Of a stretch of DNA of 64,000 nucleotides, positions 1-64,000 are shown in pieces. Source of the DNA: an uncultured Treponema sp. (GTDB taxonomy: Bacteria; Spirochaetota; Spirochaetia; Treponematales; Treponemataceae). The translations under genes and the position numbers were made by a program. The stretch lies in the NCBI GenBank assembly GCA_946535985.1, contig CAMNDY010000006.1, positions 1-64,000 of the forward strand, read 5' to 3'. Position 1 is the first letter of the stretch, and each line of letters opens with the position of its first letter. Below the pieces are notes generated by a model. It was not told where the DNA came from and ran no database searches. It saw only the letters and a list, made by a program, of their open reading frames with translations.

Positions 1-2
1 AT

Positions 3-3000
3 TACCGTTCAGTTCCAAGCCGTATGGGTCTTTTGCTCGACCTTCAGGTTGCAGCCCTCCGCTCAGTTTTGTACTACGAAAAGTACATTGTAATTGATCC
101 GGGTGATACAGACCTTAAGGAAAAGCAGCTTCTTACAGAAGAAGAGTATCAGACAGCATTTGACCACTATGGTAACGCTTTTGTTGCCGACATGGGTGCC
201 GAAGCTATCAAAACAATGCTTGAACGCCTTGATCTTGATGAGCTTGCTTCTGAACTTCGCTCAAAGATGATTGAAAAGGGTGCAAAATCAGACAAGAGAT
301 TGCTCCGCCGTATAGAAATTGTAGAAAACTTCCGTGCTTCGGGTAACAAAGTTTCATGGATGATTCTGGATGTAATTCCGGTAATTCCTCCAGAGCTTAG
401 ACCAATGGTTCAGCTTGATGGTGGACGTTTTGCTACTTCTGACCTCAACGACCTTTACCGCCGCGTTATCAACCGTAACAACCGCTTAAAGAGATTGCAG
501 CAGCTTTCGGCTCCTGACATCATTATCCGTAACGAAAAGCGTATGCTCCAGGAAGCAGTTGATGCCTTGTTCGATAACACAAAGCGTAAGCGTGCAGTTA
601 AGGGTGCTTCTAACCGCCCTCTTAAGTCAATCTCTGACCTTCTTAAAGGTAAGCAGGGACGTTTCCGTTTGAACTTGCTCGGTAAACGTGTTGACTACTC
701 TGGACGTTCTGTAATTGTAGTTGGACCAGAATTAAAGCTCTGGCAGTGTGGTCTTCCTACAAAAATGGCTTTGGAATTGTTCAAGCCATTCCTTATGAAA
801 AAACTCGTCGACAAAGACGTAGTATTCAATATTAAAAAAGCAAAGATGCTTGTAGAGTCTGAGTCTCCGGAAGTATTTGCAATTCTTGATGAAGTTGTAA
901 AAGAGCATCCTGTTATGCTCAACCGTGCTCCAACTCTTCACCGTCTTGGTATTCAGGCATTTGAACCAGTACTTGTAGAAGGTAAAGCTCTTAAACTTCA
1001 CCCGCTCGCATGTAAAGCTTTCAACGCCGACTTCGATGGTGACCAGATGGCTATCCACGTACCTTTAACACAGGCTGCACAGATGGAATGCTGGACCTTG
1101 ATGCTTTCTGCCCGCAACCTTCTTGACCCTGCTAACGGTAATACAATTGTTGCACCTTCTCAGGACATGGTACTTGGTATTTACTACATGACTGCAGTTA
1201 AGCCAAATGCAAAGGGAACAGGAAAACGTTTCTCTTCTCCTGATGAAGTACGCATGGCTGCAGAACTTGGAAATATTGAATGGCAGGCACTTATTAAAGT
1301 TCCAGCTCCTAAAGATGCCTTTAACAGCAAGGTTCTTGAAGTTAAAAAAGAACCGGAAATCTTTACAAAGGGAACTAAAGACTTTAAAGAAGGCGATTTG
1401 ATTGAAACTACTGCAGGTCGTCTTGCATTCAATGAAGCAATGCCTGAAGGAATTGACTTTGTAAACCGCCAGATGTACGACAAGACTCTTAAAAAGATGA
1501 TTGAGTACGTATATCATACAAAGGGTTCATGGCTTACAATTCAGATGCACGATGCTATTAAGGATGTTGGTTACAAAAACGCTACCTTCTACGGTGCAAC
1601 ACTTTGTATGGACGATATCCTTGTTCCTGCAGAAAAAGCAAAGATGGTTGAAGAAGCAAACAAGAAGGTTGAAAAGATTGTTTACGACTACAGCCATGGA
1701 CGTACAACTGCAGACGAACGCTACAACAGCGTATGTAACATCTGGGCTCGTACAAACGACGAACTCACAAAGATAATGATGGATAACCTTGCAAAAGACA
1801 AGGACGGATTCAATACAATTTACATGATGGCTACATCTGGTGCCCGCGGTTCTCGTGGTCAGATTTCTCAGCTTGCCGCAATGCGTGGTTTGATGACTAA
1901 GCCTAATGGTGATATTATCGAACTTCCAATTAAGTCAAACTTCTACGAAGGACTTTCGGTTATTGAATACTTTATTTCAACTAACGCTTCTCGTAAGGGT
2001 CTTTCGGATACAGCTCTTAAGACAGCCGATGCCGGTTACATGACACGTCGTCTTGTTGATGTTGCTCAGGATGTAGTAATCAACGAAGAAGACTGCTGTA
2101 CTATCAACGGTATTGACTATGCTGCAATCAAGGACGGCGATGATATCAAAGTTCACTTGAAAGACAGAATTGTAGGACACTTTACAATTGAACGTGTTGT
2201 TCATCCAATTACAGGCGAACTCATCTGCGATGTAAACCAGTACATTGATGATGACATGGCACAGAAGATTGAAGAAGCCGGTGTAGAAAAGGTAAAACTC
2301 CGAACAGTACTTACCTGCGAAGCAAAGCATGGTATTTGTGTAAAGTGTTACGGAAAGAACCTTGCACGCAACAAGATTGTAGAAATTGGTGAAGCAGTTG
2401 GTATTATTGCTGCTCAGTCAATCGGTCAGCCAGGTACACAGCTTACACTTCGTACCTTCCACTCTGGTGGTACTGCCGAAATGTCTACAGAAGATAACCA
2501 CATTGTACTCAAGTTCAATGCAATCTTGAAGGATGTTCAGGGTACTCACGTTGAAACAAACAGAGGTAAAACCTGGTTGTTCACACGTAAAGGATATATG
2601 ACTGTAATCCGCATTCTTGACGAAGTAGATATCGCTAAAGACGATGTTCTTCTTGTAGAGGATGGAAAGAGCGTATTGCGCGGAAATCCTATTCTCAAGC
2701 ACAAGGATAAGGAAATTACAGCAGCTGTTACTGGTAAGGTTGTTATCATTGGTAAGAAAATGTACCTTACAAGTAAAGAGCAGAAAATTGAAATTGCCAA
2801 CGGTTCTAAGATTAACGCAAAGGCCGGAGACATCATTAAGAAGGGCGAACCAATTGGTGAATTTGAACAGTTCATTGACCCAATTATTGCCGAAAGCGAC
2901 GGTTATATCCACTTTGAAGATATCATCGTAGGTTCTACTCTTGATGAACGTGTAGATATGGATACAGGTGCTACAGAGCGCGTTATCACAGATCTTCACC

Positions 3001-4007
3001 TTGATGTTAAGCAGCCACGTATTCTTATTACCGATGAAGCCGGAAACGAAAGAGGTACATACTATCTTCCAGCCGGTGCTTCTTTGATGGTAAATGACAA
3101 ACAGAAGATTGCAGCAGGTGTTATGCTTGCTAAGATTCCTAAGGAAGCTGTTAAGTCAAACGATATTACTGGTGGTCTTCCACGTGTATCTGAATTGTTC
3201 GAAGCACGTAAACCAAAGAATCCTTGTGTACTCGCACAGATTTCTGGTACTGTTAAGTTCGCAGGTATTACAAAAGGTAAGCGCGTAATTACTATTGAAG
3301 ATGAATACAACAAGAAGTTTGAACACTTTGTTCCAATGACCAAGCGTATGATTGTACGTGATGGTGATAAGGTTGAAGCAGGTGAACAGCTTTGTGCCGG
3401 TTCTCCAAACCCACAGGAAGTTCTTGCAATTCTTGGTGAAAATGCACTTCAGAACTACCTTATGGATGAGATTCAGGCCGTTTACCGTGCTCAGGGTGTA
3501 GACATCAACGATAAGCATATTGGTATTATCGTTCGTCAGATGCTCCGCAAGGTAGAAATCGTTTCTGTAGGAGATACAAGATTTATCTTTGGTCAGCAGG
3601 TTGATAAGTATAAGTTCCACGAAGAAAATAGTCGTGTAATTGCCGAAGGTGGACAGCCAGCAATTGGTCGCCCAATGTTCCAGGGTATTACAAAGGCTTC
3701 TTTGAACGTAGACTCATTCATTTCTGCTGCATCATTCCAGGAAACAACACGCGTTCTTACAAATGCCGCTATTTCCGGTGCAACAGACGGATTGCATGGT
3801 ATTAAAGAGAACGTAGCTATTGGTCACATGATTCCGGCCGGAACAGGTATCAAGAACTACAAGGATATCAAGCTCTTTGATGAATCTGCAACAGACCTTG
3901 ATGTTCAGATGAATGAAATTCTTGAACGCCGCCGCCTCGAGGAAGAAGAAGCAGAAGCTCAGAATGTAAATGAAGATGCTTCTTTTGAACACGAAGACAG
4001 CGACTAG
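3..4007 (+). CDS. rpoC: DNA-directed RNA polymerase subunit beta' (5'-truncated by window edge)
   Basis: Largest catalytic subunit of RNA polymerase. The reading frame is already open at base 3 and reads [13 protein letters not shown], matching the beta' segment just after the N-terminal zinc finger, so the ATG at 24 is internal and the first ~100 residues lie outside the window. The catalytic Mg-binding loop [10 protein letters not shown] is near residue 335 of the visible part. The second zinc site is also visible (a Cys in EEDCC, then [13 protein letters not shown]), followed by the C-terminal [19 protein letters not shown] block. The C-terminus is acidic and Glu-rich. A canonical terminator follows, so rpoC ends its transcription unit (presumably rpoB-rpoC). 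Confidence 0.98.
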
Positions 4008-4017
4008 TCTAAACTGT

Positions 4018-4040
4018 GGTGCCTGAGCCTGTTGAGGGCT
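4018..4040 (+). repeat. Degenerate copy of dispersed repeat family R1
   Basis: The sequence GGTGCCTGAGCCTGTTGAGG matches the R1 core GGTCCCTGAGCCTGTCGAAGGG found six more times in the window, with three or four differences. It lies between the rpoC stop and its terminator. It is the most diverged copy. Confidence 0.55.
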
Positions 4041-4063
4041 TTCTGGTGCTGCAAATAATTTCG

Positions 4064-4107
4064 AAACCCCGATGATTGGATTTTCTGATTGTCGGGGTTT
4101 TTTATTT
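4064..4107 (+). terminator. Rho-independent terminator of rpoC
   Basis: Perfect 9-bp stem AAACCCCGA / TCGGGGTTT (4064-4072 with 4092-4100), 19-nt loop, and a T-rich tail running on from the right arm. It sits 57 nt after the rpoC stop. Confidence 0.9.
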
Positions 4108-4153
4108 TAAAATCGAGGATTTTTTTAGAAATGTCGCCAAGAGGATTTTTATG

Positions 4154-4170
4154 TGCTATAATATTAACTT
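4154..4170 (+). promoter_or_regulatory. Extended -10 promoter, probably leaderless
   Basis: TGCTATAAT (extended -10) ends 8 nt before the ATG at 4171, and no Shine-Dalgarno sequence is present. The transcription start would fall at or next to the A of the start codon. Confidence 0.6.
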
Positions 4171-6384
4171 ATGAAAAACAAGAACGATAAACACTCATTT
4201 CACTTTATGCAAAACGGTGGCCTCATTCAGGCCAAAATTTCTACTATTGATGATGTTTTGAATCTACGCGACTTAGATCCAAAAATGTGGACAGCTCTGG
4301 CTTGTCCGGTGCAGGGGCTGGAATTCAGCGAAGAAACCCTTTCTGTTCTGGATACAGATAAAAACGGAAGGGTTCGTCAGCCTGAGATTCTGGAAGCAGT
4401 TGATTATATAAAAAAATATTTTTCCCGCCCGGAAATTATTATGGAAAAAGGGGATTCTATCCCTCTTGATGCCATGAGCTCTGAGCCTTTTGACTGCGGG
4501 CATTCTCCTTTGGAATCTGCTAAGTCTGTCCTTGAAATCCTTGGTAAGTCAGATGCGGGCGAACTTAAGCTGGAAGATCTTGGTGTAAACGACAAGCTTT
4601 TTGCTGCCAATGTTTTTAATGGAGACGGAGTTCTCACAGCAGAGTGCGTTAGTGACGAGGCAGTTGCTGCTGTTGTAAAAGATATAATTACCTGTGGCGG
4701 CGGCTCTGATGATATAAGCGGGGCCAAGGGAATTACACGCGCCCAGAAGGAAGAGTTTTTTGCAAATGCACGTGCCCTCAAACAATGGCGGGATTCCGGT
4801 GCAAAGGATGATCCAAAGATTTTCTTTTTGAAGGATGCTACCGACGCCGCAGCCAAAAGCTTTATGGCAATTAAAGACAAGGTAAACGATTATTACCTGC
4901 GCTGTTCTCTCATCAATTTTGACGGTGACTCCAAAGAAATCATGAAGGCCAAAACCGATTCCATGTTCCTGAATGAAAACGGCGAATTGTATGATATGGA
5001 GCATCTGGCCCTTTTGCCGATTGCCCTTTGCGAAGGAGGCAAGCCTCTTCCTCTGGATGCCACTGTAAATCCTGCCTGGCGCGATGCAGTTGCAGCCTTC
5101 AAAGAAAATGTAACAAAGCCTTTGATGGGAAAAGATATTGCTTCTTTGTCCGAAACCAACTGGCGCAAAATTGAAGAACTCTTTAAGCCTTACGAGACCT
5201 GGTTTACTGCCATGCCGGAAAATGAAGTTAGCACTCTTGGACTCGACCGTATATGTGAAATTCTTGAAGGGGATTATGAAGCAAAAATTGATGAACTTCT
5301 TACTCAGGAAGAAAGCCGTCCGCCGGTTGCCCTTGCTTCTGTAGAGCTTCGCAAAATGCTTTTGCTGCGCCGCGACTTTGTAGAGCTTTTGAAAAACTTT
5401 GTTTCTTTTGAAGAGTTTTATACTCTTGGCGAAAAAGCAATTTTCCAATGCGGAACCCTCTATCTTGACGGCCGTGCCTGCGACCTTTGTGTAAAGGTTC
5501 TGGACATTGCAAAGCACGGAACCATGGCAGCCCTTTCTCAGTGCTATCTTGTTTACTGTGACTGTACTAAGCGTGGTAACACAGATAAAAAAATGCAGAT
5601 TGCAGCCCTTATTTCAAACGGAAACACAGACAATATCATCGTTGGCCGTAACGGAGTTTTCTTTGACAGGGAAGGCGGTGACTGGGATGCAACAATTGTT
5701 AAGATTGTAGAAAATCCTGTGAATATAAAGCAGGCCTTCTTTAGCCCTTACAAAAAACTCATGCGCCTTATTCAGGAAAAAATTGCCAAGGCTGCTGCGG
5801 ACAAAGAAGCCTCTATAAACAACAGACTTACTTCTGCCGTAAACGATGCCAAGGTTCCTGCTACTGCCGCCGATGCAAATGCCGCTGCTGCAAATGTTGT
5901 CCCTAAAAAAATTGATGTCGGCACAATTGCTGCCCTGAGCGTTGCCATAAGCGGAATTACAACTTTAGTCGTGGGTGTTTTTGCAAACCTCTTTAAGCTT
6001 GGCTGGAAGCTGCCTTTTGCAATAATCCTTATCCTGCTTTTGATTTCTCTGCCTTCTATGATTCTGGCATACTTAAAGCTGCGCCAGAGAAACATTGCTC
6101 CAATTCTTGATGCAAGCGGCTGGGCCATCAACGGCAACACCAAGATTTCTACAATTCTGGGAAGGTCTTTGACTCATCTGCCAAATCATCCGCCAAGAGC
6201 CTTTTTGACAGCCAAAGACCCCTTTGCCGGCAAAAAGTTCCCATGGAAGCGCGTGATTTTTGCCTTGATTCTGATTGCCCTTGTAGTGCTGGCTCTGGTA
6301 GTAATTATGCGCAACCCCGATGGCATAAGCGGCGTCTGGGAAAATATAAAAGGACTTTTCGGCAAGTTTAAGTTTAAGAAATAA
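4171..6384 (+). CDS. Membrane-anchored EF-hand protein of unknown function
   Basis: A 737-residue protein with no signal peptide. Residues 61-72 form a textbook EF-hand calcium loop (DTDKNGRVRQPE: D1, D3, N5, G6, V8, E12), and a weaker NGDG motif follows near residue 150. The long middle part is soluble and has no domain I recognise. The C-terminal ~150 residues carry about three hydrophobic segments (a pair around 590-645 and one near 700-720), preceded by an Ala-rich stretch, so the large N-terminal region is probably cytoplasmic and tethered by its tail. Similar proteins starting with NLRDLDPK-type sequence before an EF-hand occur in gut bacteria, from memory, with no known role. It is monocistronic: promoter directly upstream, convergent hairpin downstream. 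Confidence 0.75.
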   Translation: MKNKNDKHSFHFMQNGGLIQAKISTIDDVLNLRDLDPKMWTALACPVQGLEFSEETLSVLDTDKNGRVRQPEILEAVDYIKKYFSRPEIIMEKGDSIPLDAMSSEPFDCGHSPLESAKSVLEILGKSDAGELKLEDLGVNDKLFAANVFNGDGVLTAECVSDEAVAAVVKDIITCGGGSDDISGAKGITRAQKEEFFANARALKQWRDSGAKDDPKIFFLKDATDAAAKSFMAIKDKVNDYYLRCSLINFDGDSKEIMKAKTDSMFLNENGELYDMEHLALLPIALCEGGKPLPLDATVNPAWRDAVAAFKENVTKPLMGKDIASLSETNWRKIEELFKPYETWFTAMPENEVSTLGLDRICEILEGDYEAKIDELLTQEESRPPVALASVELRKMLLLRRDFVELLKNFVSFEEFYTLGEKAIFQCGTLYLDGRACDLCVKVLDIAKHGTMAALSQCYLVYCDCTKRGNTDKKMQIAALISNGNTDNIIVGRNGVFFDREGGDWDATIVKIVENPVNIKQAFFSPYKKLMRLIQEKIAKAAADKEASINNRLTSAVNDAKVPATAADANAAAANVVPKKIDVGTIAALSVAISGITTLVVGVFANLFKLGWKLPFAIILILLLISLPSMILAYLKLRQRNIAPILDASGWAINGNTKISTILGRSLTHLPNHPPRAFLTAKDPFAGKKFPWKRVIFALILIALVVLALVVIMRNPDGISGVWENIKGLFGKFKFKK

Positions 6385-6393
6385 TAAAACCGG

Positions 6394-6433
6394 CCTGATC
6401 AGGACTTTTTATAAAAGAAAAGTTTTGATCAGG
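6394..6433. terminator. Convergent hairpin between two genes
   Basis: Arms CCTGATCAGGACTTTT and AAAAGTTTTGATCAGG pair at 13 of 16 positions plus G-U pairs. T/A-rich flanks on both sides suit a bidirectional terminator. The right half lies inside the last codons of the minus-strand gene ending at 6409. Confidence 0.6.
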
Positions 6434-7188
6434 TTTTCAATATCTTTTGTGCTTAAGGGCTGTTCCAGAGTTTCCATTGATAAAATTAGGTTTTTGCCGG
6501 GAATTATGTTTTTTTGGGCATAGAGGGCCAGGCGCTTTACAAGATTTGCGGAGTATTCTGAATCATCCATTTTGCCGCAGTGCTCCCAGTAGAATTCCTG
6601 GCGGGTTCGTTTATTCAGACATAAAAAGTCGGGGTGAAAGGTGTAGCTGTTGTTTAACTTGACCGGGGCTTCATAATGATAAGGAATGCCATGAGTGTTT
6701 AAGAGGTTTGCAATAATCACCTCCGATTTTGAGCGGACATGTTCGCCTTTGGTTGTAAAAAAGTTTCCCTGGGGAAAGTCTTTGTTAGGTTCATATTTTT
6801 GTGCCTGCCATTGCTTTGCGTAAGTTAAATTGTCTACGAATGCGGGCTTTATAAGGATTTTTCTTGCGACGGGAAGTTTTTGAAAGAGGTCTGTACATTT
6901 TTGCGGGGCGTAGTGTTTTGTAAAAATTTTTAGGGCATAGATGTTACTTTTGAGAAAGGTTTCGATTTTTTTGTTGTAGTCTCTTTGGGCCAGGGCTTGT
7001 GCGATTGTCAGGTCTTTTTTACGGATGTAATGTCGTTTGCCATTTTTAATTGAGTAATACTGAAAAGTCCCGTTACTTTTTGAAAGTCTTAAGATGCCTT
7101 TTGGCGCATCTTTTGTCTGAAGTCGTATTGATTGCTCAATCTGGAGTAATAAGACCAGTTGTTTATTTGCTTTTTCTAATAATTCCAT
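6409..7188 (-). CDS. Conserved uncharacterised PD-(D/E)XK nuclease-like protein linked to a hairpin array
   Basis: 259 residues. The start is set by AAGGAG 6 nt upstream of the ATG at 7188; an in-frame ATG at 7251 lies inside the first hairpin of the array and has no ribosome site. The N-terminal half is basic (KNGKRHYIRKKDLTIAQALA, then RDYNKKIETFLK). The C-terminal half reads VRSKSEVIIANLL, YTFHPDFLCLNKRTRQEFYWEHCG, spaced as the Glu, Asp and Glu of a PD-(D/E)XK fold; the usual last Lys is not obvious, so catalysis is unproven. I recognise the family (KSE...PDF...YWEH) from Firmicutes genomes only as uncharacterised. It is the only gene that a leftward transcript crossing the array would express. 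No partner gene is adjacent. Confidence 0.75.
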   Translation of the reverse strand: MELLEKANKQLVLLLQIEQSIRLQTKDAPKGILRLSKSNGTFQYYSIKNGKRHYIRKKDLTIAQALAQRDYNKKIETFLKSNIYALKIFTKHYAPQKCTDLFQKLPVARKILIKPAFVDNLTYAKQWQAQKYEPNKDFPQGNFFTTKGEHVRSKSEVIIANLLNTHGIPYHYEAPVKLNNSYTFHPDFLCLNKRTRQEFYWEHCGKMDDSEYSANLVKRLALYAQKNIIPGKNLILSMETLEQPLSTKDIENLIKTFLL

Positions 7189-7223
7189 AGTTTTCTCCTT
7201 TTTTTTGTGTAGTTTTTTGGTGG

Positions 7224-7773
7224 TTGCGTGCGGTTTGGTTGAAGTTTCCAAAATGCACGTAAATTCTGGTGTCCACAGGGCTCCAGTTCTTCTTGATTAC
7301 GTGCGATCTAAAGAACATTCCTAAAATGCACGTAAAATCTTGTTTCCCCGGGATTCCAGCCCTCTTTGATTACGTGCATACTAAAGGACTTTCTTAAAAC
7401 ACACGTAATCTCCAGTGCCCCTCGGACATATGGTGCCTCCTGGTTACGTGCATTCTGAAGAAACTTTCCAGAATACACGTAAACTTCTGTAGCACCTGAC
7501 ACAAAGTTCTTCCTGGTTACGTGCATCCAGGACAATGTTCTAAAAACACACGTAATTCTCCAAACTCCCGGGTTTATATCTCCTTGTGTTTACGTGTGTT
7601 TTGAAGAAACTCTCCAGCATACACGTAACCTCTGGAGCTCCTGAGCTCGCAGTTCCTTTTGGTTACGTGTATTCTGGAAGAATTTCTCAAAATACACGCA
7701 ACCACAAGAGTTTCAGCTCTTGCAGCTCCTTTTGTTTACGTGTATCTCAAAGAACTTTGCCAGAATGCACGTA
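7224..7773. repeat. Array of eight 39-bp palindromes at 73-bp pitch
   Basis: Near-palindromes start at 7224, 7297, 7370, 7444, 7517, 7590, 7663 and 7736, so the intervals are 73, 73, 74, 73, 73, 73 and 73 bp. Consensus arms are TTACGTGYATTCTG and CARAATRCACGTAA around a centre like AAGAAACTTTC. The 34-35-bp linkers are more variable but share a pyrimidine-rich end before each palindrome. A 73-bp period is not a multiple of three, so the array is not coding, and short ORFs across it are artefacts. The array occupies the 5' region of the minus-strand nuclease-like gene; the nearest palindrome is 36 bp from its start codon. Confidence 0.9.
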
Positions 7774-7802
7774 CCCCCTCATAACTTCCTGCAAATAAAT
7801 TT

Positions 7803-7849
7803 TCCTCATATATAGTTAACAAAAAAATTTGCAAAAATAGGAAGTTTTT
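7803..7849 (-). promoter_or_regulatory. AT-rich promoter-like element reading into the hairpin array
   Basis: On the minus strand this reads AAAAACTTCCT, T-tract, A-tract, T-tract, then GTTAACTATATATGAGGA. It matches 35 of the first 39 positions, without gaps, of the element at 40861-40906 upstream of the Rpn-family nuclease gene. TATATA in the position of the other copy's TATAAT suggests a -10 box. Transcription from here would run through all eight hairpins into the nuclease-like gene (leader about 600 nt). Promoter activity is inferred. Confidence 0.5.
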
Positions 7850-8167
7850 CACGAAAAATTCTGAAAAAAATATAAAAATTCTCCTTTTTTCACTTCAAAA
7901 CACACATCTCCCGGTCAAAATGTCAGAGGATAATGCAAAAGAGATTTTCCAACATGATTCCATTTGAAAAAGGTTTTGCGGAGTGTGAAAATTGCGTTGA
8001 AAACTGACACGGAGTAAGAAAACAGCGCGGACAGGTTCCTCAGCTGGCTGCGATGTTTTCTTACGGGAGTGGTAGTTTTCTTTTAGTTTGTTTTGTATGG
8101 GAGCGGAACCCTTTTTTCCATAAGATGGTATGTTGTTATAAAAAGGATTTTGTATTATACTCATGCC
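7850..8167. other. Intergenic region upstream of purE with an 11-bp inverted repeat
   Basis: 318 bp without a supportable gene. It holds a perfect inverted repeat GTAAGAAAACA / TGTTTTCTTAC (8014-8024 and 8054-8064) around a 29-nt GC-richer centre, which could be an operator or RNA stem, and a TGTATTATAC -10-like box at 8151-8160 that ends 7-9 nt before purE. I could not match it to a purine riboswitch. Confidence 0.5.
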
Positions 8168-8662
8168 ATGAAGGTAGCAATATTTTTTGGTTCAAAGTCT
8201 GACAAAGACACAATGAAAAAGGCAGCCGATGTCCTTACCGAATTTGGTGTGGACTACAAGGCTTATATTATTTCTGCCCATAGAGCAGGCGTTTTGCTCA
8301 AACAGACAGTAGAGCAGGTAGAAAAAGAAGGTGCTCAGGTAATTATTGCCGGTGCTGGTCTTGCAGCTGCTCTGCCTGGTGTTATTGCAGGAATCACAAC
8401 TTTGCCTGTAATTGGTGTGCCGCTAGAATGCGTGTCTGACAAATCCAACGGCCTTGGCGGAATGGACGCCCTTCTTTCAATTGTCCAGATGCCGCCACAG
8501 ATTCCTGTTGCTACTGTAGGAATTAACAGCGCAAAAAATGCTGCTTATCTTGCATTACAGATCCTCGCTTTGCAGGATAAAGAGCTGGCATGTAAATTAA
8601 AGGATTTTAGAAAAGGATTGGCTGATGCTGCTGCTAAAGACGGCATAGACATTAAGTTTTAG
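8168..8662 (+). CDS. purE: N5-carboxyaminoimidazole ribonucleotide mutase / AIR carboxylase
   Basis: Carboxylation step of purine synthesis, leading to 4-carboxy-5-aminoimidazole ribonucleotide. 164 residues from ATG 8168 (a longer frame opens at 8093 but its extra 25 residues do not belong to the family). The opening FFGSKSDKDTMKKA and the SAHR motif holding the catalytic His are in place, and the AGAGLAAALPGVIAG glycine-rich segment follows. SAHR is the class I form, but it is followed by AG where TP is usual. A class I enzyme normally needs PurK, which is not in this window. No Shine-Dalgarno is visible; a -10-like box 9 nt upstream suggests leaderless translation. purM and purN follow. 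Confidence 0.93.
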   Translation: MKVAIFFGSKSDKDTMKKAADVLTEFGVDYKAYIISAHRAGVLLKQTVEQVEKEGAQVIIAGAGLAAALPGVIAGITTLPVIGVPLECVSDKSNGLGGMDALLSIVQMPPQIPVATVGINSAKNAAYLALQILALQDKELACKLKDFRKGLADAAAKDGIDIKF

Positions 8663-8664
8663 TT

Positions 8665-8741
8665 TTCGGGGCGTTGCGGGGTGTCCCCGCTGGAAGGGGT
8701 AGTGAGCAACGCAGTGCGAGCGAGGGGAAGGCTTTCCCCTC
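8665..8741 (-). repeat. Dispersed intergenic repeat family R2, copy 1
   Basis: GC-rich block between purE and purM. On the minus strand it contains CCCCTCGCTCGCACTGCG, then TTGCTCACTACCCCTTC. The same core recurs in the opposite orientation at 39127-39202 just after hisG. G/C-rich self-complementary ends (GGGG...CCCC) allow a stem. The purM ribosome site begins just after it. Confidence 0.8.
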
Positions 8742-8761
8742 TTTGAGTTAAGGAGATATCA

Positions 8762-9856
8762 ATGGCAAGTTACAAAGAAAGTGGTGTAGATGTAGAAGAA
8801 GGTTACCGCGCGGTAAATAAATATAAAGAGCATGCGGCTAGGACTGCAATTCCGGGGCTGCTTACAGGACTTGGAAGTTTTAACGGGATGTTTGAAGTTC
8901 CTAAGGGATATAAAAATCCTGTAATTGTAAGTGGAACTGATGGCGTTGGAACCAAGCTGGACATTGCCTTTAAGATGAAGAAGTATGACACTGTTGGAAT
9001 TGACTGTGTTGCAATGAGCGTAAACGATATTCTTTGTTCGGGTGTTCAGACTTCTTTCTTCCTGGATTATGTTGCATGTGGAAAGCTTGATGCAGATGTT
9101 GCGGCAGACCTGGTAAAAGGTGTTGCAGACGGTTGTGTTGATACCGGTTGTGCTCTGCTTGGCGGTGAAACTGCAGAAATGCCTGATTTTTATGATGATG
9201 GAAAATATGACCTTGCCGGCTTTGGTGTTGGCGTTGGTGAAAAAAAGGATATGATTACAGGCCAGGATATTAAGGCCGGAGATGTGCTGATTGGACTTTC
9301 TTCAACAGGAGTTCATTCAAACGGCTTTAGTCTTGTCCGCAAGCTTGTTACAAATTTTGATGATCCTTTTATTCTTGACGGAAAAGAAACCGGAAAGACA
9401 ATCGGCGATATGCTGCTTACTCCAACCCGCATTTATGTAAAGCCTGTTATGGAAGTGCTTGGAAAGTATCGCAAGGCTGTTCACGGAATGGTTCACATTA
9501 CCGGCGGCGGCTTTTACGAAAATATTCCGCGTATGTATCCAAAGGCAAAGGACGGCAAAAAGCAGCTGATTTCAATTATCAAAAAAGACAGCTGGAGCAT
9601 TCCTCCTGTATTTGGCGAGCTTATTAAGCGTGGTGCAGACCTTGCTACTATCTATAATACTTTCAACATGGGAATTGGCTTTGTTCTTGCGGTAAATGCA
9701 AAGCAGGCCCAGGACATTGTTGATATGTTCAATGCAAATGCAAGCAAGTACCACAAGGATTACTGTCCTGACATGAAAGCCTACGTTATTGGACGTGTTG
9801 AATATGCTCAGGGTGAGGTGAAATCGCAGAAGGATGCGGTTTTATTTGAAGATTAG
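8762..9856 (+). CDS. purM: Phosphoribosylformylglycinamidine cyclo-ligase (AIR synthetase)
   Basis: ATP-dependent ring closure of FGAM to aminoimidazole ribonucleotide, the step just before PurE. 364 residues, family length. Motifs seen: the N-terminal SGVDVEEG, VSGTDGVGTKLDIA around residue 60 (the ATP/substrate loop), and GCALLGGETAEMPDFY near 135, followed by the glycine-rich STGVHSNGFSLVRK and HITGGGFYENIPR. An AAGGAG ribosome site lies 7 nt before the ATG. It is 12 bp upstream of purN and separated from purE only by an R2 repeat, so the three form a de novo purine operon. Confidence 0.97.
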   Translation: MASYKESGVDVEEGYRAVNKYKEHAARTAIPGLLTGLGSFNGMFEVPKGYKNPVIVSGTDGVGTKLDIAFKMKKYDTVGIDCVAMSVNDILCSGVQTSFFLDYVACGKLDADVAADLVKGVADGCVDTGCALLGGETAEMPDFYDDGKYDLAGFGVGVGEKKDMITGQDIKAGDVLIGLSSTGVHSNGFSLVRKLVTNFDDPFILDGKETGKTIGDMLLTPTRIYVKPVMEVLGKYRKAVHGMVHITGGGFYENIPRMYPKAKDGKKQLISIIKKDSWSIPPVFGELIKRGADLATIYNTFNMGIGFVLAVNAKQAQDIVDMFNANASKYHKDYCPDMKAYVIGRVEYAQGEVKSQKDAVLFED

Positions 9857-9868
9857 GATTATACAAAT

Positions 9869-10498
9869 ATGAGAATAAATACTGCCGTGCTTGTTAGCGG
9901 TGGCGGAACAAATCTACAGGCTCTGATTGATTACGAGCAGCAAAAGGGAGACTCGTGCCCTTATAAAATTGTCTGCGTAATCAGTGACCACAAGGATGCC
10001 TTTGCGCTCGAGCGTGCTGCAAAAGCGGGCATTCCTACCACGGTGCGCAGTCCTTATGCCGTAATGGGCAAGGAAGCAGCACAGGCCGCAGACAGAGACA
10101 CAAAGCGTACTGCAGTGAGCGATGCAATGCTTGCTGACTGCAAAAACTTTGGTGCTCAGGTGATTGTAGAAGCGGGCTGCCTTACAGTTCTGGCAGGAAA
10201 GATTCTTAGTGAATATTCAGACAAAATTATAAATTTACATCCGGCTCTTTTGCCAAAATATGGAGGAGTTGGGATGTGGGGGCACCATGTTCACGAAACG
10301 GTGCTTGCAAACCATGAAAAAGAAAGTGGCTGTACCGTTCATCTTGTAAACGAGGTGTGCGACGGTGGCCAGATTCTTTTACAGAAAAAGGTTCCGGTTT
10401 TGCCTGATGACACTCCCGATTCTTTATACGCCCGCATCGCTCCCCACGAGCACGAAGCACTTTTGGAAGGGCTTCTTTTGTTGTGTAGGAAGTTCTAG
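9869..10498 (+). CDS. purN: Phosphoribosylglycinamide formyltransferase
   Basis: Transfers formyl from 10-formyl-THF to GAR, the third step of purine synthesis. 209 residues with the N-terminal AVLVSGGGTNLQALI nucleotide loop and the catalytic block INLHPALLPKYGG. The active-site Asp is in EVCDGGQILLQ. The loop after the catalytic block reads VGMWGHHVHE, longer than the usual PG-HA form; such variants occur in anaerobes, so activity is still expected. The start is 12 bp after purM. A strong R1 inverted pair follows the stop and may end the operon. Confidence 0.94.
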   Translation: MRINTAVLVSGGGTNLQALIDYEQQKGDSCPYKIVCVISDHKDAFALERAAKAGIPTTVRSPYAVMGKEAAQAADRDTKRTAVSDAMLADCKNFGAQVIVEAGCLTVLAGKILSEYSDKIINLHPALLPKYGGVGMWGHHVHETVLANHEKESGCTVHLVNEVCDGGQILLQKKVPVLPDDTPDSLYARIAPHEHEALLEGLLLLCRKF

Positions 10499-10510
10499 TT
10501 AGATCATTTG

Positions 10511-10570
10511 GGGCCCTTCGACAAGCTCAGGGACCCCACTGAGTTGTGGTCCCTGAGCCTGTCGAAGGGG
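10511..10570. repeat. Head-to-head R1 repeat pair forming a ~22-bp hairpin
   Basis: The left copy GGGCCCTTCGACAAGCTCAG (10511-10535) and the right copy GGTCCCTGAGCCTGTCGAAG (10548-10570) are inverted relative to each other and pair over about 22 bp with one mismatch and a 12-nt loop. Only a short T run follows, so termination is possible but not strong. Confidence 0.85.
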
Positions 10571-10591
10571 CTTTAAAAACAAATTACAATT

Positions 10592-12364
10592 ATGAAACAA
10601 AACAAATTTAATCTTGCGTCGTATTTTAAAAAATACGCCTTTTTATATTTGCTGGCTACAATCTGTATGCTGGTTGGTGTAACGCTCGACATGGTTTTTC
10701 CTATTGTCGTGCAGCACATAGTTGATGATGTCCTCATAGCAAGAAAAATGGAGCTCATAAACATGCTGCTCCTGGCCATCCTGGGTATTGGTGTGGGCCG
10801 CTTTTTCTTCTGCTATGCAAGGGAATGGATCTGCGACTACAGTGGAAGTAAAATCGCATCTGAAGTACGAATAGATCTCTTTGGCAAAATCCAGAGCCTT
10901 TCTGCAAACTTTTTTGACGGAATAAACTCGGGCGAGCTTATGTCCCGCGTAAAGGATGACGTAGACCATATCTGGGATGTTGCCTGCTTTATGGCAATTC
11001 TTTCGGTAGAAGTTGCCTTGCGAACCATTATTGCAATGTTCTTTATGATCCGCATAAACTGGCTGCTTTCAATAATCCCGATTCTGGGAATGCTGGTAAC
11101 CGGTATTATTGCCGTAAAGATGGAAAACAAGCTGGATGTCCTTTTTGGCGACCTTGAGCAGGAAAACTCCGAACTCAATAATACTGCCGCAGAGAACCTT
11201 GCCGGTGTTCGTACCGTAAAAGCCTTTGCCCGCGAAGGCTTTGAAATTGAAAAGTTCCATAAGCACAACCAGAAGTATTATGACCTGAACATCGATTTGA
11301 GTCGTGTCTTTGTAAAGTACAACCCAAAGATTCAGATTATTACAAGGTTGCTGGCTTCGCTTACCTGTCTGCTTGGCGGCCTTATGGTAATTAAGGGTAA
11401 CTCTTTTGCAGATGGTGCGCCTCTTACAATTGGTGAACTTATGGCTTTGCTTGGCTATGTTGGCGGACTTGTTTGGCCTATCGAAATGATTGGCTGGCTT
11501 GCAAACGGAATTTCCAGGGCCAAGGCTTCTATTAAGCGTATAAACAATATTTACGAGCAGCTGCCGCAGATTGAAGACCAGTCTCCGCTTGCTGCCGGAA
11601 ACGAAGACGGGATTGCCGATGCTCTTTTTACAACCTACGACCTTAGCGGCGAAATTGAGTTTGACCACGTAACCTACAAAATAGGCGAGCGAACAATTTT
11701 AGATGATGTTTCCTTTAAGATTGGAGCGGGTCAGACTCTTGGAATTATGGGAGCAACAGGCTCGGGTAAAACTACAATCATCAATCTTTTAAAGCGCATG
11801 TATGATGTTACAAGCGGCAGCATTAAGATAGATGGTGTTGATATCCGCGAGCTTCCGCTTTCTGTTTTGAGACGGGCTGTTGCCTGTGTAATGCAGGATA
11901 TCTTTTTGTTCAGCGACACAATTGATGGAAACATCCGTCTTGGCGAGCGAGATTCCATGACAATGCCACAGGTTCGTGGTGCCCTGGAAAAGTCCCACTC
12001 CGCCGAGTTTGTAGACAAGATGGAAGAAAAAGAAAACACAGTAATCGGTGAACGCGGTGTTGGCCTTAGCGGCGGCCAGAAGCAGCGAATTACAATTGCC
12101 CGTGCCCTTGCCCGTAAGACGCCGGTTCTTGTTCTGGACGATTCCACCAGCGCCCTGGATACAGAAACTGAACAGGATATTCAGAAGGTTCTTGCAGATC
12201 TTCACGGTATGACAAAGCTTATAATTGCACACCGTATTTCTGCGGTTCGCAAGGCAGATAAGATTATTGTGCTGGAGAAGGGTAGGGTTGCCGAAGAAGG
12301 CACGCACGACCAGCTGCTTGCACGTGGAGGTCTCTACAAGGAGACGTATGATAGTCAGTATTAA
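10592..12364 (+). CDS. ABC exporter half-transporter, subunit with degenerate ATP site
   Basis: 590 residues: six TM helices in roughly residues 20-320, then a nucleotide-binding domain. Walker A GATGSGKTT near 385, signature LSGGQ near 491, Walker B VLVLDDSTSALD near 511 and the switch His in IIAHRIS near 544. The residue after the Walker B Asp is Asp, not the catalytic Glu, as in the BmrC/TM287-type partner of heterodimeric exporters. The second half-transporter starts 11 bp downstream. Together they should export a drug, lipid or peptide; the substrate cannot be told. Confidence 0.93.
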   Translation: MKQNKFNLASYFKKYAFLYLLATICMLVGVTLDMVFPIVVQHIVDDVLIARKMELINMLLLAILGIGVGRFFFCYAREWICDYSGSKIASEVRIDLFGKIQSLSANFFDGINSGELMSRVKDDVDHIWDVACFMAILSVEVALRTIIAMFFMIRINWLLSIIPILGMLVTGIIAVKMENKLDVLFGDLEQENSELNNTAAENLAGVRTVKAFAREGFEIEKFHKHNQKYYDLNIDLSRVFVKYNPKIQIITRLLASLTCLLGGLMVIKGNSFADGAPLTIGELMALLGYVGGLVWPIEMIGWLANGISRAKASIKRINNIYEQLPQIEDQSPLAAGNEDGIADALFTTYDLSGEIEFDHVTYKIGERTILDDVSFKIGAGQTLGIMGATGSGKTTIINLLKRMYDVTSGSIKIDGVDIRELPLSVLRRAVACVMQDIFLFSDTIDGNIRLGERDSMTMPQVRGALEKSHSAEFVDKMEEKENTVIGERGVGLSGGQKQRITIARALARKTPVLVLDDSTSALDTETEQDIQKVLADLHGMTKLIIAHRISAVRKADKIIVLEKGRVAEEGTHDQLLARGGLYKETYDSQY

Positions 12365-12375
12365 TTGGAGATAAC

Positions 12376-14139
12376 ATGAATAGCTATAGAATTGACGAAC
12401 AGCAGGTGCAGAAGTCTCAATTTGAAACAATGCCACGGCTTTTTAAGTACCTGCTCAAATATAAGGGGCGCATTGCTTTTGTGTTTGTGCTTATGGCAGT
12501 GGGAACGGCGGTGGATCTGGTGAACCCGCTGCTCAACGAAATTGCGATTGATAAATATATTATGCTCAAAAATGTGCCGGGGCTGCTGCGCATAATTGCA
12601 GTTAGCGTGGTAATAAATGTGCTTGCCGTGCTTGCAATTAAAATGCGTATGCTCATCATGGCAAAATTGAGCAACAAGGTTATTCAGGATTTGCGCCAGC
12701 AGTTGTATGAGCATATCCAGAAGCTGGACCTTGCCTTTTTTGACAGTCGTCCTTCGGGAAAGATTCTGGCGCGAATTATCGGTGACACTAACTCCCTTAA
12801 GGATATTATCGAAAACGCGGTAACTACGCTCATTCCGAATATGGTTACGGTAGTTTCTGTTATGGTGATTATGTTCATCAAAAACTGGAAGCTTGCATTG
12901 GCAGCGCTTTGTACCCTGCCGTTTTTGATTGTTGGAGTTTTTGTAATTTCTGTAATGTCAGAAAAGCACTGGAAGGCTAAGAGACAAAAGTCCAGCAACC
13001 TGAACGCCTTTATAAACGAGGATCTTTCCGGCATAAAAATTATCCAGAGCTTCCGCGCAGAACAGGAAACTGATAAAACCTTCCGCGAGCTCATCTGGGC
13101 AGACCGCAAGGAATTTATGAAGGCGGTAACCTGGTGCGACGGATATTTTTCTTGGATTGATATCTGCTGGAGCGTGGGCACAATGAGCCTTTACCTTGTT
13201 GGTATAAAGTTCCTTGGTATCGATAACGTTTCTATCGGGACTTACGTTGCCTTTGGCGCCTACGTTGGAATGTTCTGGCAGCCAATTATGAACCTGAGTA
13301 ACTTTTACAATCAGTTTGTAAATGCCGCAACCGGTGCCGAACGCATTTTTGAAATTATAGATACAGAGGCAAAAATTGTGGACAAGGAAGGCGCAGAACC
13401 AATGCCTCCAATTGATGGCGACGTGCAGTTTAAGGACGTTACCTTTGGCTACGACGAAGAAGTTGATGTTTTGAAGCACGTAAACTTTGATGTGCACGCG
13501 GGGGAGACAATTGCTCTTGTTGGTCCAACCGGTGCCGGAAAATCTACTATCGTAAACCTTGTGAGCCGATTTTATGATGTAAAGGACGGTGCACTTTTGA
13601 TTGACGGTAAGGATATCCGCGATGTTACGCTTGAAAGCCTTCGAACTCAAATGGGTATAATGACTCAGGATAACTACATCTTCAGCGGTACAATCCGCGA
13701 AAACATTATGTATGGTAAGCTTGATGCTACTGAAGAAGAAATGCTTGCGGCAGCCCGCGCAGTTCATGCCGACGACTTTATACAAAAACTGGAAAAAGGC
13801 TACGACACCCCGCTCACTGCAAGAGGCGGCGAACTTTCCAACGGCCAGCGCCAGCTTGTTGCCTTTGCACGTACTATGCTCAGTGCCCCTCGCATCCTTA
13901 TTCTGGACGAGGCAACCAGTAGCATCGACACCAAGACCGAACTCCTTGTTCAGGCTGGAATCGCTTCCATGCTCAAGGGCCGCACAAGCTTTGTAATTGC
14001 TCACCGCCTTTCGACAATTCAGAATGCTGACCGCATTTTTGTAATAGACAAGGGTGGCATTGTAGAGTCTGGTACACCGGCCGAGCTTATGGCAAAGAAA
14101 GGTGCCTACTACAAATTGCGCCAGGCCCAGTTTGCATAG
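12376..14139 (+). CDS. ABC exporter half-transporter, subunit with canonical ATP site
   Basis: 587 residues with N-terminal TM domain and C-terminal ATPase. Walker A GPTGAGKST near 384, signature LSNGQ near 487 (G to N), Walker B ILILDEATSSID near 507 with the catalytic Glu, His in VIAHRLST near 542. The altered signature here and the Asp-for-Glu change in the upstream subunit fall in the same composite site of the dimer, the known asymmetric arrangement of heterodimeric multidrug exporters. GGAG ribosome site before the ATG. No terminator is obvious; a promoter for the next gene begins 24 bp downstream. Confidence 0.93.
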   Translation: MNSYRIDEQQVQKSQFETMPRLFKYLLKYKGRIAFVFVLMAVGTAVDLVNPLLNEIAIDKYIMLKNVPGLLRIIAVSVVINVLAVLAIKMRMLIMAKLSNKVIQDLRQQLYEHIQKLDLAFFDSRPSGKILARIIGDTNSLKDIIENAVTTLIPNMVTVVSVMVIMFIKNWKLALAALCTLPFLIVGVFVISVMSEKHWKAKRQKSSNLNAFINEDLSGIKIIQSFRAEQETDKTFRELIWADRKEFMKAVTWCDGYFSWIDICWSVGTMSLYLVGIKFLGIDNVSIGTYVAFGAYVGMFWQPIMNLSNFYNQFVNAATGAERIFEIIDTEAKIVDKEGAEPMPPIDGDVQFKDVTFGYDEEVDVLKHVNFDVHAGETIALVGPTGAGKSTIVNLVSRFYDVKDGALLIDGKDIRDVTLESLRTQMGIMTQDNYIFSGTIRENIMYGKLDATEEEMLAAARAVHADDFIQKLEKGYDTPLTARGGELSNGQRQLVAFARTMLSAPRILILDEATSSIDTKTELLVQAGIASMLKGRTSFVIAHRLSTIQNADRIFVIDKGGIVESGTPAELMAKKGAYYKLRQAQFA

Positions 14140-14163
14140 AGTAGGGGTTTTCACCTATTTTTA

Positions 14164-14216
14164 TTGAAAAACTATTTTTTCTCCATTATAATTGATAAAC
14201 CAATATCAATTATAAT
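14164..14216 (+). promoter_or_regulatory. Sigma70-type promoter with overlapping 13-bp dyad operator
   Basis: TTGAAA (14164-14169), a 17-bp spacer and TATAAT (14187-14192). A perfect inverted repeat ATTATAATTGATA / TATCAATTATAAT (14185-14197 and 14204-14216, 6-bp centre) covers the -10 and the first transcribed bases, the usual place for a repressor operator. An RNA stem just before the AGGAG site is the alternative. Confidence 0.75.
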
Positions 14217-14229
14217 AGGAGAACCGTTC

Positions 14230-16707
14230 ATGAAGTTCGGACACTTTGATGACGCCAACCGCGAGTATGTTATTGAAACTCCTCGCACACCTTACCCTTG
14301 GATCAACTATCTTGGAACACAGGGATTTTTCTCATTAATTTCTAACACAGCCGGAGGATACAGCTTTTATAAAGATGCACGCCTTCGTCGTATCACACGT
14401 TACCGCTACAACAACGTACCTATCGATATGGGCGGACGTTATTTTTACATCAACGACAATGGTACAATCTGGAATCCGGGCTGGTCTCCTGTTAAAACAG
14501 AACTCGATAGCTATGAATGCCGCCATGGTATGGGCTATACAATTATCACGGGTAAAAAGAATGACCTTAAAGCACAAGTAACTTTCTTTGTCCCACAGGA
14601 TTACGACGGCGAAGTTCAGCAGGTTGTTCTTACAAACGAGGGCAGCGCTCCGAAGACTTTTAAGTTCTGGTCTTTTGCAGAATGGTGTCTCTGGGATGCC
14701 CAGGATGACTGCACAAACTTCCAGAGAAACTTTTCTACAGGCCGCGTAGAAATTAAAGATTCTACAATCTACCACAAAACCGAATACCGCGACCGCCGCA
14801 ATCACTTTGCTTTCTATTCTGTAAACGATAAGATTGACGGCTACGATACAGACCGCGACACTTTCATTGGACTTTATAACGGCTTCCACAATCCTCAGAA
14901 AGTTCTGGATGGAACTTGCGGAAACTCACTTGCAGACGGATGGTCTCCAATTGCTTCACACTATAAGGAAATCACACTGGCTGCCGGCGAATCAAAGACT
15001 CTGGTTTTTGTTCTTGGTTATGTAGAAATGCCTGTTGAAAAGAAGTTCGAAGCAGACGGAAAAACAATCAACAAGGAAAAAGCCCTTGCCATGATTGAAA
15101 AATACAACACTCCTGAAAAGTTTGCAGAAGGAATGAAGGAGCTTCGTGCTTACTGGGACAAGCTGCTTGGAATCTTGAACGTAAATACTCCGGAAGACAA
15201 GGTAAACCGCATGGTAAATATCTGGAACCAGTATCAGTGTATGGTTACCTTTAATCTTTCACGCTCTGCCAGCTACTTTGAATCAGGAATTGGTAGAGGT
15301 ATGGGCTTCCGCGATTCTAACCAGGATATTCTTGGATTTGTTCACCAGATTCCGGACCGTGCCCGCGAACGACTTATTGATATTGCTTCTACCCAGCTGC
15401 CGGACGGTGGATGTTACCACCAGTACCAGCCGCTCACTAAAAAAGGAAATGCAGACATTGGCGGCGACTTCTCCGATGACCCGCTCTGGATGATTCTTTC
15501 TGTTTCAGCCTATATCAAGGAAACAGGCGACTGGTCAATCCTGGATGCAAAGGTTCCTTATGACAACGATGAATCAAAGGCTAAGTCTATGCTTGACCAC
15601 CTTACAGTAAGCTTCTACCACATTGTAAATAATCTTGGACCTCATGGACTTCCTCTTGCAATGCGCGCAGACTGGAACGACTGTATCAACCTTTCATGCT
15701 TCTCTGACACACCGGGAGAAAGCTTCCAGACTTATACAAACCCTAAGTTCAAGGCAGAAGGCGGCTACTCTAAGGTTGCAGAATCTGTATTTGTTGCAGC
15801 CCTCTTTACATACGTTGGACCAAACTTTGTAGGAATCTTGAACCACTTGGGCAAGACCGACGAAGCAGCAAAAGCTCAGGCTCAAATTGACAAGATGAAG
15901 AAAGTCATGATGGAATCTGCATGGGACGGCAACTGGTTCATGCGTGCTTACGATGCTTACGGCAAAAAGATGGGTTCTAAAGAATGCGAAGAAGGACAGA
16001 TTTTTATTGAGCCACAGGGCTTTGCAATCATGTCTGATATCGACAAGGATGCAACAAAGAAAACTCTTGCCGCAATCGACGAGCGTTTGAACACAAAGCA
16101 CGGACTTGTTCTCAACAATCCTGCCTTCAGCAAATACTATATTGAATACGGTGAAATCTCTACATATCCGGGCGGATACAAAGAAAACGCAGGTATCTTT
16201 ACCCATAACAACGCATGGATTATCTGTGCTGCAGCTTATGCCGGAGAAGGTGACCAGGCATTCAAGTACTACTCAGAAATTGCCCCTGCCTACACAGAAG
16301 AAACTTCTGATCTCCACAAGACAGAGCCTTATGTATACGGCCAGATGATTGGTGGTAAGGACGCCGGTTCAGACATTGGTCAGACAGGCAAGAACTTTGG
16401 TCAGGGTAAAAACTCATGGCTTACAGGAACTGCTGCCTGGAACATGGTTGCAATCAGCCAGTACATTCTTGGCATTCAGCCGGACTTTGACGGACTCAAG
16501 GTAGACCCTTCAATTCCTGCTGCCTGGGATGGCTTTACAGCAACACGTCTTTTCCGCGGTGCTAAATACAATATTACCATTAAAAATCCAGACCACGTTT
16601 GCAAGGGCGTAAAGAGCATGGTAGTAGACGGCGCTGCTGTAGAAGGCTGCGTAGTTCCTTACGTTGAAGGCAAAAAAGAGGTTAATGTAGAAATTACATT
16701 AGGATAA
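14230..16707 (+). CDS. Cellobiose phosphorylase, GH94
   Basis: Phosphorolysis of cellobiose to glucose 1-phosphate and glucose in the cytoplasm, saving one ATP. 825 residues from ATG 14230, which has AGGAG 8 nt upstream and begins [15 protein letters not shown] as in clostridial cellobiose phosphorylases; an in-frame ATG at 14164 lies inside the promoter and is rejected. The match to the Clostridium thermocellum enzyme, from memory, is strong throughout: [21 protein letters not shown], then [16 protein letters not shown], and RADWNDC near residue 480 carrying the general-acid Asp. There is no signal peptide. It fits the cytoplasmic GH9 enzyme at 31145. Confidence 0.96.
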
Positions 16708-16714
16708 TCAGAGT

Positions 16715-17383
16715 ATGAAAAAGGCTTCCGTTATCATAAATTCAGTTATCTTCGCATTAGTTTTGATTGTAACGACATTTATGATATCGGGGGTGAATTT
16801 TATGAGCCGCTCAGATGAGGTTCGTGCATTTACCGCGGCCAATCTGGGTGCTCTTAAATATTTTACTACGGATTCAAATATTCTTGCGGGAATTGTTGCT
16901 CTAATCTATGTCATAGTTGAGACAAGAAAAAAGGAACTTTCGCAGCGCGCTTCTTTATTCATTCATTGTTTAAAACTTGCTGCTACTTCGGGTGTAACCC
17001 TTACTATGCTTGTTACTATCTTCTTTTTAATTCCGCAGTTTGGTGATGACTGGCTTGTTTTGTTTATAGACAATAACCTTTTCTTTCATCTGATTGTTCC
17101 GATTTTATCAATTGTTGCATACATCTTTTTTGAGCCAGAGGCAAAGGTTATTACTTTTGCACAGTCGCTTTTTGGCATAATCCCTATGCTTGTTTATGCT
17201 GTTTTCTATACAATAAATATAATTGTTCACCTTGGGAATGGAATGCCTCTTAAAGAATATGATTGGTATGGTTTTCTTGGAGATAAAATCACAAACGCTT
17301 TTATTGCAATTCCTCTAATGCTGATTATTACCTGGGCAATTGTTCTTGCTTTGTGGTGGGCTAACAGAAAGAAATCAGCTTAA
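16715..17383 (+). CDS. Six-TM membrane protein, Pr6Pr/AIG1-like
   Basis: 222 residues with about six hydrophobic helices: an N-terminal one, then a YFTTDSNILAG motif before TM2, paired TMs around 90-145, and the last TM ending in a short basic tail. The YFT-x-SN motif and topology resemble the Pr6Pr / Far-17a/AIG1-like family, whose bacterial members have no settled function. It begins 7 bp after the cellobiose phosphorylase stop and is probably co-transcribed. Its last 23 bp overlap the 3' end of the convergent HD-domain gene. Confidence 0.6.
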   Translation: MKKASVIINSVIFALVLIVTTFMISGVNFMSRSDEVRAFTAANLGALKYFTTDSNILAGIVALIYVIVETRKKELSQRASLFIHCLKLAATSGVTLTMLVTIFFLIPQFGDDWLVLFIDNNLFFHLIVPILSIVAYIFFEPEAKVITFAQSLFGIIPMLVYAVFYTINIIVHLGNGMPLKEYDWYGFLGDKITNAFIAIPLMLIITWAIVLALWWANRKKSA

Positions 17384-18545
17384 CGCAGCCGTATTTTGTA
17401 TCACTGAAGCTTTTAAAATCATCAATTATTTTTTTTGCAAATGGAGAGACCTGGGAAAGGCGAGTCACAGATTTGCCCTTCGACAAGCTCTGGGACCCCA
17501 TGTCTACCAGCGGATCAATATATCTTTGTTTAACATCCAGCGAGATTGAAAAATATTCCTCTGCAGGTAAGGCAGAATCTCTATGTTCGATTTTTGTCAT
17601 TGTGCGAAAGGTTTTGTATAGGCGGGCAAGATGTACATTGGCCCCTGATGTTCCATGCGGTCCCTGAGCCTGTCGAAGGGCCATTTGATCCAGCACATCC
17701 ATAATTTCACTTTCGCTTTTATTCATAAAATCGTCTTCCTGCAAAAGCCCCTCTTCAACTGCCATGTTCATTATCTGGCCAAGCATGTGAAGTGTAAGCT
17801 TATTTTCATTAAGCTGAAGAATGTGACCAATCATGCAAAATCGCCTGCAATAATCTTCTGCAATTTCTAATGTTTTAAACCCAAGCTCGTCAAGACCGTC
17901 TTCATTTTTAAGAATTCTAATATCCTTGTAAGCCTTTTCAATCGAAGGTAAATCCCAGGTGCCGTCCAACGCCATGCCAGAAGGAAACATATATTCAAGA
18001 CGGTCGGCACTAAGCTGAGGAATCTCGTTGTCTGCAACAGGATAAATGTGGTAGTCAGAAATCTCCTGAACAGTAAGACCATCCTCCTGTAAAAGCTCAC
18101 GTAAGGCCTCATCATTTTTAAGAATGCTTTCATTAGGTGCTTCAGTTGCTGTTTGAGTTAATGCATCACCTTTTCTAAAATCAGAAACGTGGGAAAAAAC
18201 AGGTGTAGATGCATCGTGAAAAAGGCCCGCAAGAGTCTGCTTTTTATCATGGGTGAAATGCCAGATTATAAGCGCAACTCCAATAGAATGGTCGAGGCGT
18301 GAATAATAAAAACGGTTTTTATAAAGGTGAGTCCAGTCTGTACCACACAATAATCCAACGCCGGAAAGTCTTTTGAGAATTGGAAGTTCAAGGTATTTGT
18401 CTAAAAAATCAGGATAATCCGGCGAAAGGATTTTGTGATATTTTTTGATGTCATAGGCCCGAGCAGGATTTTCCGGCCAGGGATTTAATGACATCATACT
18501 TGTCCAGTCAAAGGGGGCAAAATAATTTGTATTTTTAGGCTCCAT
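17361..18545 (-). CDS. HD-domain phosphohydrolase carrying two R1 repeat insertions
   Basis: 394 residues. An HD metal site is clear: SRLDHSIGVAL near residue 85 and LFHDASTPVFSH near 110, the pattern of dGTPase-like/YfbR-type HD hydrolases; the substrate is unknown. Two copies of intergenic repeat R1 lie inside the frame and are translated: LRQAQGPHG near residue 290 (DNA 17657-17682) and SQSLSKGK near 350 (17475-17499). They keep the frame and sit in the C-terminal third, away from the HD site. The start codon abuts the mscS stop with no ribosome site, so translation is probably coupled. Last gene of nth-mscS-HD. Confidence 0.85.
   Translation of the reverse strand: MEPKNTNYFAPFDWTSMMSLNPWPENPARAYDIKKYHKILSPDYPDFLDKYLELPILKRLSGVGLLCGTDWTHLYKNRFYYSRLDHSIGVALIIWHFTHDKKQTLAGLFHDASTPVFSHVSDFRKGDALTQTATEAPNESILKNDEALRELLQEDGLTVQEISDYHIYPVADNEIPQLSADRLEYMFPSGMALDGTWDLPSIEKAYKDIRILKNEDGLDELGFKTLEIAEDYCRRFCMIGHILQLNENKLTLHMLGQIMNMAVEEGLLQEDDFMNKSESEIMDVLDQMALRQAQGPHGTSGANVHLARLYKTFRTMTKIEHRDSALPAEEYFSISLDVKQRYIDPLVDMGSQSLSKGKSVTRLSQVSPFAKKIIDDFKSFSDTKYGCVKLISFC
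17475..17499 (-). repeat. R1 repeat inside the HD hydrolase coding region
   Basis: GCCCTTCGACAAGCTCTGGG, the R1 core with one change, in frame in the minus-strand HD gene. Encodes part of SQSLSKGK. Confidence 0.85.
17657..17682 (+). repeat. R1 repeat inside the HD hydrolase coding region (second copy)
   Basis: GCGGTCCCTGAGCCTGTCGA with the full R1 core, read in frame on the minus strand as ALRQAQGPHG. Opposite in orientation to the copy at 17475; the two could pair in DNA or mRNA over a 157-nt loop. Confidence 0.88.
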
Positions 18546-19403
18546 TTATTTTACCATTGAAACGTCAAGTCGGTCGTATGGAGTTTCAAGCCCTGCAAGA
18601 GCTTTTTCTTTCATAATGGCAATATGAAGATCGCTTTTTGTCTTTAAGAAATCTTTTGGATCAAACCATACTGCAACAGTAATATCAATTCCAGAGGCTG
18701 CAAATTCATTTATCCATACAGCTGGAGCAGGATCTTTTAAAACTGTTTCACAATCATTTGCGGCTTTAAGATATGTATCAAGGGCAAGCTGTAAATCGTT
18801 TCCATAAGCAACAGGACATGTTACGGTAAGACGACGTTTTGAATGGAAAGACTTGTTCATAAGGTTTGCATTAATGATTGTTGAGTTTGGAATACGAACC
18901 ATTTCGTTATCCAGCGTGTGAACCGTAACAGAAATGAGGTTGATAGAATCTACAACTCCGGTAATTCCGTCAACGATGATTGTATCTCCAATTTTAATAG
19001 CCCCTTCTGTAATTACAAAAAGTCCGCTTATCAAATTGCTTACGCTTGTTTGAGCAGCAAAACCAATTGCAACTCCGGCAATTCCTGCAGCACCCCATAT
19101 AGCACCAAGTTTTACACCAAACAGGCTTAATACATACATTACAACAATTACATAAAAGACATATCTTAAAAACTTTATAAGAATCAGAGAGCGGGCCTTT
19201 GGAAGCTTTTTCTCAGGAACCTTTTTGATTCCTCTTACAAGGATTTTAAAAATAATCCAGAAAATAAAAATAATTATAAGAGTTCCAACTAACTTAAAAA
19301 GATTTTCCCAGGTGAGAAAGCTCTTTATCCATGTAATAAATGATGAGGTCTGTTCCATAAAAGAAGAACCTGCACTCTTAAGACCTTCTGATACTTCGTC
19401 CAT
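18546..19403 (-). CDS. mscS: Small-conductance mechanosensitive channel
   Basis: 285 residues. N-terminal TM segments, then the pore-lining TM3 region (GAAGIAGVAIGFAAQTSVSN) and the beta domain with EGAIKIGDTIIVDGITGVV and VRIPNSTI. Releases solutes under hypo-osmotic shock in the inner membrane. The frame opens at 19445, but that N-terminus encodes the R1 repeat (VPELVEG); the real start is ATG 19403, which has AAGGAG 7 nt upstream. It begins 2 bp after the nth stop and ends directly before the HD gene. Confidence 0.93.
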   Translation of the reverse strand: MDEVSEGLKSAGSSFMEQTSSFITWIKSFLTWENLFKLVGTLIIIFIFWIIFKILVRGIKKVPEKKLPKARSLILIKFLRYVFYVIVVMYVLSLFGVKLGAIWGAAGIAGVAIGFAAQTSVSNLISGLFVITEGAIKIGDTIIVDGITGVVDSINLISVTVHTLDNEMVRIPNSTIINANLMNKSFHSKRRLTVTCPVAYGNDLQLALDTYLKAANDCETVLKDPAPAVWINEFAASGIDITVAVWFDPKDFLKTKSDLHIAIMKEKALAGLETPYDRLDVSMVK

Positions 19404-19405
19404 AA

Positions 19406-20068
19406 CTACTCCTTCTGAGGACCCTTCGACAAGCTCAGGGACCACGAATTACATATATCCCTTATTATACATTCATTGCACTTTGGATTTCTAGCGGTAC
19501 ACACATATCTTCCATGAAGTAAAAGCCAGTGGTGGGCATGTTCAAGGTATTCCGGCGGGATTCTTTCAAGCAGCGACTGCTCAACCTCTTCTGGGGTCTT
19601 TCCCTGGGCAAGTCCAATTTTTGGGCAGATTCTTAAAAGGTGGGTGTCTACAGGCATGGTTGGTTTATGAAAAATTACATTCAAAACAACATTTGCAGTT
19701 TTGCGTCCAACCCCACGCAGAGTCATAAGCTCTTCCCGGGTATCGGGTACGGTGCTGTTAAAATCATCAATAAGCTGCTGAGAAAGTTTTATTATATTTG
19801 CACCTTTGTTTTTATAAAGCCCTATAGATTTTATGTAGGGAATGAGACCGTCCAAACCAAGGGCCAGCATTTTTTGAGGAGTATCTGCAATTTTAAAAAG
19901 CTCCTTTGTTGCCAGATTCACACTTTTATCTGTAGCCTGGGCAGAAAGAACAACGGCCACAAGCAAGGTGTAAGGGTTCACATAATCCAGCTCCGACTTA
20001 GGATTTGGATTTTGAGCTTTGAGACGTTCCATTACCTGTATAATCTGATTTTTAGAAAGAAGTTCCAT
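19406..20068 (-). CDS. nth: Endonuclease III with a repeat-derived C-terminal tail
   Basis: Base-excision DNA glycosylase/AP lyase. 220 residues. Shows LSAQATDKSVN, the helix-hairpin-helix LRGVGRKTANVV with the catalytic Lys, VDTHLLRI with the catalytic Asp, and a complete 4Fe-4S site CTARNPKCNECIIRDIC (C-x6-C-x2-C-x5-C). After the cluster the protein continues SWSLSLSKGPQKE; this tail is encoded by an R1 repeat (19421-19443) that seems to have displaced the original stop. Begins 26 bp after the GGDEF gene and leads the mscS-HD genes. Confidence 0.96.
   Translation of the reverse strand: MELLSKNQIIQVMERLKAQNPNPKSELDYVNPYTLLVAVVLSAQATDKSVNLATKELFKIADTPQKMLALGLDGLIPYIKSIGLYKNKGANIIKLSQQLIDDFNSTVPDTREELMTLRGVGRKTANVVLNVIFHKPTMPVDTHLLRICPKIGLAQGKTPEEVEQSLLERIPPEYLEHAHHWLLLHGRYVCTARNPKCNECIIRDICNSWSLSLSKGPQKE
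19421..19443 (-). repeat. R1 repeat encoding the C-terminus of Nth
   Basis: ACCCTTCGACAAGCTCAGGG, R1 core. Translated on the minus strand as SLSKGP before the nth stop, and lies just upstream of the mscS ribosome site. Confidence 0.88.
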
Positions 20069-20094
20069 AGATTTTTTGCAGAGAGTTGCTGTCC

Positions 20095-21390
20095 TTATTT
20101 TTTCTTAAGCTTCTTTTTATTTTCGTACATTTTTTCGTCTGCTCGGGAAAAGGCATCGGCAACACATTTATCACTTGCAAATATAAAATCGGCATAGCCA
20201 CCGGCCACAACTACATTACCGTCCTTGCGGTTACGTGTAACAGCCTTTTTGAATTTTGAAAAAATCTTTTCGCGGTCAAAGTAATCGGCGCCAAGAAGGA
20301 TAACTGCAAATTCGTCTCCACCAATTCTGTAAACGGGGCTGTGCGTAAAGGTTGTACAGATGAGTCTTGCTGCATCACAAATCAGAGTGTCTCCTGTTTC
20401 GTGGCCGTATTTGTCGTTAGTTTTCTTGAGATTGTTTACATCAAAAACTGCAACAGAGAAAGGACTGATTGTTCCTGCCTGAATTTCTTCATTAAGATGT
20501 TCTTCGGCACCTTCGTAGGCAAGTCTGTTTTTTATACCGGTAAGAGCATCGGTATTTGCCATTTCTGTAGCAAGACGAATTCTTTCGGAATATTCCTTTT
20601 CGATTTTTACATTTTCTTCGATATTTTGAACACCAAATACATAGTGATTTTCGTCTCCTGCTATAGAAGGAGTTGCTGTAAGTCTGTAGAACTGTGGGTT
20701 TCCATTAACTTCAAGCCTGTAGCGTATAGAAAGGGTTTTCAGGGCCTTAAGTGCCGGCCGCAGATTGTCTTCGGACATAAAATCTAAAAGACGTTTTCTG
20801 TCGGCTACATAAACGATTTTTGGAATATTTTCGATGGACTCTTTGAAAAAATCGGAACCTTTGTTTTGTAAACGGAATTCTTTGAATTTTCCCTGACTGA
20901 TGTATTCTTTATATTTACCGGTTTTGATATTTACATAATAAACACTTTCAAAATCGCGGCAAAGGGCCTGGGCAATTCCAAAGAAAGTAAAACCATTTGA
21001 AACTGTTTTTGTGTCAGGGTCTCCCCGAACCATGCCTTTATAAACTTTGACACCCTGTTTTTCATATTCTTTTATTCCAACAAACCACAAGTTGATTTCG
21101 CCCAATATCGGATGCTGCCAATAAATTTGAGCTTCGGAATAAAGTCCTTCCTGCATTTTCTTTATTGCGTGTTTTGTTGTGTCTCTGGAGTCATCTGCAA
21201 CCCGATTCAGCCAGTCGGCATAAACTTCGTCGGGAGTGGCCTTCTTGTTTTTAAAACCAAGAATATCCAGTGCGGTTTTGTCAAAATAGATTTTTGGACC
21301 TTTGTTTTTTTCGACTTCCATCTTCCAAAGTCCAAATTTTGCTTCTTGTAAAAGTGATGATATAAACTCTTTATCCTTAAAATCCTGCAT
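20095..21390 (-). CDS. PAS-GGDEF diguanylate cyclase
   Basis: 431 residues, no TM segment, so cytosolic. The N-terminal ~260 residues look like one or two PAS-type sensor modules (FGLWKMEVEKN at the start, FYRLTATPSIAG before the linker). The C-terminal GGDEF domain has DALTGIKNR, DVNNLKKTNDKYGHETGD and an intact RIGGDEFAV active site near residue 355, so it should make cyclic di-GMP. The typical RxxD inhibitory site is not evident. The start follows a TTTAATAT -10-like box with no Shine-Dalgarno. First gene of the minus-strand unit with nth, mscS and the HD gene, though nth may have its own start signals. Confidence 0.92.
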   Translation of the reverse strand: MQDFKDKEFISSLLQEAKFGLWKMEVEKNKGPKIYFDKTALDILGFKNKKATPDEVYADWLNRVADDSRDTTKHAIKKMQEGLYSEAQIYWQHPILGEINLWFVGIKEYEKQGVKVYKGMVRGDPDTKTVSNGFTFFGIAQALCRDFESVYYVNIKTGKYKEYISQGKFKEFRLQNKGSDFFKESIENIPKIVYVADRKRLLDFMSEDNLRPALKALKTLSIRYRLEVNGNPQFYRLTATPSIAGDENHYVFGVQNIEENVKIEKEYSERIRLATEMANTDALTGIKNRLAYEGAEEHLNEEIQAGTISPFSVAVFDVNNLKKTNDKYGHETGDTLICDAARLICTTFTHSPVYRIGGDEFAVILLGADYFDREKIFSKFKKAVTRNRKDGNVVVAGGYADFIFASDKCVADAFSRADEKMYENKKKLKKK

Positions 21391-21473
21391 TCTTCTATAT
21401 TAAAGCCAAAAATTGAATTTCTCAAGAAAAAAGATATAACAAAACATTCCTTTGAATATTTTGCACAAATTAT

Positions 21474-21487
21474 TATAATAGAAGAAT
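21474..21487 (+). promoter_or_regulatory. -10 box of the RND efflux operon, probably leaderless
   Basis: TATAAT at 21474-21479, 8 nt before the ATG at 21488, with no Shine-Dalgarno between. Confidence 0.55.
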
Positions 21488-22816
21488 ATGAAAAAGATTT
21501 GTTTGCACATAATGATTGCGGCTATTTTTATTGCATGGCCTATGGCAGCACAAACTTCAAACAAGACTGCCAGAATTATTACTATTGATGATGCCGTAAA
21601 TCTGGCTTTACAAAATAATATTGAAATTAAACAAAGCACAATGGATCTGGAGCTGCTTGAAACAAAAAATAAGTACTCCTGGAATAGTGTAAGTCCTTCT
21701 ATTAGTGCAAGCGGTGGTTTTAATGGGCAGACTCCTTTAGAAAGTGGCAGCGAGACTTCTTTTTCATATTCACTTGGTGCTTCTTTGAGATTAAGTCTTA
21801 CTCCAACTTTGCGGACTACAATGAAAAAAGCGCTTTTGGATTATCAGGCAGGAAAAGCAAGTCTTGAAACAACAAAACGCCGGATTGAACTTAGTGTACG
21901 AAAAACCTTTTACAGTCTGATTTATTTTAATGATAATATAGAAATCCAGCAGCGCAGCCTTGAAACTGCAAAGCAGACTTATGAATCAAATAAAGCTAAA
22001 TACAGTCAGGGACGCCTGCCGGAACTTCAGCTGCTTAATTCACAATACAATTACGAAAAAAAGATTCCTGATATTGAAAATCTTAAACGCACATACCAGA
22101 GCAATATAGACAGCTTTAAGATTTTGCTGGGGCTTGGCCTTGATGATGAAATAATCTTACAGGGAAAGCTTGATGATGCATTCAATGTTCAATTTAATGA
22201 TACAAGTCTTGAAACAGCCCTTGCTTCAATTGAAGAAAATGCAAGTATAAAGAATCTCAAACAGCAGATTGCGGCAACTCAAAATACACTTCAAGCTGCA
22301 AAGCTTGCAAGTTATGCACCTTCAATTTCCTTTTCTCTTTCTGAAAGCACGACCGGTTCAAGTAAAAAAAATATGCCGGGTAAAGAAGCCTGGGAACCAT
22401 CATCATCCTTAAGCTATGGAGTAAACGTGAACCTTCCGTTAGACGGATTTTTTCCATGGGCAAATGGCAAATTGAATGTTCAGACTGCAGAAGAAAATCT
22501 TGCAAAACTCCAGATGAATCTTGAACAGACACGCACTCAGACAAGGCTCACTGTAAAAAACAGCTACAATTCAATTTTGCAGAATATCACCCAGCTTGAG
22601 CTCCTGGAAAAAAGCGAGGAGCTTACACAAAAAGCATACGAAATGTCAAAAAATGCCTACAATATGGGTTCAACCGATTTACTTTCTTTACAGCAGGCAG
22701 AAGATAACCTTTATTCGGCAAGATATAGTGTTCAGAATCAAAAATATACGATTTTGACTTCAATTCTAACTTTAGAAGATACTCTGGGACTTCCATTCGG
22801 AACACTTGGAAAATAA
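21488..22816 (+). CDS. TolC-type outer membrane efflux protein
   Basis: 442 residues with a cleavable signal peptide (MKKICLHIMIAAIFIAWPMAAQ). The mature part has the long alpha-helical duplication of outer membrane factors: RIITIDDAVNLALQNN at the start, Ala/Gln/Leu-rich coiled helices, a repeat of the same pattern after residue 240, and ENLYSARYSVQNQKYTILTS near the end. Exit duct for the inner-membrane RND pump encoded two genes downstream. First gene of a four-gene operon; the membrane fusion gene starts 42 bp later. Confidence 0.92.
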   Translation: MKKICLHIMIAAIFIAWPMAAQTSNKTARIITIDDAVNLALQNNIEIKQSTMDLELLETKNKYSWNSVSPSISASGGFNGQTPLESGSETSFSYSLGASLRLSLTPTLRTTMKKALLDYQAGKASLETTKRRIELSVRKTFYSLIYFNDNIEIQQRSLETAKQTYESNKAKYSQGRLPELQLLNSQYNYEKKIPDIENLKRTYQSNIDSFKILLGLGLDDEIILQGKLDDAFNVQFNDTSLETALASIEENASIKNLKQQIAATQNTLQAAKLASYAPSISFSLSESTTGSSKKNMPGKEAWEPSSSLSYGVNVNLPLDGFFPWANGKLNVQTAEENLAKLQMNLEQTRTQTRLTVKNSYNSILQNITQLELLEKSEELTQKAYEMSKNAYNMGSTDLLSLQQAEDNLYSARYSVQNQKYTILTSILTLEDTLGLPFGTLGK

Positions 22817-22817
22817 A

Positions 22818-22853
22818 TGTCATTTTCGGGCTTGACCCGGAAATCTGAGAGGA
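22818..22853 (+). repeat. Dispersed repeat family R3, copy 1
   Basis: TGTCATTTTCGGGCTTGACC followed by CGGAAATCT. The core CATT-CGGGCTTGACCCG recurs twice, inverted to each other, at 57125-57213. It fills the gap between the TolC and fusion-protein genes and stops just before the GAGAGGA ribosome site. Confidence 0.75.
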
Positions 22854-22858
22854 TAAAA

Positions 22859-23896
22859 ATGAGCGAAACAAAATCAGTTAAAAAACAATGGATTACTACA
22901 ATAATCGTTCTTGTTCTTATTGGCGGCACAGCATTTGCTTCATTTGCAATAATTAAAAAGGCTAAAGATAAAAAAGCTGCTGCAGCTGCCGGTGGTGGCT
23001 GGGGCAGAGGAGCTGGTGGCGCTGTAACTGCTGTAAGCACTGTGAAGGCCGAGGCACTTATCCTCAAGGATTTTGTATTGACAAACGGCGAAGTAGAAAC
23101 TCAGGTTTCGGTAGACGTTTTCCCTTCTATTGGTGGTAAAGTTGTTCAGATGAAAGTATCGCTTGGTTCTTCTGTAAACAAAGGCGATGTCATTGCATAT
23201 ATAGACCCTTCAGAAGCCGGCAGCTACTACGTAAACAGCCCGGTAACTGCTCCAATCAGCGGAAGCATTCTTACTTCTACTGTAAAGGTTGGCCAGAAGG
23301 TTACTGCAAGCTCTGTTATTGCAAAAATCGGTGATATTTCGAATCTTCAGGTAACTGCAAAAGTTCCGGAGCGTTATGTTGCATATCTTAAGGAAGGGCA
23401 GAAAGCTCAGATTACCTTCCAGGCTTATGGAGATCAGGTTTTTGAGGCTTCTGTTTACCGCATCTCTCCTGTAGTCGATCCGGCAACCCGTACAAAAGAA
23501 ATCATTCTTCATTTTGACAAAGATTATCCACAGATAAACGCAGGTATGTTTGCAAAGGTAAAGCTCTTCACTGTTGATTACAGCGGATATCCTGCAATTC
23601 AGCAGGATGCCCTTACCGAAAACGGCGACGAATACTATCTGTATATTGTTAAAGAAGACAGTACTGTAACAAAGCGTAAGGTTTTGCGAGGTCAGAATGT
23701 AGATGGTTATGTTCAGATTATTGAAGGTCTTAGTGCCGGCGAAGTTGTAGTAACCGAAGGTATGCTTACCCTTTATGAAGGAGCAAAAGTCCGCGATATT
23801 TCCGGTAACGTTGAGTTCAAAGAAGAAGCTCCACAAGTTCCGGCAGATGGCACAGGTGGACCAGGGGGCGCTCCTCAAGGAGACAAAAATAAATGA
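22859..23896 (+). CDS. RND efflux periplasmic adaptor (membrane fusion protein)
   Basis: 345 residues from ATG 22859 (GAGAGGA upstream); the longer frame from 22817 starts in the R3 repeat. One N-terminal TM anchor (residues ~9-28) is followed by an Ala/Gly-rich linker. Then come the split lipoyl domain (VFPSIGGKVVQMKVSLGSSVNKGD and APISGSILTSTVKVGQKV), a short hairpin, the beta-barrel domain (VVDPATRTKEI) and a Pro/Gly-rich tail. Bridges TolC and the RND pump. Stop overlaps the pump start by 4 bp. Confidence 0.93.
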   Translation: MSETKSVKKQWITTIIVLVLIGGTAFASFAIIKKAKDKKAAAAAGGGWGRGAGGAVTAVSTVKAEALILKDFVLTNGEVETQVSVDVFPSIGGKVVQMKVSLGSSVNKGDVIAYIDPSEAGSYYVNSPVTAPISGSILTSTVKVGQKVTASSVIAKIGDISNLQVTAKVPERYVAYLKEGQKAQITFQAYGDQVFEASVYRISPVVDPATRTKEIILHFDKDYPQINAGMFAKVKLFTVDYSGYPAIQQDALTENGDEYYLYIVKEDSTVTKRKVLRGQNVDGYVQIIEGLSAGEVVVTEGMLTLYEGAKVRDISGNVEFKEEAPQVPADGTGGPGGAPQGDKNK

Positions 23897-26800
23897 GTTT
23901 AAGTAGAAAAACCCTGGAGCATCCGGTTCTCATATTAATTGTTTTTGCCCTTCTTGGAGTTATTGGCATTTTTACTTTAAGCAATGTTGCAATTGCCCTT
24001 ATGCCGGAAGTAGAAAATCCTAGTCTTTCAATTAATACAACTTATACAAATGCGGGCCCGGAATCAGTAGAAAAAACAGTTACAAAAGTTATAGAAAACG
24101 CTGTAATGAGCGTAAACGGCCTTAAAAACATCACTTCAACTTCGAACGAATCTAATTCAAGCGTTAATCTGGAATTTGAATATGGTACAGATCTTACCGA
24201 AGCAATGAATGATATCCGCGACAAGCTTGACCGTGTAAAACGTATGTTGCCCGAAAATGCAAGTACTCCTTCTATCTGGAGATTTACAGGTGATAACGGC
24301 GAAATTATGCGTATTCTTATTAGAAGTAACCGTTCTGTTGATGATATTAAAGCAATTGCTGAAAGTAATATCGTAAGTATTCTTGAACAGGCAGATGGAG
24401 TTGGACAAGCCGAAATTTGGGGTGGACGAACTGCTCAGGTAAATGTCCGCCTTGACCAGAACAGAATGGCTGCTTACGGCTTTACTGTTCCAACTATTAC
24501 AAGCGCTCTTTCCCGCCAGAACATGGAGCTTGGTGGTGGTAAGGTTCAGGAAGGTCATAAGAACTACATTGTAAGAACAATTGGAGAATATACAAGTCTT
24601 GAAGAAATAAACGATACAGTAATTGCTATAATCAACGGTTATGCTGTGCGCTTAAAGGATGTTGGTGAAGCTACAATCGGTTATGCAGATACAACTCAGG
24701 AATCCTATATCAACGGAGAAAAGGGTGTTTATATAAGTGTACAAAAACAATCCGACGCAAATACTGTAACTGTAGCAAACAATGTATATAAAAAGATTGA
24801 GCAGGCAGAAAAAAATATCCCGTCTGATGTTACCCTTCAGATTATTCAGGATTCGACAGATGCTATCCGCGAAACCATTAACACTCTGGTTTCTTCGGCC
24901 TGGCAGGGTTTGATTCTTGCAGTTATCATTCTTTTTATCTTTTTACAGAATTTTAAATCAACAATCATCATTTCAATTTCTATTCCGCTTTCAATTATCA
25001 TTACTCTTTTTGCAATGAGTATGTTTGGACTTACCCTGAACATGATGACTTTGACAGGTCTTATTCTTGGTGTAGGTATGATTGTAGACGCTTCCATCGT
25101 TATGATTGATAATATCTTTGCATACCGGCAGCGAGGCGCCAAACCTAAAATCTCTGCAATTCTGGGAAGCCAGGAAATGCTCATGTCTGTAATTTCGGGC
25201 AACCTTACAACAATCTGTGTATTCATTCCTTTTGTATTCTTTATTAAGGATCTTGGTTTTATGGGACAGATGTTTAAGGGAGCAATCTTTACAATTGTAA
25301 TTGCCCTTGTTTCTTCTTTGCTTGTAGCTATCTTCCTTGTTCCGGTTCTTGCCGGCAAGTTCCTGCCTCTTTCAAACCGCAAAGAAAAACCTGTAGAAAA
25401 TCCTCTGCTTAAGATTATTTACAAGGCCTTTGAAACTGTAATCAATTTCTTTACAAATCTTTATGCAAGACTTCTTAAGGCAGCCTTGAATAACAGACTC
25501 ATTACAATTGTTGCGGCTATTTGTATTCTTGTTCTTTCTGCAAGCTTTGTTCCTACAATGCAGATTAATCAGATTCCGGCCGGTCGTGATGATCAGGTTC
25601 AGCTTAATATTACTCTTGGAACGGCTACTCCTTTTGAAGAGACAAAAGAAGTTGTTATGGCCATGGAAAAATATGTTTACGAAGAATGTAAGGGCTATAA
25701 AACAGTTTCTACTTCAATTGGTGGACGTAATACAAACCGTGGTTCTATTACAATTGCTTTGCCTGAAACTGCAAAACAGGTAGATTCTGCTGCCGAAATG
25801 CAGAACAAACTGCGTAAGCATTTTCAGGAATTCCCAAGTGCCCGTTTTGTCTTTAGCGAAGGCTGGCGCGGCAACTGGATGGGAAGCAGTGTTGATATTG
25901 TTCTTCTTTCTGATGATCTGGATGCAGCGCTTGATACAGCAGAAGCAATTCAGGATGTCGTTTCTCAGAATAAAAAAGTTAGTGAACCTTCTATAAGCAT
26001 GGACAAGGGTTTGCCTCAGGTAGAAATTGTAATTGACCGTGAACGAGCCTATGCAATGGGAGTAGATGTTGCAACTGTTGCCCGCGAAATAAACTATGCA
26101 ATCAACGGTTCTACAGCCTGTACCTATAGAAGCAACGGTAAAGATTACAGCGTTGTTGTTGCCTATCGCCCCGAAGACCGTAAGACTATAAATGACCTTG
26201 AATCAATTTTTGTACGTGGTAATGGCGGCATGGTAAGTGTTGCTAACTTTGCAAGCACTAAAAAAGGTCTTGGACCAGTTTCAATCCGCCGCGAAAATCA
26301 AAAGCGTATTATTCACGTAAGAGCCAGCAACCTTACCGAAGAAAATGATAACGTAATCGAAGAAGAAATCCGAAAGGCAATCCAGAGTTCGGTTATTATT
26401 CCGGAATCTGTAGTTGTAAATTACGAAGGAGCCTGGAAAGATACAATGGACCAGTATTCCTTCTATGCAAAAATTGCAATTATGGCGATCCTTCTTGTAT
26501 TTGGTGTTATGGCTTCTACTTATGAATCTTTCAAGGCTCCGCTTATAAACCTTGCAACAATGCCTTTTATTCTTATTGGTGTTATTCTTATTCATAAGAT
26601 TCTTGGCGAAGCTTTGTCATTCATGTCTGCAATTGGAATTATCATGCTCATTGGTATTGTAGTAAATAACGGTATTATTCTTGTTGACTACACGAATATT
26701 CTTGTTGGACGAGGCCTTGAACTTAAAGAAGCCTGCTATCAGTCAGGAAAGAGCCGATTCCGCCCTGTTTTGATGACAACTCTTACTACCATTCTTGGTA

Positions 26801-26976
26801 TGCTTCCTATGTGTTTTGCAACAAACGGTCAGGCAGGTATGGTTCGCCCTATTGCAATTGCCGTTGTAGGTGGTTTAATTTCAAGTACCTTTGTTACTCT
26901 GCTGATTATTCCTGTTTTGTACAGTCTTGTAATGAAAAAGCGCACACCACGACAAAGGAGAATCGAAAATGTATAG
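23893..26976 (+). CDS. RND multidrug efflux pump, HAE1-like
   Basis: 1027 residues, full family length: TM1 (LILIVFALLGVIGIF), large periplasmic loop, TM2-6, second loop, TM8-12. TM4 carries LGVGMIVDASIVMIDN with the proton-relay Asp, and the second half has LIGIVVNNGIILVDY. Proton-driven inner-membrane pump; substrate not predictable. Its stop overlaps the next gene by 8 bp. Confidence 0.95.
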   Translation: MSLSRKTLEHPVLILIVFALLGVIGIFTLSNVAIALMPEVENPSLSINTTYTNAGPESVEKTVTKVIENAVMSVNGLKNITSTSNESNSSVNLEFEYGTDLTEAMNDIRDKLDRVKRMLPENASTPSIWRFTGDNGEIMRILIRSNRSVDDIKAIAESNIVSILEQADGVGQAEIWGGRTAQVNVRLDQNRMAAYGFTVPTITSALSRQNMELGGGKVQEGHKNYIVRTIGEYTSLEEINDTVIAIINGYAVRLKDVGEATIGYADTTQESYINGEKGVYISVQKQSDANTVTVANNVYKKIEQAEKNIPSDVTLQIIQDSTDAIRETINTLVSSAWQGLILAVIILFIFLQNFKSTIIISISIPLSIIITLFAMSMFGLTLNMMTLTGLILGVGMIVDASIVMIDNIFAYRQRGAKPKISAILGSQEMLMSVISGNLTTICVFIPFVFFIKDLGFMGQMFKGAIFTIVIALVSSLLVAIFLVPVLAGKFLPLSNRKEKPVENPLLKIIYKAFETVINFFTNLYARLLKAALNNRLITIVAAICILVLSASFVPTMQINQIPAGRDDQVQLNITLGTATPFEETKEVVMAMEKYVYEECKGYKTVSTSIGGRNTNRGSITIALPETAKQVDSAAEMQNKLRKHFQEFPSARFVFSEGWRGNWMGSSVDIVLLSDDLDAALDTAEAIQDVVSQNKKVSEPSISMDKGLPQVEIVIDRERAYAMGVDVATVAREINYAINGSTACTYRSNGKDYSVVVAYRPEDRKTINDLESIFVRGNGGMVSVANFASTKKGLGPVSIRRENQKRIIHVRASNLTEENDNVIEEEIRKAIQSSVIIPESVVVNYEGAWKDTMDQYSFYAKIAIMAILLVFGVMASTYESFKAPLINLATMPFILIGVILIHKILGEALSFMSAIGIIMLIGIVVNNGIILVDYTNILVGRGLELKEACYQSGKSRFRPVLMTTLTTILGMLPMCFATNGQAGMVRPIAIAVVGGLISSTFVTLLIIPVLYSLVMKKRTPRQRRIENV

Positions 26977-27259
26977 AGCAGAAATTATAAGTAATCAGTC
27001 TGTTCAGGATGATATTACAGAACGTCTGGAAAAAGAAATTCCGGGCATTCAATATACTCTTATACCTGAAGTTCACGGAAGAGGACTTAAAACCAAAAAA
27101 CTTGGTGATACTGTCTGGCCCGAAATGAATTTTATTCTTTTTGCCTATATAGAAGATGAAGACGCAAAAAAAATAAAAGACGTAATTGCCCAGGTAAAGG
27201 AAAGTTTTCCTAATGAAGGAATAAGCCTTTTCTTTACAAAGGGTGAGAATCCTGAGTAA
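26969..27259 (+). CDS. PG0541-type RND-transporter-associated protein, PII-like
   Basis: 96 residues. MYRAEIISNQSVQDDITERL and VIAQVKESFPNEGISLFFTKG outline a small alternating beta-alpha-beta fold like PII signalling proteins. Such proteins are regularly encoded behind RND pumps and are known as the PG0541 family; the role is unknown, perhaps pump sensing. The start overlaps the pump stop by 8 bp, so translation is coupled. Confidence 0.8.
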   Translation: MYRAEIISNQSVQDDITERLEKEIPGIQYTLIPEVHGRGLKTKKLGDTVWPEMNFILFAYIEDEDAKKIKDVIAQVKESFPNEGISLFFTKGENPE

Positions 27260-27276
27260 TTAAACCGGATTTTTAA

Positions 27277-28479
27277 TTATACAAGAGCTTTTAAAGCTTC
27301 TACTTTATCTGTCTTTTCCCAAGGGAAGTGGTCGCGTCCAAAGTGTCCGTAGCTGGCTGTCTTAGAATAAATTGGAGCTTTGAGACCTAAGGTTGCAGAG
27401 ATTCCCGCAGGAGTACAGTCAAATACCTTGAGAACAGCTGCTTCAATCTTTGTTTTCTCAACTTTTTCTGTTCCAAAGGTTTCTACCATAATGCTTACAG
27501 GAAAAGGAACTCCAATTGCATAGGCAAGTTCAACTTCGGCTCTGTCGGCAAGGCCTGCTGCAACAATGTTTTTTGCAATGTAACGGGCCATGTAGGCTGC
27601 AGAACGGTCAACCTTACTTGGATCTTTTCCGCTGAAGGCACCACCACCATGACGCCCCATTCCACCATAAGTATCTACAATGATTTTACGTCCTGTAAGA
27701 CCAGAGTCTCCATCAGGGCCACCTTTTACAAAGCGTCCTGTTGGGTTAATAAAGAACTTTGTTTTGCTGTCCAAAAGACCTGTTGGTTCAAGAACAGGCT
27801 TGATTATCTGTTCGATGATTGTTTTTTCAATTTCTTCATGTGAAATTTCAGGGTCATGCTGGTGAGAAACTACAACTGTATCAATGTGAACGGGCTTATA
27901 TCCGTCGTATTCAATTGTAACCTGAGATTTTGCATCTGGTCTGAGCCAAGGGATTTTTTTGCTCTTGCGGAGTTCTGCGGCTCTTATAAGAATCTGATGT
28001 GAATAATAAACAGGAGCAGGCATGAGGGTAGGGGTTTCGTTGCAAGCAAATCCGAACATCATTCCCTGGTCTCCTGCTCCCTGCTGACCTTCGTATTCCT
28101 TTAAGCCGCTTCCAACAACTCCCTGGCAGATATCATCAGACTGGGCGTGAAGACGGTTCATAAAGGTAAAGCTTTTGTAGTCTAGACCTTTGTCTTCGCT
28201 GTCGTAGCCTATTTCTTTTGCAACATTGCGGGCAATTTCTTCGACCTTTGAGTTGAACTGTTCAAAATCGATGTCCTGTTTTAAAAATCTTATTTCGCCA
28301 CCAACAAGAACAAAGTTTGTTGTAGCAAAAGTTTCGCAGGCAACATGTGCTTCCGGATCAAGGCTAAGACAATAATCAAGAATACCATCCGAAATCTGGT
28401 CACAAAGCTTGTCTGGATGACCTTCTCCAACTGATTCTGATGTAAATAAATAGTGATTTTTGTTTAAGATAGTGTCCAT
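27277..28479 (-). CDS. metK: S-adenosylmethionine synthetase
   Basis: Makes SAM from methionine and ATP. 400 residues, family length. [20 protein letters not shown] at the N-terminus (His and Asp of the active site), [20 protein letters not shown] near residue 130, and [19 protein letters not shown] near 265 holding the phosphate-binding loop. A strong AGAGGAGG ribosome site precedes the ATG. The 5' region to about 28600 contains a small GTCTAAGAC palindrome and a TATAAT on the minus strand; no SAM riboswitch class was recognised. Confidence 0.97.
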
Positions 28480-28653
28480 ATCAGGACCTCCTCTTTAGCA
28501 AGATTTAAGGTGTCTAAGACATCCCCTTCCGTTCTGCAATTTCGGTTAAATCAACGGATTAAAAATACTATATTACAAAGAATGAAATATATCAATATTA
28601 TAGAAAAAAAATATAGATGAAATTAAAAAAAATCGCTTCCACTCATTTTAGTA
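28480..28653. other. AT-rich 5' region of metK
   Basis: Contains the metK leader (a short GTCTTAGAC stem region) and, on the minus strand, a TATAAT near 28597-28602. No gene seen. Confidence 0.4.
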
Positions 28654-28818
28654 TCCGCATTATATATGAATTCAATAAGCGGGTCCCAGCGACGGAAAAA
28701 AAAGCAAGGTATCCCCCGGCAGCCGTGCGCCAGCCGACGTAAACGCGGCTGACCCACTGCCGGTTCCCCCTTACTTTCTTTTTCCTGCGTCCCGCATATT
28801 TCTTTTATATAATGCGGA
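28654..28818. mobile_element. 165-bp MITE-like palindromic element
   Basis: Perfect 13-bp terminal inverted repeats TCCGCATTATATA (28654-28666) and TATATAATGCGGA (28806-28818) bound a GC-rich core. Inside are nested complementary arms: GGAAAAAAAAGCAAGG with CCTTACTTTCTTTTTCC, CCGGCAG with CTGCCGG, and CAGCCG with CGGCTG at the centre. The whole can fold as one long stem. An 88-codon minus-strand ORF across it is a by-product of the core. No clear target-site duplication. A non-autonomous element or a structured RNA are the two readings. Confidence 0.7.
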
Positions 28819-28958
28819 AGGCATATAAATAGTTTTGCGCGATTTTTTAGAATGGAATCTTTGTAAAAATTGATAACAATATGGTGCATATTGCATTTTT
28901 TTCTATAATATTATATTTTTATAAACGGTAGGGGTATTATTTCTCACGGAGTTTTTTA
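28819..28958. other. AT-rich promoter region of the CBM48 gene
   Basis: Contains several TATAAT-like strings (ATAATATTATATTTTTATAA around 28904-28924). No gene seen. Confidence 0.4.
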
Positions 28959-29279
28959 ATGGGTTTAAAAAAGTCTTTTTCTAAAGATAAGACAAAATGT
29001 ACAGTGACATTTACAGTTTCACACGAGGCAGCTCAAGGGGCTAAAGAAATTAATATTGCCGGTGATTTTAACAGCTGGAGCAGCACAATTACTCCCATGA
29101 CCAAGGCTCCTGATGGTTCTTTTTCTGTAAAACTCGAACTTGATGTTAACCGCGAATATCAGTTCCGTTATCTGCTTGATAATACAAGATGGGAAAACGA
29201 CTGGAACGCAGACAAATATGTTCCGGCTCCATACAGCAACGCAGACAATTCTGTTGTAGAAACTTATCTAAAATCTTAA
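28959..29279 (+). CDS. Stand-alone CBM48 glycogen-binding domain protein
   Basis: 106 residues making up a single carbohydrate-binding module of the CBM48/AMPK-beta type: INIAGDFNSWSSTITPM, then FSVKLELDVNREYQFRYLLD and WENDWNADKYVPAPYSNADN. In other proteins this domain is fused to branching or debranching enzymes; here it is alone, with no signal peptide, so it may target or regulate an alpha-glucan enzyme. A weak GGAG site precedes the ATG. The last 12 bp overlap the convergent lipoprotein gene. Confidence 0.88.
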   Translation: MGLKKSFSKDKTKCTVTFTVSHEAAQGAKEINIAGDFNSWSSTITPMTKAPDGSFSVKLELDVNREYQFRYLLDNTRWENDWNADKYVPAPYSNADNSVVETYLKS

Positions 29280-29924
29280 TACTTCATTAAGTGTCAAAAG
29301 CTTTGTGAATCCTATATTTTGAACAGTTTTTGTTCCGTCGGCGTTTTTTAAAGTAATTCTAAAGCTGCTGTTTTTCATTTCTTCTGCAATTTCATCCCCG
29401 TAAAAAGAAGCAAGAACCTCGACATATTCTTCCTGGGTCATAACTTCATCATTAAAAATAGGTGCGAGCAGCAGGTCTAAAAATTGAACTGTCTGGCTGT
29501 CTGCCGCTTTATAAAATTTTACAAGGCTCTGAGGCGAAAGGGATGCATTGAGTTTACCATCTTTTACGGTCACAACGCCGGAAGTAAACAAGGCTGATTT
29601 TCCGTTCTTGTCTGTCATTGTAACTGTAAGGTCAGAGCCTTTTTTAGAAAGAGCTTTTACCTGTGAAAATCCGTTTGAACTCATTTCGTATTCAATTTCT
29701 TTTGTATCAAAAAGCACAGAACTTGAAGCAGATCCATTCCCACTTACAGAATTTATCATTGTTGCAAAAGCCTTTCCTGCAAGTCCGCTGAATTGAACAT
29801 CAACAGAACCGTCTTTTTTGAGTTCAAGCGAAATTTCGGAAGTACAGCCGGCACATAAAAAAATCAGTACCAGGCTTGCAAAAATCACTTTGAGATTTGT
29901 AAATATTCTTCTTTTCAATTTCAA
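29268..29924 (-). CDS. Predicted lipoprotein of unknown function
   Basis: 218 residues with a signal peptide and lipobox LCAGC (Cys at ~26). The mature part is mixed beta with ISLELKKDGSVDVQFSG at the start, reminiscent of the LppM/YebC-like lipoproteins that open with a similar strand, but I cannot name a family. Start overlaps the stop of the NlpC/P60 gene by 4 bp (ATGA), so the two are co-translated and probably act together at the envelope. Confidence 0.75.
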   Translation of the reverse strand: MKLKRRIFTNLKVIFASLVLIFLCAGCTSEISLELKKDGSVDVQFSGLAGKAFATMINSVSGNGSASSSVLFDTKEIEYEMSSNGFSQVKALSKKGSDLTVTMTDKNGKSALFTSGVVTVKDGKLNASLSPQSLVKFYKAADSQTVQFLDLLLAPIFNDEVMTQEEYVEVLASFYGDEIAEEMKNSSFRITLKNADGTKTVQNIGFTKLLTLNEVLRF

Positions 29925-31060
29925 TTCCTTTTGTAAAATGCAGACAGAGGAACTGTAAGTCTAACTCCTGTGTACATTACAAGTCCTGCCGCAATTGTTT
30001 CCATAAATGGTAAGGCTGCTCCATCCATTTTGTTGTAGACTGTGTAGTTAATATCCTGTACTGCCTGCAAAGCAACTTTACCAATGTTCCATTTAGGAGT
30101 TGAAAGCGAAAGTCCAATTATGCCTGGGAAAATAGAACCCTTAATCTCTTTATCCGAATCTATAAGGGAAACGTCATTACAGGTAAAGACAGGTCCCGCA
30201 TACATACGGATATAATCATTCATCGAAAGGCTCAAAATTACAGGAATCTGGAAAGTATCAAGTCCTGTATTGAACCTGAGGAAGAATCCAATGCCCGGAT
30301 TAAGGTTCCAGCCGGCATAACTTGCATGGAATCGCGCATCAATTCCTCTGTATCTAAAAACAAACTGACGCGGAGAAAGTAACGACCAGTCAAAATAAAC
30401 TGATGTATCAAAAAGAAGCTTGTCTTCAAAGCTTAATGGAGTAGAATCGGGAGAAGGCTCTTTTTTGGCAGTAGTCTGTGTGCCGCTTGCTGAATCAGAA
30501 TCAAAAGCTTCTACCATCTGGGTTTCTTCAAGCTTTTTTCCTTTTTTGTATTCTTCTTTGCCCGAAGGTAAAAATTGTCCTGTAGAAACGTAGCGGCCTT
30601 TCCAATAATCCTGATTCAGGGAAGAAACAATTACACCTGTATTCGGACCGTCGCTTATTGCAGAAATAAACTGATTGTTGCCGATATAAACGCCGATGTG
30701 CGAAATTGTAGAAGAATTGGTTGTCTTAAAAAACATCAGGTCACCAACTTCGCGTTTTTCATCCGGTATAATTCTTGCATAATTGTATATAGCCTTTGCA
30801 GTACGTGGCAGCTGAACCTTAATTGATTTACTTGCAGAATAATAAATAAGGCCTGAACAATCAAAAGAATCAGGACCAACAGCTCCATATTCGTAAGGAG
30901 CCCCTATATGTGTTTTAATTTCATCAACAAAGCTTTCGCGTAAAGTCTGCGCCTGTCCCGGAGTCATATTATCTTGAGCACAAAGCTTAAAACATGACAG
31001 AGAAAGCAGTAGTATAAGGAAAAATCCGATTTTCCATTTATTGTTTGAAAGTATTTTCAT
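29921..31060 (-). CDS. NlpC/P60 cell-wall peptidase with C-terminal beta domain
   Basis: 379 residues with an N-terminal signal sequence (WKIGFFLILLLSLSCFKLCA). Residues ~45-160 are a NlpC/P60 domain: DSFDCSGLIYYSA carries the catalytic Cys, TISHIGVYIGNNQFI the His. The C-terminal ~170 residues after a linker are beta-rich with an outer-membrane look (FVFRYRGIDARFHASYAGW) and end in SAFYKRN, so it may be a membrane-anchored peptidoglycan endopeptidase. A TATAAT lies 9 nt upstream of the ATG without a Shine-Dalgarno. Confidence 0.85.
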   Translation of the reverse strand: MKILSNNKWKIGFFLILLLSLSCFKLCAQDNMTPGQAQTLRESFVDEIKTHIGAPYEYGAVGPDSFDCSGLIYYSASKSIKVQLPRTAKAIYNYARIIPDEKREVGDLMFFKTTNSSTISHIGVYIGNNQFISAISDGPNTGVIVSSLNQDYWKGRYVSTGQFLPSGKEEYKKGKKLEETQMVEAFDSDSASGTQTTAKKEPSPDSTPLSFEDKLLFDTSVYFDWSLLSPRQFVFRYRGIDARFHASYAGWNLNPGIGFFLRFNTGLDTFQIPVILSLSMNDYIRMYAGPVFTCNDVSLIDSDKEIKGSIFPGIIGLSLSTPKWNIGKVALQAVQDINYTVYNKMDGAALPFMETIAAGLVMYTGVRLTVPLSAFYKRN

Positions 31061-31144
31061 GGTTCTTATATTATATGCGATATATTCGATTTTTTCACAT
31101 TTTTGTTCAATTATTTTAAAAAAAATTGACTTATTATTCTGATT

Positions 31145-32767
31145 ATGGAAAGTAAACTTGAAGTATTTGTTAATCAGATTGGATATGAAGCAGATAAAAC
31201 CAAATTTGCATATGGTACGGGACTCAAGGGTGGTGAAGAGTTTGATATTTTAAGCGGCTCAAAGATAGTTTATTCAGGAAAAGTAAGCGAGCCTGTTCAA
31301 GACAGAGTTGCCGGAGAGCCTGTCTGCTGTATTGATTTTTCGGATTTTTCTGACGAGGGAACTTTTGCAATTCAGGTAAAATCGCAGGAAGGAAAGAAGG
31401 CCCAAAGTCTTTCTTTTAAAATTGGTAGAAAACTTTATGATGATATTTATTACGCAAGTGTAAATTATTTTTATCTTTCGCGTTGTGGCGTAGAACTTGA
31501 TGAAGCTCATGGAGGCCCTTGGGCACATGCCGCTTGTCACAATACTCCTGCTGTAGTTTATAAAACAGATAAAACAATCGAAGTAAATGGCGGCTGGCAC
31601 GATGCAGGAGATTACGGACGCTACATTGTTGCGGCTTCTAAAGCTGTAATGGATTTGCTGCTTGCTTATGAAGAAAGCGGCTCCAGCTTTACAAAGTTTG
31701 ATATTCTTAATGAAGTTCGCTTTGAACTTGAATGGATGCTTAAAATGCAGCGCGAAGATGGCGGAGTTTATCACAAGGTTTCCTGCTATCATTTCTGCGC
31801 CTTTATAAATCCGGATGAAGAAAAAGACCAGCTTGTTGTAGCCCCGGTTTCTTCTACAGCTACTGCAGACTTTGCAGGTTCCTGTGCTTTTGCTTCTACC
31901 TTCTTTGAAAAAGACGACCCTGACTTTGCTAAAAAGCTTATGGATGCCGCCTTAAAAGCTAACGAATATCTTGATACCCACGAAGAAGAGCTTTATATTA
32001 ATCCTCCTGAAATTACAACAGGTGGTTACGGAGACTGGACTTCGGCAGATGAAAGATATTTTGCTTATGGAGCTCTTTTCTTAAAAACAGGAGAGCAGTC
32101 TTATTTAGATAAGGCTCTTGAACTGCGCCAGAAAATTATTGATTTACCGGAAGATCCACAGTATCCGTGGAAAAACAACTGGCACGAAGGCTTTGGCTGG
32201 GGAATGGTTGCCGGTTATGGTACAGAGCTTTTCCTTCGTGCAAAAGATAAAATCAAAGACAAAGCAAAGGTTAAGCTTCTTGAAGATTCAATGATTAAAA
32301 ATGCAGACAGACTTTTGGGAATTGTAAACAAGGCTTCTTTTGGAACAAGTATGGAAAAGGTTCACTGGGGTGGTACCGGTCATGTTTGCGACGATGCCCA
32401 TGCCCTCTTGCTTGCCTGGGATCTTACCGGAAAAACTGAATATTACGAAGCCGCTAAAAAACAGCTTGATTATGTACTTGGTTGTAATCCTATGAATATA
32501 TGCTATATAACAGGCTTTGGTACAAATACTGTAAAACATCCTCATCACAGACCTTCCGGGGCAGTTGGTCAGACTATGCCAGGAATGCTTTCTGGAGGTC
32601 CTTGCGAAGGTTTGTTCGATCTTTGTGCAAAAGAAAAGCTTGGTCCTTTAAATCCTCCTCCATTGCGCTGCTATATTGATGAGTTCCCAAGCTACAGTAC
32701 AAACGAAATTGCCATCTACTGGAATTCTACTTTCGTATATGTAGCGGCAAAATTGAAATTAGTGTAA
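31145..32767 (+). CDS. GH9 cellodextrinase/endoglucanase, apparently cytoplasmic
   Basis: 540 residues. The N-terminal ~95 residues are the Ig-like CelD_N domain (VFVNQIGYEADKTKFA); the catalytic GH9 domain follows with GGWHDAGDYGRY at 149-160 (nucleophile-activating Asp pair), HPHHRPSGA, and NEIAIYWN near 519 with the proton-donor Glu. No signal peptide: the protein begins MESKLEVFVNQ. It should therefore cut imported cellodextrins inside the cell and feed the GH94 phosphorylase. TATTAT ends 7 nt before the ATG and no ribosome site is seen. Confidence 0.93.
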   Translation: MESKLEVFVNQIGYEADKTKFAYGTGLKGGEEFDILSGSKIVYSGKVSEPVQDRVAGEPVCCIDFSDFSDEGTFAIQVKSQEGKKAQSLSFKIGRKLYDDIYYASVNYFYLSRCGVELDEAHGGPWAHAACHNTPAVVYKTDKTIEVNGGWHDAGDYGRYIVAASKAVMDLLLAYEESGSSFTKFDILNEVRFELEWMLKMQREDGGVYHKVSCYHFCAFINPDEEKDQLVVAPVSSTATADFAGSCAFASTFFEKDDPDFAKKLMDAALKANEYLDTHEEELYINPPEITTGGYGDWTSADERYFAYGALFLKTGEQSYLDKALELRQKIIDLPEDPQYPWKNNWHEGFGWGMVAGYGTELFLRAKDKIKDKAKVKLLEDSMIKNADRLLGIVNKASFGTSMEKVHWGGTGHVCDDAHALLLAWDLTGKTEYYEAAKKQLDYVLGCNPMNICYITGFGTNTVKHPHHRPSGAVGQTMPGMLSGGPCEGLFDLCAKEKLGPLNPPPLRCYIDEFPSYSTNEIAIYWNSTFVYVAAKLKLV

Positions 32768-32776
32768 AATATTCCT

Positions 32777-32803
32777 GCGGTCCCTGAGCCTGTCGAAGGG
32801 CCA
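32777..32803 (+). repeat. R1 repeat between GH9 and ABC genes
   Basis: GCGGTCCCTGAGCCTGTCGA followed by AGGGCCA; identical in its core to the copy at 17657. Confidence 0.9.
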
Positions 32804-32821
32804 CTAAAAGGAGATTTTACA

Positions 32822-33553
32822 ATGCTCGAACTCAAAAACGTAACAAAGGCCTACAACAAGGGTAGCGTAAAGGCTGTTGATTCACTTTCAATGACAGTTA
32901 ATGATGGTGAAATTTTTGGTTTTTTAGGACCAAACGGTGCTGGAAAAACAACTTCTATAAGAATGCTCACAGGCATTCTGCAGCCGGATGAGGGCGAGCT
33001 TTTGCTTGACGGCATTTCTATTAAAGAAAGGCCTATCGCCGCAAAAAGAACTTTTGCATTTGTTCCCGACAATCCAGAAACTTTCTCACGCCTTAAGGCA
33101 ATTGAATATCTTGATTTTATAAGCGATGTTTACAAAATTCCTCAGGAAGAAAAAATGGATCGCATTAAAACTTACTGCGAGAAATTCGGTATGATGGAAA
33201 ACCTGAGCAGCAGAATTGCATCCTTTAGTCACGGTATGAAGCAGAAGCTTTTTCTTATTGCGAGTCTTATTACCGATCCTAAAAACTGGATTTTGGATGA
33301 ACCAATGGTTGGTCTTGATCCGGAAGCTGCATTTACAATTAAAGAAATCATGCGTGAACGCGCCGCTGCCGGAAAAACAATTTTCTTTTCTACACACGTA
33401 ATGGAAGTTGCAGAAAAGCTTTGCGACAGAATAGGTATAATTAAAAAAGGTAAACTTGTATTTGTTGGTACTATGGCAGAACTTCAGGCTCAGCACGGAG
33501 AAGCCGGTCAGTCACTTGAAGACATCTTCCTTAAGCTTGTTGCGGAGGACTAA
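32822..33553 (+). CDS. ABC transporter ATPase (ABC-2 exporter type)
   Basis: 243 residues. Walker A GPNGAGKTTS near 38, signature-region FSHGMKQKL near 137 (SHGMKQ in place of SGGQ, as in many ABC-2 ATPases), Walker B NWILDEPMVGLDPE near 155, His in STHVMEVA. Forms an exporter with the permease that begins 1 bp after its stop. AAAGGAG ribosome site. Confidence 0.93.
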   Translation: MLELKNVTKAYNKGSVKAVDSLSMTVNDGEIFGFLGPNGAGKTTSIRMLTGILQPDEGELLLDGISIKERPIAAKRTFAFVPDNPETFSRLKAIEYLDFISDVYKIPQEEKMDRIKTYCEKFGMMENLSSRIASFSHGMKQKLFLIASLITDPKNWILDEPMVGLDPEAAFTIKEIMRERAAAGKTIFFSTHVMEVAEKLCDRIGIIKKGKLVFVGTMAELQAQHGEAGQSLEDIFLKLVAED

Positions 33554-33554
33554 A

Positions 33555-35282
33555 ATGAAAACAAAAGCTTTGTGGTCTTTGTTTAAAATAATGTCTTCTA
33601 ATATTTTCTCTTTCAGTAATTTTATTGAAGGCTTTAAAAAAGGCGTTAAGGGAATTGTTAGAAACATCTTCTTAATTTTAATCACAATTTATCTTATAGT
33701 TTTTACAGGCGGAATGTATATTCTGGTGATGAACAACCTTGGCAACAATCTTTTAGCCAGCGGCGACATTGAAAAAATGCCTGTTTACATTATGTTTATT
33801 GCCCTGTCTGTTGTTTTCTTTTTTGGTTTTGTTTCTGCCGCTACAAATTATTATACAGGCTGCGGAGAAGAACAGTTTCTTGCAATGCCTCTTAAACCGG
33901 TGGATATTTTTGGTGCAAAGGTTGGCGTTACCGCAATTACAGACGCTTCATTTGGAGCAGCAGTCGTTATTGTTGGTTCTATCATTTATGGAATAAAAGC
34001 ACGGCTTCTTACAAGTCCCTTGTTTTATCTTGGAATGATTATTACAACCTGCGCAATTGTAAGCATTTCGCTTTTTGTAATCTACGGGCTTTTGATTCTT
34101 GTACTTGTGCTTTTTCCAAAAATGCGTAAGCGTACAATCCTTACAGGAATTGCGACTGTCCTGATTTTTATTTTTGTTTGCGTCTATAGCTTTTTCTCTT
34201 CTCAAATGTCAGTGTCGCTCGATTTACATGAGGGCTCGCTACCTCCGATTATTCAGATGATTCGTTTGTATGTAGAAAAAGCCCCCTTCCTTATGATTTT
34301 TGCAAACGCAATCAGCGGAAAAATCCTTTCTATTCTTTTGATGACTGTAATTACGCTTGCTTTTATTTTTGGAATTGTTCCTCTTTTTGCTCCTTTATAT
34401 ATTAAAACCCTCAAGGGATTTTCTGATATAAAATCAAAAAAGATTTCGCGCCAGAAAGCTCAGGATGTAATTACTAAAAACGTTAAAACTAATTCTGTTT
34501 TTAAAACTCTTTTTACCCGCGATTTACGCACAATGTTCAGGGAGCCTTCCTTCTTTGCAAACGGACCTCTTTTAATAATTATCCTTCCTGTGATTATGCT
34601 TGTTTCTGGCGGCATGAGCTTTTTTATGGCAAGTCATAGTAATGTTAGTGCAGTTATGAACGAGCTTCAAAGAATTTTTCTAGCCCTTACACCGGAAGAA
34701 ATTTTAAATATAAAATATTTCTGCGTTCTTGGCCTTGGAGCTTTTTCTATTTTTATGGGTAACTGTACCAACGTTGCTTCAACTTCTTTTTCGCGCGAAG
34801 GTAAAGCCCTTTACGATTTAAAAGCCATGCCTATAAGCTGCGATACAATTGTTCTTGTAAAATTCTGGCATGCCTTTATGTACTGTATTATTGCTGTAGT
34901 AATTGCTGCAATTTATTTTAGTGCAGGCGTTGCTTTAATAGGATTTCCTTTTACTGCCAGCGAAGTTTTTGAGGTTATTGTAAAAGGTGGTGTCCTGGCT
35001 CTCTTAGTTTCGCTTGTGCTTGTTTTTGTAGAAATGTTTATAGACACCTTTAATCCAAAACTCCAATGGGAAAATCCTATAGCGGCATTCAAGCAGAATG
35101 TAAACGCAGTTGTTTCGGCTTTTATTTCAATGGGTGTCGTAGCTCTCTTTATTGTATTGATGGTATTCCTGCCAAGGAACAATCTGGGCATATTACTGGT
35201 AGGACTCATTTTTACAGTGCTTGCCGCTCCATTAGGATATTTATATTTTAGATATGCCGTAAAGCGCATTCCGAATATGTAG
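33555..35282 (+). CDS. ABC exporter permease (putative ABC_export family)
   Basis: 575 residues from ATG 33555, which has GGAGG overlapping the end of the ATPase gene; a frame from 33456 is upstream extension only. About 12 hydrophobic segments in two sets (30-260 and 350-570), separated by a charged cytoplasmic stretch (FSDIKSKKISRQKAQDVITK) and the conserved RDLRTMFREPSFFANGPLL. Length and layout fit the two-part ABC_export permeases rather than six-TM ABC-2 proteins. Substrate unknown. Confidence 0.85.
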   Translation: MKTKALWSLFKIMSSNIFSFSNFIEGFKKGVKGIVRNIFLILITIYLIVFTGGMYILVMNNLGNNLLASGDIEKMPVYIMFIALSVVFFFGFVSAATNYYTGCGEEQFLAMPLKPVDIFGAKVGVTAITDASFGAAVVIVGSIIYGIKARLLTSPLFYLGMIITTCAIVSISLFVIYGLLILVLVLFPKMRKRTILTGIATVLIFIFVCVYSFFSSQMSVSLDLHEGSLPPIIQMIRLYVEKAPFLMIFANAISGKILSILLMTVITLAFIFGIVPLFAPLYIKTLKGFSDIKSKKISRQKAQDVITKNVKTNSVFKTLFTRDLRTMFREPSFFANGPLLIIILPVIMLVSGGMSFFMASHSNVSAVMNELQRIFLALTPEEILNIKYFCVLGLGAFSIFMGNCTNVASTSFSREGKALYDLKAMPISCDTIVLVKFWHAFMYCIIAVVIAAIYFSAGVALIGFPFTASEVFEVIVKGGVLALLVSLVLVFVEMFIDTFNPKLQWENPIAAFKQNVNAVVSAFISMGVVALFIVLMVFLPRNNLGILLVGLIFTVLAAPLGYLYFRYAVKRIPNM

Positions 35283-35290
35283 ATTGGTAT

Positions 35291-35320
35291 GGTTCCTGTG
35301 CTTCGACAGGCTCAGCAACC
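35291..35320 (-). repeat. R1 variant, self-palindromic
   Basis: GGTTCCTGTGCTTCGACAGG then CTCAGCAACC; on the minus strand GGTTGCTGAGCCTGTCGAAG. A recombined R1 variant whose ends (GGTT / AACC) pair, lying just upstream of the peptidase gene. Confidence 0.75.
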
Positions 35321-35340
35321 GCTTACAGAAGATTAATATT

Positions 35341-38172
35341 ATGAAAAGATTTCTTATTTTATTTACATCACTGTTACTTTCTTTTTCACTTTTTGCTCAT
35401 GAAGGCAGCATGGCCGGGGCAGGAAAATTAAGATTTACACAGACAAAATATTTTGATCTTATTTATGGCGAAAAAAATCTGGCAAGTGCAAATATCCTTT
35501 ATGAAAATGCAGATGCTGTTTTTGAAGAGCTTGCTGCAGACTATGGAGTAGAGCCTTCGTTCAGACTTCCTGTAGTTATTACTGCAACAGTGGAGCAGTT
35601 CAACGCATACTACGCAAACTCTCCCTATAACCGCATTGTTCTTTACGATACCGGCCAGATAGATGATTTAGCAGTTTTTTCCCAGACCCTGCTTTCTACT
35701 TTTACACATGAGCTTACTCATGCATTAACTTATAATCTTAAAAATAAAGCCTTTAAAGTTATAGGTAAGATTTTTGGTGACTCAATCTCAAATCATTATT
35801 TTACTGTTACAAGCGGAATGGCCGAAGGTGCAACAGTTTCTTATGAAAGCTCAAAAGGGGAGGGGCGCTTAAACGATGCCTATTCTCTTCAGATGGTAAG
35901 GCAGGCAAAAATTGAAGGCAGGTTCCCGACTTATTCCGATGTAAAAGGTTCTTCTGATGCTTATCCAATGGGTTCCTTTTATTATTTTAATGGAGCCTTT
36001 GCAGACTTTTTACAGCGCAACTTTGGCATGCATAAATATTCGGAATTCTGGTACCGATGTATAAACGGCGAAGAGTTTTCAGATTTAACAACAGCAGGAG
36101 CTTTTAAAAAGACCTTTGGAATTAAACTAAACAGAGCCTGGAAGATGTTTGAAAACTCTATACAGCTTCCGGAAGTTGCCGATGCAAATCCTCTTAGGGC
36201 AGGTCAGGCCTTTGACTTTTTTGATAAACAAAATCAGAGGGGAGAGTTTTCGCTTAAAAATACAAGTGGTTCAAGGTTTTCTAATCTGCGTACTTGCGAG
36301 ACCGGTCTTGCTTATGTAGACGACAGCTGCAATACTATTTATTTTGTCCCGGAAGGCAAAAAGCCTCAAAAGCTTTTTCACCAGGATTATCTTGACGGTA
36401 TAAGACTTTCTCTGGACGGAAGATTTCTTGCTATAAGTCATTACGCTACAGCTTCTGCAACTGTTAAACATTGCGCAAAAATTTATGACCTCAAAACAAA
36501 AAAAATAGTTTCTGTCCCGGGAACAAATTATGTCTGTCCTGCAGTAATCTCTTCAAATGGAGAATATTATTTTGTGGCACAAAAATACCAGGCGCAAAGA
36601 TATTCTATTGTTGTTCAAAAGCTTGATGTAGAGAAAAAATTGACGCTTTGCGAAAATCCTCTTGAGTTGACTTTTGATGCAGAGCAGGTTCCTTCCGACT
36701 TTACAGATTTAGGTAATGGCCGCTTTGCCTTTTCATTAAAATCGGGACTTGATTATTCTATTTGCGTAAGCGACATTCATTTTTCAAATATGACAGAGTA
36801 TCCTCTTCCCTATGAAAAAATGAAAATAAGAGATTTGTCTTTAAGTTCAAATACAATTTATTTTTCATGGGCAAAAAAAGAAACCTTGCCAAGACTTGGA
36901 ATGCTGGACCTTGAAGACGGACAATTTTCTTTAATGAATGAAAATATTTCGGGCGGGGTTTATACACCTGTTTGCAAGGACGGGCATATTTATTACACCG
37001 CACAATTTTACAAACAGTCCCGACTTTTGGAATTAGAAAAATCCTGGTGGACTTGCCAGCAGATTGAGGCCCACGCTTCTTTGCCAGCCTTTGAAAATGC
37101 TCCTGACCCTGTGCCGGAGCCTCTTCCCTATAAAAATTTCTCGCCATTCCAGTATGCCTTCAACGGCTTTATTATTCCTATGGGCGGAATTGCTTCAAAC
37201 ATCCCAACGCTTGGAATAACTTATATGAATTCCTTACCCTGGTATGCCGGACTTACAATGTTTTCTGCTGGTTATGATATTTCATCTAAATGCGGCGTTT
37301 TTGATTTCTCCTATCAAAGCGGAACAGACACAGGCTTACTTCAATATTCTTTATTATCTTCTCTCATAATAAATCAAAGTGGTTTTAAAAAGCTTTCGGG
37401 TTCAGCAGCAATTTCTTCCGGTTTTGATTTTGGCAGAAGGTATGCTCTTTTATTTTCTGTCCGAGCAAATGCAGATTACGGCCTCTTGTCCGACAAAAAT
37501 GATAATACTTCTTTTTCGTCTCTTCAAATTGCTTCTGCCAGCTGGACAAATGTTTTTACCTCTGGCCCCGGTACTTATGAAAGAAAAGGAATTACCCTTA
37601 CTGCCGGGCTTGCCCATGCTTATGAAACAGACATAAAGCCATACAAAAATCAGCTTAGCGATATTTATGATGTAGAGTTTGATGCAGCTCTTTATATTCC
37701 AAAGCTTCTTCCACTTTTGTGTGCCGATAATTTTACCTACAATCTTCCAACAAAAGTTAATACAAGTCTTTTTTCTTTGAGCGCTACAGATTACCGTCTT
37801 GCAAAAGTTAATGCCGAAACACTTTTGTTTGGCTATGACATTCAAAAAGCAGTCCCTGGTCTTTCTGCACTTTTCTTAAATGATGTAATTCTAACTATAA
37901 GCTACACAGGCGGTTTTGATTATGCCAACGCAACAGAAGCAGCCCAGAACTGGCATTTGACTCACGCAGGCACATACCTTGATCAAATAAAAGCAGGCGA
38001 CCTTGCCTACAAGCAATACGCCAGACTAAAACTTTCCCTTGGCTTCACTCCAAACATCGGTACCTTCGCCAACTCCGCCAACCGCAACAACCTGTATCTG
38101 TCTTTTGCCTTTGGCCCAAAAGAGAATCTTCCGGAAAAACTCTTTGATTTTGGTTTTGAAGGGAAGTTTTAG
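35341..38172 (+). CDS. Secreted zinc metallopeptidase with propeller-like and beta-barrel regions
   Basis: 943 residues from ATG 35341; an upstream in-frame ATG at 35284 precedes the R1 repeat and is rejected. Signal peptide MKRFLILFTSLLLSFSLFA. A gluzincin motif HELTHALTYN sits near residue 125 with a downstream GMAEGATVSYES supplying the third ligand Glu. The middle ~300 residues have repeating beta strands with WD/propeller-like spacing (LDGIRLSLDGRFLAISHYA). The last ~280 residues are alternating amphipathic strands ending in FEGKF, an aromatic C-terminus typical of outer-membrane barrels. I infer a peptidase displayed at the outer membrane. Confidence 0.75.
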   Translation: MKRFLILFTSLLLSFSLFAHEGSMAGAGKLRFTQTKYFDLIYGEKNLASANILYENADAVFEELAADYGVEPSFRLPVVITATVEQFNAYYANSPYNRIVLYDTGQIDDLAVFSQTLLSTFTHELTHALTYNLKNKAFKVIGKIFGDSISNHYFTVTSGMAEGATVSYESSKGEGRLNDAYSLQMVRQAKIEGRFPTYSDVKGSSDAYPMGSFYYFNGAFADFLQRNFGMHKYSEFWYRCINGEEFSDLTTAGAFKKTFGIKLNRAWKMFENSIQLPEVADANPLRAGQAFDFFDKQNQRGEFSLKNTSGSRFSNLRTCETGLAYVDDSCNTIYFVPEGKKPQKLFHQDYLDGIRLSLDGRFLAISHYATASATVKHCAKIYDLKTKKIVSVPGTNYVCPAVISSNGEYYFVAQKYQAQRYSIVVQKLDVEKKLTLCENPLELTFDAEQVPSDFTDLGNGRFAFSLKSGLDYSICVSDIHFSNMTEYPLPYEKMKIRDLSLSSNTIYFSWAKKETLPRLGMLDLEDGQFSLMNENISGGVYTPVCKDGHIYYTAQFYKQSRLLELEKSWWTCQQIEAHASLPAFENAPDPVPEPLPYKNFSPFQYAFNGFIIPMGGIASNIPTLGITYMNSLPWYAGLTMFSAGYDISSKCGVFDFSYQSGTDTGLLQYSLLSSLIINQSGFKKLSGSAAISSGFDFGRRYALLFSVRANADYGLLSDKNDNTSFSSLQIASASWTNVFTSGPGTYERKGITLTAGLAHAYETDIKPYKNQLSDIYDVEFDAALYIPKLLPLLCADNFTYNLPTKVNTSLFSLSATDYRLAKVNAETLLFGYDIQKAVPGLSALFLNDVILTISYTGGFDYANATEAAQNWHLTHAGTYLDQIKAGDLAYKQYARLKLSLGFTPNIGTFANSANRNNLYLSFAFGPKENLPEKLFDFGFEGKF

Positions 38173-38254
38173 TTGTTGTTTCAAGGAGCACAGCCGCAAA
38201 GCAATCTAGGCCTGATATGTTGAAAATCTCTTAATTCTTCTATAAAATGACCTT

Positions 38255-39127
38255 ATGGACAAATTAAAAATTTTACTGGCTAAAGGCCGCATTTACGAAT
38301 CAGTTTATGAACTCTTGAGTGACGTGGGCATTTCTATAAGTTTGCCCGACAGAACATATTTCCCAACTACAAATCAGGCAGACCTGGCTTTTCAGGTTGT
38401 AAAGCCTCAGATTACAAGTCTCTTGCTCGCCAAAAACAAGGCAGATCTTGGTTTTAGCGGTAAGGACTGGGTTTACGAAAACGGTGTACAGGACGAGGTT
38501 GTAGAAATTATGGACCTTGGATTTGATCCTGTCCGCATTGTTGCCGCAATTCCGGATACAAAAGACCTGGACACATTGTTAAAGTCGCCTGTTACAATTG
38601 CAACAGAATATCAGGCTTTGAGCCGCAAATGGGTAGAAGACAAAAAAATTGACGGTTCAATTTTCCGCACCTGGGGAACCAGCGAAGGCTTTGTTCAGGA
38701 CACCGAAGATTCAATCGCTCAGATTTTGATTGATAATACTTCTACAGGTTCTTCTCTGCGTGCAAATCGTCTTAAGATTGTAGACACCCTTATGGAAAGC
38801 TCAACCCGCATGTATGCTTCACGCAAGGCAATGGAAGACCCTGCCAAAAAGCAGAAAATCATGGAACTCAAAATGCTTTTTGAAACCGTTTTGAACGCCC
38901 GCAACCGCGTAATGCTCGAAATGAACGTTTCTAAGGCAGACTTTGACAAGCTCATAAAAGGCATCCCCGCAATGAAAAGCCCGACAGTTTCTCCGCTTTT
39001 CAACGACGACGGATTTGCCGTAAAAATCGCCGTTAAAAAGTCCGAGGTTCCAACCCTGCTGCCAAAGCTCCAGGCCCTTGGTGCCAGCGACATTGTTGAA
39101 TATGAATTACGTAAAGTGATGCTGTAG
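38255..39127 (+). CDS. hisG: ATP phosphoribosyltransferase, long form
   Basis: First step of histidine synthesis. 290 residues: the catalytic domains (LLAKGRIYESVYELL, ADLGFSGKDWVYENG, and the PRPP-binding DNTSTGSSLRANRLKIV), then a C-terminal ACT-like HisG_C domain (MKSPTVSPLFNDDGFAVKIA), so this is the homohexameric, histidine-inhibited type needing no HisZ. TATAAA ends 8 nt before the ATG with no Shine-Dalgarno. hisB lies 17 kb away, so his genes are dispersed. Confidence 0.95.
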   Translation: MDKLKILLAKGRIYESVYELLSDVGISISLPDRTYFPTTNQADLAFQVVKPQITSLLLAKNKADLGFSGKDWVYENGVQDEVVEIMDLGFDPVRIVAAIPDTKDLDTLLKSPVTIATEYQALSRKWVEDKKIDGSIFRTWGTSEGFVQDTEDSIAQILIDNTSTGSSLRANRLKIVDTLMESSTRMYASRKAMEDPAKKQKIMELKMLFETVLNARNRVMLEMNVSKADFDKLIKGIPAMKSPTVSPLFNDDGFAVKIAVKKSEVPTLLPKLQALGASDIVEYELRKVML

Positions 39128-39202
39128 GGGGGAAGTCTCCCCCTCGCTCGCACTGCGTTGCTCTCTACCCCTTCGCCTAGGGGCGCTGCCCCTAAAACCC
39201 CG
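39127..39202 (+). repeat. Dispersed repeat family R2, copy 2
   Basis: CCCCTCGCTCGCACTGCGTT then GCTCTCTACCCCTTCG, matching the minus strand of 8665-8741 with few changes. It directly follows hisG and touches the 3' end of the minus-strand gene at 39207, and its G/C-rich arms could serve as a convergent terminator. Confidence 0.8.
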
Positions 39203-39206
39203 TGAC

Positions 39207-39737
39207 CTAAAATCCGTAAGGTCTAACTTCTTTTTGTTTAAAAACAACTTTCTCCGTACAAAACTTTTTCTGTTCCATCAACAAACGGTGCGCTTTTGTA
39301 AGATGAATGGTGGCGTGCTTCTTGCTGAAATACACATCCACAAATCTTCGAGTGTTTACGGAATAAAACTTTTGTTCAATAATATTGTTGTCGTCGTCCA
39401 GAGTTACAACATGGGCAGCGTTGTATAATCCGCCTTCCTGCCAGTCTGAGCCGTTGTTGTGAAGAAAATCATCAACATCTTCAAAATCCTTAAAATTGTT
39501 GTAATCTTCATAAAGGTCATTAGAAGCAACAAGACATTTAATTACATGAAGTTTAGGAAAATCAAAATCTTTACACCAAAGGCTGTCTTTTAAAAGTATA
39601 TCGCCAAGAGTTTCTTTTCCGTCATTTTCAATTTTCTGGGACTGGTGAATCTCGTTCCATTTTACAGTTTCAAAACTCTGTAAATCGCCATAAATAATCG
39701 CTTCGCGAATGTATAAAGGTCTAACAATGTATTTCAT
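39207..39737 (-). CDS. Hypothetical cytoplasmic protein
   Basis: 176 residues from the second of two adjacent ATGs (39737); TATAAT lies 7 nt upstream of it and 4 nt from the first (39740), so the second fits the leaderless pattern seen elsewhere. No signal or TM segment. Acidic middle (DLYEDYNNFKDFEDVDDFLHNN) and a basic C-terminus (FKQKEVRPYGF). I do not recognise a family. Monocistronic. Confidence 0.6.
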   Translation of the reverse strand: MKYIVRPLYIREAIIYGDLQSFETVKWNEIHQSQKIENDGKETLGDILLKDSLWCKDFDFPKLHVIKCLVASNDLYEDYNNFKDFEDVDDFLHNNGSDWQEGGLYNAAHVVTLDDDNNIIEQKFYSVNTRRFVDVYFSKKHATIHLTKAHRLLMEQKKFCTEKVVFKQKEVRPYGF

Positions 39738-39843
39738 CATGATTATTATATAATGAAGTTTATAAAAAAAGTTGCAGGCAGTTAAACTTTTTAATGATTT
39801 TCTATTATATAATTAATTGAAAACTGATATTGCAGGAGTTTGT

Positions 39844-40329
39844 ATGGAATTTTTTTATGATTATGAAGGCCTTACAATTAAAATGGAATACGGAAAAAAA
39901 GATTATTCTGCAACTTATGAATCGCCTTATGGCACAATAAAATATGGCAGTCATATTATGGCAAAGTGCCCGTGGGTTTTTACAGAAAAACAGATTCGTA
40001 ATGAAAAAGCCCGCCTCGCCGGAGAATATTTTGTTGCAATGAAAAAATTCCTGGATGAGAATTCTGATTTTATAGAAAAATCAAAACAAGAATTAAAAGA
40101 ACGCTACGCTCCTGTTGAAAAAGAAATTGAACTTCAAAGGCAGAAAAAAATAGAAATGAAAAAAAAGTTCAAAGCCGGAGAGATTTCGGAAGAAGAATAT
40201 TCAGCCGCATGCAAGCTTTCAAAACGCATAAAAGATTCCTTGTACACTGTTGACAGGAGATTTTATGATGAATTACAACAGAAATGTAAACTCAGCCTGA
40301 CCGGCATTCAGCATTTGATTTTCGAATAG
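39844..40329 (+). CDS. Hypothetical protein with charged helical C-terminus
   Basis: 161 residues from ATG 39844 (AGGAG 6 nt upstream); a TTG at 39817 is less likely. A beta-rich N-terminus (YDYEGLTIKMEYGKKDYSATY) precedes a Lys/Glu-rich predicted coiled coil at ~70-125. Family not recognised. The acetyltransferase gene begins 21 bp after the stop and is probably co-transcribed. A TATTATATAAT box lies ~30 bp upstream. Confidence 0.6.
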   Translation: MEFFYDYEGLTIKMEYGKKDYSATYESPYGTIKYGSHIMAKCPWVFTEKQIRNEKARLAGEYFVAMKKFLDENSDFIEKSKQELKERYAPVEKEIELQRQKKIEMKKKFKAGEISEEEYSAACKLSKRIKDSLYTVDRRFYDELQQKCKLSLTGIQHLIFE

Positions 40330-40350
40330 TTGATTCTTGGAGGATCTTTT

Positions 40351-40800
40351 ATGAAGCTTAAGATTTATAACTCAAAACGAAATAAATGGATTTATACCAA
40401 GTTAAGAAATTCTTATGTAAAGGAATTTCATACATTCATAAAAGAAGTAAAAACTTTTTCTGATGTTGATTTACATGGAATACGCCCCCTGGAACTTTTT
40501 AAGATATACGAAGGTTATGATGATACTTTAATAATTCTTTCCAGAAGAAAAAAATGCCAGGCTTTTATTCAATTTACCAGATACGACGATTATACTTTTG
40601 TAAATTATCTTTACGTAAAAAAATCCCAAAGAAACCGCGGCTACGGCAAATGCCTTTTGAATATGATTAAAGCTGACGTAATCCAACTCTACTGCCAGCC
40701 GGAAAATAAAATTGCTCAGAATTTTTATACTGGTTTGGGTTTCAAAAAAATGCCGGAAAGTGAATTTCCTAATTTGGTGCGGCTGGAGTTGCGAAGGTGA
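40351..40800 (+). CDS. GNAT-family N-acetyltransferase
   Basis: 149 residues from ATG 40351, which has GGAGG upstream. Motif A is VKKSQRNRGYGKCLLNMIK (acetyl-CoA pyrophosphate loop R-x-x-G-x-G) and motif B NKIAQNFYTGLGFKKM. The N-terminal half is diverged, with no substrate clue. Second gene after the hypothetical at 39844. Confidence 0.85.
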   Translation: MKLKIYNSKRNKWIYTKLRNSYVKEFHTFIKEVKTFSDVDLHGIRPLELFKIYEGYDDTLIILSRRKKCQAFIQFTRYDDYTFVNYLYVKKSQRNRGYGKCLLNMIKADVIQLYCQPENKIAQNFYTGLGFKKMPESEFPNLVRLELRR

Positions 40801-40860
40801 AAAACACTTTTTAGTCATTAATTTATTAAAATATATAAACTTTTTTCATATTTTCTCTTA

Positions 40861-40906
40861 AAAAACTTCCTCTTTTTAAAAAATTTTTTGTTAACTATAA
40901 TAAGGA
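40861..40906 (+). promoter_or_regulatory. Promoter-like element shared with the hairpin array
   Basis: AAAAACTTCCT, T, A and T tracts, then GTTAACTATAATAAGGA with TATAAT at 40896-40901. Ungapped match at 35 of the first 39 bases to the minus strand of 7849-7811. The next start codon is about 60 bp downstream, leaving a short leader with a CCTGCCGGGACGG segment. Confidence 0.55.
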
Positions 40907-40964
40907 TTTTTATCCTGCCGGGACGGTATGTCCTGAACATTAAACTATGAAAGGAGCTTTCTCT

Positions 40965-41924
40965 ATGGATGAAGTTTTTGAAGAGCAATTATTTGAACCA
41001 CAGTATCCGGCCGGACTTTATACAAAGAGGCCAAACGCAACTGCACTTTTAAGTCCTTTGTATGATTATACCTTCAAGGGCATTTTTACACAGGAAACTG
41101 AAGAATCTTATTTTGCGTTAAGATGTTTTCTTTCTGCAGTACTCAATCGTAAAGTATCAAAAGTCACTCTTAAACCTAATGAACCAGTTGCAGAAACAAC
41201 TGAACAAAAGAAAATGACTTTTGATATAAGCGTAGAGTTTGATGACGGCGAACTGGCTGATATTGAAATGCAGGCAAGAAGCCAGGCATACAATTATGGA
41301 GTCAGAGCAGAAATTCTGGCTGCAAGACTATTAACAAATAATGCCAAAAAAGGGCAGAATTGGGAAGCCTCTAAAGTATATCAAATTTCAGTTCTAAACT
41401 TTCACTACAAAAACAATGACAATAAAGAATTACGGTGGTATACTATGACTGACGATTCAAAGGAAAATCTGGAAGAAAGGCTTAACATTATCTTTATTGA
41501 CCTTGTAACTATACGTAAACTAAAAGATAAGCCTGTAGACCAGTTAACACCTTTAGAAAAATGGGGCCTTTTCTTTTCGTATGTTGATCACGAAGATAAA
41601 AGAGATTATATAAAAAGCATAGTAGAATCGGAGCAAGGAATCATGGAAGCAGACAAAATGGTACAAAAAATGAGTGATTCGGATGATAACTGGTTCGTAC
41701 AGAATTCTCTCTGGATTGCCGAACGAGATCGCACCGCAAGTCTTGAAATTGCCAAGAAGAAAGGCCTTGAAGAAGGCATACAACAAGGCATACAACAAAG
41801 TGCCCGGGAAACTGCGATAGCATTGCTTAAAGAAGAGATACCAATTGAAACTATTGCCAGAAGTGTAAAATTACCGATAGAAGAAGTTTTGGAACTGCAA
41901 AAAGAGCTCCCTGAACATGCATAA
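40965..41924 (+). CDS. Rpn-family recombination-promoting nuclease / PD-(D/E)XK putative transposase
   Basis: 319 residues from ATG 40965 (AAGGAG 8 nt upstream); the ATG at 40947 has no ribosome site. LLSPLYDYTFKGIFTQ opens the family domain, and MTFDISVEFDDGELADIEMQ gives the D...E-x-Q catalytic core of the PD-(D/E)XK fold. The C-terminus has a Gln/Glu-rich stretch (GLEEGIQQGIQQSA) and a helix-turn-helix-like end (IARSVKLPIEEVLELQ). Family members are often multicopy in treponemes and bacteroidetes and cause RecA-independent exchange in E. coli; no terminal repeats are seen, so it is not an IS here. Confidence 0.9.
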   Translation: MDEVFEEQLFEPQYPAGLYTKRPNATALLSPLYDYTFKGIFTQETEESYFALRCFLSAVLNRKVSKVTLKPNEPVAETTEQKKMTFDISVEFDDGELADIEMQARSQAYNYGVRAEILAARLLTNNAKKGQNWEASKVYQISVLNFHYKNNDNKELRWYTMTDDSKENLEERLNIIFIDLVTIRKLKDKPVDQLTPLEKWGLFFSYVDHEDKRDYIKSIVESEQGIMEADKMVQKMSDSDDNWFVQNSLWIAERDRTASLEIAKKKGLEEGIQQGIQQSARETAIALLKEEIPIETIARSVKLPIEEVLELQKELPEHA

Positions 41925-41944
41925 TCTGGAAATTGATTCTTGAT

Positions 41945-41976
41945 AAAAAAGCTCACTTTCTTAAGAGAAAGTGAGC
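41945..41976 (-). terminator. Rho-independent terminator of the minus-strand gene at 41987
   Basis: GCTCACTTTCTTAAGAGAAAGTGAGC hairpin core (41951-41976: 10-11-bp stem) with six As at its left, read as a T tract on the minus strand. Confidence 0.88.
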
Positions 41977-41986
41977 GCAACGAATA

Positions 41987-42544
41987 TTAGAACCCTGCAA
42001 TTGTATAATAAACGTCTTTACCGTTTTCCTGATGGATTTTTATTCCCTTTGCTTCCAGACGTTCGTCAACATTTTTCCAGCCTTTTGGCATTGTTGATTT
42101 TAAATTATCTTTTCCTTTATCAAGGGTATCTGCTTCTTTTTTTGTGATAAGAATTCCCTTTGCTTTTTTTTGCAGAAGTTTAAGGATTTTATTTTCATCA
42201 TAATCAGGTGTGAGGTTATATAAGTCTTCTTTTAACAAAACTCTTGGATAAATATGTTCGGCATGTAATTTGTCTTTGAGAGCTCCTGCTATATGCTTCA
42301 GATTATCTTTTGTTTTTAAATAATTCCTTAAATTATCAAAATCTGCTTTATTTTCCTTATAAGCTTTTTCCGAAACTCTGACTTTTACAAAATTGTCGCT
42401 TGTTTTTTCCAGACAACCATAAATTTCATAATCAAGATATTTTTCTCTGTGAGTACCTCTTTCTATGCCAACTAGAATATTGTGGAGCATCGTACTAATT
42501 TGTTCCAACGATTCCTTTGAGTTTTCTTTTGCTGTTTCAGGCAT
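41987..42544 (-). CDS. Hypothetical protein
   Basis: 185 residues, soluble, charged, mostly helical by composition. Runs such as FVKVRVSEKAYKENKADFDNLR and a final KIHQENGKDVYYTIAGF are not recognised. AAGGAG site before the ATG and a strong terminator after the stop. Lies between the Rpn gene and the zinc-ribbon cluster, in the same accessory stretch. Confidence 0.65.
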   Translation of the reverse strand: MPETAKENSKESLEQISTMLHNILVGIERGTHREKYLDYEIYGCLEKTSDNFVKVRVSEKAYKENKADFDNLRNYLKTKDNLKHIAGALKDKLHAEHIYPRVLLKEDLYNLTPDYDENKILKLLQKKAKGILITKKEADTLDKGKDNLKSTMPKGWKNVDERLEAKGIKIHQENGKDVYYTIAGF

Positions 42545-42677
42545 AATTGTTCTTCTCCTTATAATATAAAGTTTGTTGTATTTTTAGCTTCCATACGGAA
42601 ACTGTTATAACAATGCCAGTTTTCAATTATTCTGAATAACTGACATTGGTAAGTTGAAGTTCTTTTTACTCTGTATT

Positions 42678-44714
42678 TTAATTAAACTTATATGCAATGT
42701 TTGGGATCATATTAGCATCAATAGAAACCTCAATAGTGACATTAGTAATTGTATCATCTGTCTGATCAGATAAAATGTTTTCCTTATAAAATAGAGTTTT
42801 TATAGAGTTTTCTGTTATATCATTTAATTCAAGTATTCCCGGAAATTCGACAATCTCAAACGGGGTATATTTTTCTTTAATTTCTTCTACAGTAAAATCA
42901 ATAGTTTTTTTTGTTGGAATTGTGGTGTCTTTGAGAAGTAATGTGTTATATGTTCCATCAGAACCTTTAATCACTATGGAGCTTGGACTAACATCTAGCA
43001 GCAATACCTCTTTGACATCACCCGTTAATACTCCATACTGAAGTTTTAGACCTTCAGTAATAGCCTCAGTTGGAACTTTTTTACATTGTATATAATTATT
43101 TTTGAATTTTATATCTTTTATAGAAACAGATAAATCTGTACATAGTATTATTTCGTCTATTGAATCAAAATACTCATTTATCGAGCAGATTTCACCTTCA
43201 TTTCCTATAATTTTTTTTGTTTTAAGGTAATTCTCTAAGGTTTCGCAAATATTAAAAGTTGGTAATTTTATTGAATCAGTAGATCTTACTTCATAGACTC
43301 CATCCCCAATTCCAAGTACTGAAATTTCCAGGCTGTCCCCAATAATTACTGCAACTAATACAGAACGTTCATAATCTTGATTATCTTTGTAATAGACTCC
43401 TATTGCAGCAGCCGTTGAATAAGTTATCGTTCTTAAGTTCTTTACTTGTGATGATTTTGCTCTTAATTCTTTTATGTCACTTATTCCATAAGACTCAGGA
43501 ATTGCGATAACTTTTATGTTGTTATCTCCTTCTTCAAATACTTTATTGCAGGAAAAAAAACCTTTATAAACATTCTTGGTTGCTAAATCATCTTTTGTGA
43601 GTGAACTGAAATTGCCGGTTAATACTGCTTCAAGATTTTCTTGTGTTTTTAATAACCAGGTGCGTTCAAGCTTGGTTTTTGGTTCTGTACAACTGTCAAG
43701 AATTTCTTTTGCATTCGAAAGATATGATTTATCTTTGCTGTATTCAGCAAGCTTAATGTTAAAATCAACTTTACGGCATTTGAGCAAAATTTCATCAGCC
43801 CAGAGTTTGTCTGCTGTTGAAATGTATTCTTCAACCTGTGAATAATTATTTGCTTGAGTTGCAATATCTATTAAGGTAAGATAAGAACATAATATATCTG
43901 CATGAATGCTGTTAATTACATTTTTAGCTTTCTGTGGATCTGTATGTGAAAGTGCATACAGATAATCTGCTAAAATTTCCTCGTTGCTCGAATATTTCAT
44001 ACAGAGTGGCTCAAGCAGCTTTATAGCCTCGTTATATTTGAGTTCATCATAAAGCACCGATTTGGCCTTTTCAAAATTGATTCTATCAAAGTTCCCAATT
44101 TGATTTGTGTTTTTGGAATTAATTTGAGTTTTTACAATATTTTCTAACTCCAATGCACGTGTCATTGTAAGCCCAAGCTGCTGCTGTAAAGCTCCAAGCT
44201 CCTGCCGTTCTCCCATATCTATTTTGCCGTCTTCGAGTACGCGCTTTACAGCCTGTTTATAGACTTCTTCTTTTTGATTTCCAGCATTGTCTCGGCATGA
44301 AATACATTTTCCTGCATTTGAATCATAACAGTCAGTGCATGTAAACTGTCCACAAACAGGACAATTGTATCCATTGATTTTCAGAACATTTTTGCCACAC
44401 ACATGGCAGGTTGCTGTCTTTTTAGTTTCATCCTCGTTCTTAATAATTGTGGCATTTCCAGAAACATGTGTTTCATCTTTTGAACCAATTACATCACCTG
44501 CAATTACGTTCTTGTCTCCCATAGAAATACCTGCAGATTTAGCAGCTCCATTTCCACCAAAACTGAATCCGCATTCACCACAGAATTTCATTGTAAGAGG
44601 CCAGTCTTTGTTACAATGCGGACAGTGATTCATTGGTTCTGGCAGTTTTGTTCCACAGTTTCCACAGAATTTCATTCCCTCTGGATTTTCTTCACCACAA
44701 TTTGGACATTTCAT
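42678..44714 (-). CDS. Zinc-ribbon protein with degenerate partial Hsp70 C-terminus
   Basis: 678 residues from ATG 44714 (AGGAG upstream). Residues 1-52 hold two zinc ribbons (CPNCGEENPEGMKFCGNCG, CPHCNKDWPLTMKFCGECG). Next is a short beta segment (DKNVIAGDVIGS), then a RING/treble-clef-like cysteine cluster near 95-140. A helical stretch (GKIDMGERQELGALQQQLGL) and TPR-like repeats follow to ~390. From ~398 the sequence follows DnaK: VIAIPESYG for the VPAYF strand, TYSTAAAIGVYY for NEPTAAALAYG, then IIGDSLEISVLGI in place of DLGGGTFDIS. Residues 560 on (YGVLTGDVKEVLLLDVSP, TTIPTKK) match the Hsp70 substrate-binding start closely. The N-terminal DLGTT ATP loop is absent. Confidence 0.75.
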   Translation of the reverse strand: MKCPNCGEENPEGMKFCGNCGTKLPEPMNHCPHCNKDWPLTMKFCGECGFSFGGNGAAKSAGISMGDKNVIAGDVIGSKDETHVSGNATIIKNEDETKKTATCHVCGKNVLKINGYNCPVCGQFTCTDCYDSNAGKCISCRDNAGNQKEEVYKQAVKRVLEDGKIDMGERQELGALQQQLGLTMTRALELENIVKTQINSKNTNQIGNFDRINFEKAKSVLYDELKYNEAIKLLEPLCMKYSSNEEILADYLYALSHTDPQKAKNVINSIHADILCSYLTLIDIATQANNYSQVEEYISTADKLWADEILLKCRKVDFNIKLAEYSKDKSYLSNAKEILDSCTEPKTKLERTWLLKTQENLEAVLTGNFSSLTKDDLATKNVYKGFFSCNKVFEEGDNNIKVIAIPESYGISDIKELRAKSSQVKNLRTITYSTAAAIGVYYKDNQDYERSVLVAVIIGDSLEISVLGIGDGVYEVRSTDSIKLPTFNICETLENYLKTKKIIGNEGEICSINEYFDSIDEIILCTDLSVSIKDIKFKNNYIQCKKVPTEAITEGLKLQYGVLTGDVKEVLLLDVSPSSIVIKGSDGTYNTLLLKDTTIPTKKTIDFTVEEIKEKYTPFEIVEFPGILELNDITENSIKTLFYKENILSDQTDDTITNVTIEVSIDANMIPNIAYKFN
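44481..44714 (-). repeat. Direct repeat: zinc-ribbon coding segment, copy 1
   Basis: The first 234 bp of this gene match 46975-47208 with about seven differences, all synonymous: the first 78 residues of both proteins are identical. Confidence 0.9.
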
Positions 44715-44823
44715 ATTTTTAGCTCCTATATATTTTTTACAAGTTCTTATTTGCAAAATCTGGATTATTGTTTACCATTAATTTTCGAGTTTTTGAACAA
44801 AATTTTTAATTTTTGCCCTTTGC

Positions 44824-47208
44824 TTAATAGTGAAACATTAATGCTTTTCTTGCTACGTTTTCATATCCATGTTCTTCAGCTTTCTTATACCATTTTGTTG
44901 CCTCTTTGTAGCTTTTCTCTACACCATCCCCATTGCGATACATGCGTATTAGCTCTATTAAAGCTTTTTTATCTCCTTGTTCTGCTTTCTCAATCAATTC
45001 TTTTAAAACATCGTTTTTATTTGATTTTACAGTATTGCTATTGTTCTGAGTAACATCTTTTGGGGTGTTGTTGTTATTTGTTAAATTGTATTGTGCAGAT
45101 GTTAAATAATGTTGAGCGATTCCGTTTCCTTGCTCTGCAGCCTTTTTTAACCATTTGATAGCTTTACTGATATCCTGTATTACACCTAGCCCTTGGTAAT
45201 ACATATTTCCTAAATGGCATTGTGCAGTAGCAAATCCTTGTTCAGCAGCCTTTGTGTACCATTCTACAGCCTTGCTGTAATCCTGTGTTACACCATTACC
45301 AAATTGATACATATATCCTAAAGTATCCTGTGCATCTGCATCTCCTTGTTCAGCTGCTTTAGAATACCATCTTATTGCTTTAGAATACCATTCATTTGAT
45401 TTTGCAGAATCTTTCTTAAGTCCAAAACCTCCTTCTTTGTAAAGAGATCCTAAATGACTGGCGTAATTAGCTGCCATATCACCATTTGGTTGATTTTCAA
45501 AAGCTTTTGTGTACCATTCTACAGCCTTACTGTAATCCTGTGCTACACCATCACCAATTTTGTACATATGTCCCAAAATACTCGGTGCTTTCGCATCTCC
45601 TTGTTCAGCTATTTTAGAATACCATCTTATTGCTTTAGAATACCATTCATTTGATTTTGCAGAATCTTTTTTAAGTCCAAAACCTCCTTCGTTGTAAATA
45701 GCTCCTAGATGGGCTGCACAAGCAGCAGCCATACCTTCATCTGGTTTATTTTCCAAGGCCTTTATATACCATTTTTCTGCTTTTCCATAATTTCTTTTTA
45801 CATTTTGCCCATATCGATACCATTCTCCAAGATTTACCGAAGCTTCAACATCACCCTGTTCTGCTTTTTTTATCAACTGGTTTATAACGACGCTATTATC
45901 CGCAGTTACAGTATTGCTATTATTCTGAGTACCCTCTTTAGTTGTGTTACTGGTATTAGCCTGATTGTTTTGCGCATATGTTAAATTGCTTTTAGCAGTT
46001 TCATTTCCTTGTATTGCAGCTTTATTAAACATTTTTGCAGCGTCATTAATAATTTTCCAGTAAAATCCATTTTGTCTGCAATAATCCTTGGTATAATTTA
46101 CAGTAGGAGAATCAGATTCGTCTTCCATAATAAACTTTGCTTTTTCCTGGTAACTTTTTTCAAGCGGAGTTTCTGCTGTCCCTAAATCTTGTGCTAACTC
46201 CAGAGCATCCTGCAAGAAGGTTTCTACATGAAATTCTTTATACAATCCATATTTAAAGAAAGCCTGAGAACATTTTACCAGAACATTTTCCGGCCATAGC
46301 ATAACCAGTTTATCCAGACGTCGTTCTGCTTCGTCATATTCTTTCTTTCTAAGTGCAATATCAAAAATAGTAAGACATGCACTCAGATTATCAAAAGAAA
46401 GCTGTTTTATTTCATTTTCTGCCTGCGCTTCATCTATATCGGCAAGAATAGGAAAATATAGATTTAAAATATTTTCATCTGTTTTGTGCATTGCATAAAT
46501 AGGTTTAAGCAGATTTATTGCTTCCTGTGATTTGCCTTCATCATAATACAGAGTTTGGGCCTTATTTATATTGATATTTTCAACTGTTGTATATTTTGCA
46601 TTATTGGATGAAGAAGACTCCTTTGTTATGGAAGCTTCAATTTCTTTTATCTTATCATCAGAAAGTCCAAGTTTGTGCTGAAGATTTATAAGTTCACGAC
46701 GTTCAGAAAGGTCAATTCGTTTGTCTGAATAAAAATTTTGAAATGTTTCTTTGTATTGATTTATTTTGCTGCTTTCTGATTGATTTATGCAGAATTTACA
46801 GCGTCCGTTCTGAATATCATAACAACTTGCACAAGTGAATTGTCCACATACAGGGCAGTCAAAGCCATCAATCCGCATTACGATACGGCCACAAACATGG
46901 CACTTTGCTGTTTTTTTTGTCTCATCCTCATTTTTAATAATTGTGGCATTTCCAGCTATATGAGTCTCTTCATTCGAACCAATTACATCACCTGCAATTA
47001 CATTCTTGTCTCCCATAGAAATACCTGCCGATTTAGCAGCTCCATTTCCACCAAAACTGAATCCGCATTCACCGCAGAATTTCATTGTAAGAGGCCAGTC
47101 TTTGTTACAATGCGGACAATGATTCATCGGTTCTGGTAGTTTTGTTCCACAGTTTCCGCAGAATTTCATTCCCTCTGGATTTTCTTCACCACAATTTGGA
47201 CATTTCAT
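44824..47208 (-). CDS. Zinc-ribbon protein with Sel1-like repeats
   Basis: 794 residues. The first 78 residues are identical to those of the downstream paralogue, then a related RING-like cysteine cluster (CHVCGRIVMRIDGFDCPVCG) and a helical stretch (KRIDLSERRELINLQHKLGL). TPR-like helices follow to ~390. From ~440 to the end there are several Sel1-type repeats (AEQGDADAQDTLGYMYQFGNG, A-x2-W-Y-x-KAAEQG pattern), interrupted by Asn/Thr-rich linkers. Two repeats share an exact internal duplication. Sel1 arrays are protein-interaction scaffolds. Divergently oriented to the caspase-like/SPFH genes, 173 bp away. Confidence 0.88.
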   Translation of the reverse strand: MKCPNCGEENPEGMKFCGNCGTKLPEPMNHCPHCNKDWPLTMKFCGECGFSFGGNGAAKSAGISMGDKNVIAGDVIGSNEETHIAGNATIIKNEDETKKTAKCHVCGRIVMRIDGFDCPVCGQFTCASCYDIQNGRCKFCINQSESSKINQYKETFQNFYSDKRIDLSERRELINLQHKLGLSDDKIKEIEASITKESSSSNNAKYTTVENININKAQTLYYDEGKSQEAINLLKPIYAMHKTDENILNLYFPILADIDEAQAENEIKQLSFDNLSACLTIFDIALRKKEYDEAERRLDKLVMLWPENVLVKCSQAFFKYGLYKEFHVETFLQDALELAQDLGTAETPLEKSYQEKAKFIMEDESDSPTVNYTKDYCRQNGFYWKIINDAAKMFNKAAIQGNETAKSNLTYAQNNQANTSNTTKEGTQNNSNTVTADNSVVINQLIKKAEQGDVEASVNLGEWYRYGQNVKRNYGKAEKWYIKALENKPDEGMAAACAAHLGAIYNEGGFGLKKDSAKSNEWYSKAIRWYSKIAEQGDAKAPSILGHMYKIGDGVAQDYSKAVEWYTKAFENQPNGDMAANYASHLGSLYKEGGFGLKKDSAKSNEWYSKAIRWYSKAAEQGDADAQDTLGYMYQFGNGVTQDYSKAVEWYTKAAEQGFATAQCHLGNMYYQGLGVIQDISKAIKWLKKAAEQGNGIAQHYLTSAQYNLTNNNNTPKDVTQNNSNTVKSNKNDVLKELIEKAEQGDKKALIELIRMYRNGDGVEKSYKEATKWYKKAEEHGYENVARKALMFHY
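46975..47208 (-). repeat. Direct repeat: zinc-ribbon coding segment, copy 2
   Basis: Pairs with 44481-44714 (about 97% identical, differences synonymous). Confidence 0.9.
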
Positions 47209-47381
47209 ATTTACAGGCTCCTGTTTATCATTCTCTTATTTTTTTTAATAGTCTATTTAATCAATTATAAATCCACATTTTCAATTTAACTATGTAGTTG
47301 CACTCAAAAAATATTGAGTGGCATTCAATGTTTTTATGAAATTTTGTATGAGATAATATTTTTATATAAATGGAGATTTTT
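47209..47381. promoter_or_regulatory. Divergent promoter region of the zinc-ribbon cluster
   Basis: AT-rich 173 bp between divergent genes. Holds CACTCAAAAAATATTGAGTG (47302-47321), an inverted repeat with 8-bp arms, and GAGATAATATTTTTATATAA before the rightward gene. A shared operator controlling both directions is plausible. Confidence 0.5.
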
Positions 47382-47711
47382 ATGGAAAATCTGACTGGAA
47401 AAATTGAATTTATGCTTTTTGCGGAAGGTACTAAAAGTGAATCTTTGCAGCCTTTTCTTATAGATAAGAATGGAAAAAAAATACGTATTTACAAAAAAAA
47501 CGACAATCCATTTATGAATAATTATTTTACTGCTTTTGAAGGAAAGTCGGTTTGTATTTCTGGAGAGTATTCTAATGAAATATTTATTGTTGACTCAATA
47601 ACAGATGATATAGTTGGCTCGGCAATTGATGAACCACAAACAGATGAAGTAGAGGCAGTTGATTCTGAAATAGTGTCTTCATCGGATCCTGAAAATTCTT
47701 CAGATGAATAA
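47382..47711 (+). CDS. Small hypothetical protein, first gene of the rightward zinc-ribbon operon
   Basis: 109 residues from ATG 47382 (GGAG upstream). The N-terminal ~70 residues look like a small beta-barrel (LTGKIEFMLFAEGTKSES, KIRIYKKNDNPF, GKSVCISGEYSNEIFIV), OB-fold-like in strand pattern; the tail is acidic and Ser-rich. No known family. The next gene starts 25 bp downstream. Confidence 0.65.
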   Translation: MENLTGKIEFMLFAEGTKSESLQPFLIDKNGKKIRIYKKNDNPFMNNYFTAFEGKSVCISGEYSNEIFIVDSITDDIVGSAIDEPQTDEVEAVDSEIVSSSDPENSSDE

Positions 47712-47736
47712 GAAAATATTGAACAGGGAGAATAAT

Positions 47737-49230
47737 ATGAACTTTTGTGAAGACTGTGGTGCTCCTCTTTCCCCAGGAGTAAGATTTTGTGAAAATTGCG
47801 GGGCAAAAATTTCTGATGCTTCGTTAACTGCTGCTGGGAAAAATGATGTAGTTGCAGAGAATCTTGAAGGCGGAGTTTTATACACGAACTTGCAGTTGCT
47901 TTCTTCTGCTCTTGGAACATCGACAGAAACTATTCTTATGGTAATAAACAATTTTATTGATTTAAGAAAAGCCGACGGAATTGGGTATGAACTTTTTGAT
48001 ATTTCTGGCAAAGTTTCTGACAATAATTCTTTGCAGGAGCATATTAATCTGGTAAAGTCTGCTGTTTCTCAGGGGCAGCGTTATCTATTTATCCTGGGTG
48101 ATAATAATATTATTCCAACCTGCGTTTGGGAAAATATGGCCAGTGACAGGGAGTCCGATTCTGATGTGTCATCAGATCTTCCATTCGCAACGCTGGATAC
48201 TGACTCACCTTTCAATGGTAAGATATTTAATTTTGATAATTTCCTTTATGTGGGTCGCTTACCTACGGCAGTAATCATGAACTATATGGAAAATATTGCA
48301 GCCTATAAAATGCCTTCTTCCATAAGTTCATTTGCTTTGTCTGCTATGGTCTGGACAATGGAAACAATGGATCTTTATGCTAATGTTCGTAATGATTCTG
48401 ATATTGTGCATGGTCCGGAAATGGAAACTTCTCCACTTTTTGAACTTGGACAGGAACTGTCCTGCATTCCTTCAAATACAAATCTTCTCCTATTTAATCT
48501 ACACGGAAGCAATCAAACTGAATTCTGGTATGGTCAGGAAGAATCTAATTATCCAGAGGCGATGTCGCATGATTCTTTTAATCATCTGACAGAACCCTAT
48601 TTCCTTGCTGTGGAAGCTTGTTACGGAGCAAGATATGAAAATCTTCCCGTTTCGGAAAGTATACTTCTTTCGGCCTTGAACGGAAAATGCCTTTCATTTC
48701 TGGGCTCATCAAGAATTGCTTTTGGAAGACCTATGCCGGAAGGTTGTTGTGCAGATGTAATTTGCGGTGAACACCTTGTAAATCTTTTGCATGGAATGAG
48801 AGCAGGACAGGCATTTAATCTTGCCCGAAAAAAATTAATGGAAGACTCAAGTCCTGAAGAAATTAAGACACTTGCGGAGTTTTCTTTGTATGGAGATCCA
48901 AGTCTTTCAATTACTCAAAATACAGAAAAATCATTACCTGTTCAAAACAGAAAACGTGTTACAGGATTAGTTGGAACTCTGCCTGATGTTCGAAGGGCAG
49001 TCAGGTTAGAACTTGTAAATGTTGAAGCAAAAATTGCAGATGTCGCAGCAAATTTTATAAAAACATACCCATGGATGGATGGTATAAAACCAAAGTTCTA
49101 CAAGAATGTTGCCTCTGCATGCAGCGATATAAATGCAGTTTTTTCTAAGCAGACTAAACTGGGGCCACAAATTGTTTCTGTCACAATCAGCAAAGACGGA
49201 AATATTCAAAAATTTATGGAAACAAAATAA
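47737..49230 (+). CDS. Zinc-ribbon, caspase-fold (C25/gingipain-like) protease
   Basis: 497 residues from ATG 47737 (AGGGAG upstream). Starts with a zinc ribbon FCEDCGAPLSPGVRFCENCG. The main domain has the clan CD layout: YLFILGDNNIIP, the DLPFATLD and LYVGRLPTA region as in C25 peptidases, the catalytic His in LLLFNLHGSNQ near residue 255, and the catalytic Cys in LAVEACYGARYE near 292. No signal peptide, unlike secreted gingipains, so it acts in the cytosol like CHAT-type effectors. A helical C-terminus follows the domain. Target unknown; its zinc ribbon ties it to the neighbouring zinc-ribbon proteins. Confidence 0.8.
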   Translation: MNFCEDCGAPLSPGVRFCENCGAKISDASLTAAGKNDVVAENLEGGVLYTNLQLLSSALGTSTETILMVINNFIDLRKADGIGYELFDISGKVSDNNSLQEHINLVKSAVSQGQRYLFILGDNNIIPTCVWENMASDRESDSDVSSDLPFATLDTDSPFNGKIFNFDNFLYVGRLPTAVIMNYMENIAAYKMPSSISSFALSAMVWTMETMDLYANVRNDSDIVHGPEMETSPLFELGQELSCIPSNTNLLLFNLHGSNQTEFWYGQEESNYPEAMSHDSFNHLTEPYFLAVEACYGARYENLPVSESILLSALNGKCLSFLGSSRIAFGRPMPEGCCADVICGEHLVNLLHGMRAGQAFNLARKKLMEDSSPEEIKTLAEFSLYGDPSLSITQNTEKSLPVQNRKRVTGLVGTLPDVRRAVRLELVNVEAKIADVAANFIKTYPWMDGIKPKFYKNVASACSDINAVFSKQTKLGPQIVSVTISKDGNIQKFMETK

Positions 49231-49257
49231 AACAAAATAAAAATTAGGAGATTAATT

Positions 49258-51318
49258 ATGACATGTCCAAAATGCGGTAAAGAAATTCCAGAAGGAAAAA
49301 AGTTTTGTGGAAATTGCGGTACAAAGATTGATACCTCTACCACAACAGATAGCAATATTTTAATTTGTGCTTCATGCGGTGCACCATTAACTCCGGGTAA
49401 AAAATTCTGCGGAAAATGTGGAGCTCCAGTTACAAATGCTTCTAATAATGCTTCCAGCCAGGCAGAAGTTGCTCTTCATGCTGGTTTTGCACATTGGAAT
49501 ATTCTTCCAGGTCAGCTTGCGGCAAAATTTGATGAAACCGATTTGGAAGGCTACAAGGATATAAAAGGACTTGTAATTCAAGATGGAATAAAAGCTCTCT
49601 TCTTTGCAGATGGAAAACTTGCAGGTGAACTACAGGGTGGTAAGTATCCGTTTAAAGATATGGGTATTCAAACAGAAGGAGCTGTTCGAGGTTTCTTCAG
49701 ACGACTTGCAAACTTCTTTAAGGGTAAAACTAGTAGTATTCTTGATTCCGCCGCTTCTGTCATTGTTGTACTGCTCCGGGATGCAGAATTCCCGCTTATC
49801 TTTATGGAAAATGATATTCCAACTGCAGGTCTAAGGACTTCGGTTGCCATGCATGGAACTGCAAAGATTACAAATGTTCTGGAATTCTATCATAATCAGT
49901 TGTTGGACCGTAAAATGGTAACTTTCCAGGATTTTGCTACTGCACTTGAACCTATGGTTCATACTCTTTTGAGCGAAAAACTTGCTGGAATTGATGCTGA
50001 TTCTGTTACAACAGATATAACTCTGCGTTCGACAATTACAGAAGCAATGAAAGAGGGAATTTCTTCTGTATATTCATACATTTCGTTTGAAAAAATTCTT
50101 AGGCTTACTGCAACAAACACAGAACTTGAAGCTATCAGACAGATGCGAGAAGAACTGTATCTTAGCGAAAAGGAACTGATTGAACTTAGTCGACGTAATA
50201 ATTTTCTTAACCGTTTGAATGATGAAAAGAACCAGCAGCTTTTACAGGAAGCACAGTCTGCTGCTGATTTTGCTGCAGCTATGCAGAAGATTGACCAGCA
50301 GAATGAACTTACAGAAGATGAAAAAGCAAAATTTGCCGATATGCTTTACTGGCAGCGAAAGCTTAGGGAAGCAACATCTCGAGATGAAGGCGAAGCTGCT
50401 CTTAATAAACTGGAACAAAACGCTCTTCTTCGTGAGGAAGAAATTAGTGTTCTTAAGGCAGATATTGAACAACGTGCAAAATTAAAGAATCTTACAGATG
50501 GTCAGGCTCTTGCTATGCTCACCTTGCAGAATGAAATTGCACTTGATGAGCAGAAATTACAGTGGGAACTTCAGATTGGTAATAAACGCTTTGAAAATCA
50601 AATGGATCGACAGCGTAAGCAGGATGAATATGCCGATGAACGTCGCCGTCGTGAAATGGATTTGGACAAAGAAGAGCAGATGAACCAGCTAGATCTTTTG
50701 CGACAGGCACAGGCTCTTCGTGCAGAGCGTGAAGATGCAGAGCACAGACGTAAGATAGAGGAAGAAAAACTTCACATCGATGCAGAGCTGGAAAAAGAAA
50801 AACTGCAATCAAGTACAGAACTTGAGAAAAATCGTATTTATGCTAACATGACTGCAGAACAGATTATGGCTGCAAATCCAAATATCAGTGAACATGCAGC
50901 TGCCGCTCTTGCAGAAAAGTTTAAAGGTGAAAATGCCGCAGCTTATGTTGAAATGGCAAATAAGCATAGCGAAGATATTGAACGCATCATGAGTCAGAAT
51001 GCCGAACAGCAGAATCAGACAATGCAGCAGATGATGCAGATGATGGGACAGATGTTTGGAGCTCAGAATGCACGAAAGGATGCAGAATTAGAAGCCGTTC
51101 GCAAGGATGCAGATCATCATCAGGACAGAATGGAAAAAATCATTACATCAACTTCTAATGCAGCTTATGGTGCCGCTGGAAAAATTTATGCTGCAAAACC
51201 AGAAAGGCCGGAGCAGCCACGACAAAACAGCAGAAAAGATATAACACAATGCCCATCGTGTGGCGCTCCAATTGAAGAGGGCGAAAGCTTCTGTGGTGAA
51301 TGTGGGGCAGCACTTTAA
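49258..51318 (+). CDS. SPFH-domain coiled-coil protein with zinc ribbons at both ends
   Basis: 686 residues. Two N-terminal zinc ribbons (CPKCGKEIPEGKKFCGNCG, CASCGAPLTPGKKFCGKCG), then an SPFH/band-7-like domain (~80-300, including VVLLRDAEFPLIF and ISFEKILRL). A very long charged coiled coil follows (~300-560, e.g. RRRREMDLDKEEQMNQLDLL), then a Met/Gln-rich stretch QQMMQMMGQMFG. The protein ends with a last zinc ribbon CPSCGAPIEEGESFCGECG. SPFH proteins build large membrane or cytosolic cages, so it is a likely scaffold for the protease. The stop overlaps the regulator start (TAATG). Confidence 0.82.
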   Translation: MTCPKCGKEIPEGKKFCGNCGTKIDTSTTTDSNILICASCGAPLTPGKKFCGKCGAPVTNASNNASSQAEVALHAGFAHWNILPGQLAAKFDETDLEGYKDIKGLVIQDGIKALFFADGKLAGELQGGKYPFKDMGIQTEGAVRGFFRRLANFFKGKTSSILDSAASVIVVLLRDAEFPLIFMENDIPTAGLRTSVAMHGTAKITNVLEFYHNQLLDRKMVTFQDFATALEPMVHTLLSEKLAGIDADSVTTDITLRSTITEAMKEGISSVYSYISFEKILRLTATNTELEAIRQMREELYLSEKELIELSRRNNFLNRLNDEKNQQLLQEAQSAADFAAAMQKIDQQNELTEDEKAKFADMLYWQRKLREATSRDEGEAALNKLEQNALLREEEISVLKADIEQRAKLKNLTDGQALAMLTLQNEIALDEQKLQWELQIGNKRFENQMDRQRKQDEYADERRRREMDLDKEEQMNQLDLLRQAQALRAEREDAEHRRKIEEEKLHIDAELEKEKLQSSTELEKNRIYANMTAEQIMAANPNISEHAAAALAEKFKGENAAAYVEMANKHSEDIERIMSQNAEQQNQTMQQMMQMMGQMFGAQNARKDAELEAVRKDADHHQDRMEKIITSTSNAAYGAAGKIYAAKPERPEQPRQNSRKDITQCPSCGAPIEEGESFCGECGAAL

Positions 51319-51944
51319 TGCAAACTACAATTGATTTGCATCTGATTACAACTAATGTAATGGAAGGCACAGGTTTTAAAATTTTCCTCGAACAGAATAG
51401 GCCTGACTACAACGTATCATTAATGATATTACCTATGAATAGTTCTTTGGGAAATCTGAAACTTTCAAAGTTAAAAGAGAACTCTGTTATTTTTATTGAT
51501 ACAGATTCTTTCGAAAATGAAAACCTGCTGTCCTTCCTGAAGCAAATCATGTTTACGTATAAGTGTAAATGTATTTTACATTCAAAACTTTCTACACCCG
51601 GACTTTTAATGAAGGCAAGAGAACTTTTTGTTGATGGATATATCATAAAAAGTTCACCTATCTCTTGTATTCTTAATTGTCTGGATGTAATTAAGTTAGG
51701 CGGTACATATTATGATTCCAGGTTTTATGATTTATTAAAATCTGTAATGATTTTTGAAAAAGACTTATCATTAACCGAGAGAAAACTTCTGCATGAGGTT
51801 CTTTTGTTCAGTAATCGAACAATAAAAGATTTGGCAGGCGTTCTGAATATTTCTAAACACACTGTAGAAGTTCATCTCTCGAATCTTTATAAAAAAGCAC
51901 ATGTTAATGGCTACACCGAACTTGTGTCCTGTTTTTCACTTTGA
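51318..51944 (+). CDS. LuxR-type regulator with a degenerate receiver
   Basis: 208 residues; ATG 51318 overlaps the SPFH stop. The N-terminal ~130 residues have receiver length, but the acidic pocket normally read as DD is TT (LHLITTN), while the Lys (YIIKSSP) and a possible Asp (FIDTD) remain. The C-terminal HTH is LuxR/NarL-like: LSLTERKLLHEV, TIKDLAGVLNISKHTVEVHL. Probably phosphorylation-independent. Its operon position suggests it controls the zinc-ribbon cluster. Confidence 0.85.
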   Translation: MQTTIDLHLITTNVMEGTGFKIFLEQNRPDYNVSLMILPMNSSLGNLKLSKLKENSVIFIDTDSFENENLLSFLKQIMFTYKCKCILHSKLSTPGLLMKARELFVDGYIIKSSPISCILNCLDVIKLGGTYYDSRFYDLLKSVMIFEKDLSLTERKLLHEVLLFSNRTIKDLAGVLNISKHTVEVHLSNLYKKAHVNGYTELVSCFSL

Positions 51945-51961
51945 CGATTATAATTTTGTTT

Positions 51962-53395
51962 TTATTCTTCCCTAAATAAATCTTTTAGAGTTACTTGAGA
52001 TTGAACAATATTACTGTACATATTTTTCTTTACACCATAAGTTGTTATCATTGTCAGCAATAATGTTTTATTTGTTTTAGTAACTTCTTGGAATCTGTTG
52101 ATTTTTCGTTTTAGATTCAAATCATATTTTTTATCGATTTCATATTCATCATTAGAAAATTTCATTTCACAAACATTGATTATATGATCCCTACGATCTA
52201 AGAGCATATCAATCTGAGCACCTTCATGCTCATCATCTCCATGAACAAACCATGATGATTCTGTTGTAAGTACTCCTGAAATCCCAAGTTTTTGTTTGAT
52301 TTGTTTTAAATGATCTTTACATAATTGTTCAAATGTAAAACCGCTCCAGGCATTTATTGAAGAAGTTCTTGTAGAGTTTGTCCAAAAGTTTTCATCTATA
52401 CCTTTTTGATTTTTGATAAACTTAAAATAAAACATTGTATAATAATCAGAAAGTTGAAATAGATGTTGCTTTTTATTGTTTCCATAAAAATGATACTCCC
52501 GAACAAAACCAGATGAAACCAGATTCGAAAGCATTTCTGTAAGTCTGCCATTTTGTGCAAGATGAGTTTTTTCCGCAATTTCTTTTTTCGAAAGACCTAT
52601 TCGTTTTTCACTTAATGCTTCAACTATTTTTATGTGTGTTTCGCTGTTTGAAAACAGTGTATTATATAAATGGCTAAACTCATCCCATAGAAAGCCATGT
52701 TTTTTGAAAAAGAGATTATCTATGTTCTGATTTAATGAATAATCATTTGTGAGTAAATCCAGATAATATGGAATACCACCCATTATCATATAGCATATAG
52801 CAATGTCATAATCAGCCCAGTCAATATTTTTAGATTTGAGGAATTGTTTTGTCTGATTAAGATTGAAAGGCTCCAGATAAAGTTTACAATTCTGTCTGTT
52901 AAACATACCTCCTTTATTATGGTCTATGTTTTTTACTAACCAGGAAGCTGCTGAACCACATACAATAAAAATAAGATTGTCTTGAGTGCATCCCCAGTCA
53001 TTCCAAAACCATTCAAATGCGGCTAAAAAATCAGATTTCTGAGTATCCATCCATGGCATTTCATCAAAGAAAACGACCATCTTTTTATTTTTAGGTAGTT
53101 TGCCAAGATTATTCCGCAGAACATTAAATGCATCTATCCAATTAGAGGGAATATCAAATTGTGAATTAAAGTAATTTTCCAAAGATTTAGTAAACACTAG
53201 GAGTTGAACTTCTTTTGGTTTATTAAATACTCCGGTAACTTTAAATGCAAATTGTTCATTAAAGAATTGATTTACAAGAAAAGTTTTTCCAACTCTTCGT
53301 CGTCCATAAATAATAATCAACTGTGATTTTTTTGTTTCGAGTGCTTTTTGCAGCCTATCACATTCAAATTCTCGTCCAATTATATTATCCTTCAT
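51962..53395 (-). CDS. AAA ATPase with C-terminal DUF234 nuclease-like domain
   Basis: 477 residues from ATG 53395. A TATAAT 7 nt upstream plus TTGCAT at a 17-bp spacing favours this start over ATG 53416. The ATPase_2/AAA_14 domain has Walker A YGRRRVGKTFL near 30, Walker B VVFFDEMPWMD near 110 and a sensor segment CGSAASWLV. A winged helix (LSKKEIAEKTHLAQNGRLTEML) follows. The DUF234 part ends in GAQIDMLLDRRDHIINVCEMKF, with the D...E-x-K core of a PD-(D/E)XK fold. Role unclear; such genes are frequent in accessory regions. Confidence 0.9.
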   Translation of the reverse strand: MKDNIIGREFECDRLQKALETKKSQLIIIYGRRRVGKTFLVNQFFNEQFAFKVTGVFNKPKEVQLLVFTKSLENYFNSQFDIPSNWIDAFNVLRNNLGKLPKNKKMVVFFDEMPWMDTQKSDFLAAFEWFWNDWGCTQDNLIFIVCGSAASWLVKNIDHNKGGMFNRQNCKLYLEPFNLNQTKQFLKSKNIDWADYDIAICYMIMGGIPYYLDLLTNDYSLNQNIDNLFFKKHGFLWDEFSHLYNTLFSNSETHIKIVEALSEKRIGLSKKEIAEKTHLAQNGRLTEMLSNLVSSGFVREYHFYGNNKKQHLFQLSDYYTMFYFKFIKNQKGIDENFWTNSTRTSSINAWSGFTFEQLCKDHLKQIKQKLGISGVLTTESSWFVHGDDEHEGAQIDMLLDRRDHIINVCEMKFSNDEYEIDKKYDLNLKRKINRFQEVTKTNKTLLLTMITTYGVKKNMYSNIVQSQVTLKDLFREE

Positions 53396-53429
53396 AATGA
53401 TGATTATAAAACACAATTAATTAGAATGC

Positions 53430-53484
53430 AATTATTTTTGGTCTAAAACTCGAATTTTTATGCACATTTAGACCAAAAATAATT
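53430..53484. promoter_or_regulatory. 18-bp perfect inverted repeat upstream of the AAA gene
   Basis: AATTATTTTTGGTCTAAA (53430-53447) and TTTAGACCAAAAATAATT (53467-53484), 19-bp spacer. The left arm touches the -35 TTGCAT (53431-53426 on the minus strand) of the AAA gene promoter. No T tract follows on either strand, so an operator is more likely than a terminator. Confidence 0.75.
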
Positions 53485-53525
53485 ATAGCTAAATTGTTTA
53501 TAACCATACTGGTATTATGTTTGCT

Positions 53526-54164
53526 TTATTGCTTTGCGGTTTTATTTTCACTTTGAGATTGTCTATTTGAAGCGATTGCTTTCTTATACAAAAAATTTAT
53601 CCCAAACGCCATCAGCGTAATCACTGGGCGTTCGACAAGGTTGCCAGGTATGCGGGAGAAGATATAGGTTGGAAGAGAACTTAATCCCATCTTAAAAAGG
53701 TCATACTGGAAAAAGGTGGTGGCGGGGTTATTCTGAACAGGGGAGTCTGTGATTTCCTGGACATAAATACAGATGACATTTACTATTCCGCCAATTATGG
53801 AAACTGCAAGAATTGTGAGTATTGAGATGAAAAGTAAAATAAAGGCTGTAGATAAAACAGAATCGGATTCGGCCAAAGATTTTCGGAACATGCATACAAT
53901 TCCTATTGAGGCGTATACGGTCAGAACATAAAGAAGAATAACTGCACTGGTATAGGATTCTATAAAGGCCATTGCTATTTGGGTAATCGTTGCGCAGATA
54001 ATGGCGGGTAATGCTCCAAAAACAAAAGCTACTGTTATGCTTCCCAGAGTATCCATAAAAAATGGCAGCTCCAGTACAACTTGAACAATATGTCTTGGAA
54101 TAAGATTTAGTGCGATACCCGCTAAGATTCCGATAAGTACTCTTATAAATAATTTGTTTTTCAT
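53526..54164 (-). CDS. Integral membrane protein, ECF-transporter S-component-like
   Basis: 212 residues with about five or six TM segments: IRVLIGILAGIALNLIP first, then LPFFMDTLGSITVAFVFGALPAIIC, which resembles the loop and TM of ECF S components (vitamin- or metal-binding). No energising ATPases nearby. The start is 27 bp from the divergent kinase gene, whose product may sense the same ligand. Family assignment is tentative. Confidence 0.6.
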   Translation of the reverse strand: MKNKLFIRVLIGILAGIALNLIPRHIVQVVLELPFFMDTLGSITVAFVFGALPAIICATITQIAMAFIESYTSAVILLYVLTVYASIGIVCMFRKSLAESDSVLSTAFILLFISILTILAVSIIGGIVNVICIYVQEITDSPVQNNPATTFFQYDLFKMGLSSLPTYIFSRIPGNLVERPVITLMAFGINFLYKKAIASNRQSQSENKTAKQ

Positions 54165-54170
54165 ATTCGT

Positions 54171-54190
54171 GTATGCTATAATAATTTTTA
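54171..54190 (+). promoter_or_regulatory. Extended -10 promoter of the kinase operon
   Basis: TGCTATAAT (54174-54182), the same extended -10 as at 4154, ends 8 nt before ATG 54191. The divergent gene has TATTAT overlapping on the other strand. Confidence 0.6.
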
Positions 54191-55399
54191 ATGAAACCCT
54201 CTGTACATTTCAATTTACGGGAAAAATCCATTAAAATCAATCGTTTTTTTCGTCATATTTGCTCATGTGCTTTTTTGTGCCTTTTTTTATGCTTTGTTAC
54301 GGGATGTTCAAATCAGAATCAGATTTCAGAATTGTTTGACAAGTGGTGTGTTGTTGATGATGCAATTGCACAGCAAGCGCCAGATATTATGGACGAGCTT
54401 GAAATCTTTTTACACGATTATGATGATTTCAAATCAACGGCCTACTATAAAAATCTTTTGATTTCTGAAGATTATGGTTCTGTGCTTGTAAAACTGGATG
54501 AAGTTATACAAAAAGGAGATATAAATCAGATTCGTGCTGAGATGTTCAGGCTTGTGCAGATGGATAATTTTTTAACTCATGAATCCAATCTGGAATACTT
54601 ATTTCTTGTAGAAGGAATGCTGATTTTTAGCGTAATTATTTCAATTCTTCTATATATCATATTCAGGAATTATGAAAAACGAAAGAAAGAGGCTAAACAA
54701 CTTGGTATTTATTCAGATTTTATGATTAAGGGAATGGAATCTGAGCGCACGAGAATTTCTAAAGAGATTCACGATACAATTCTTCAGGATTTAAAAGTTC
54801 TTTCTCTTAAAACTGAAATGCTTGATACAGAATCCGTGAAAGATGAAAAACAGAAAGCGGAACTTAAAGCAGACCTGATTTCTCAAACGAATCTGTGCAT
54901 TAAGAGACTTCGTTCTATTTGTAATGACCTTACTCCTGTTGAATTTAAAAATCCGAAGAAAAATACCAATGGTTTTATTATGGCACTTCAGAGTATGACC
55001 GAACAGTTTATGGACAGAACAAAAACAAATTGTATTTTGAAAATTCAGGAGGAGCTTGATATTTCTTCTTTAACTCTGGATCAGACTATAAATATTTTCC
55101 GTATAATTCAGGAAGCTTTGAATAATGTTGAAAAACATGCAGAGGCAACAACTGTTTCTGTCATAATTACAAATTGTCAGGATGGCGAAGGTGAACACGC
55201 CCAAAGGTTCCTCAAGATTTTTATTACAGATAACGGTAAGGGTTTTGACAGCAGGATTTTTAAGGATAATAATTTTTCATACGGCCATTTTGGACTTTAT
55301 AACATGAAGGAACGTGCAAAAGATAGCGGGGCTGAAATTGATATCATTTCAGAAGAAGGCGAGGGAACGGAAATAAAACTGGAGGTTCCTCTAAAATGA
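54191..55399 (+). CDS. NarL-type sensor histidine kinase
   Basis: 402 residues. An N-terminal membrane segment or signal (HICSCAFLCLFLCFVTGCS) and a second TM near 140-160 enclose a ~95-residue extracytoplasmic sensor. HisKA_3 phosphoacceptor box ESERTRISKEIHDTILQDLK near 190; HATPase with IIQEALNNVEKHAEA (N box) and DNGKGFD (G1), then NMKERAKDSGA. The stop overlaps the response regulator by 4 bp. It sits divergent to the ECF-S-like gene. Confidence 0.92.
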   Translation: MKPSVHFNLREKSIKINRFFRHICSCAFLCLFLCFVTGCSNQNQISELFDKWCVVDDAIAQQAPDIMDELEIFLHDYDDFKSTAYYKNLLISEDYGSVLVKLDEVIQKGDINQIRAEMFRLVQMDNFLTHESNLEYLFLVEGMLIFSVIISILLYIIFRNYEKRKKEAKQLGIYSDFMIKGMESERTRISKEIHDTILQDLKVLSLKTEMLDTESVKDEKQKAELKADLISQTNLCIKRLRSICNDLTPVEFKNPKKNTNGFIMALQSMTEQFMDRTKTNCILKIQEELDISSLTLDQTINIFRIIQEALNNVEKHAEATTVSVIITNCQDGEGEHAQRFLKIFITDNGKGFDSRIFKDNNFSYGHFGLYNMKERAKDSGAEIDIISEEGEGTEIKLEVPLK

Positions 55400-56028
55400 T
55401 AGATGAAGTTTGTTCAGAAAAAAACTTGATACTTGTAGATGATCACGAGATGATTTTGCTTGGCTTAAAAAGTTTTATAGAGTCAAAAAACAGCTGGAAA
55501 GTTACAGGTCTTGCAAAATCTATAGAAGCGGCAAAGAGTCTGTTACAGGAGTTTTCGGCTAACGGCGGACTTCCGCAAATCATGGTGATTGATATTGAGC
55601 TTGGAGAAGAAAACGGATTTGACCTGGCTGTATTCGTAAGAGAAACTTTTCCTAACATAAAAATAATAATGTACACAATGCATGATGAAAGTGACTATGT
55701 TCTAAAATCAAGGCAGCTTAAAATAGACGGTTATATTTCAAAGGCATCTGCTTCTGAGGAATTTATAAAATGTCTGGATGCTGTATATGCAGGAAAAGAG
55801 TATCTGGAAGACCGCCTAGTGGAAGGGCAGGCGCTGATAGAAGAAGCTGTTTCTCTGCTTACAAAGCGCGAAGTTCTGATTTTCCGCGAAATGCTTAACG
55901 GTAAATCAAACATGGAAATAAGCAAAATCTTAAACCTCACAAAACATTCTGTAGAAGTATATGCAACTACTATTTATGAAAAATTGTTCTGCAATGGCCG
56001 TGCTGAACTATTAAATAAATACCGTTGA
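55396..56028 (+). CDS. NarL/LuxR-type response regulator
   Basis: 210 residues. Intact receiver: LVDDHE (acidic pair), VIDIELGEENG with the phospho-Asp near 61, TMHDES and YISKAS (Thr and Lys). LuxR HTH at the end: LLTKREVLIFREMLNGK, EISKILNLTKHSVEVYA. The HTH resembles that of the orphan regulator at 51318. Partner of the upstream kinase. Confidence 0.94.
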   Translation: MIDEVCSEKNLILVDDHEMILLGLKSFIESKNSWKVTGLAKSIEAAKSLLQEFSANGGLPQIMVIDIELGEENGFDLAVFVRETFPNIKIIMYTMHDESDYVLKSRQLKIDGYISKASASEEFIKCLDAVYAGKEYLEDRLVEGQALIEEAVSLLTKREVLIFREMLNGKSNMEISKILNLTKHSVEVYATTIYEKLFCNGRAELLNKYR

Positions 56029-56060
56029 AAAAGACTTTAATTTTATGATAAGATTTTACT

Positions 56061-56678
56061 ATGAGAACAGCAACAATTAAACGCGTAACAGGCGAAACAC
56101 AAATAGAACTCACTTTGAACCTGGACGGAACAGGCAAATGCGAAGTAGAAAATCCTATCGGATTTTTTGACCACATGCTGCGCTCGTTCTGTAAGCACGG
56201 GCTTTTTGACCTTACGGGCACCATCAAAGGCGACCTGGAAGTAGACCAGCACCACACAATCGAAGATACAGGTATTGTGCTTGGCGAATGTTTTAAGAAG
56301 GCTCTTGGAAACTGTGCAGGTATTTACCGGGCAGGATTTTTTATTTACCCTATGGACGAGTCTCTTGTGCAGGCAGCCGTTGATTTTGGCGGCCGTGCTT
56401 ACCTTGTAAATGATGCAAAGCTTACAGGCATTCCTCTTGTTTCTCTTGGTGCCGACGGAAAAGAAGCCTCCTTCCAGACTGACTGTTTTGAAGACTTCTG
56501 GCAGGGCTTTGTAAATGCTGCCCAGTGCAACTTGCACATAGACACAATCCGTGGCCGCAGCGACCACCACAAAATAGAAGCAGCTTTTAAGGCTGTAAGC
56601 CGCGCCATCCGCGAAGCTGTAAGTATTGACGAGCGCCGTGGCGGAACAATTCCTTCTACAAAAGGCGTGCTGGTATAA
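56061..56678 (+). CDS. hisB: Imidazoleglycerol-phosphate dehydratase
   Basis: Dehydrates IGP in histidine synthesis. 205 residues, the monofunctional size. The two duplicated Mn sites are visible: DQHHTIEDTGIVLGE and RSDHHKIEAAFKA, plus GFFDHMLRSFCKHGLFDL. Its stop overlaps the rnhA start (TAATG), so the two are coupled. TATGATAAGAT lies just upstream of the ATG. Confidence 0.97.
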   Translation: MRTATIKRVTGETQIELTLNLDGTGKCEVENPIGFFDHMLRSFCKHGLFDLTGTIKGDLEVDQHHTIEDTGIVLGECFKKALGNCAGIYRAGFFIYPMDESLVQAAVDFGGRAYLVNDAKLTGIPLVSLGADGKEASFQTDCFEDFWQGFVNAAQCNLHIDTIRGRSDHHKIEAAFKAVSRAIREAVSIDERRGGTIPSTKGVLV

Positions 56679-57127
56679 TGGACGATATTATAATCTATAC
56701 AGACGGTGGATGCTCCGGTAACCCTGGTCCTGGTGGCTGGGGTATTGTTGTTATTGCAGACGGAATAGTAAAAAGCCTTAGCGGTGGCGAATCAATGACC
56801 ACCAACAACAAAATGGAGCTTAGCGCCGCCATTGCAGCTCTTTCTGTAGTAAAAAACACTCCTGCTTTTGCGGGGCGTCACATAACCGTAAACATAGACA
56901 GCCAGTATGTAAAAAACGGCATAACCCAGTGGATTCACTCTTGGAAGGCCAAGGGCTGGAAAACCGCAGACAAAAAGCCTGTAAAAAATCAGGAGCTGTG
57001 GATGCAGCTGGACGAACTCAATGCCGCCCTGGACGTTACCTGGAACTGGGTAAAGGGTCATGCGGGTATAGAATACAACGAACTTTGCGATCAGTTGTGC
57101 CAGGCAGAAATAAAGAAGTTTAAATAG
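56678..57127 (+). CDS. rnhA: Ribonuclease HI
   Basis: Cleaves RNA in RNA-DNA hybrids. 149 residues. Catalytic acids in place: IYTDGGCSGNPGPGGWG (Asp), TTNNKMELSAAIAAL (Glu), VNIDSQYV (Asp), and the last Asp in NELCDQLC after WVKGHAG. Translationally coupled to hisB; terminated by the R3 pair that follows. Confidence 0.96.
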   Translation: MDDIIIYTDGGCSGNPGPGGWGIVVIADGIVKSLSGGESMTTNNKMELSAAIAALSVVKNTPAFAGRHITVNIDSQYVKNGITQWIHSWKAKGWKTADKKPVKNQELWMQLDELNAALDVTWNWVKGHAGIEYNELCDQLCQAEIKKFK

Positions 57128-57222
57128 ATCCCCGGGTCAAGCCCGAGGATGACACTGCGACTTTTAGGAAGCAAAGGCCACCCATGTCATTGTCAGGCTT
57201 GACCCGACAATCTTTTTTATAA
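57125..57222 (+). terminator. Inverted R3 repeat pair acting as a likely terminator
   Basis: GATCCCCGGGTCAAGCCCGA (57126-57145, with GGATGACA after it) pairs with TGTCATTGTCAGGCTTGACC (57184-57203, with CGACAATC after it); T6 follows directly. Two inverted copies of the R3 repeat thus form a stem with a T tract after rnhA. Confidence 0.65.
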
Positions 57223-57282
57223 ATTTTTCATTTTTTTCCAAAATTTTTGTAACAACTCAACTTTTATTTCTAATATATAGGC

Positions 57283-58038
57283 ATGAGAAATATATTTAAA
57301 ATATGCCTTATGGCTTTGTGCACTTTTCTGGCGCTGACCTTATGTTCCTGTAACTTTATGACAAAAGAGGAAATTGTTGACTTTGAACTTCCCGAGTGGC
57401 CGGAATATTTACCAGAACTTAAGGGGTGGAAGATTCAGGTTCTTTATAATGAGGCTCTCGAAGCACCCCCGGATACAAAAATCATCTCCTTTCACCTGCA
57501 GAAAAACCGACCCTGTTCTATAATCGCAAGACCCATAACTCAAAATAACTTTTTCAAAAGCGCCGGAACAATTTATCCTTATTCAAAAGCTATAAGCTGG
57601 AGCGGGGGATATGCGGCAAGCCTGTATAAAACTGCAGGTCAGGCTGCTCAATCCTTTAATTGGGAAAAACTGATGCAGACCTTAGACGAAAAGGCTTTAG
57701 ATGAAGAGGCTTTTTATAACCCCTGGCTGCTCGACACTCAGGAAATCCTCGAAGGCATTGCATATCACAACTTTACGGCAACTAAGCTAAAACAAAATCA
57801 AACCTTCTGTCTTGAGCTTGATTTTGAAGTTTTTTCGTCTTATGTGCCCGAGAATGATTTTATGCGTACAGCCGAAAGGCCTTATGTAACTGTAAAAAAG
57901 GACCTGCCCCAGCTTTTTGCCCTTCCACAAAGCCCAGGGGCCGCAGCTCTTGAATATGCACTTTTAATTTCTGCATCTTCTGCAAAAAATATATCACTTG
58001 AGTTTATTTCTATGCCGATATACATTGAAGAGATATGA
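57283..58038 (+). CDS. Predicted lipoprotein
   Basis: 251 residues with a lipoprotein signal (LALTLCSC, Cys near 23). The mature protein has no recognised domain. Stop overlaps the next gene by 4 bp (ATGA). First of three co-translated envelope genes; a TAATATA box lies just upstream of the ATG. Confidence 0.75.
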   Translation: MRNIFKICLMALCTFLALTLCSCNFMTKEEIVDFELPEWPEYLPELKGWKIQVLYNEALEAPPDTKIISFHLQKNRPCSIIARPITQNNFFKSAGTIYPYSKAISWSGGYAASLYKTAGQAAQSFNWEKLMQTLDEKALDEEAFYNPWLLDTQEILEGIAYHNFTATKLKQNQTFCLELDFEVFSSYVPENDFMRTAERPYVTVKKDLPQLFALPQSPGAAALEYALLISASSAKNISLEFISMPIYIEEI

Positions 58039-59258
58039 AAAAATTTTTTAACGTCAGAAAATCAGGATTTTTAATTACAGCAACTTTTTTATGCCTTGCA
58101 TGCTTTCTTTTGTCTTCCTGCAAAAAAAAGGATAAATCAAAGGAAAAGCCGGAAATTGTAGAAATTGGAAATCAAAAAACAGATCACGTCTGGTATTATT
58201 TTACTCAGGATGGTTTTGCACAGGTAGACAGTCCTCGTAACGCTCCTTTTGCAGGCACTCTTCCATATACAGAAGCAATCCGCATTTCTTCTGCAAACAA
58301 TGGAGCCGCAGACGCTGATGGAAAAGTAAAAGCTTATGCCCTTGCAAACCGACTTGGCGTTATCTGTTTTGAAGGCGATAAAATCTCTCTTGCAAAAGAT
58401 ATAAATATTTTTTCAAACAGAACTGCAGCAAATCTTGTTTTTATAGACGGAACGCCGCTTTTTTCTGTTTATAAAAGCGTATTCTTTAATGACACAATTT
58501 CTTCTGCCTCATATAAAAACGATTCCGATGCGCATTTATTCCTTGTTCAATTTGATGACGCTTCAAAAATATCATATCCTGTTCTTAACTGCACAAATCT
58601 TACAGATAAAAAGAATTCCGAAATTACAGATTACTATTGGGACGGCAGCGAATGGTTTTGCAGTATAAAATCGGTTCAAGACGATAATGCAGGAACAAGC
58701 AAAACAGAATTTTCATATATAAAGTTCCGCCCGGCTGCTCCAATCGTTTCAATTTCACCGGTTTCTGCAAATGATTTAATTACTGTAAAAGAATCCTCTG
58801 TAAAAGAATTCCGGGATATGATGAGTGTAAAGCCTTATTCCCAGGCTCCGGAAAGAATCCGCACAATGTTACAGGGTTTTGACAATACAATTCCTTTTTT
58901 AATGGAAGTAAAATCGGCTGCAGGAAGCTCTCCCCGCATTTATGAAAACGAAATTGCGGGTTCTTTTGAAGAGGAGCTCAAGGCAAAAGCAATTATTTCG
59001 CAAAGCTGGAGTGCTGCTCTTTTTGAAGATGGAACTTTATTTATAGAAGGGGCCTTACCCGGCAAGCATATTCTTCGTGGCGGAAAGCCTGTTGCAATTC
59101 GTCTTCCAAAGCTTGATATTGGATTTGTTTATTCTGATTTTGTAATAAGCGGCACAACTTTATATGCAGCCTGGGAAGAAACCGATTTTTACAAGGTTAG
59201 CCGCAGTGGTTTTCTAAGTGTAGATTTAAATGCTACATTATATAGCAGGATCAGGTGA
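58035..59258 (+). CDS. Predicted lipoprotein
   Basis: 407 residues. Lipobox LLSSC with Cys near 29, then a Lys-rich linker (KKKDKSKEKPE). Beta-rich mature part with possible propeller-like strands (HVWYYFTQDGFAQVD). Family unknown. Middle gene of the operon; overlaps both neighbours by a few bases. Confidence 0.75.
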   Translation: MKKFFNVRKSGFLITATFLCLACFLLSSCKKKDKSKEKPEIVEIGNQKTDHVWYYFTQDGFAQVDSPRNAPFAGTLPYTEAIRISSANNGAADADGKVKAYALANRLGVICFEGDKISLAKDINIFSNRTAANLVFIDGTPLFSVYKSVFFNDTISSASYKNDSDAHLFLVQFDDASKISYPVLNCTNLTDKKNSEITDYYWDGSEWFCSIKSVQDDNAGTSKTEFSYIKFRPAAPIVSISPVSANDLITVKESSVKEFRDMMSVKPYSQAPERIRTMLQGFDNTIPFLMEVKSAAGSSPRIYENEIAGSFEEELKAKAIISQSWSAALFEDGTLFIEGALPGKHILRGGKPVAIRLPKLDIGFVYSDFVISGTTLYAAWEETDFYKVSRSGFLSVDLNATLYSRIR

Positions 59259-60049
59259 TGAAAAAGGTTGTTTTCCTGACAGTTATACTTTTCTCTTTTT
59301 TAGCAGGCCAGATTTTTGCCCAGGATGCCTCGGAAACTTCAGAGCCCTCAGAAAGTCAGGAAATTCAGGAAACCTCCGAGCGAGATTATGTTGATGAACA
59401 GAACATGACTGTTACCGAAGTTGAGGAACTTATTCAGTCTCAGGCACTCATCCACCGTCTGGACTTTGTATTTGGAATTGAGCCTTTGCTTTCAATAAAC
59501 TCTCATAAAAAATCGGCAGATGGAAAATTTATAAGCGCACCATCTCCTATTGAAATGCCTGTTTACATTGGCCTTTCTGTTCCAAACTATACTGCAATAT
59601 CCTTTCAACCTTCGCTCAGATTTTATGCATCCTATAATCTTGTTTACGATAAAATGGTACTTCCTGCCGAAGTAGAAAACAGAACAGGCCAAACCTTTAA
59701 TTTTTTATTGAATCTTCCAATTGCCTTCAAATTAAATTATAAAAACAAATACAGCTGGAGTGTTCTTGCGGGACTTGCGGGTCTTTTCCGTTTTGCGACA
59801 GTTCCTTCAAATGTTCAGGCCAGTGACGCAGGTTTCGCAGGCACAGTCCAGAGTGATGTTGATTACATGAACGAATGGTTTTATCAGAATGTACGCTTTT
59901 TATACCTTTCTGCCGCAATTGACTGGATGTTTTATTACGGTAAAACAAAATATGGACCGGAATTAGCTGTCTTTTTTCCAATGTCAGTATTCACAGACAA
60001 ATCTGCCGATGGCCTGATGATTGGCGCCGGAATTAAGGTAGAGTTCTAA
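59258..60049 (+). CDS. Predicted outer-membrane beta-barrel protein
   Basis: 263 residues. ATG 59258 overlaps the upstream stop (TGATG). Signal peptide MKKVVFLTVILFSFLAGQIFA, an acidic Ser/Glu-rich linker, then alternating strands (LDFVFGIEPLLSI, LLNLPIAFKLNY, LAVFFPMSVF) and a C-terminal Phe (GAGIKVEF), as in small porin-like barrels. Likely works with the two lipoproteins upstream. Confidence 0.72.
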   Translation: MKKVVFLTVILFSFLAGQIFAQDASETSEPSESQEIQETSERDYVDEQNMTVTEVEELIQSQALIHRLDFVFGIEPLLSINSHKKSADGKFISAPSPIEMPVYIGLSVPNYTAISFQPSLRFYASYNLVYDKMVLPAEVENRTGQTFNFLLNLPIAFKLNYKNKYSWSVLAGLAGLFRFATVPSNVQASDAGFAGTVQSDVDYMNEWFYQNVRFLYLSAAIDWMFYYGKTKYGPELAVFFPMSVFTDKSADGLMIGAGIKVEF

Positions 60050-60060
60050 TTGGTAGACCT

Positions 60061-60081
60061 AAAAAACGCAGTGCGTTTTTT
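60061..60081. terminator. Bidirectional terminator
   Basis: AAAAAACGC - AGT - GCGTTTTTTTT: a 9-bp stem with A and T tracts on both flanks, between the convergent envelope operon and tsaD. Confidence 0.85.
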
Positions 60082-60118
60082 TTAACGGTCTGCTATAGAA
60101 CACCGGCCGCCAGCGGCC

Positions 60119-61147
60119 TTACACATGCCTTACCTGCTCCAATCCCCTCTTAAATTGTGGAATCCTTGCACAAGTAACAGTATCAATTCCGCTGCGATCC
60201 CCTCGCTTTAAGAAATGATATGCAACTCCGGCAATCATTGCTCCGTTGTCTCCGCAAAGCTTTAGTGGAGGGAAAATACAATTAAGATCATTACGTTCTG
60301 CAAGCATCTGGCGCAAGCGTGAGTTTGCAGCAACACCACCACCGCAAACAACTGTTTTAAGGCCTGTGTCATCTGCAGCACGCAGCAATTTTCCTACAAG
60401 AGTTTTAATAGCAGTTTCCTGGAAGGCTGCACACATGTTTTCTGTAGAATGTTCATAGCCTGGCTGCCAGAATAAATCGCACTGATGAATTACTGCCGTT
60501 TTAAGTCCCGAAAAAGAAACATCATAACGGTGGGTCTCTTCATCAAGCTTTGGAACAGGGAACTTCGCCGCTTTAGGGTCACCTTTTTTAGCAAGGTTAT
60601 CAATTATAACTCCGCCGGGATATCCCAGGCCGTAGAACTTGGCAACTTTATCAAAAGCTTCTCCAACAGAATCATCTACTGTAGTTCCAAGAATTTCAAG
60701 ATCGTCAAAATCATTTACTTTACAGATAATGCTGTGGCCGCCGCTTACTAAAAGTCCTAAAAAAGGATATTCAACTTCGGTCTGCAGCTGTGCGGCATAC
60801 AAATGTCCAAGCATATGATTTATTGCAATAAAAGGTTTTCCTGTAGACCAGGCAAGAGTTTTTCCAAATGTAAAGCCAACAAGGAGAGAGCCCATGAGTC
60901 CCGGACGGTTGGTTGCTGCAATTGCATCAATTTTATCAAGCGGAAGGTCTGCTTCTTTAAGAGCCTGTTTTACTACCGGCAAAATCCATTCTGCGTGCTT
61001 ACGGCTTGCAATTTCGGGAACAACGCCTTTATAAACTTCATGAAAAGGAATCTGAGTTGCTACAACATTGCTTAAGATTTTTTTGCCGTCTTCGACAATT
61101 GCGCAGGCTGTTTCATCGCAGCTGCTTTCTATACCAAGTACTATCAT
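60119..61147 (-). CDS. tsaD: tRNA N6-adenosine threonylcarbamoyltransferase
   Basis: Makes t6A37 in ANN-decoding tRNAs with TsaB/E. 342 residues: GIESSCDETACAIVE start, NRPGLMGSLLVG, the metal site INHMLGHLYAAQ near 110, LVSGGHS, and VVCGGGVAANSRLRQ near 265. Start 9 bp after the deacetylase stop, so it is the second gene of that unit. Confidence 0.97.
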   Translation of the reverse strand: MIVLGIESSCDETACAIVEDGKKILSNVVATQIPFHEVYKGVVPEIASRKHAEWILPVVKQALKEADLPLDKIDAIAATNRPGLMGSLLVGFTFGKTLAWSTGKPFIAINHMLGHLYAAQLQTEVEYPFLGLLVSGGHSIICKVNDFDDLEILGTTVDDSVGEAFDKVAKFYGLGYPGGVIIDNLAKKGDPKAAKFPVPKLDEETHRYDVSFSGLKTAVIHQCDLFWQPGYEHSTENMCAAFQETAIKTLVGKLLRAADDTGLKTVVCGGGVAANSRLRQMLAERNDLNCIFPPLKLCGDNGAMIAGVAYHFLKRGDRSGIDTVTCARIPQFKRGLEQVRHV

Positions 61148-61156
61148 TTAATATCC

Positions 61157-62377
61157 TCATCTCTTTTGTGCATTTGACTTGCTCACAAGACTGAATGTAT
61201 ACCCCTGAGAAAGTAATTCGGGATAGATTTCTTTGAGCAAAGCCGGAAGAAAATCTGCACTCCAGATGTGTCCTATCATTATAACGCTTCCATTTTTATT
61301 GGCAAGAGCAAGACCTTTTTTAATTTCGGAAAGGGCATTTGCCCGGGTCTTTTCATTGTCTAAAAAGATATTTCTTTCGTAGTATGTGTATCCAAGTCCC
61401 TGGGCAACATAAGGTACTTTTGTTTCTACATTTGTACGGCTGTCTAAGAAATAAATGCCTGCCTGTTCTACAGCCTTAAGAATAATTTCCATTTTATCAA
61501 TGTCGGCAGTAATTCCGGAGCCTTCGTGATTGTTCATTCCGGCAATCGGGCCAATCTGATTTATATTCGTAAAGAGCTGCTGTTTTATTTCTTCTTCGTT
61601 CATGTCCGGTGTAATAGCGCCGGGACCCGGATTTATATTTGGGTTTACCGATTGCATCGGCTGATGAAGAATAAGTTCGTTTCCGGAATTTCTTACCATC
61701 TGAGCTGCTTCCTGAGAATGAGTAATTTGAGGAAGAACTGCAACTGTAATAGGAAATGGTAATTCCAGGAATTTCTTCAAGTGTTCAAGATTCTGTCCGC
61801 CATCATCAAAAACAAAAATGAGCTGGGCTTTATTCTTTGCCTTTTCAAAACCAAAAGTTGGGGCTGGTGCAGGTTTGGCTTTTTCTTTTGGTTTGTCTTC
61901 TTTCTTCTCCTGAACCTTTTTTTCGTCAGTCTTAGGCGCAGGTGCAGGCTTTGTTTTTGGCTCAGGCTTTGGTGCCAGTGCAGCTTCTGTCTCAGACTTT
62001 TTTTCTTCCTGCTTTTTTGCCTGAGGTTCTTTTACAGAAGCTTCTTTTTTCTTTTCAATCTTGATATCCGGAGACGAAAGTTTTTCTTCTTTTGGTTCTG
62101 CTTCCGGCGCAGGCTCTTCTTTAGGCGGATATTCTTCGAATCTCTCTGTAATAGAATATGTTTCGGCCGGCGAAGAAGACTTTGGAAGGGTTGTTATAAG
62201 CAGCAATACAAGGCAAATGACAATTACGCTAAGGCACAAAATGATTGTTTTATATACAGGTATATAAACTTTGCCGCCGGAGCGCTTCTTTTTTGATGAG
62301 CTTGTTCGCTTTGTCGCAGCAGTTTTTCGAGAGCTTGTAGTCTTCTTTTTACTTTGAGTTTTACGATTTTCACTCAT
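61157..62377 (-). CDS. Divergent polysaccharide deacetylase with Pro/Lys/Glu-rich linker
   Basis: 406 residues. Basic N-terminus, one TM (VIVICLVLLLITTL), then a ~110-residue low-complexity linker rich in Lys, Glu, Pro and Ala, suited to span the periplasm. The C-terminal domain is the divergent polysaccharide deacetylase family: AQLIFVFDDGGQNLEHL with the DDG motif, NNHEGSGITAD and IGHIWSADFLPAL. TATAAT 6 nt before the ATG and no Shine-Dalgarno. tsaD follows. Confidence 0.9.
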   Translation of the reverse strand: MSENRKTQSKKKTTSSRKTAATKRTSSSKKKRSGGKVYIPVYKTIILCLSVIVICLVLLLITTLPKSSSPAETYSITERFEEYPPKEEPAPEAEPKEEKLSSPDIKIEKKKEASVKEPQAKKQEEKKSETEAALAPKPEPKTKPAPAPKTDEKKVQEKKEDKPKEKAKPAPAPTFGFEKAKNKAQLIFVFDDGGQNLEHLKKFLELPFPITVAVLPQITHSQEAAQMVRNSGNELILHQPMQSVNPNINPGPGAITPDMNEEEIKQQLFTNINQIGPIAGMNNHEGSGITADIDKMEIILKAVEQAGIYFLDSRTNVETKVPYVAQGLGYTYYERNIFLDNEKTRANALSEIKKGLALANKNGSVIMIGHIWSADFLPALLKEIYPELLSQGYTFSLVSKSNAQKR

Positions 62378-62446
62378 AAAAATATTATACCAAATTCTTC
62401 AAAAAAAGTTTTACTTTTCTTCTATTTTACAATAAAATAGAAGAAT

Positions 62447-63916
62447 ATGGAATTTGCAAGCAAGTTCTTATCAGAGACGGATAAAGAGAAAATCAGCCTG
62501 GCAGTTCAACTGCATACCCCTATTGAAATATTCTCGTATACCCTCCCTCGTGAAAAAGAAGTTTATATTCAAGAGGTTCTCAAGTATTTTCTGCTTAAGT
62601 GCCATCAGGAGCACATGTTCGATAACCTTAGCTTCTGTCTTGGGGAGCTGCTTACAAATTCTAAAAAAGCAAATACAAAGCGCGTATACTTTCTGGAACA
62701 AAAGCTGGATATAAATGATGAAATGCAGTATCAGCAGGGAATGATTTCTTTTAAAAACGATATGCTTTCAAACCTTGCGCATTATCTGGAGCTCCAGAAA
62801 CAGGAAGGCTTGTACATAAAGCTTATCCTTCAGTTATCAGACGATGGCATTAAAATAGAAATCAGGAATAATTCACTTTTAACAAAATCAGAGAAAAAAC
62901 GTATTCTGGAAAAACTTCGTGTTGCAGAAAAATATGAAGAACCTCAGCAGGTCGTATCTTTAATGGTTGACCAGACAGAAGGTGCGGGCCTTGGAATTAT
63001 CATCATTATTCTTATGCTGCGAAAAATCGGGCTTTCACGTGATAATTATAAGGTTTTCTGCAACGAAAGCGAAACTGTAACCCAGATGCTTTTACCCCTT
63101 AATAAAGAAATCAACGAGCAGATGGATTCTCTTTATGAAGCTTTTATTGAAGGCTTAAAAACAATTCCGGTTTTTGAAGGGGTTCTTGAGAACTTTGCTA
63201 AGGCTGCACAGACCGCCACAGACGACGAACTTGTAAACATTATAACAAAGGATATTTCGCTTGCATCTGTTCTTTTAAAAGCTGCTGCCGCAAAAGGTTT
63301 CAGCTGTTCTACAATTACAAATGCACTTTCGGTTCTTGGACGGGAAGAAGTTGTAAAGCTTTTGTCTCTTGAAAATCCTATCTTCAGACAAATTAAAAAA
63401 GAAGAGGATGTCCGCAATTTCTGGCAGCATGAAAATGATGTAGCCTTATATGCCTATAACATTGCAAAAAATAACCCTGACCATGAAGTTAATCTTGAAG
63501 AAGTTTATATCTGCGCTTTATTCCATGATATTGAATGTCTTTTACTTGAAGTTGCAACCGATGAACAGAAAGATCCTGTGAAAAAAGTTGCCGACAGCTA
63601 TGATAATTCAGGAGTTCTTTTTGAATTGTTCCTCAAGGATTTTGGACATAGTCGCGGCTGCTACAAGCTTGCACAAAACTGGGGTTTACCTGAAACTGTT
63701 GCACAGGTAGTTCGATATCACAATAATCCTTCGGCAGCTCCAGCAGAAATTAAGAATATAGTTTTTGCCGTTTATCTTGCTGATATTCTTCAATATTATG
63801 AGCAGGGTAAAGCAGAATACTATCAGATAAATAAAGACGCCCTTGATTTCTTTGGCATTCATTCAAAAGGTCAGTTAGACTTTATGCTCAAGGAACTCCA
63901 CCCACTTTTGCATTAA
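62447..63916 (+). CDS. HATPase-HDOD fusion signalling protein
   Basis: 489 residues. The N-terminal ~225 residues look like a GHKL ATPase: LSFCLGELLTNSKKAN (N box), ADD-like LQLSDDGIKIEIRN and a GAGLGIIIIILML glycine loop; no phosphoacceptor His box is seen. The C-terminal ~260 residues are HDOD-like (LVNIITKDISLASVLLK, ALFHDIECLLLE). Regulatory, possibly in chemotaxis or cyclic di-GMP signalling. TAAAAT ends 8 nt before the ATG. Confidence 0.82.
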   Translation: MEFASKFLSETDKEKISLAVQLHTPIEIFSYTLPREKEVYIQEVLKYFLLKCHQEHMFDNLSFCLGELLTNSKKANTKRVYFLEQKLDINDEMQYQQGMISFKNDMLSNLAHYLELQKQEGLYIKLILQLSDDGIKIEIRNNSLLTKSEKKRILEKLRVAEKYEEPQQVVSLMVDQTEGAGLGIIIIILMLRKIGLSRDNYKVFCNESETVTQMLLPLNKEINEQMDSLYEAFIEGLKTIPVFEGVLENFAKAAQTATDDELVNIITKDISLASVLLKAAAAKGFSCSTITNALSVLGREEVVKLLSLENPIFRQIKKEEDVRNFWQHENDVALYAYNIAKNNPDHEVNLEEVYICALFHDIECLLLEVATDEQKDPVKKVADSYDNSGVLFELFLKDFGHSRGCYKLAQNWGLPETVAQVVRYHNNPSAAPAEIKNIVFAVYLADILQYYEQGKAEYYQINKDALDFFGIHSKGQLDFMLKELHPLLH

Positions 63917-64000
63917 AATACCAAAGGCAACTCCAACATTAAGCGAAGCCTTTAAGCCTTTCATAGGAATTGTAACTCTGCCGTAAGTGGCTCTTTTTAA
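63875..64000 (-). CDS. SpoU/TrmH-family RNA methyltransferase, 3' end only
   Basis: 42 codons enter from the right edge: TYGRVTIPMKGLKASLNVG then VAFGIL, which matches the C-terminal SAM-binding motif of SpoU methylases (IPM-x-G...SLNV-x-VA-x-GI). Stops with TAA at 63877-63875, 42 bp inside the convergent HDOD gene. Most of the gene lies outside the window. Confidence 0.7.
   Translation of the reverse strand, partial: LKRATYGRVTIPMKGLKASLNVGVAFGILMQKWVEFLEHKV

Follow-up and report, generated by a model that had tools for sequence, protein, structure and literature searches.

A palindromic element in a Treponema contig as a copy of a widespread, apparently unnamed hairpin family of gut and rumen treponemes

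What kind of unit is the long palindrome that lies in the AT-rich DNA of this Treponema contig, where does it end, and has it moved? It occupies positions 28654-28818 (165 bp) of the window (the whole 64,000-nucleotide stretch that was analysed), and is flanked by a divergent gene pair: a minus-strand gene that starts at 28479, which we take to encode S-adenosylmethionine synthetase, and a plus-strand gene that runs from 28959. The first-pass annotation had described it as one long stem with perfect 13-bp ends and a GC-rich centre, and had suggested a non-autonomous mobile element or a structured RNA from a multicopy family. Reverse-complement checks and folding confirm this geometry. The left arm TCCGCATTATATA (28654-28666, plus strand), the second nesting level, is the exact reverse complement of the right arm TATATAATGCGGA (28806-28818, plus strand). 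G+C content is 52% over the palindrome and 62% in its core, compared with 30% in the 505 flanking bases examined. In the minimum-energy fold the palindrome extends beyond 165 bp, the 13-bp arms being enclosed by an outermost, terminator-like stem in which an A-tract side (AAAAAATCGC, 28627-28636, plus strand) pairs with a T-tract side (GCGATTTTTT, 28839-28848, plus strand). The minimum free energy is -69.9 kcal/mol for the plus strand (28640-28832; -43.6 +/- 4.1 in 200 shuffles) and -99.5 for the minus strand (28624-28852; -61.5 +/- 4.1 in shuffles, z -9.3, 0 of 200 as good).

The conserved piece is a 113-nt hairpin core on the minus strand (28681-28793, 5'-GGGACGCAGG...CCGTCGCTGGGACCC-3'), recognised from the copies in the same genome and by model R1, against which the window copy scores 59.7 bits. 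The core reads GGGACGC..GCTGGGACCC on the minus strand (GGGTCCC..GCGTCCC in the plus-strand form) and comprises a GGG/CCC base stem, an asymmetric internal loop (ACGCA / GTCGCTGGGA), an inner stem and an apical hairpin, which in the window copy is CCGGCAG..CTGCCGG (28716-28763 in the minus-strand fold). The genome (148 contigs, 86% complete) carries the element in eight places: the window copy, six more full or near-full copies, and one on contig C76 with both ends kept and a different middle. A further eight matches were identified in the sister species G026. These copies, together with those across the genus, bear out the predicted multicopy family and exclude a single sequence without homologues. 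The core is common to all seven full or near-full copies. Because four of them (on C7, C94, C15 and C12) match only 28678/9-28793, whereas those on C10 and C76 and two checked sister-species copies match out to about 28848-28860 on the right, the core can be read from the alignments as the common unit, with the 13-bp arms belonging to one subfamily. The left 13-bp arm occurs with changes on C10, C38 and C76 and in the G026 copies, and is absent from C7, C94, C15 and C12; A-tract/T-tract pairs equivalent to the outermost stem are found on C10, C38 and C76. The edges of the element had thus been misjudged in the first-pass annotation. Its remark that spurious proteins arise from such cores fits a mechanical ORF of 88 aa across the element (28623-28889, minus strand), which we judge spurious: the frame meets stops in the copies on C10, C38 and C15 and changes length on C12. 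The C76 copy (L030, C76:6277-6537) retains arms and core ends around a middle of ~150 bp with other hairpins (CTAGGGGCTCTGCCCCTA; AAAAATTGC..GCAATTTTT). Elsewhere, in L168, L086 and L116, another small hairpin (GGCAAAACGC..GCGTTTTGCC or a closely similar sequence) lies within the core at a position that varies per copy.

The family is widespread and patchy. The pattern GGGTCCCAGCRACG-N40..70-CTGCGTCCC was found in at least 120 stretches of a collection of named genomes; all 80 matches listed belong to Treponema, Treponemataceae or Spirochaetaceae, mostly in rumen and gut assemblies, and viral contigs gave 0 matches to the core pattern. Of 392 genomes of the phylum, 10 contain the other-strand pattern GGGACGCNG-N40..70-CGNNGCTGGGACCC, nine from the genus and one from a sister genus; the control gave a single hit. 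By model R1, 26 of 59 genomes of the genus have 1-27 copies and 33 have none, near-complete ones included, while 6 of 78 genomes of the order are positive. Matches were obtained in 60 of 390 genomes of a larger order set, a scan in which up to ten candidates per genome were scored and copy numbers are lower bounds. Of these genomes, 46 belong to the same genus, four to other genera of the family, two to family f3 (good scores) and eight to family f5 (poor scores). The f5 matches were taken as chance; the two that were read (L270 and L271) lack the diagnostic letters. In the f3 genome G083, two copies (L267 and L268) keep GGGACGC and GCTGGGACCC with a changed loop, and a third keeps only GCTGGGACCC. 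Genome G053 is ~94% identical to a carrier over one locus, yet is without copies by model R1. Rfam returned sub-threshold matches but none above the gathering score for the window segment 28300-29200 and nine loci, and no description of this family was found in open-licence PMC literature. The element is a copy of a widespread hairpin family in gut and rumen treponemes that is apparently unnamed.

The fold is conserved by paired changes. We aligned 29 diverse copies (alignment A1, exact-pattern hits with core lengths of 68-74), in which the search pattern itself fixed some of the invariant letters; here and in the other comparisons the copies are phylogenetically non-independent. The diagnostic letters are invariant in 29 of 29 copies (in part a product of that pattern), and the internal loop of 5 nt against 10 nt, also partly demanded by it, is almost invariant. 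The apical region is the part of the core most variable between species, and core length ranges from about 70 nt in the shortest form to 113 nt in the window. Across the arms with base stem and the inner stem, 92.6% of cells are paired compared with 67.6% in shuffles, and 212 cells are double-changed compared with 69.5, values reached by 0 of 500 shuffles in both cases; double changes occur in 22 of the 29 pairs of these stems. Four of five covariation measures beat all 500 shuffles and the fifth beats 499, and pairing drops to 42-57% in slid versions of the stems. G-U cells outnumber A-C cells (51 vs 12, or 37 vs 12 without the boundary pair, p 0.0005), which identifies the window's minus strand as the one that folds, for RNA and single-stranded DNA alike. 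Covariation and strand polarity thus back the earlier suggestion of a structured RNA, and equally a single-stranded DNA hairpin; covariation alone is no proof of selection on an RNA.

Outside the core, the arms belong to the locus. In the 162 of 171 copies with enough flank from the contig end, 12.05 of 14 outer positions are paired, compared with 7.35 for arms taken from different copies (at most 7.70 in 200 trials). A T5 run is present in the 3' flank of 101 of these copies, an A5 run in the 5' flank of 86, and both in 81; the runs are the wrong way round in 5 and 7 copies, respectively. The layout of an intrinsic terminator (stem and T-run, preceded by an A-run) is therefore found, though not in every copy, and the A-tract/T-tract arms make the whole element look, from its sequence, like a bidirectional intrinsic terminator. 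Terminal inverted repeats of the MITE type, common to all copies, were not found, the arms being locus-specific in the wider family. We compared 101 non-orthologous pairs, drawn from 55 copies, whose interiors are equal in length and at least 93% identical and whose flanks have no 12-mer in common. Identity is 0.82-0.94 at flanking bases 1-2 and ~0.5-0.65 at bases 3-8 outside the core. A 71-bp interior is letter-for-letter the same in different stems (e.g., L068, L087 and L168). Slow compensatory drift cannot explain the arms because the inner stem, equally free to drift, is unchanged. The sequences would fit either a core that moves, with local arms, or cores that are homogenised.

Sites without the element were identified in related species. 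At the orthologous site in G019 (flanks 80-83% identical over the search hits), 28599-28878 of the window is missing. Genome G024 lacks element and arms at one site of G004 and shares a second, with a single-letter difference in the interior and matched differences in the two arms. At this second site, ordinary two-way terminators are found in G014 and G003 but not in G002. For most of 13 copies compared among five related species (G395, G352, G004, G024 and G053; L342 without G024), the site is empty in at least one relative. G024 has ordinary terminators at the L344 and L345 sites, as does G053 for L344, and ordinary bidirectional terminators occur at orthologous sites in relatives including G352. 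Copies are shared with G395 at L324 and L345, G004 has a truncated copy at L302, and copies persist at orthologous sites in species with 67-88% identical flanks. Loss is not always separable from gain, because the closest relatives are other species, mostly with 75-97% identical flanks. The proposal of a non-autonomous mobile element is well supported by the patchy multicopy spread, the identical interiors at unrelated sites, the sharp boundary and the species lacking element and arms at a site, but a transposase, a clean target duplication or a strain-level empty site was not found. Other sequences were seen at the compared sites. Another dispersed palindrome (GCGCGATATCG.GCTACA..) fills gaps in G352 (L404) and G053 (L411) where a relative has the hairpin element, and a different palindromic insert (CACACGGATTC..GAATCCGTGTGG) is present in G024 and G004 (L409 and L410) where G352 has it. 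At one empty site (L384, G004:C4:323150-323650), GGAGCGTGAGACGC resembles an arm followed by the opening letters of a core since lost, which would make it a relic copy.

At L329, the unoccupied site in G053 reads AGTAAGAAATGGACTACATAAG and the occupied one in G352 reads AGTAAAAAATGGGCT-core-AGACCATTTTTT..ATGGACTACATAAG, such that the left arm is the old sequence and the right arm its inverted copy, after which the old sequence occurs once more. No direct repeat was found consistently across the compared sites; L329 repeats ATGGACTA after the right arm, and a second L168 copy, in G395, has TTGTAAGAT on both sides. We scored arms against unoccupied sequences at 12 sites (20 relative sequences; relatives with the element or a long unrelated fill were left out). 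One arm fits the relative's sequence better than all 22 foreign arms at three of the 12 (L329, L342 and L319), with the L319 match holding in two of four relatives, in one of these by half a point. The match at L344 is marginal (one of two relatives, by one point), and at eight of the 12 sites the arms fit the empty site no better than foreign arms. One G004/G024 site was rejected as a case of an arm copied from a flank (best score 6, null maximum 8).

Cores also flip. Among 32 orthologous pairs, the core is the same way round in 24 and inverted in eight. Two of the eight were discarded as neighbouring copies rather than orthologues (both partners in L095 in one case and in L240 in the other), leaving six, of which the best are L119/L168, L141/L217, and L116 against L086 and L124. 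The L148/L240 inversion is doubtful, as L240 holds two copies, and L059/L329 are probably two independent insertions because the L329 copy is missing from G053, G395, G024 and G004. According to an excerpt of one report (PMC8604942), template switching between two short inverted repeats inverts spacers and homogenises arms; according to part of another (PMC8794818), it makes and mends hairpin arms and can create hairpins.

Placement was assessed with gene calls based on codon usage. After removal of copies too close to a contig end, 124 of the 171 were retained, 119 of them with a gene on both sides and none of these inside a gene (0/119). The folded strand is in line with tandem genes in 46 cases and against them in 21; 22 copies lie between convergent and 30 between divergent genes. 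The in-line excess (46 of the 67 tandem cases) has p 0.003, and copies in tandem pairs are nearer the upstream stop codons, yet 30 of 119 sit between divergent genes. Enrichment between convergent genes, as in SPRITE, was not detected (22/119 vs 44/308, p 0.30), nor was depletion between divergent genes (30/119 vs 87/308, p 0.55). Such a distribution is expected of insertions that are tolerated and in part used as terminators; as evidence for a dedicated terminator it is weak.

Candidate partner enzymes do not track the repeat. Among partly incomplete genomes, genes for Y1 (RAYT/IS200) transposases are present in 5 of 26 carriers and 7 of 33 non-carriers (Fisher p 1.0), and RVT_1 genes in 7 of 26 and 10 of 33 (Fisher p 1.0). 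The genome of the window, with its eight places, has no match to either family at 86% completeness. RAYT and reverse-transcriptase genes were therefore rejected as partners, as their presence does not follow that of the repeat. In nine clusters of neighbouring copies that were read, the genes are ordinary and different, and no recurrent enzyme or neighbour gene was identified.

How, then, should the family be explained? That it is a classical REP mobilised by a RAYT, or a derivative of a group II intron or other retroelement, we consider highly unlikely: extragenic palindromes with irregular stems, and a polarity that suits single-stranded DNA hairpins, speak for it, but Y1 and RVT_1 genes show no association and are unmatched in a genome with eight copies, and there is no GTAG or CGTC foot. 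Host selection on a structured RNA that serves as a protein-binding site, a terminator cap or a stabiliser of 3' ends, combined with conversion that makes interiors uniform within each genome, would account for the strong covariation, the invariant internal loop, the persistence at diverged orthologous sites and the agreement of the folded strand with tandem genes. It sits poorly with the absence from 33 of 59 genomes of the genus, with G053, and with the lack of a recurrent neighbour in the clusters read, and we regard it as rather improbable. Also unlikely is precise insertion of the core into the loops of pre-existing intrinsic terminators, whose stems would then be the arms. The arms do resemble bidirectional terminators, identical interiors do occur in unrelated stems, and ordinary bidirectional terminators stand at orthologous sites in G014, G003, G352, G024 and G053; but in no comparison does a relative's terminator stem have the arm sequence, the arms are wholly absent in several close relatives, and no remnant of a terminator loop remains between arms and core.

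We consider it likely that the element is a non-autonomous mobile hairpin (REP/MITE-like) whose bidirectional, terminator-like arms are made and kept complementary by template switching during replication. The unit that moves and is conserved would be the core, from GGG to CCC, folding on one strand as RNA or single-stranded DNA, and its invariant internal loop is probably the recognition site of a putative mobilising protein. The core would land in intergenic DNA, where one of the locus-specific, mutually complementary arms carries an A-tract and the other a T-tract, and the resemblance to a bidirectional terminator may render copies tolerable, and at times useful. At the hairpin, template switching would most likely make an arm by backward copying of a flank, keep the arms complementary as their sequence drifts, and flip the core within them. 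Against the mobile-hairpin reading count the failure to find an enzyme or a convincing target-site duplication, the eight of 12 sites where arms fit the empty site no better than foreign arms, and conversion as an alternative source of identical interiors; against its terminator component count the lack of convergent enrichment or divergent depletion, and the window copy itself, which sits between divergent genes.

A bolder version, which we put forward tentatively as a minority possibility, is that the mobile hairpin builds its own terminator: during or after insertion, the folded core would prime copying of the adjacent strand back on itself, giving a locus-specific stem. Every new copy would then receive a perfect stem made from its target and be at once a bidirectional terminator, and the family would represent a class of repeats whose ends are written anew at each site rather than inherited. 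Small palindromic repeats are usually recognised by constant ends, whereas the treponeme family has a constant core and local arms, which may be why no name was found in Rfam or the literature searched. Should the arms indeed be copied from the target, the family would provide numerous natural examples in which to test how perfect stems arise by template switching and how a mobile element can supply terminators without harm to the host.

Among known systems, the treponeme family agrees with MITEs in being short, non-coding and multicopy. The bcr1 element of the Bacillus cereus group is likewise a mobile palindromic repeat with a conserved RNA-like fold; its host phylum differs, and the likeness is one of description rather than of compared sequences. 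SPRITE of Streptococcus pneumoniae, in the section of the report available to us, resembles a Rho-independent terminator and has AAAA at its start and TTTT at its end. It shows strong enrichment between convergent genes, and had neither an identified mobiliser nor a comparable empty site (PMC3049150). Like SPRITE, RUP and BOX, the treponeme elements are short, non-coding, interspersed hairpins that insert into one another, but locus-specific arms around an invariant core do not feature in that section's description of the three (PMC3049150). The family also differs from SPRITE in its host phylum and in lacking convergent-gene enrichment, and we claim no sequence relation. REPs, as characterised in an excerpt of PMC3733652, are 20-40 bp long with a GTAG or CGTC foot; those of the CGTC type have stems of 8-9 bp and loops of 4-5 nt, have no dedicated transposase and occur in Spirochaetes. 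Hairpins resembling CGTC-type REPs (TGTCATTCCC..GGGAAT, behind a GTGGTTGAGT..ACCACC stretch) were observed separately at L371 (G506) and L377 (G130). REPs and REPINs share with the treponeme family the character of high-copy extragenic palindromes (PMC3733652); unlike them, the family has a 70-113 nt core, a conserved asymmetric internal loop and a foot of the form gY|GGGACGCAG in place of GTAG or CGTC. By analogy, SPRITE would be the nearest functional likeness and REP the nearest structural class. We file the family among the small mobile palindromic repeats, as an apparently undescribed one set apart from REP by length, foot and enzyme.

Follow-up and report, generated by a model that had tools for sequence, protein, structure and literature searches.

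What remains of a chaperone when an Hsp70 is shortened, stripped of its ATPase residues and fused behind a zinc-ribbon protein, and what might such a remnant be used for? The question is raised by a gene in a 64,000-nucleotide stretch (the window) of contig CAMNDY010000006.1, from an uncultured Treponema sp. (GCA_946535985.1). An earlier note, made from the sequence by eye, had described positions 42678-44714 as a truncated, degenerate Hsp70 fused to zinc ribbons and TPRs, and had proposed an Hsp70 profile search and a structure prediction as checks. The reading frame stands as described: the gene starts with an ATG at 44714, preceded by AGGAG, stops at 42678 and encodes 678 amino acids (P0001). 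The features of P0001 and of its neighbors are collected in Table 1.

Table 1. Features of the P0001 locus, in window coordinates; residue numbers are those of P0001.
Feature	Position	Strand	Remark
Terminator-like hairpin, 11-pair stem followed by a T run	41951..41976	-	Closes the P0002-P0001-P0006 run
P0006, 185-aa protein	41987..42544	-	Same transcription direction as P0001
P0001, 678-aa zinc-ribbon adaptor with truncated, predicted ATPase-dead Hsp70 C-terminus	42678..44714	-	
P0001 SBD-beta, full length, residues 575-674	42693..42992	-	No alpha-helical lid after it
P0001 IIA C-terminal helix and interdomain linker VLLLD, residues 546-574	42993..43079	-	46.5 bits over 546-609
P0001 strongly reduced, diverged stretch, residues 481-545	43080..43274	-	Stands for most of subdomain IIB and the adenosine motif
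P0001 Hsp70 nucleotide-binding domain remnant, mostly lobe II, residues 403-480	43275..43508	-	
P0001 helical, TPR-like repeat region, residues 145-380	43575..44282	-	Common to P0002 and other family members
P0001 eight-cysteine cluster, residues 103-140	44295..44408	-	Cross-brace/treble-clef-like zinc domain
P0001 conserved GDKNVIAGDVIG...SGNATIIKNEDETKK motif, residues 62-98	44421..44531	-	
P0001 5' segment	44394..44727	-	92% DNA-identical to the P0002 5' segment
P0001 double zinc ribbon, residues 1-49	44568..44714	-	Pfam DZR 5.6e-12
P0002, sibling adaptor, same N-terminal module, Sel1-repeat C-terminus	44824..47208	-	Sel1 5e-57
P0002 matching homogenized 5' segment	46888..47222	-	
113-aa ORF	47370..47711	+	Homologues in 7 other loci (tblastn), beside a caspase-like or SPFH-like gene
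P0003, zinc ribbon and caspase-like Peptidase_C25	47737..49230	+	Pfam C25 4e-9, above cut-off
P0004, zinc ribbons at both ends, SPFH-like domain, coiled coil	49258..51318	+	
P0005, LuxR-type regulator	51300..51944	+	GerE 1.9e-7

To establish what the C-terminus is, we compared P0001 with family models and with individual DnaK proteins. Pfam HSP70 matched it in two stretches at an E value of 5.4e-16 and 58.4 bits, above the cut-off of 20.6, with the best stretch pairing residues 548-674 with model positions 360-482; the proposed fusion of Hsp70 homology to zinc ribbons was borne out. The Hsp70-like segment as a whole spans residues 403-674. Among NCBIfam models, DnaK (62.4 bits, against 32 bits for HscA) was the nearest, at a score below the DnaK equivalog cut-off of TIGR02350 (822.55 bits). 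A phmmer search of the PDB reached DnaK at 5e-15 with the whole protein and at 2.6e-16 with its C-terminal part, and in PHROGs P0001 matched the DnaK-like phrog_22485. A profile built from the DnaKs of relatives aligned two blocks, 426-480 and 546-609, and residues 547-610 are 48% identical to the organism's own DnaK. By these profile and alignment statistics the Hsp70 identity of the C-terminus is firm and lies far beyond chance, and they identify its ~280 residues as a reduced Hsp70 of the DnaK type. A chimera formed during assembly with a dnaK contig is ruled out, as no DnaK found exceeds ~50% identity to the fused part.

We next asked which parts of DnaK had been lost and which had been kept. 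In an alignment with the DnaKs of relatives and of viral contigs, 275 columns were at least 95% conserved; P0001 places a residue in 165 of these, and 57 are identical, giving a background retention of 35%. Retention is uneven along the protein, with 4/4 conserved positions in the interdomain linker, 12/25 in SBD-beta strands 1-3 and 7/16 in the IIA C-terminal helix, compared with 3/25 in the region 139-166. None of the 25 conserved SBD-alpha columns could be aligned, as P0001 ends after SBD-beta. No P0001 residue aligns with D8 or K70 of DnaK, and the N-terminal ATPase part is missing, including the DLGTT loop that the earlier note had reported absent. Y432, V456 and S461 stand in place of catalytic E171, D194 and T199, the VGG adenosine motif is gone, and most of subdomains IB and IIB is missing. 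Because D8 and K70 have no counterpart, the three catalytic residues are replaced and the VGG motif is lost, ATP binding by P0001 is predicted to be very unlikely, and the loss that had been proposed is well supported by these residues. Lacking both the ATP site and the lid, P0001 is, as judged from its sequence, not a working, ATP-driven Hsp70 chaperone.

The individual motifs pointed out in the earlier note were also recovered: the VPAYF strand corresponds to IPESY (405-409 region), NEPTAAAL to TYSTAAAI (431-438), the degenerate DLGGGTFD to VIIGDSLE (456-463) and LLLDVTP to LLLDVSP (571-577). It erred in letting the homology end where the substrate-binding domain begins; SBD-beta actually runs to residue ~674, and the lid alone is missing from this domain. 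In the substrate-binding domain of DnaK, I401, F426, V436, I438 and I472 contribute to the peptide pocket, and M404 and A429 to the arch over it. The equivalents of I401 (I582) and F426 (F607) are identical in P0001, those of I438 (F619) and I472 (V659) are conservatively altered, and V436 is replaced by T617; in the arch, M404 has become S585 and A429 has become E610. The client-binding or regulatory role that had been suggested therefore stays putative: it fits the interdomain linker VLLLD, which is intact and identical (570-574), and the complete SBD-beta, but the pocket is only partly kept.

Eight DnaK residues are listed as contacts of the J-domain: R167, E206, D211, E217, Q378, L391, P419 and D477 (PMC8215388). 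Six are kept in P0001 (R428, a D in GDG, E475, Q559, L572 and P600), and two, E206 (G468) and D477 (S664), are lost. Against the 35% background this retention has a P value of about 0.02, rising to ~0.05 when D211, which aligns loosely, is omitted, so that it is weakly significant and, having been looked for after the fact, suggestive. It bears on one possible role, in which the remnant would sequester DnaJ-type co-chaperones or bind DnaK and thereby tune heat-shock signaling, with the protease described below lying downstream or being unrelated. The equivalents of R167, Q378, L391, P419 and E217 persist where the ATP residues do not, and Ssz1 offers the precedent of a non-hydrolyzing Hsp70 that works with a J-protein (PMC7083937). 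However, the two lost residues are contacts that position the J-domain, and the neighboring genes examined include no dnaJ, grpE or dnaK, the association being instead with C25 and SPFH-like genes. We therefore regard regulation of the DnaK machine as improbable.

Structure prediction gave a compatible picture. With 15 DnaK homologues as the alignment, AlphaFold2 produced a model of low confidence (pLDDT 58, pTM 0.48) for which DnaKs ranked first among known structures (Foldseek E value of 1.8e-13; VIA-align Z score of 14.7 for 7ko2). Without an alignment, the prediction reached a pLDDT of 30 and no confident model. The unrelated fold that would have spoken against the earlier note did not appear, and the predicted fold is consistent with Hsp70 but is no proof of it. 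As the DnaK alignment partly imposed a DnaK-like model, the sequence statistics carry the Hsp70 claim.

We then turned to the N-terminal part. The first ~380 residues of P0001 form a conserved adaptor made of zinc ribbons, a GDKNVIAGDV motif, an eight-cysteine cluster and helical repeats. P0001 and its sibling P0002 are 50% identical over residues 1-376, and further copies of the module lie elsewhere in the same genome. The core GDKNVIAGDVIG...GNATII and eight invariant cysteines are conserved across the family: G66, K68-V70, A72-D74, G77, G86-T89, D95 and T97 are invariant in 8/8 members, as are all eight cysteines, spaced C-x2-C-x11-C-x2-C-x4-C-x2-C-x7-C-x2-C. Profile searches of the PDB with the module returned zinc-ribbon and weak treble-clef matches and nothing else; the cysteine domain matched FYVE and PKC-C1 zinc domains weakly and nothing more strongly. 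The TPRs of the earlier note fared less well, as no Pfam TPR model matches P0001 even at an E value of ≤5, and only the shared region of P0002 gave marginal matches (TPR_14, E value of 2e-4, residues 283-311; TPR_19, E value of 0.1). We also considered whether GDKNVIAGDV might be an amyloid signaling motif shared with an effector and rejected this reading because nothing like it follows the zinc ribbon in the aligned C25 homologues.

The adaptor profile found members in 30/200 genomes of the genus at an E value of ≤1e-10 (some through the zinc ribbons only), in 17/274 genomes of the taxonomic family at ≤1e-30 and in 9/393 genomes of the phylum at ≤1e-15. Among 34 adaptor-related proteins, Pfam identified C-terminal tails of the beta-helix (10), FGE-sulfatase (7), Sel1 (5) and LRR_5 (2) types, along with RHS/MORN repeats, one ribosomal L7/L12 C-terminal domain and one HSP70, the last in P0001 alone. 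The conserved adaptor thus carries any of several interchangeable C-terminal modules, of which the Hsp70 part is one, a feature that the earlier note had missed together with the multigene locus and its caspase-like protease. Several tails stand out individually. The L7/L12 domain (Pfam 8e-19), the second case of a housekeeping domain serving as a tail, belongs to a same-family adaptor at L086:5838-7169; the adaptors at L108:4926-7211 and L106:451-2331 have long RHS/MORN-like repeat tails and adjoin proteins with long EEKARREA-type repeats. Within the Sel1 tail of P0002, window positions 45241-45773 hold a direct repeat of ~279 nt (85%), a sign of recent expansion.

The Hsp70-fused form itself had no orthologue in 196 genomes of the genus and 294 of the order, where the window's own gene was the only one found at an E value of ≤1e-13. 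A GTDB contig scan for relatives of the Hsp70 part recovered normal DnaK only, and viral contigs, phages and plasmids yielded no fused relative. A captured piece of dnaK that is drifting without a function of its own would explain this restriction to a single genome among those searched as well as the strong degeneracy of the tail. Such decay would not be expected to leave the frame open across all ~280 codons, retention as uneven as that between the linker, SBD-beta and IIA helix on one side and the 139-166 region on the other, or an intact gene run with a ribosome site and a terminator, and we consider a decaying fusion rather unlikely.

How the tails could be exchanged is suggested by the 5' ends of the genes. 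The DNA of P0001 and P0002 is ~97% identical over the first ~240 nt and ~45% identical in the rest of the genes, and identity drops sharply upstream of the ATG. Tandem adaptors in L086, L043 and L094 repeat this pattern of alike 5' ends and divergent tails. Gene conversion or recombination at the adaptor 5' ends is the simplest reading, and it would allow tails to change while the adaptor stays fixed.

To place the adaptors in their genomic context, we examined the surrounding genes and their co-occurrence. P0002, P0001 and P0006 are transcribed in the same direction, and a strong terminator-like hairpin follows the run. On the other side lies the protease gene P0003, whose presumed dyad of H255 (the His of NLHGS) and C294 (the Cys of EACYGA) is invariant in 10/10 homologues, followed by P0004; Band_7/SPFH models match 2/13 P0004 homologues (best 2.8e-5) and not P0004 itself. 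Among the comparison loci, nine have a C25 homologue by blastp, and roughly twelve have SPFH-like ones. C25 occurs in 12/196 genomes of the genus, and 11 of these 12 carry the adaptor family (Fisher p of about 2e-9); with strong adaptor hits only, the count is 10/12 (p of about 1e-11). Neighborhood and co-occurrence thus place the adaptor genes in one locus with two further zinc-ribbon proteins, the caspase-like protease and the SPFH-like protein. The locus recurs in a related genome as L092, with the same upstream genes and homologues of P0006, the SPFH-like protein, C25 and the LuxR regulator (44% identical to P0005), and its adaptor bears a different tail. Transposase-like genes, IS66-like by eye, are inserted beside that adaptor (L092:3840-6287).

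Two small proteins complete the locus. The 113-aa ORF has no family match and is probably an unannotated locus component. P0006 has no Pfam or NCBIfam family above cut-off; in L092 a relative adjoins the adaptor, and L086 has a weak relative. No established PADLOC defense model was matched; there was only a 17-bit PDC-S48 hit, and other PADLOC and PHROGs matches were weak and driven by zinc ribbons or repeats. Elsewhere in the window, an imperfect palindrome (7583-7708) and two dispersed inverted pairs (8693-8739/39128-39174 and 7803-7869/40841-40906), 78-91% identical, look like a small intergenic repeat family.

For the ligand, complex formation, protease activation and biological role of the P0001 system, we infer the following. 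Our best explanation, which we hold tentatively and at somewhat less than even odds, is that P0001 carries an ATP-independent pseudo-Hsp70 recognition module on an adaptor that feeds a caspase-like protease. The pseudo-Hsp70 would have a low, ATP-independent affinity for something that normal DnaK also encounters, the candidates being an exposed hydrophobic peptide, a J-domain protein or both. Ssz1, which binds peptide although it is lidless and non-hydrolyzing, is a precedent (PMC7083937), and CoCoNuT provides degenerate Hsp70 units within a conflict system (PMC11090510). Binding would unite adaptor and protease at an SPFH membrane scaffold through their shared zinc ribbons, the C25 protease would act after assembly with the adaptor, and by exchanging tails at the homogenized 5' end the locus could alter its sensing. 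The arch changes M404S and A429E and the pocket change V436T count against this explanation, as do the missing Band_7 match in P0004 and the lack of an Hsp70-fused orthologue. A broader formulation, possible but doubtful, is an NLR-like surveillance system in which a 5'-recombined adaptor with exchangeable tails would pass its signal to a caspase-like protease at an SPFH scaffold, the ATP-dead Hsp70 serving as sensor or decoy.

The nature of the tails also bears on the main rival, an integrated decoy. Here the Hsp70 remnant would be bait that mimics DnaK, and a phage or competitor factor attacking or hijacking DnaK would trigger the adaptor and the protease. A fixed adaptor with exchanged tails fits such a design, as does the second housekeeping domain on the L086 adaptor, and the conserved surface (linker, IIA end and start of SBD-beta) is what DnaK partners contact. 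Most other tails, however, are repeats or FGE-sulfatase domains that resemble direct recognition domains, no known DnaK-targeting factor is tied to P0001, and the PADLOC result gives the decoy no established defense model; we judge it unlikely. The L7/L12 tail would also suit an RNA- or ribosome-directed Hsp70-like module, a role suggested for the degenerate Hsp70 NBD/SBD units in CoCoNuT, a conflict system in which CnuD fusions may bind RNA (PMC11090510). This reading is very improbable: the six window proteins scanned contain no McrB GTPase (Pfam, PADLOC) and no nuclease or other RNA domain (Pfam), and CnuD retains Walker-like NBD motifs that are missing in P0001.

Taken together, these data suggest a modular sensing system that is apparently undescribed; in open-licence papers we found no description of an adaptor/C25/SPFH-like locus. 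If the recognition-module explanation is true, an Hsp70 can be cut back to the linker and the peptide-binding half and put to a new, ATP-free use in recognition, and bacteria combine adaptors and caspase-like proteins into systems that exchange their sensor tails much as NLR proteins do. The gene set of the locus is well defined: adaptors, the C25 protease, the SPFH-like protein, two small proteins and the LuxR regulator.

Compared with known systems, P0001 aligns with DnaK in the lobe-II strands, the IIA C-terminal helix, the VLLLD linker and SBD-beta, but it differs in the missing DLGTT, K70, lid and most of IB/IIB, in the replacement of E171/D194/T199 and in its position behind a zinc-ribbon adaptor. 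Like P0001, Ssz1 of the yeast ribosome-associated complex is a lidless Hsp70 with a complete SBD-beta; it does not hydrolyze ATP, acts as a regulatory partner and still binds peptide at low affinity (PMC7083937). In contrast to P0001, Ssz1 keeps an ATP-binding nucleotide-binding domain and is eukaryotic, bound to Zuo1 and without zinc ribbons or a protease. The CnuD and CnuCD proteins of CoCoNuT also fuse a degenerate Hsp70 NBD/SBD into a multigene prokaryotic conflict system (PMC11090510), but CnuD keeps Walker B-like motifs, is predicted to still bind ATP/ADP and is fused to McrC or McrB and HEAT repeats, with no such adaptor or C25 protease. The VMAP, iSTAND and EACC1-caspase systems of Kaur et al. 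combine constant components with varied C-terminal domains, including FGE-sulfatase and superstructure repeats, and often have caspase-like peptidases (PMC7159879). Here, by contrast, a zinc-ribbon adaptor is the element that stays constant, and the caspase-like protein, of the C25 type, is encoded by a gene of its own. MoxR, vWA, GTPase and EACC1 had no Pfam match in the six window proteins scanned, although GAP1/EACC1 models may be absent from Pfam; because none of the core genes was found among the scanned proteins, we do not file the adaptor locus with these systems. Finally, YdjI of Bacillus subtilis lies in a phage-shock operon (pspA-ydjGHI) with PspA and the membrane proteins YdjG/H, an operon that contains neither a caspase-like nor an adaptor gene, but YdjI shares with the P0004 homologues an SPFH domain, a low-complexity region and a C-terminal zinc finger (PMC8581546).
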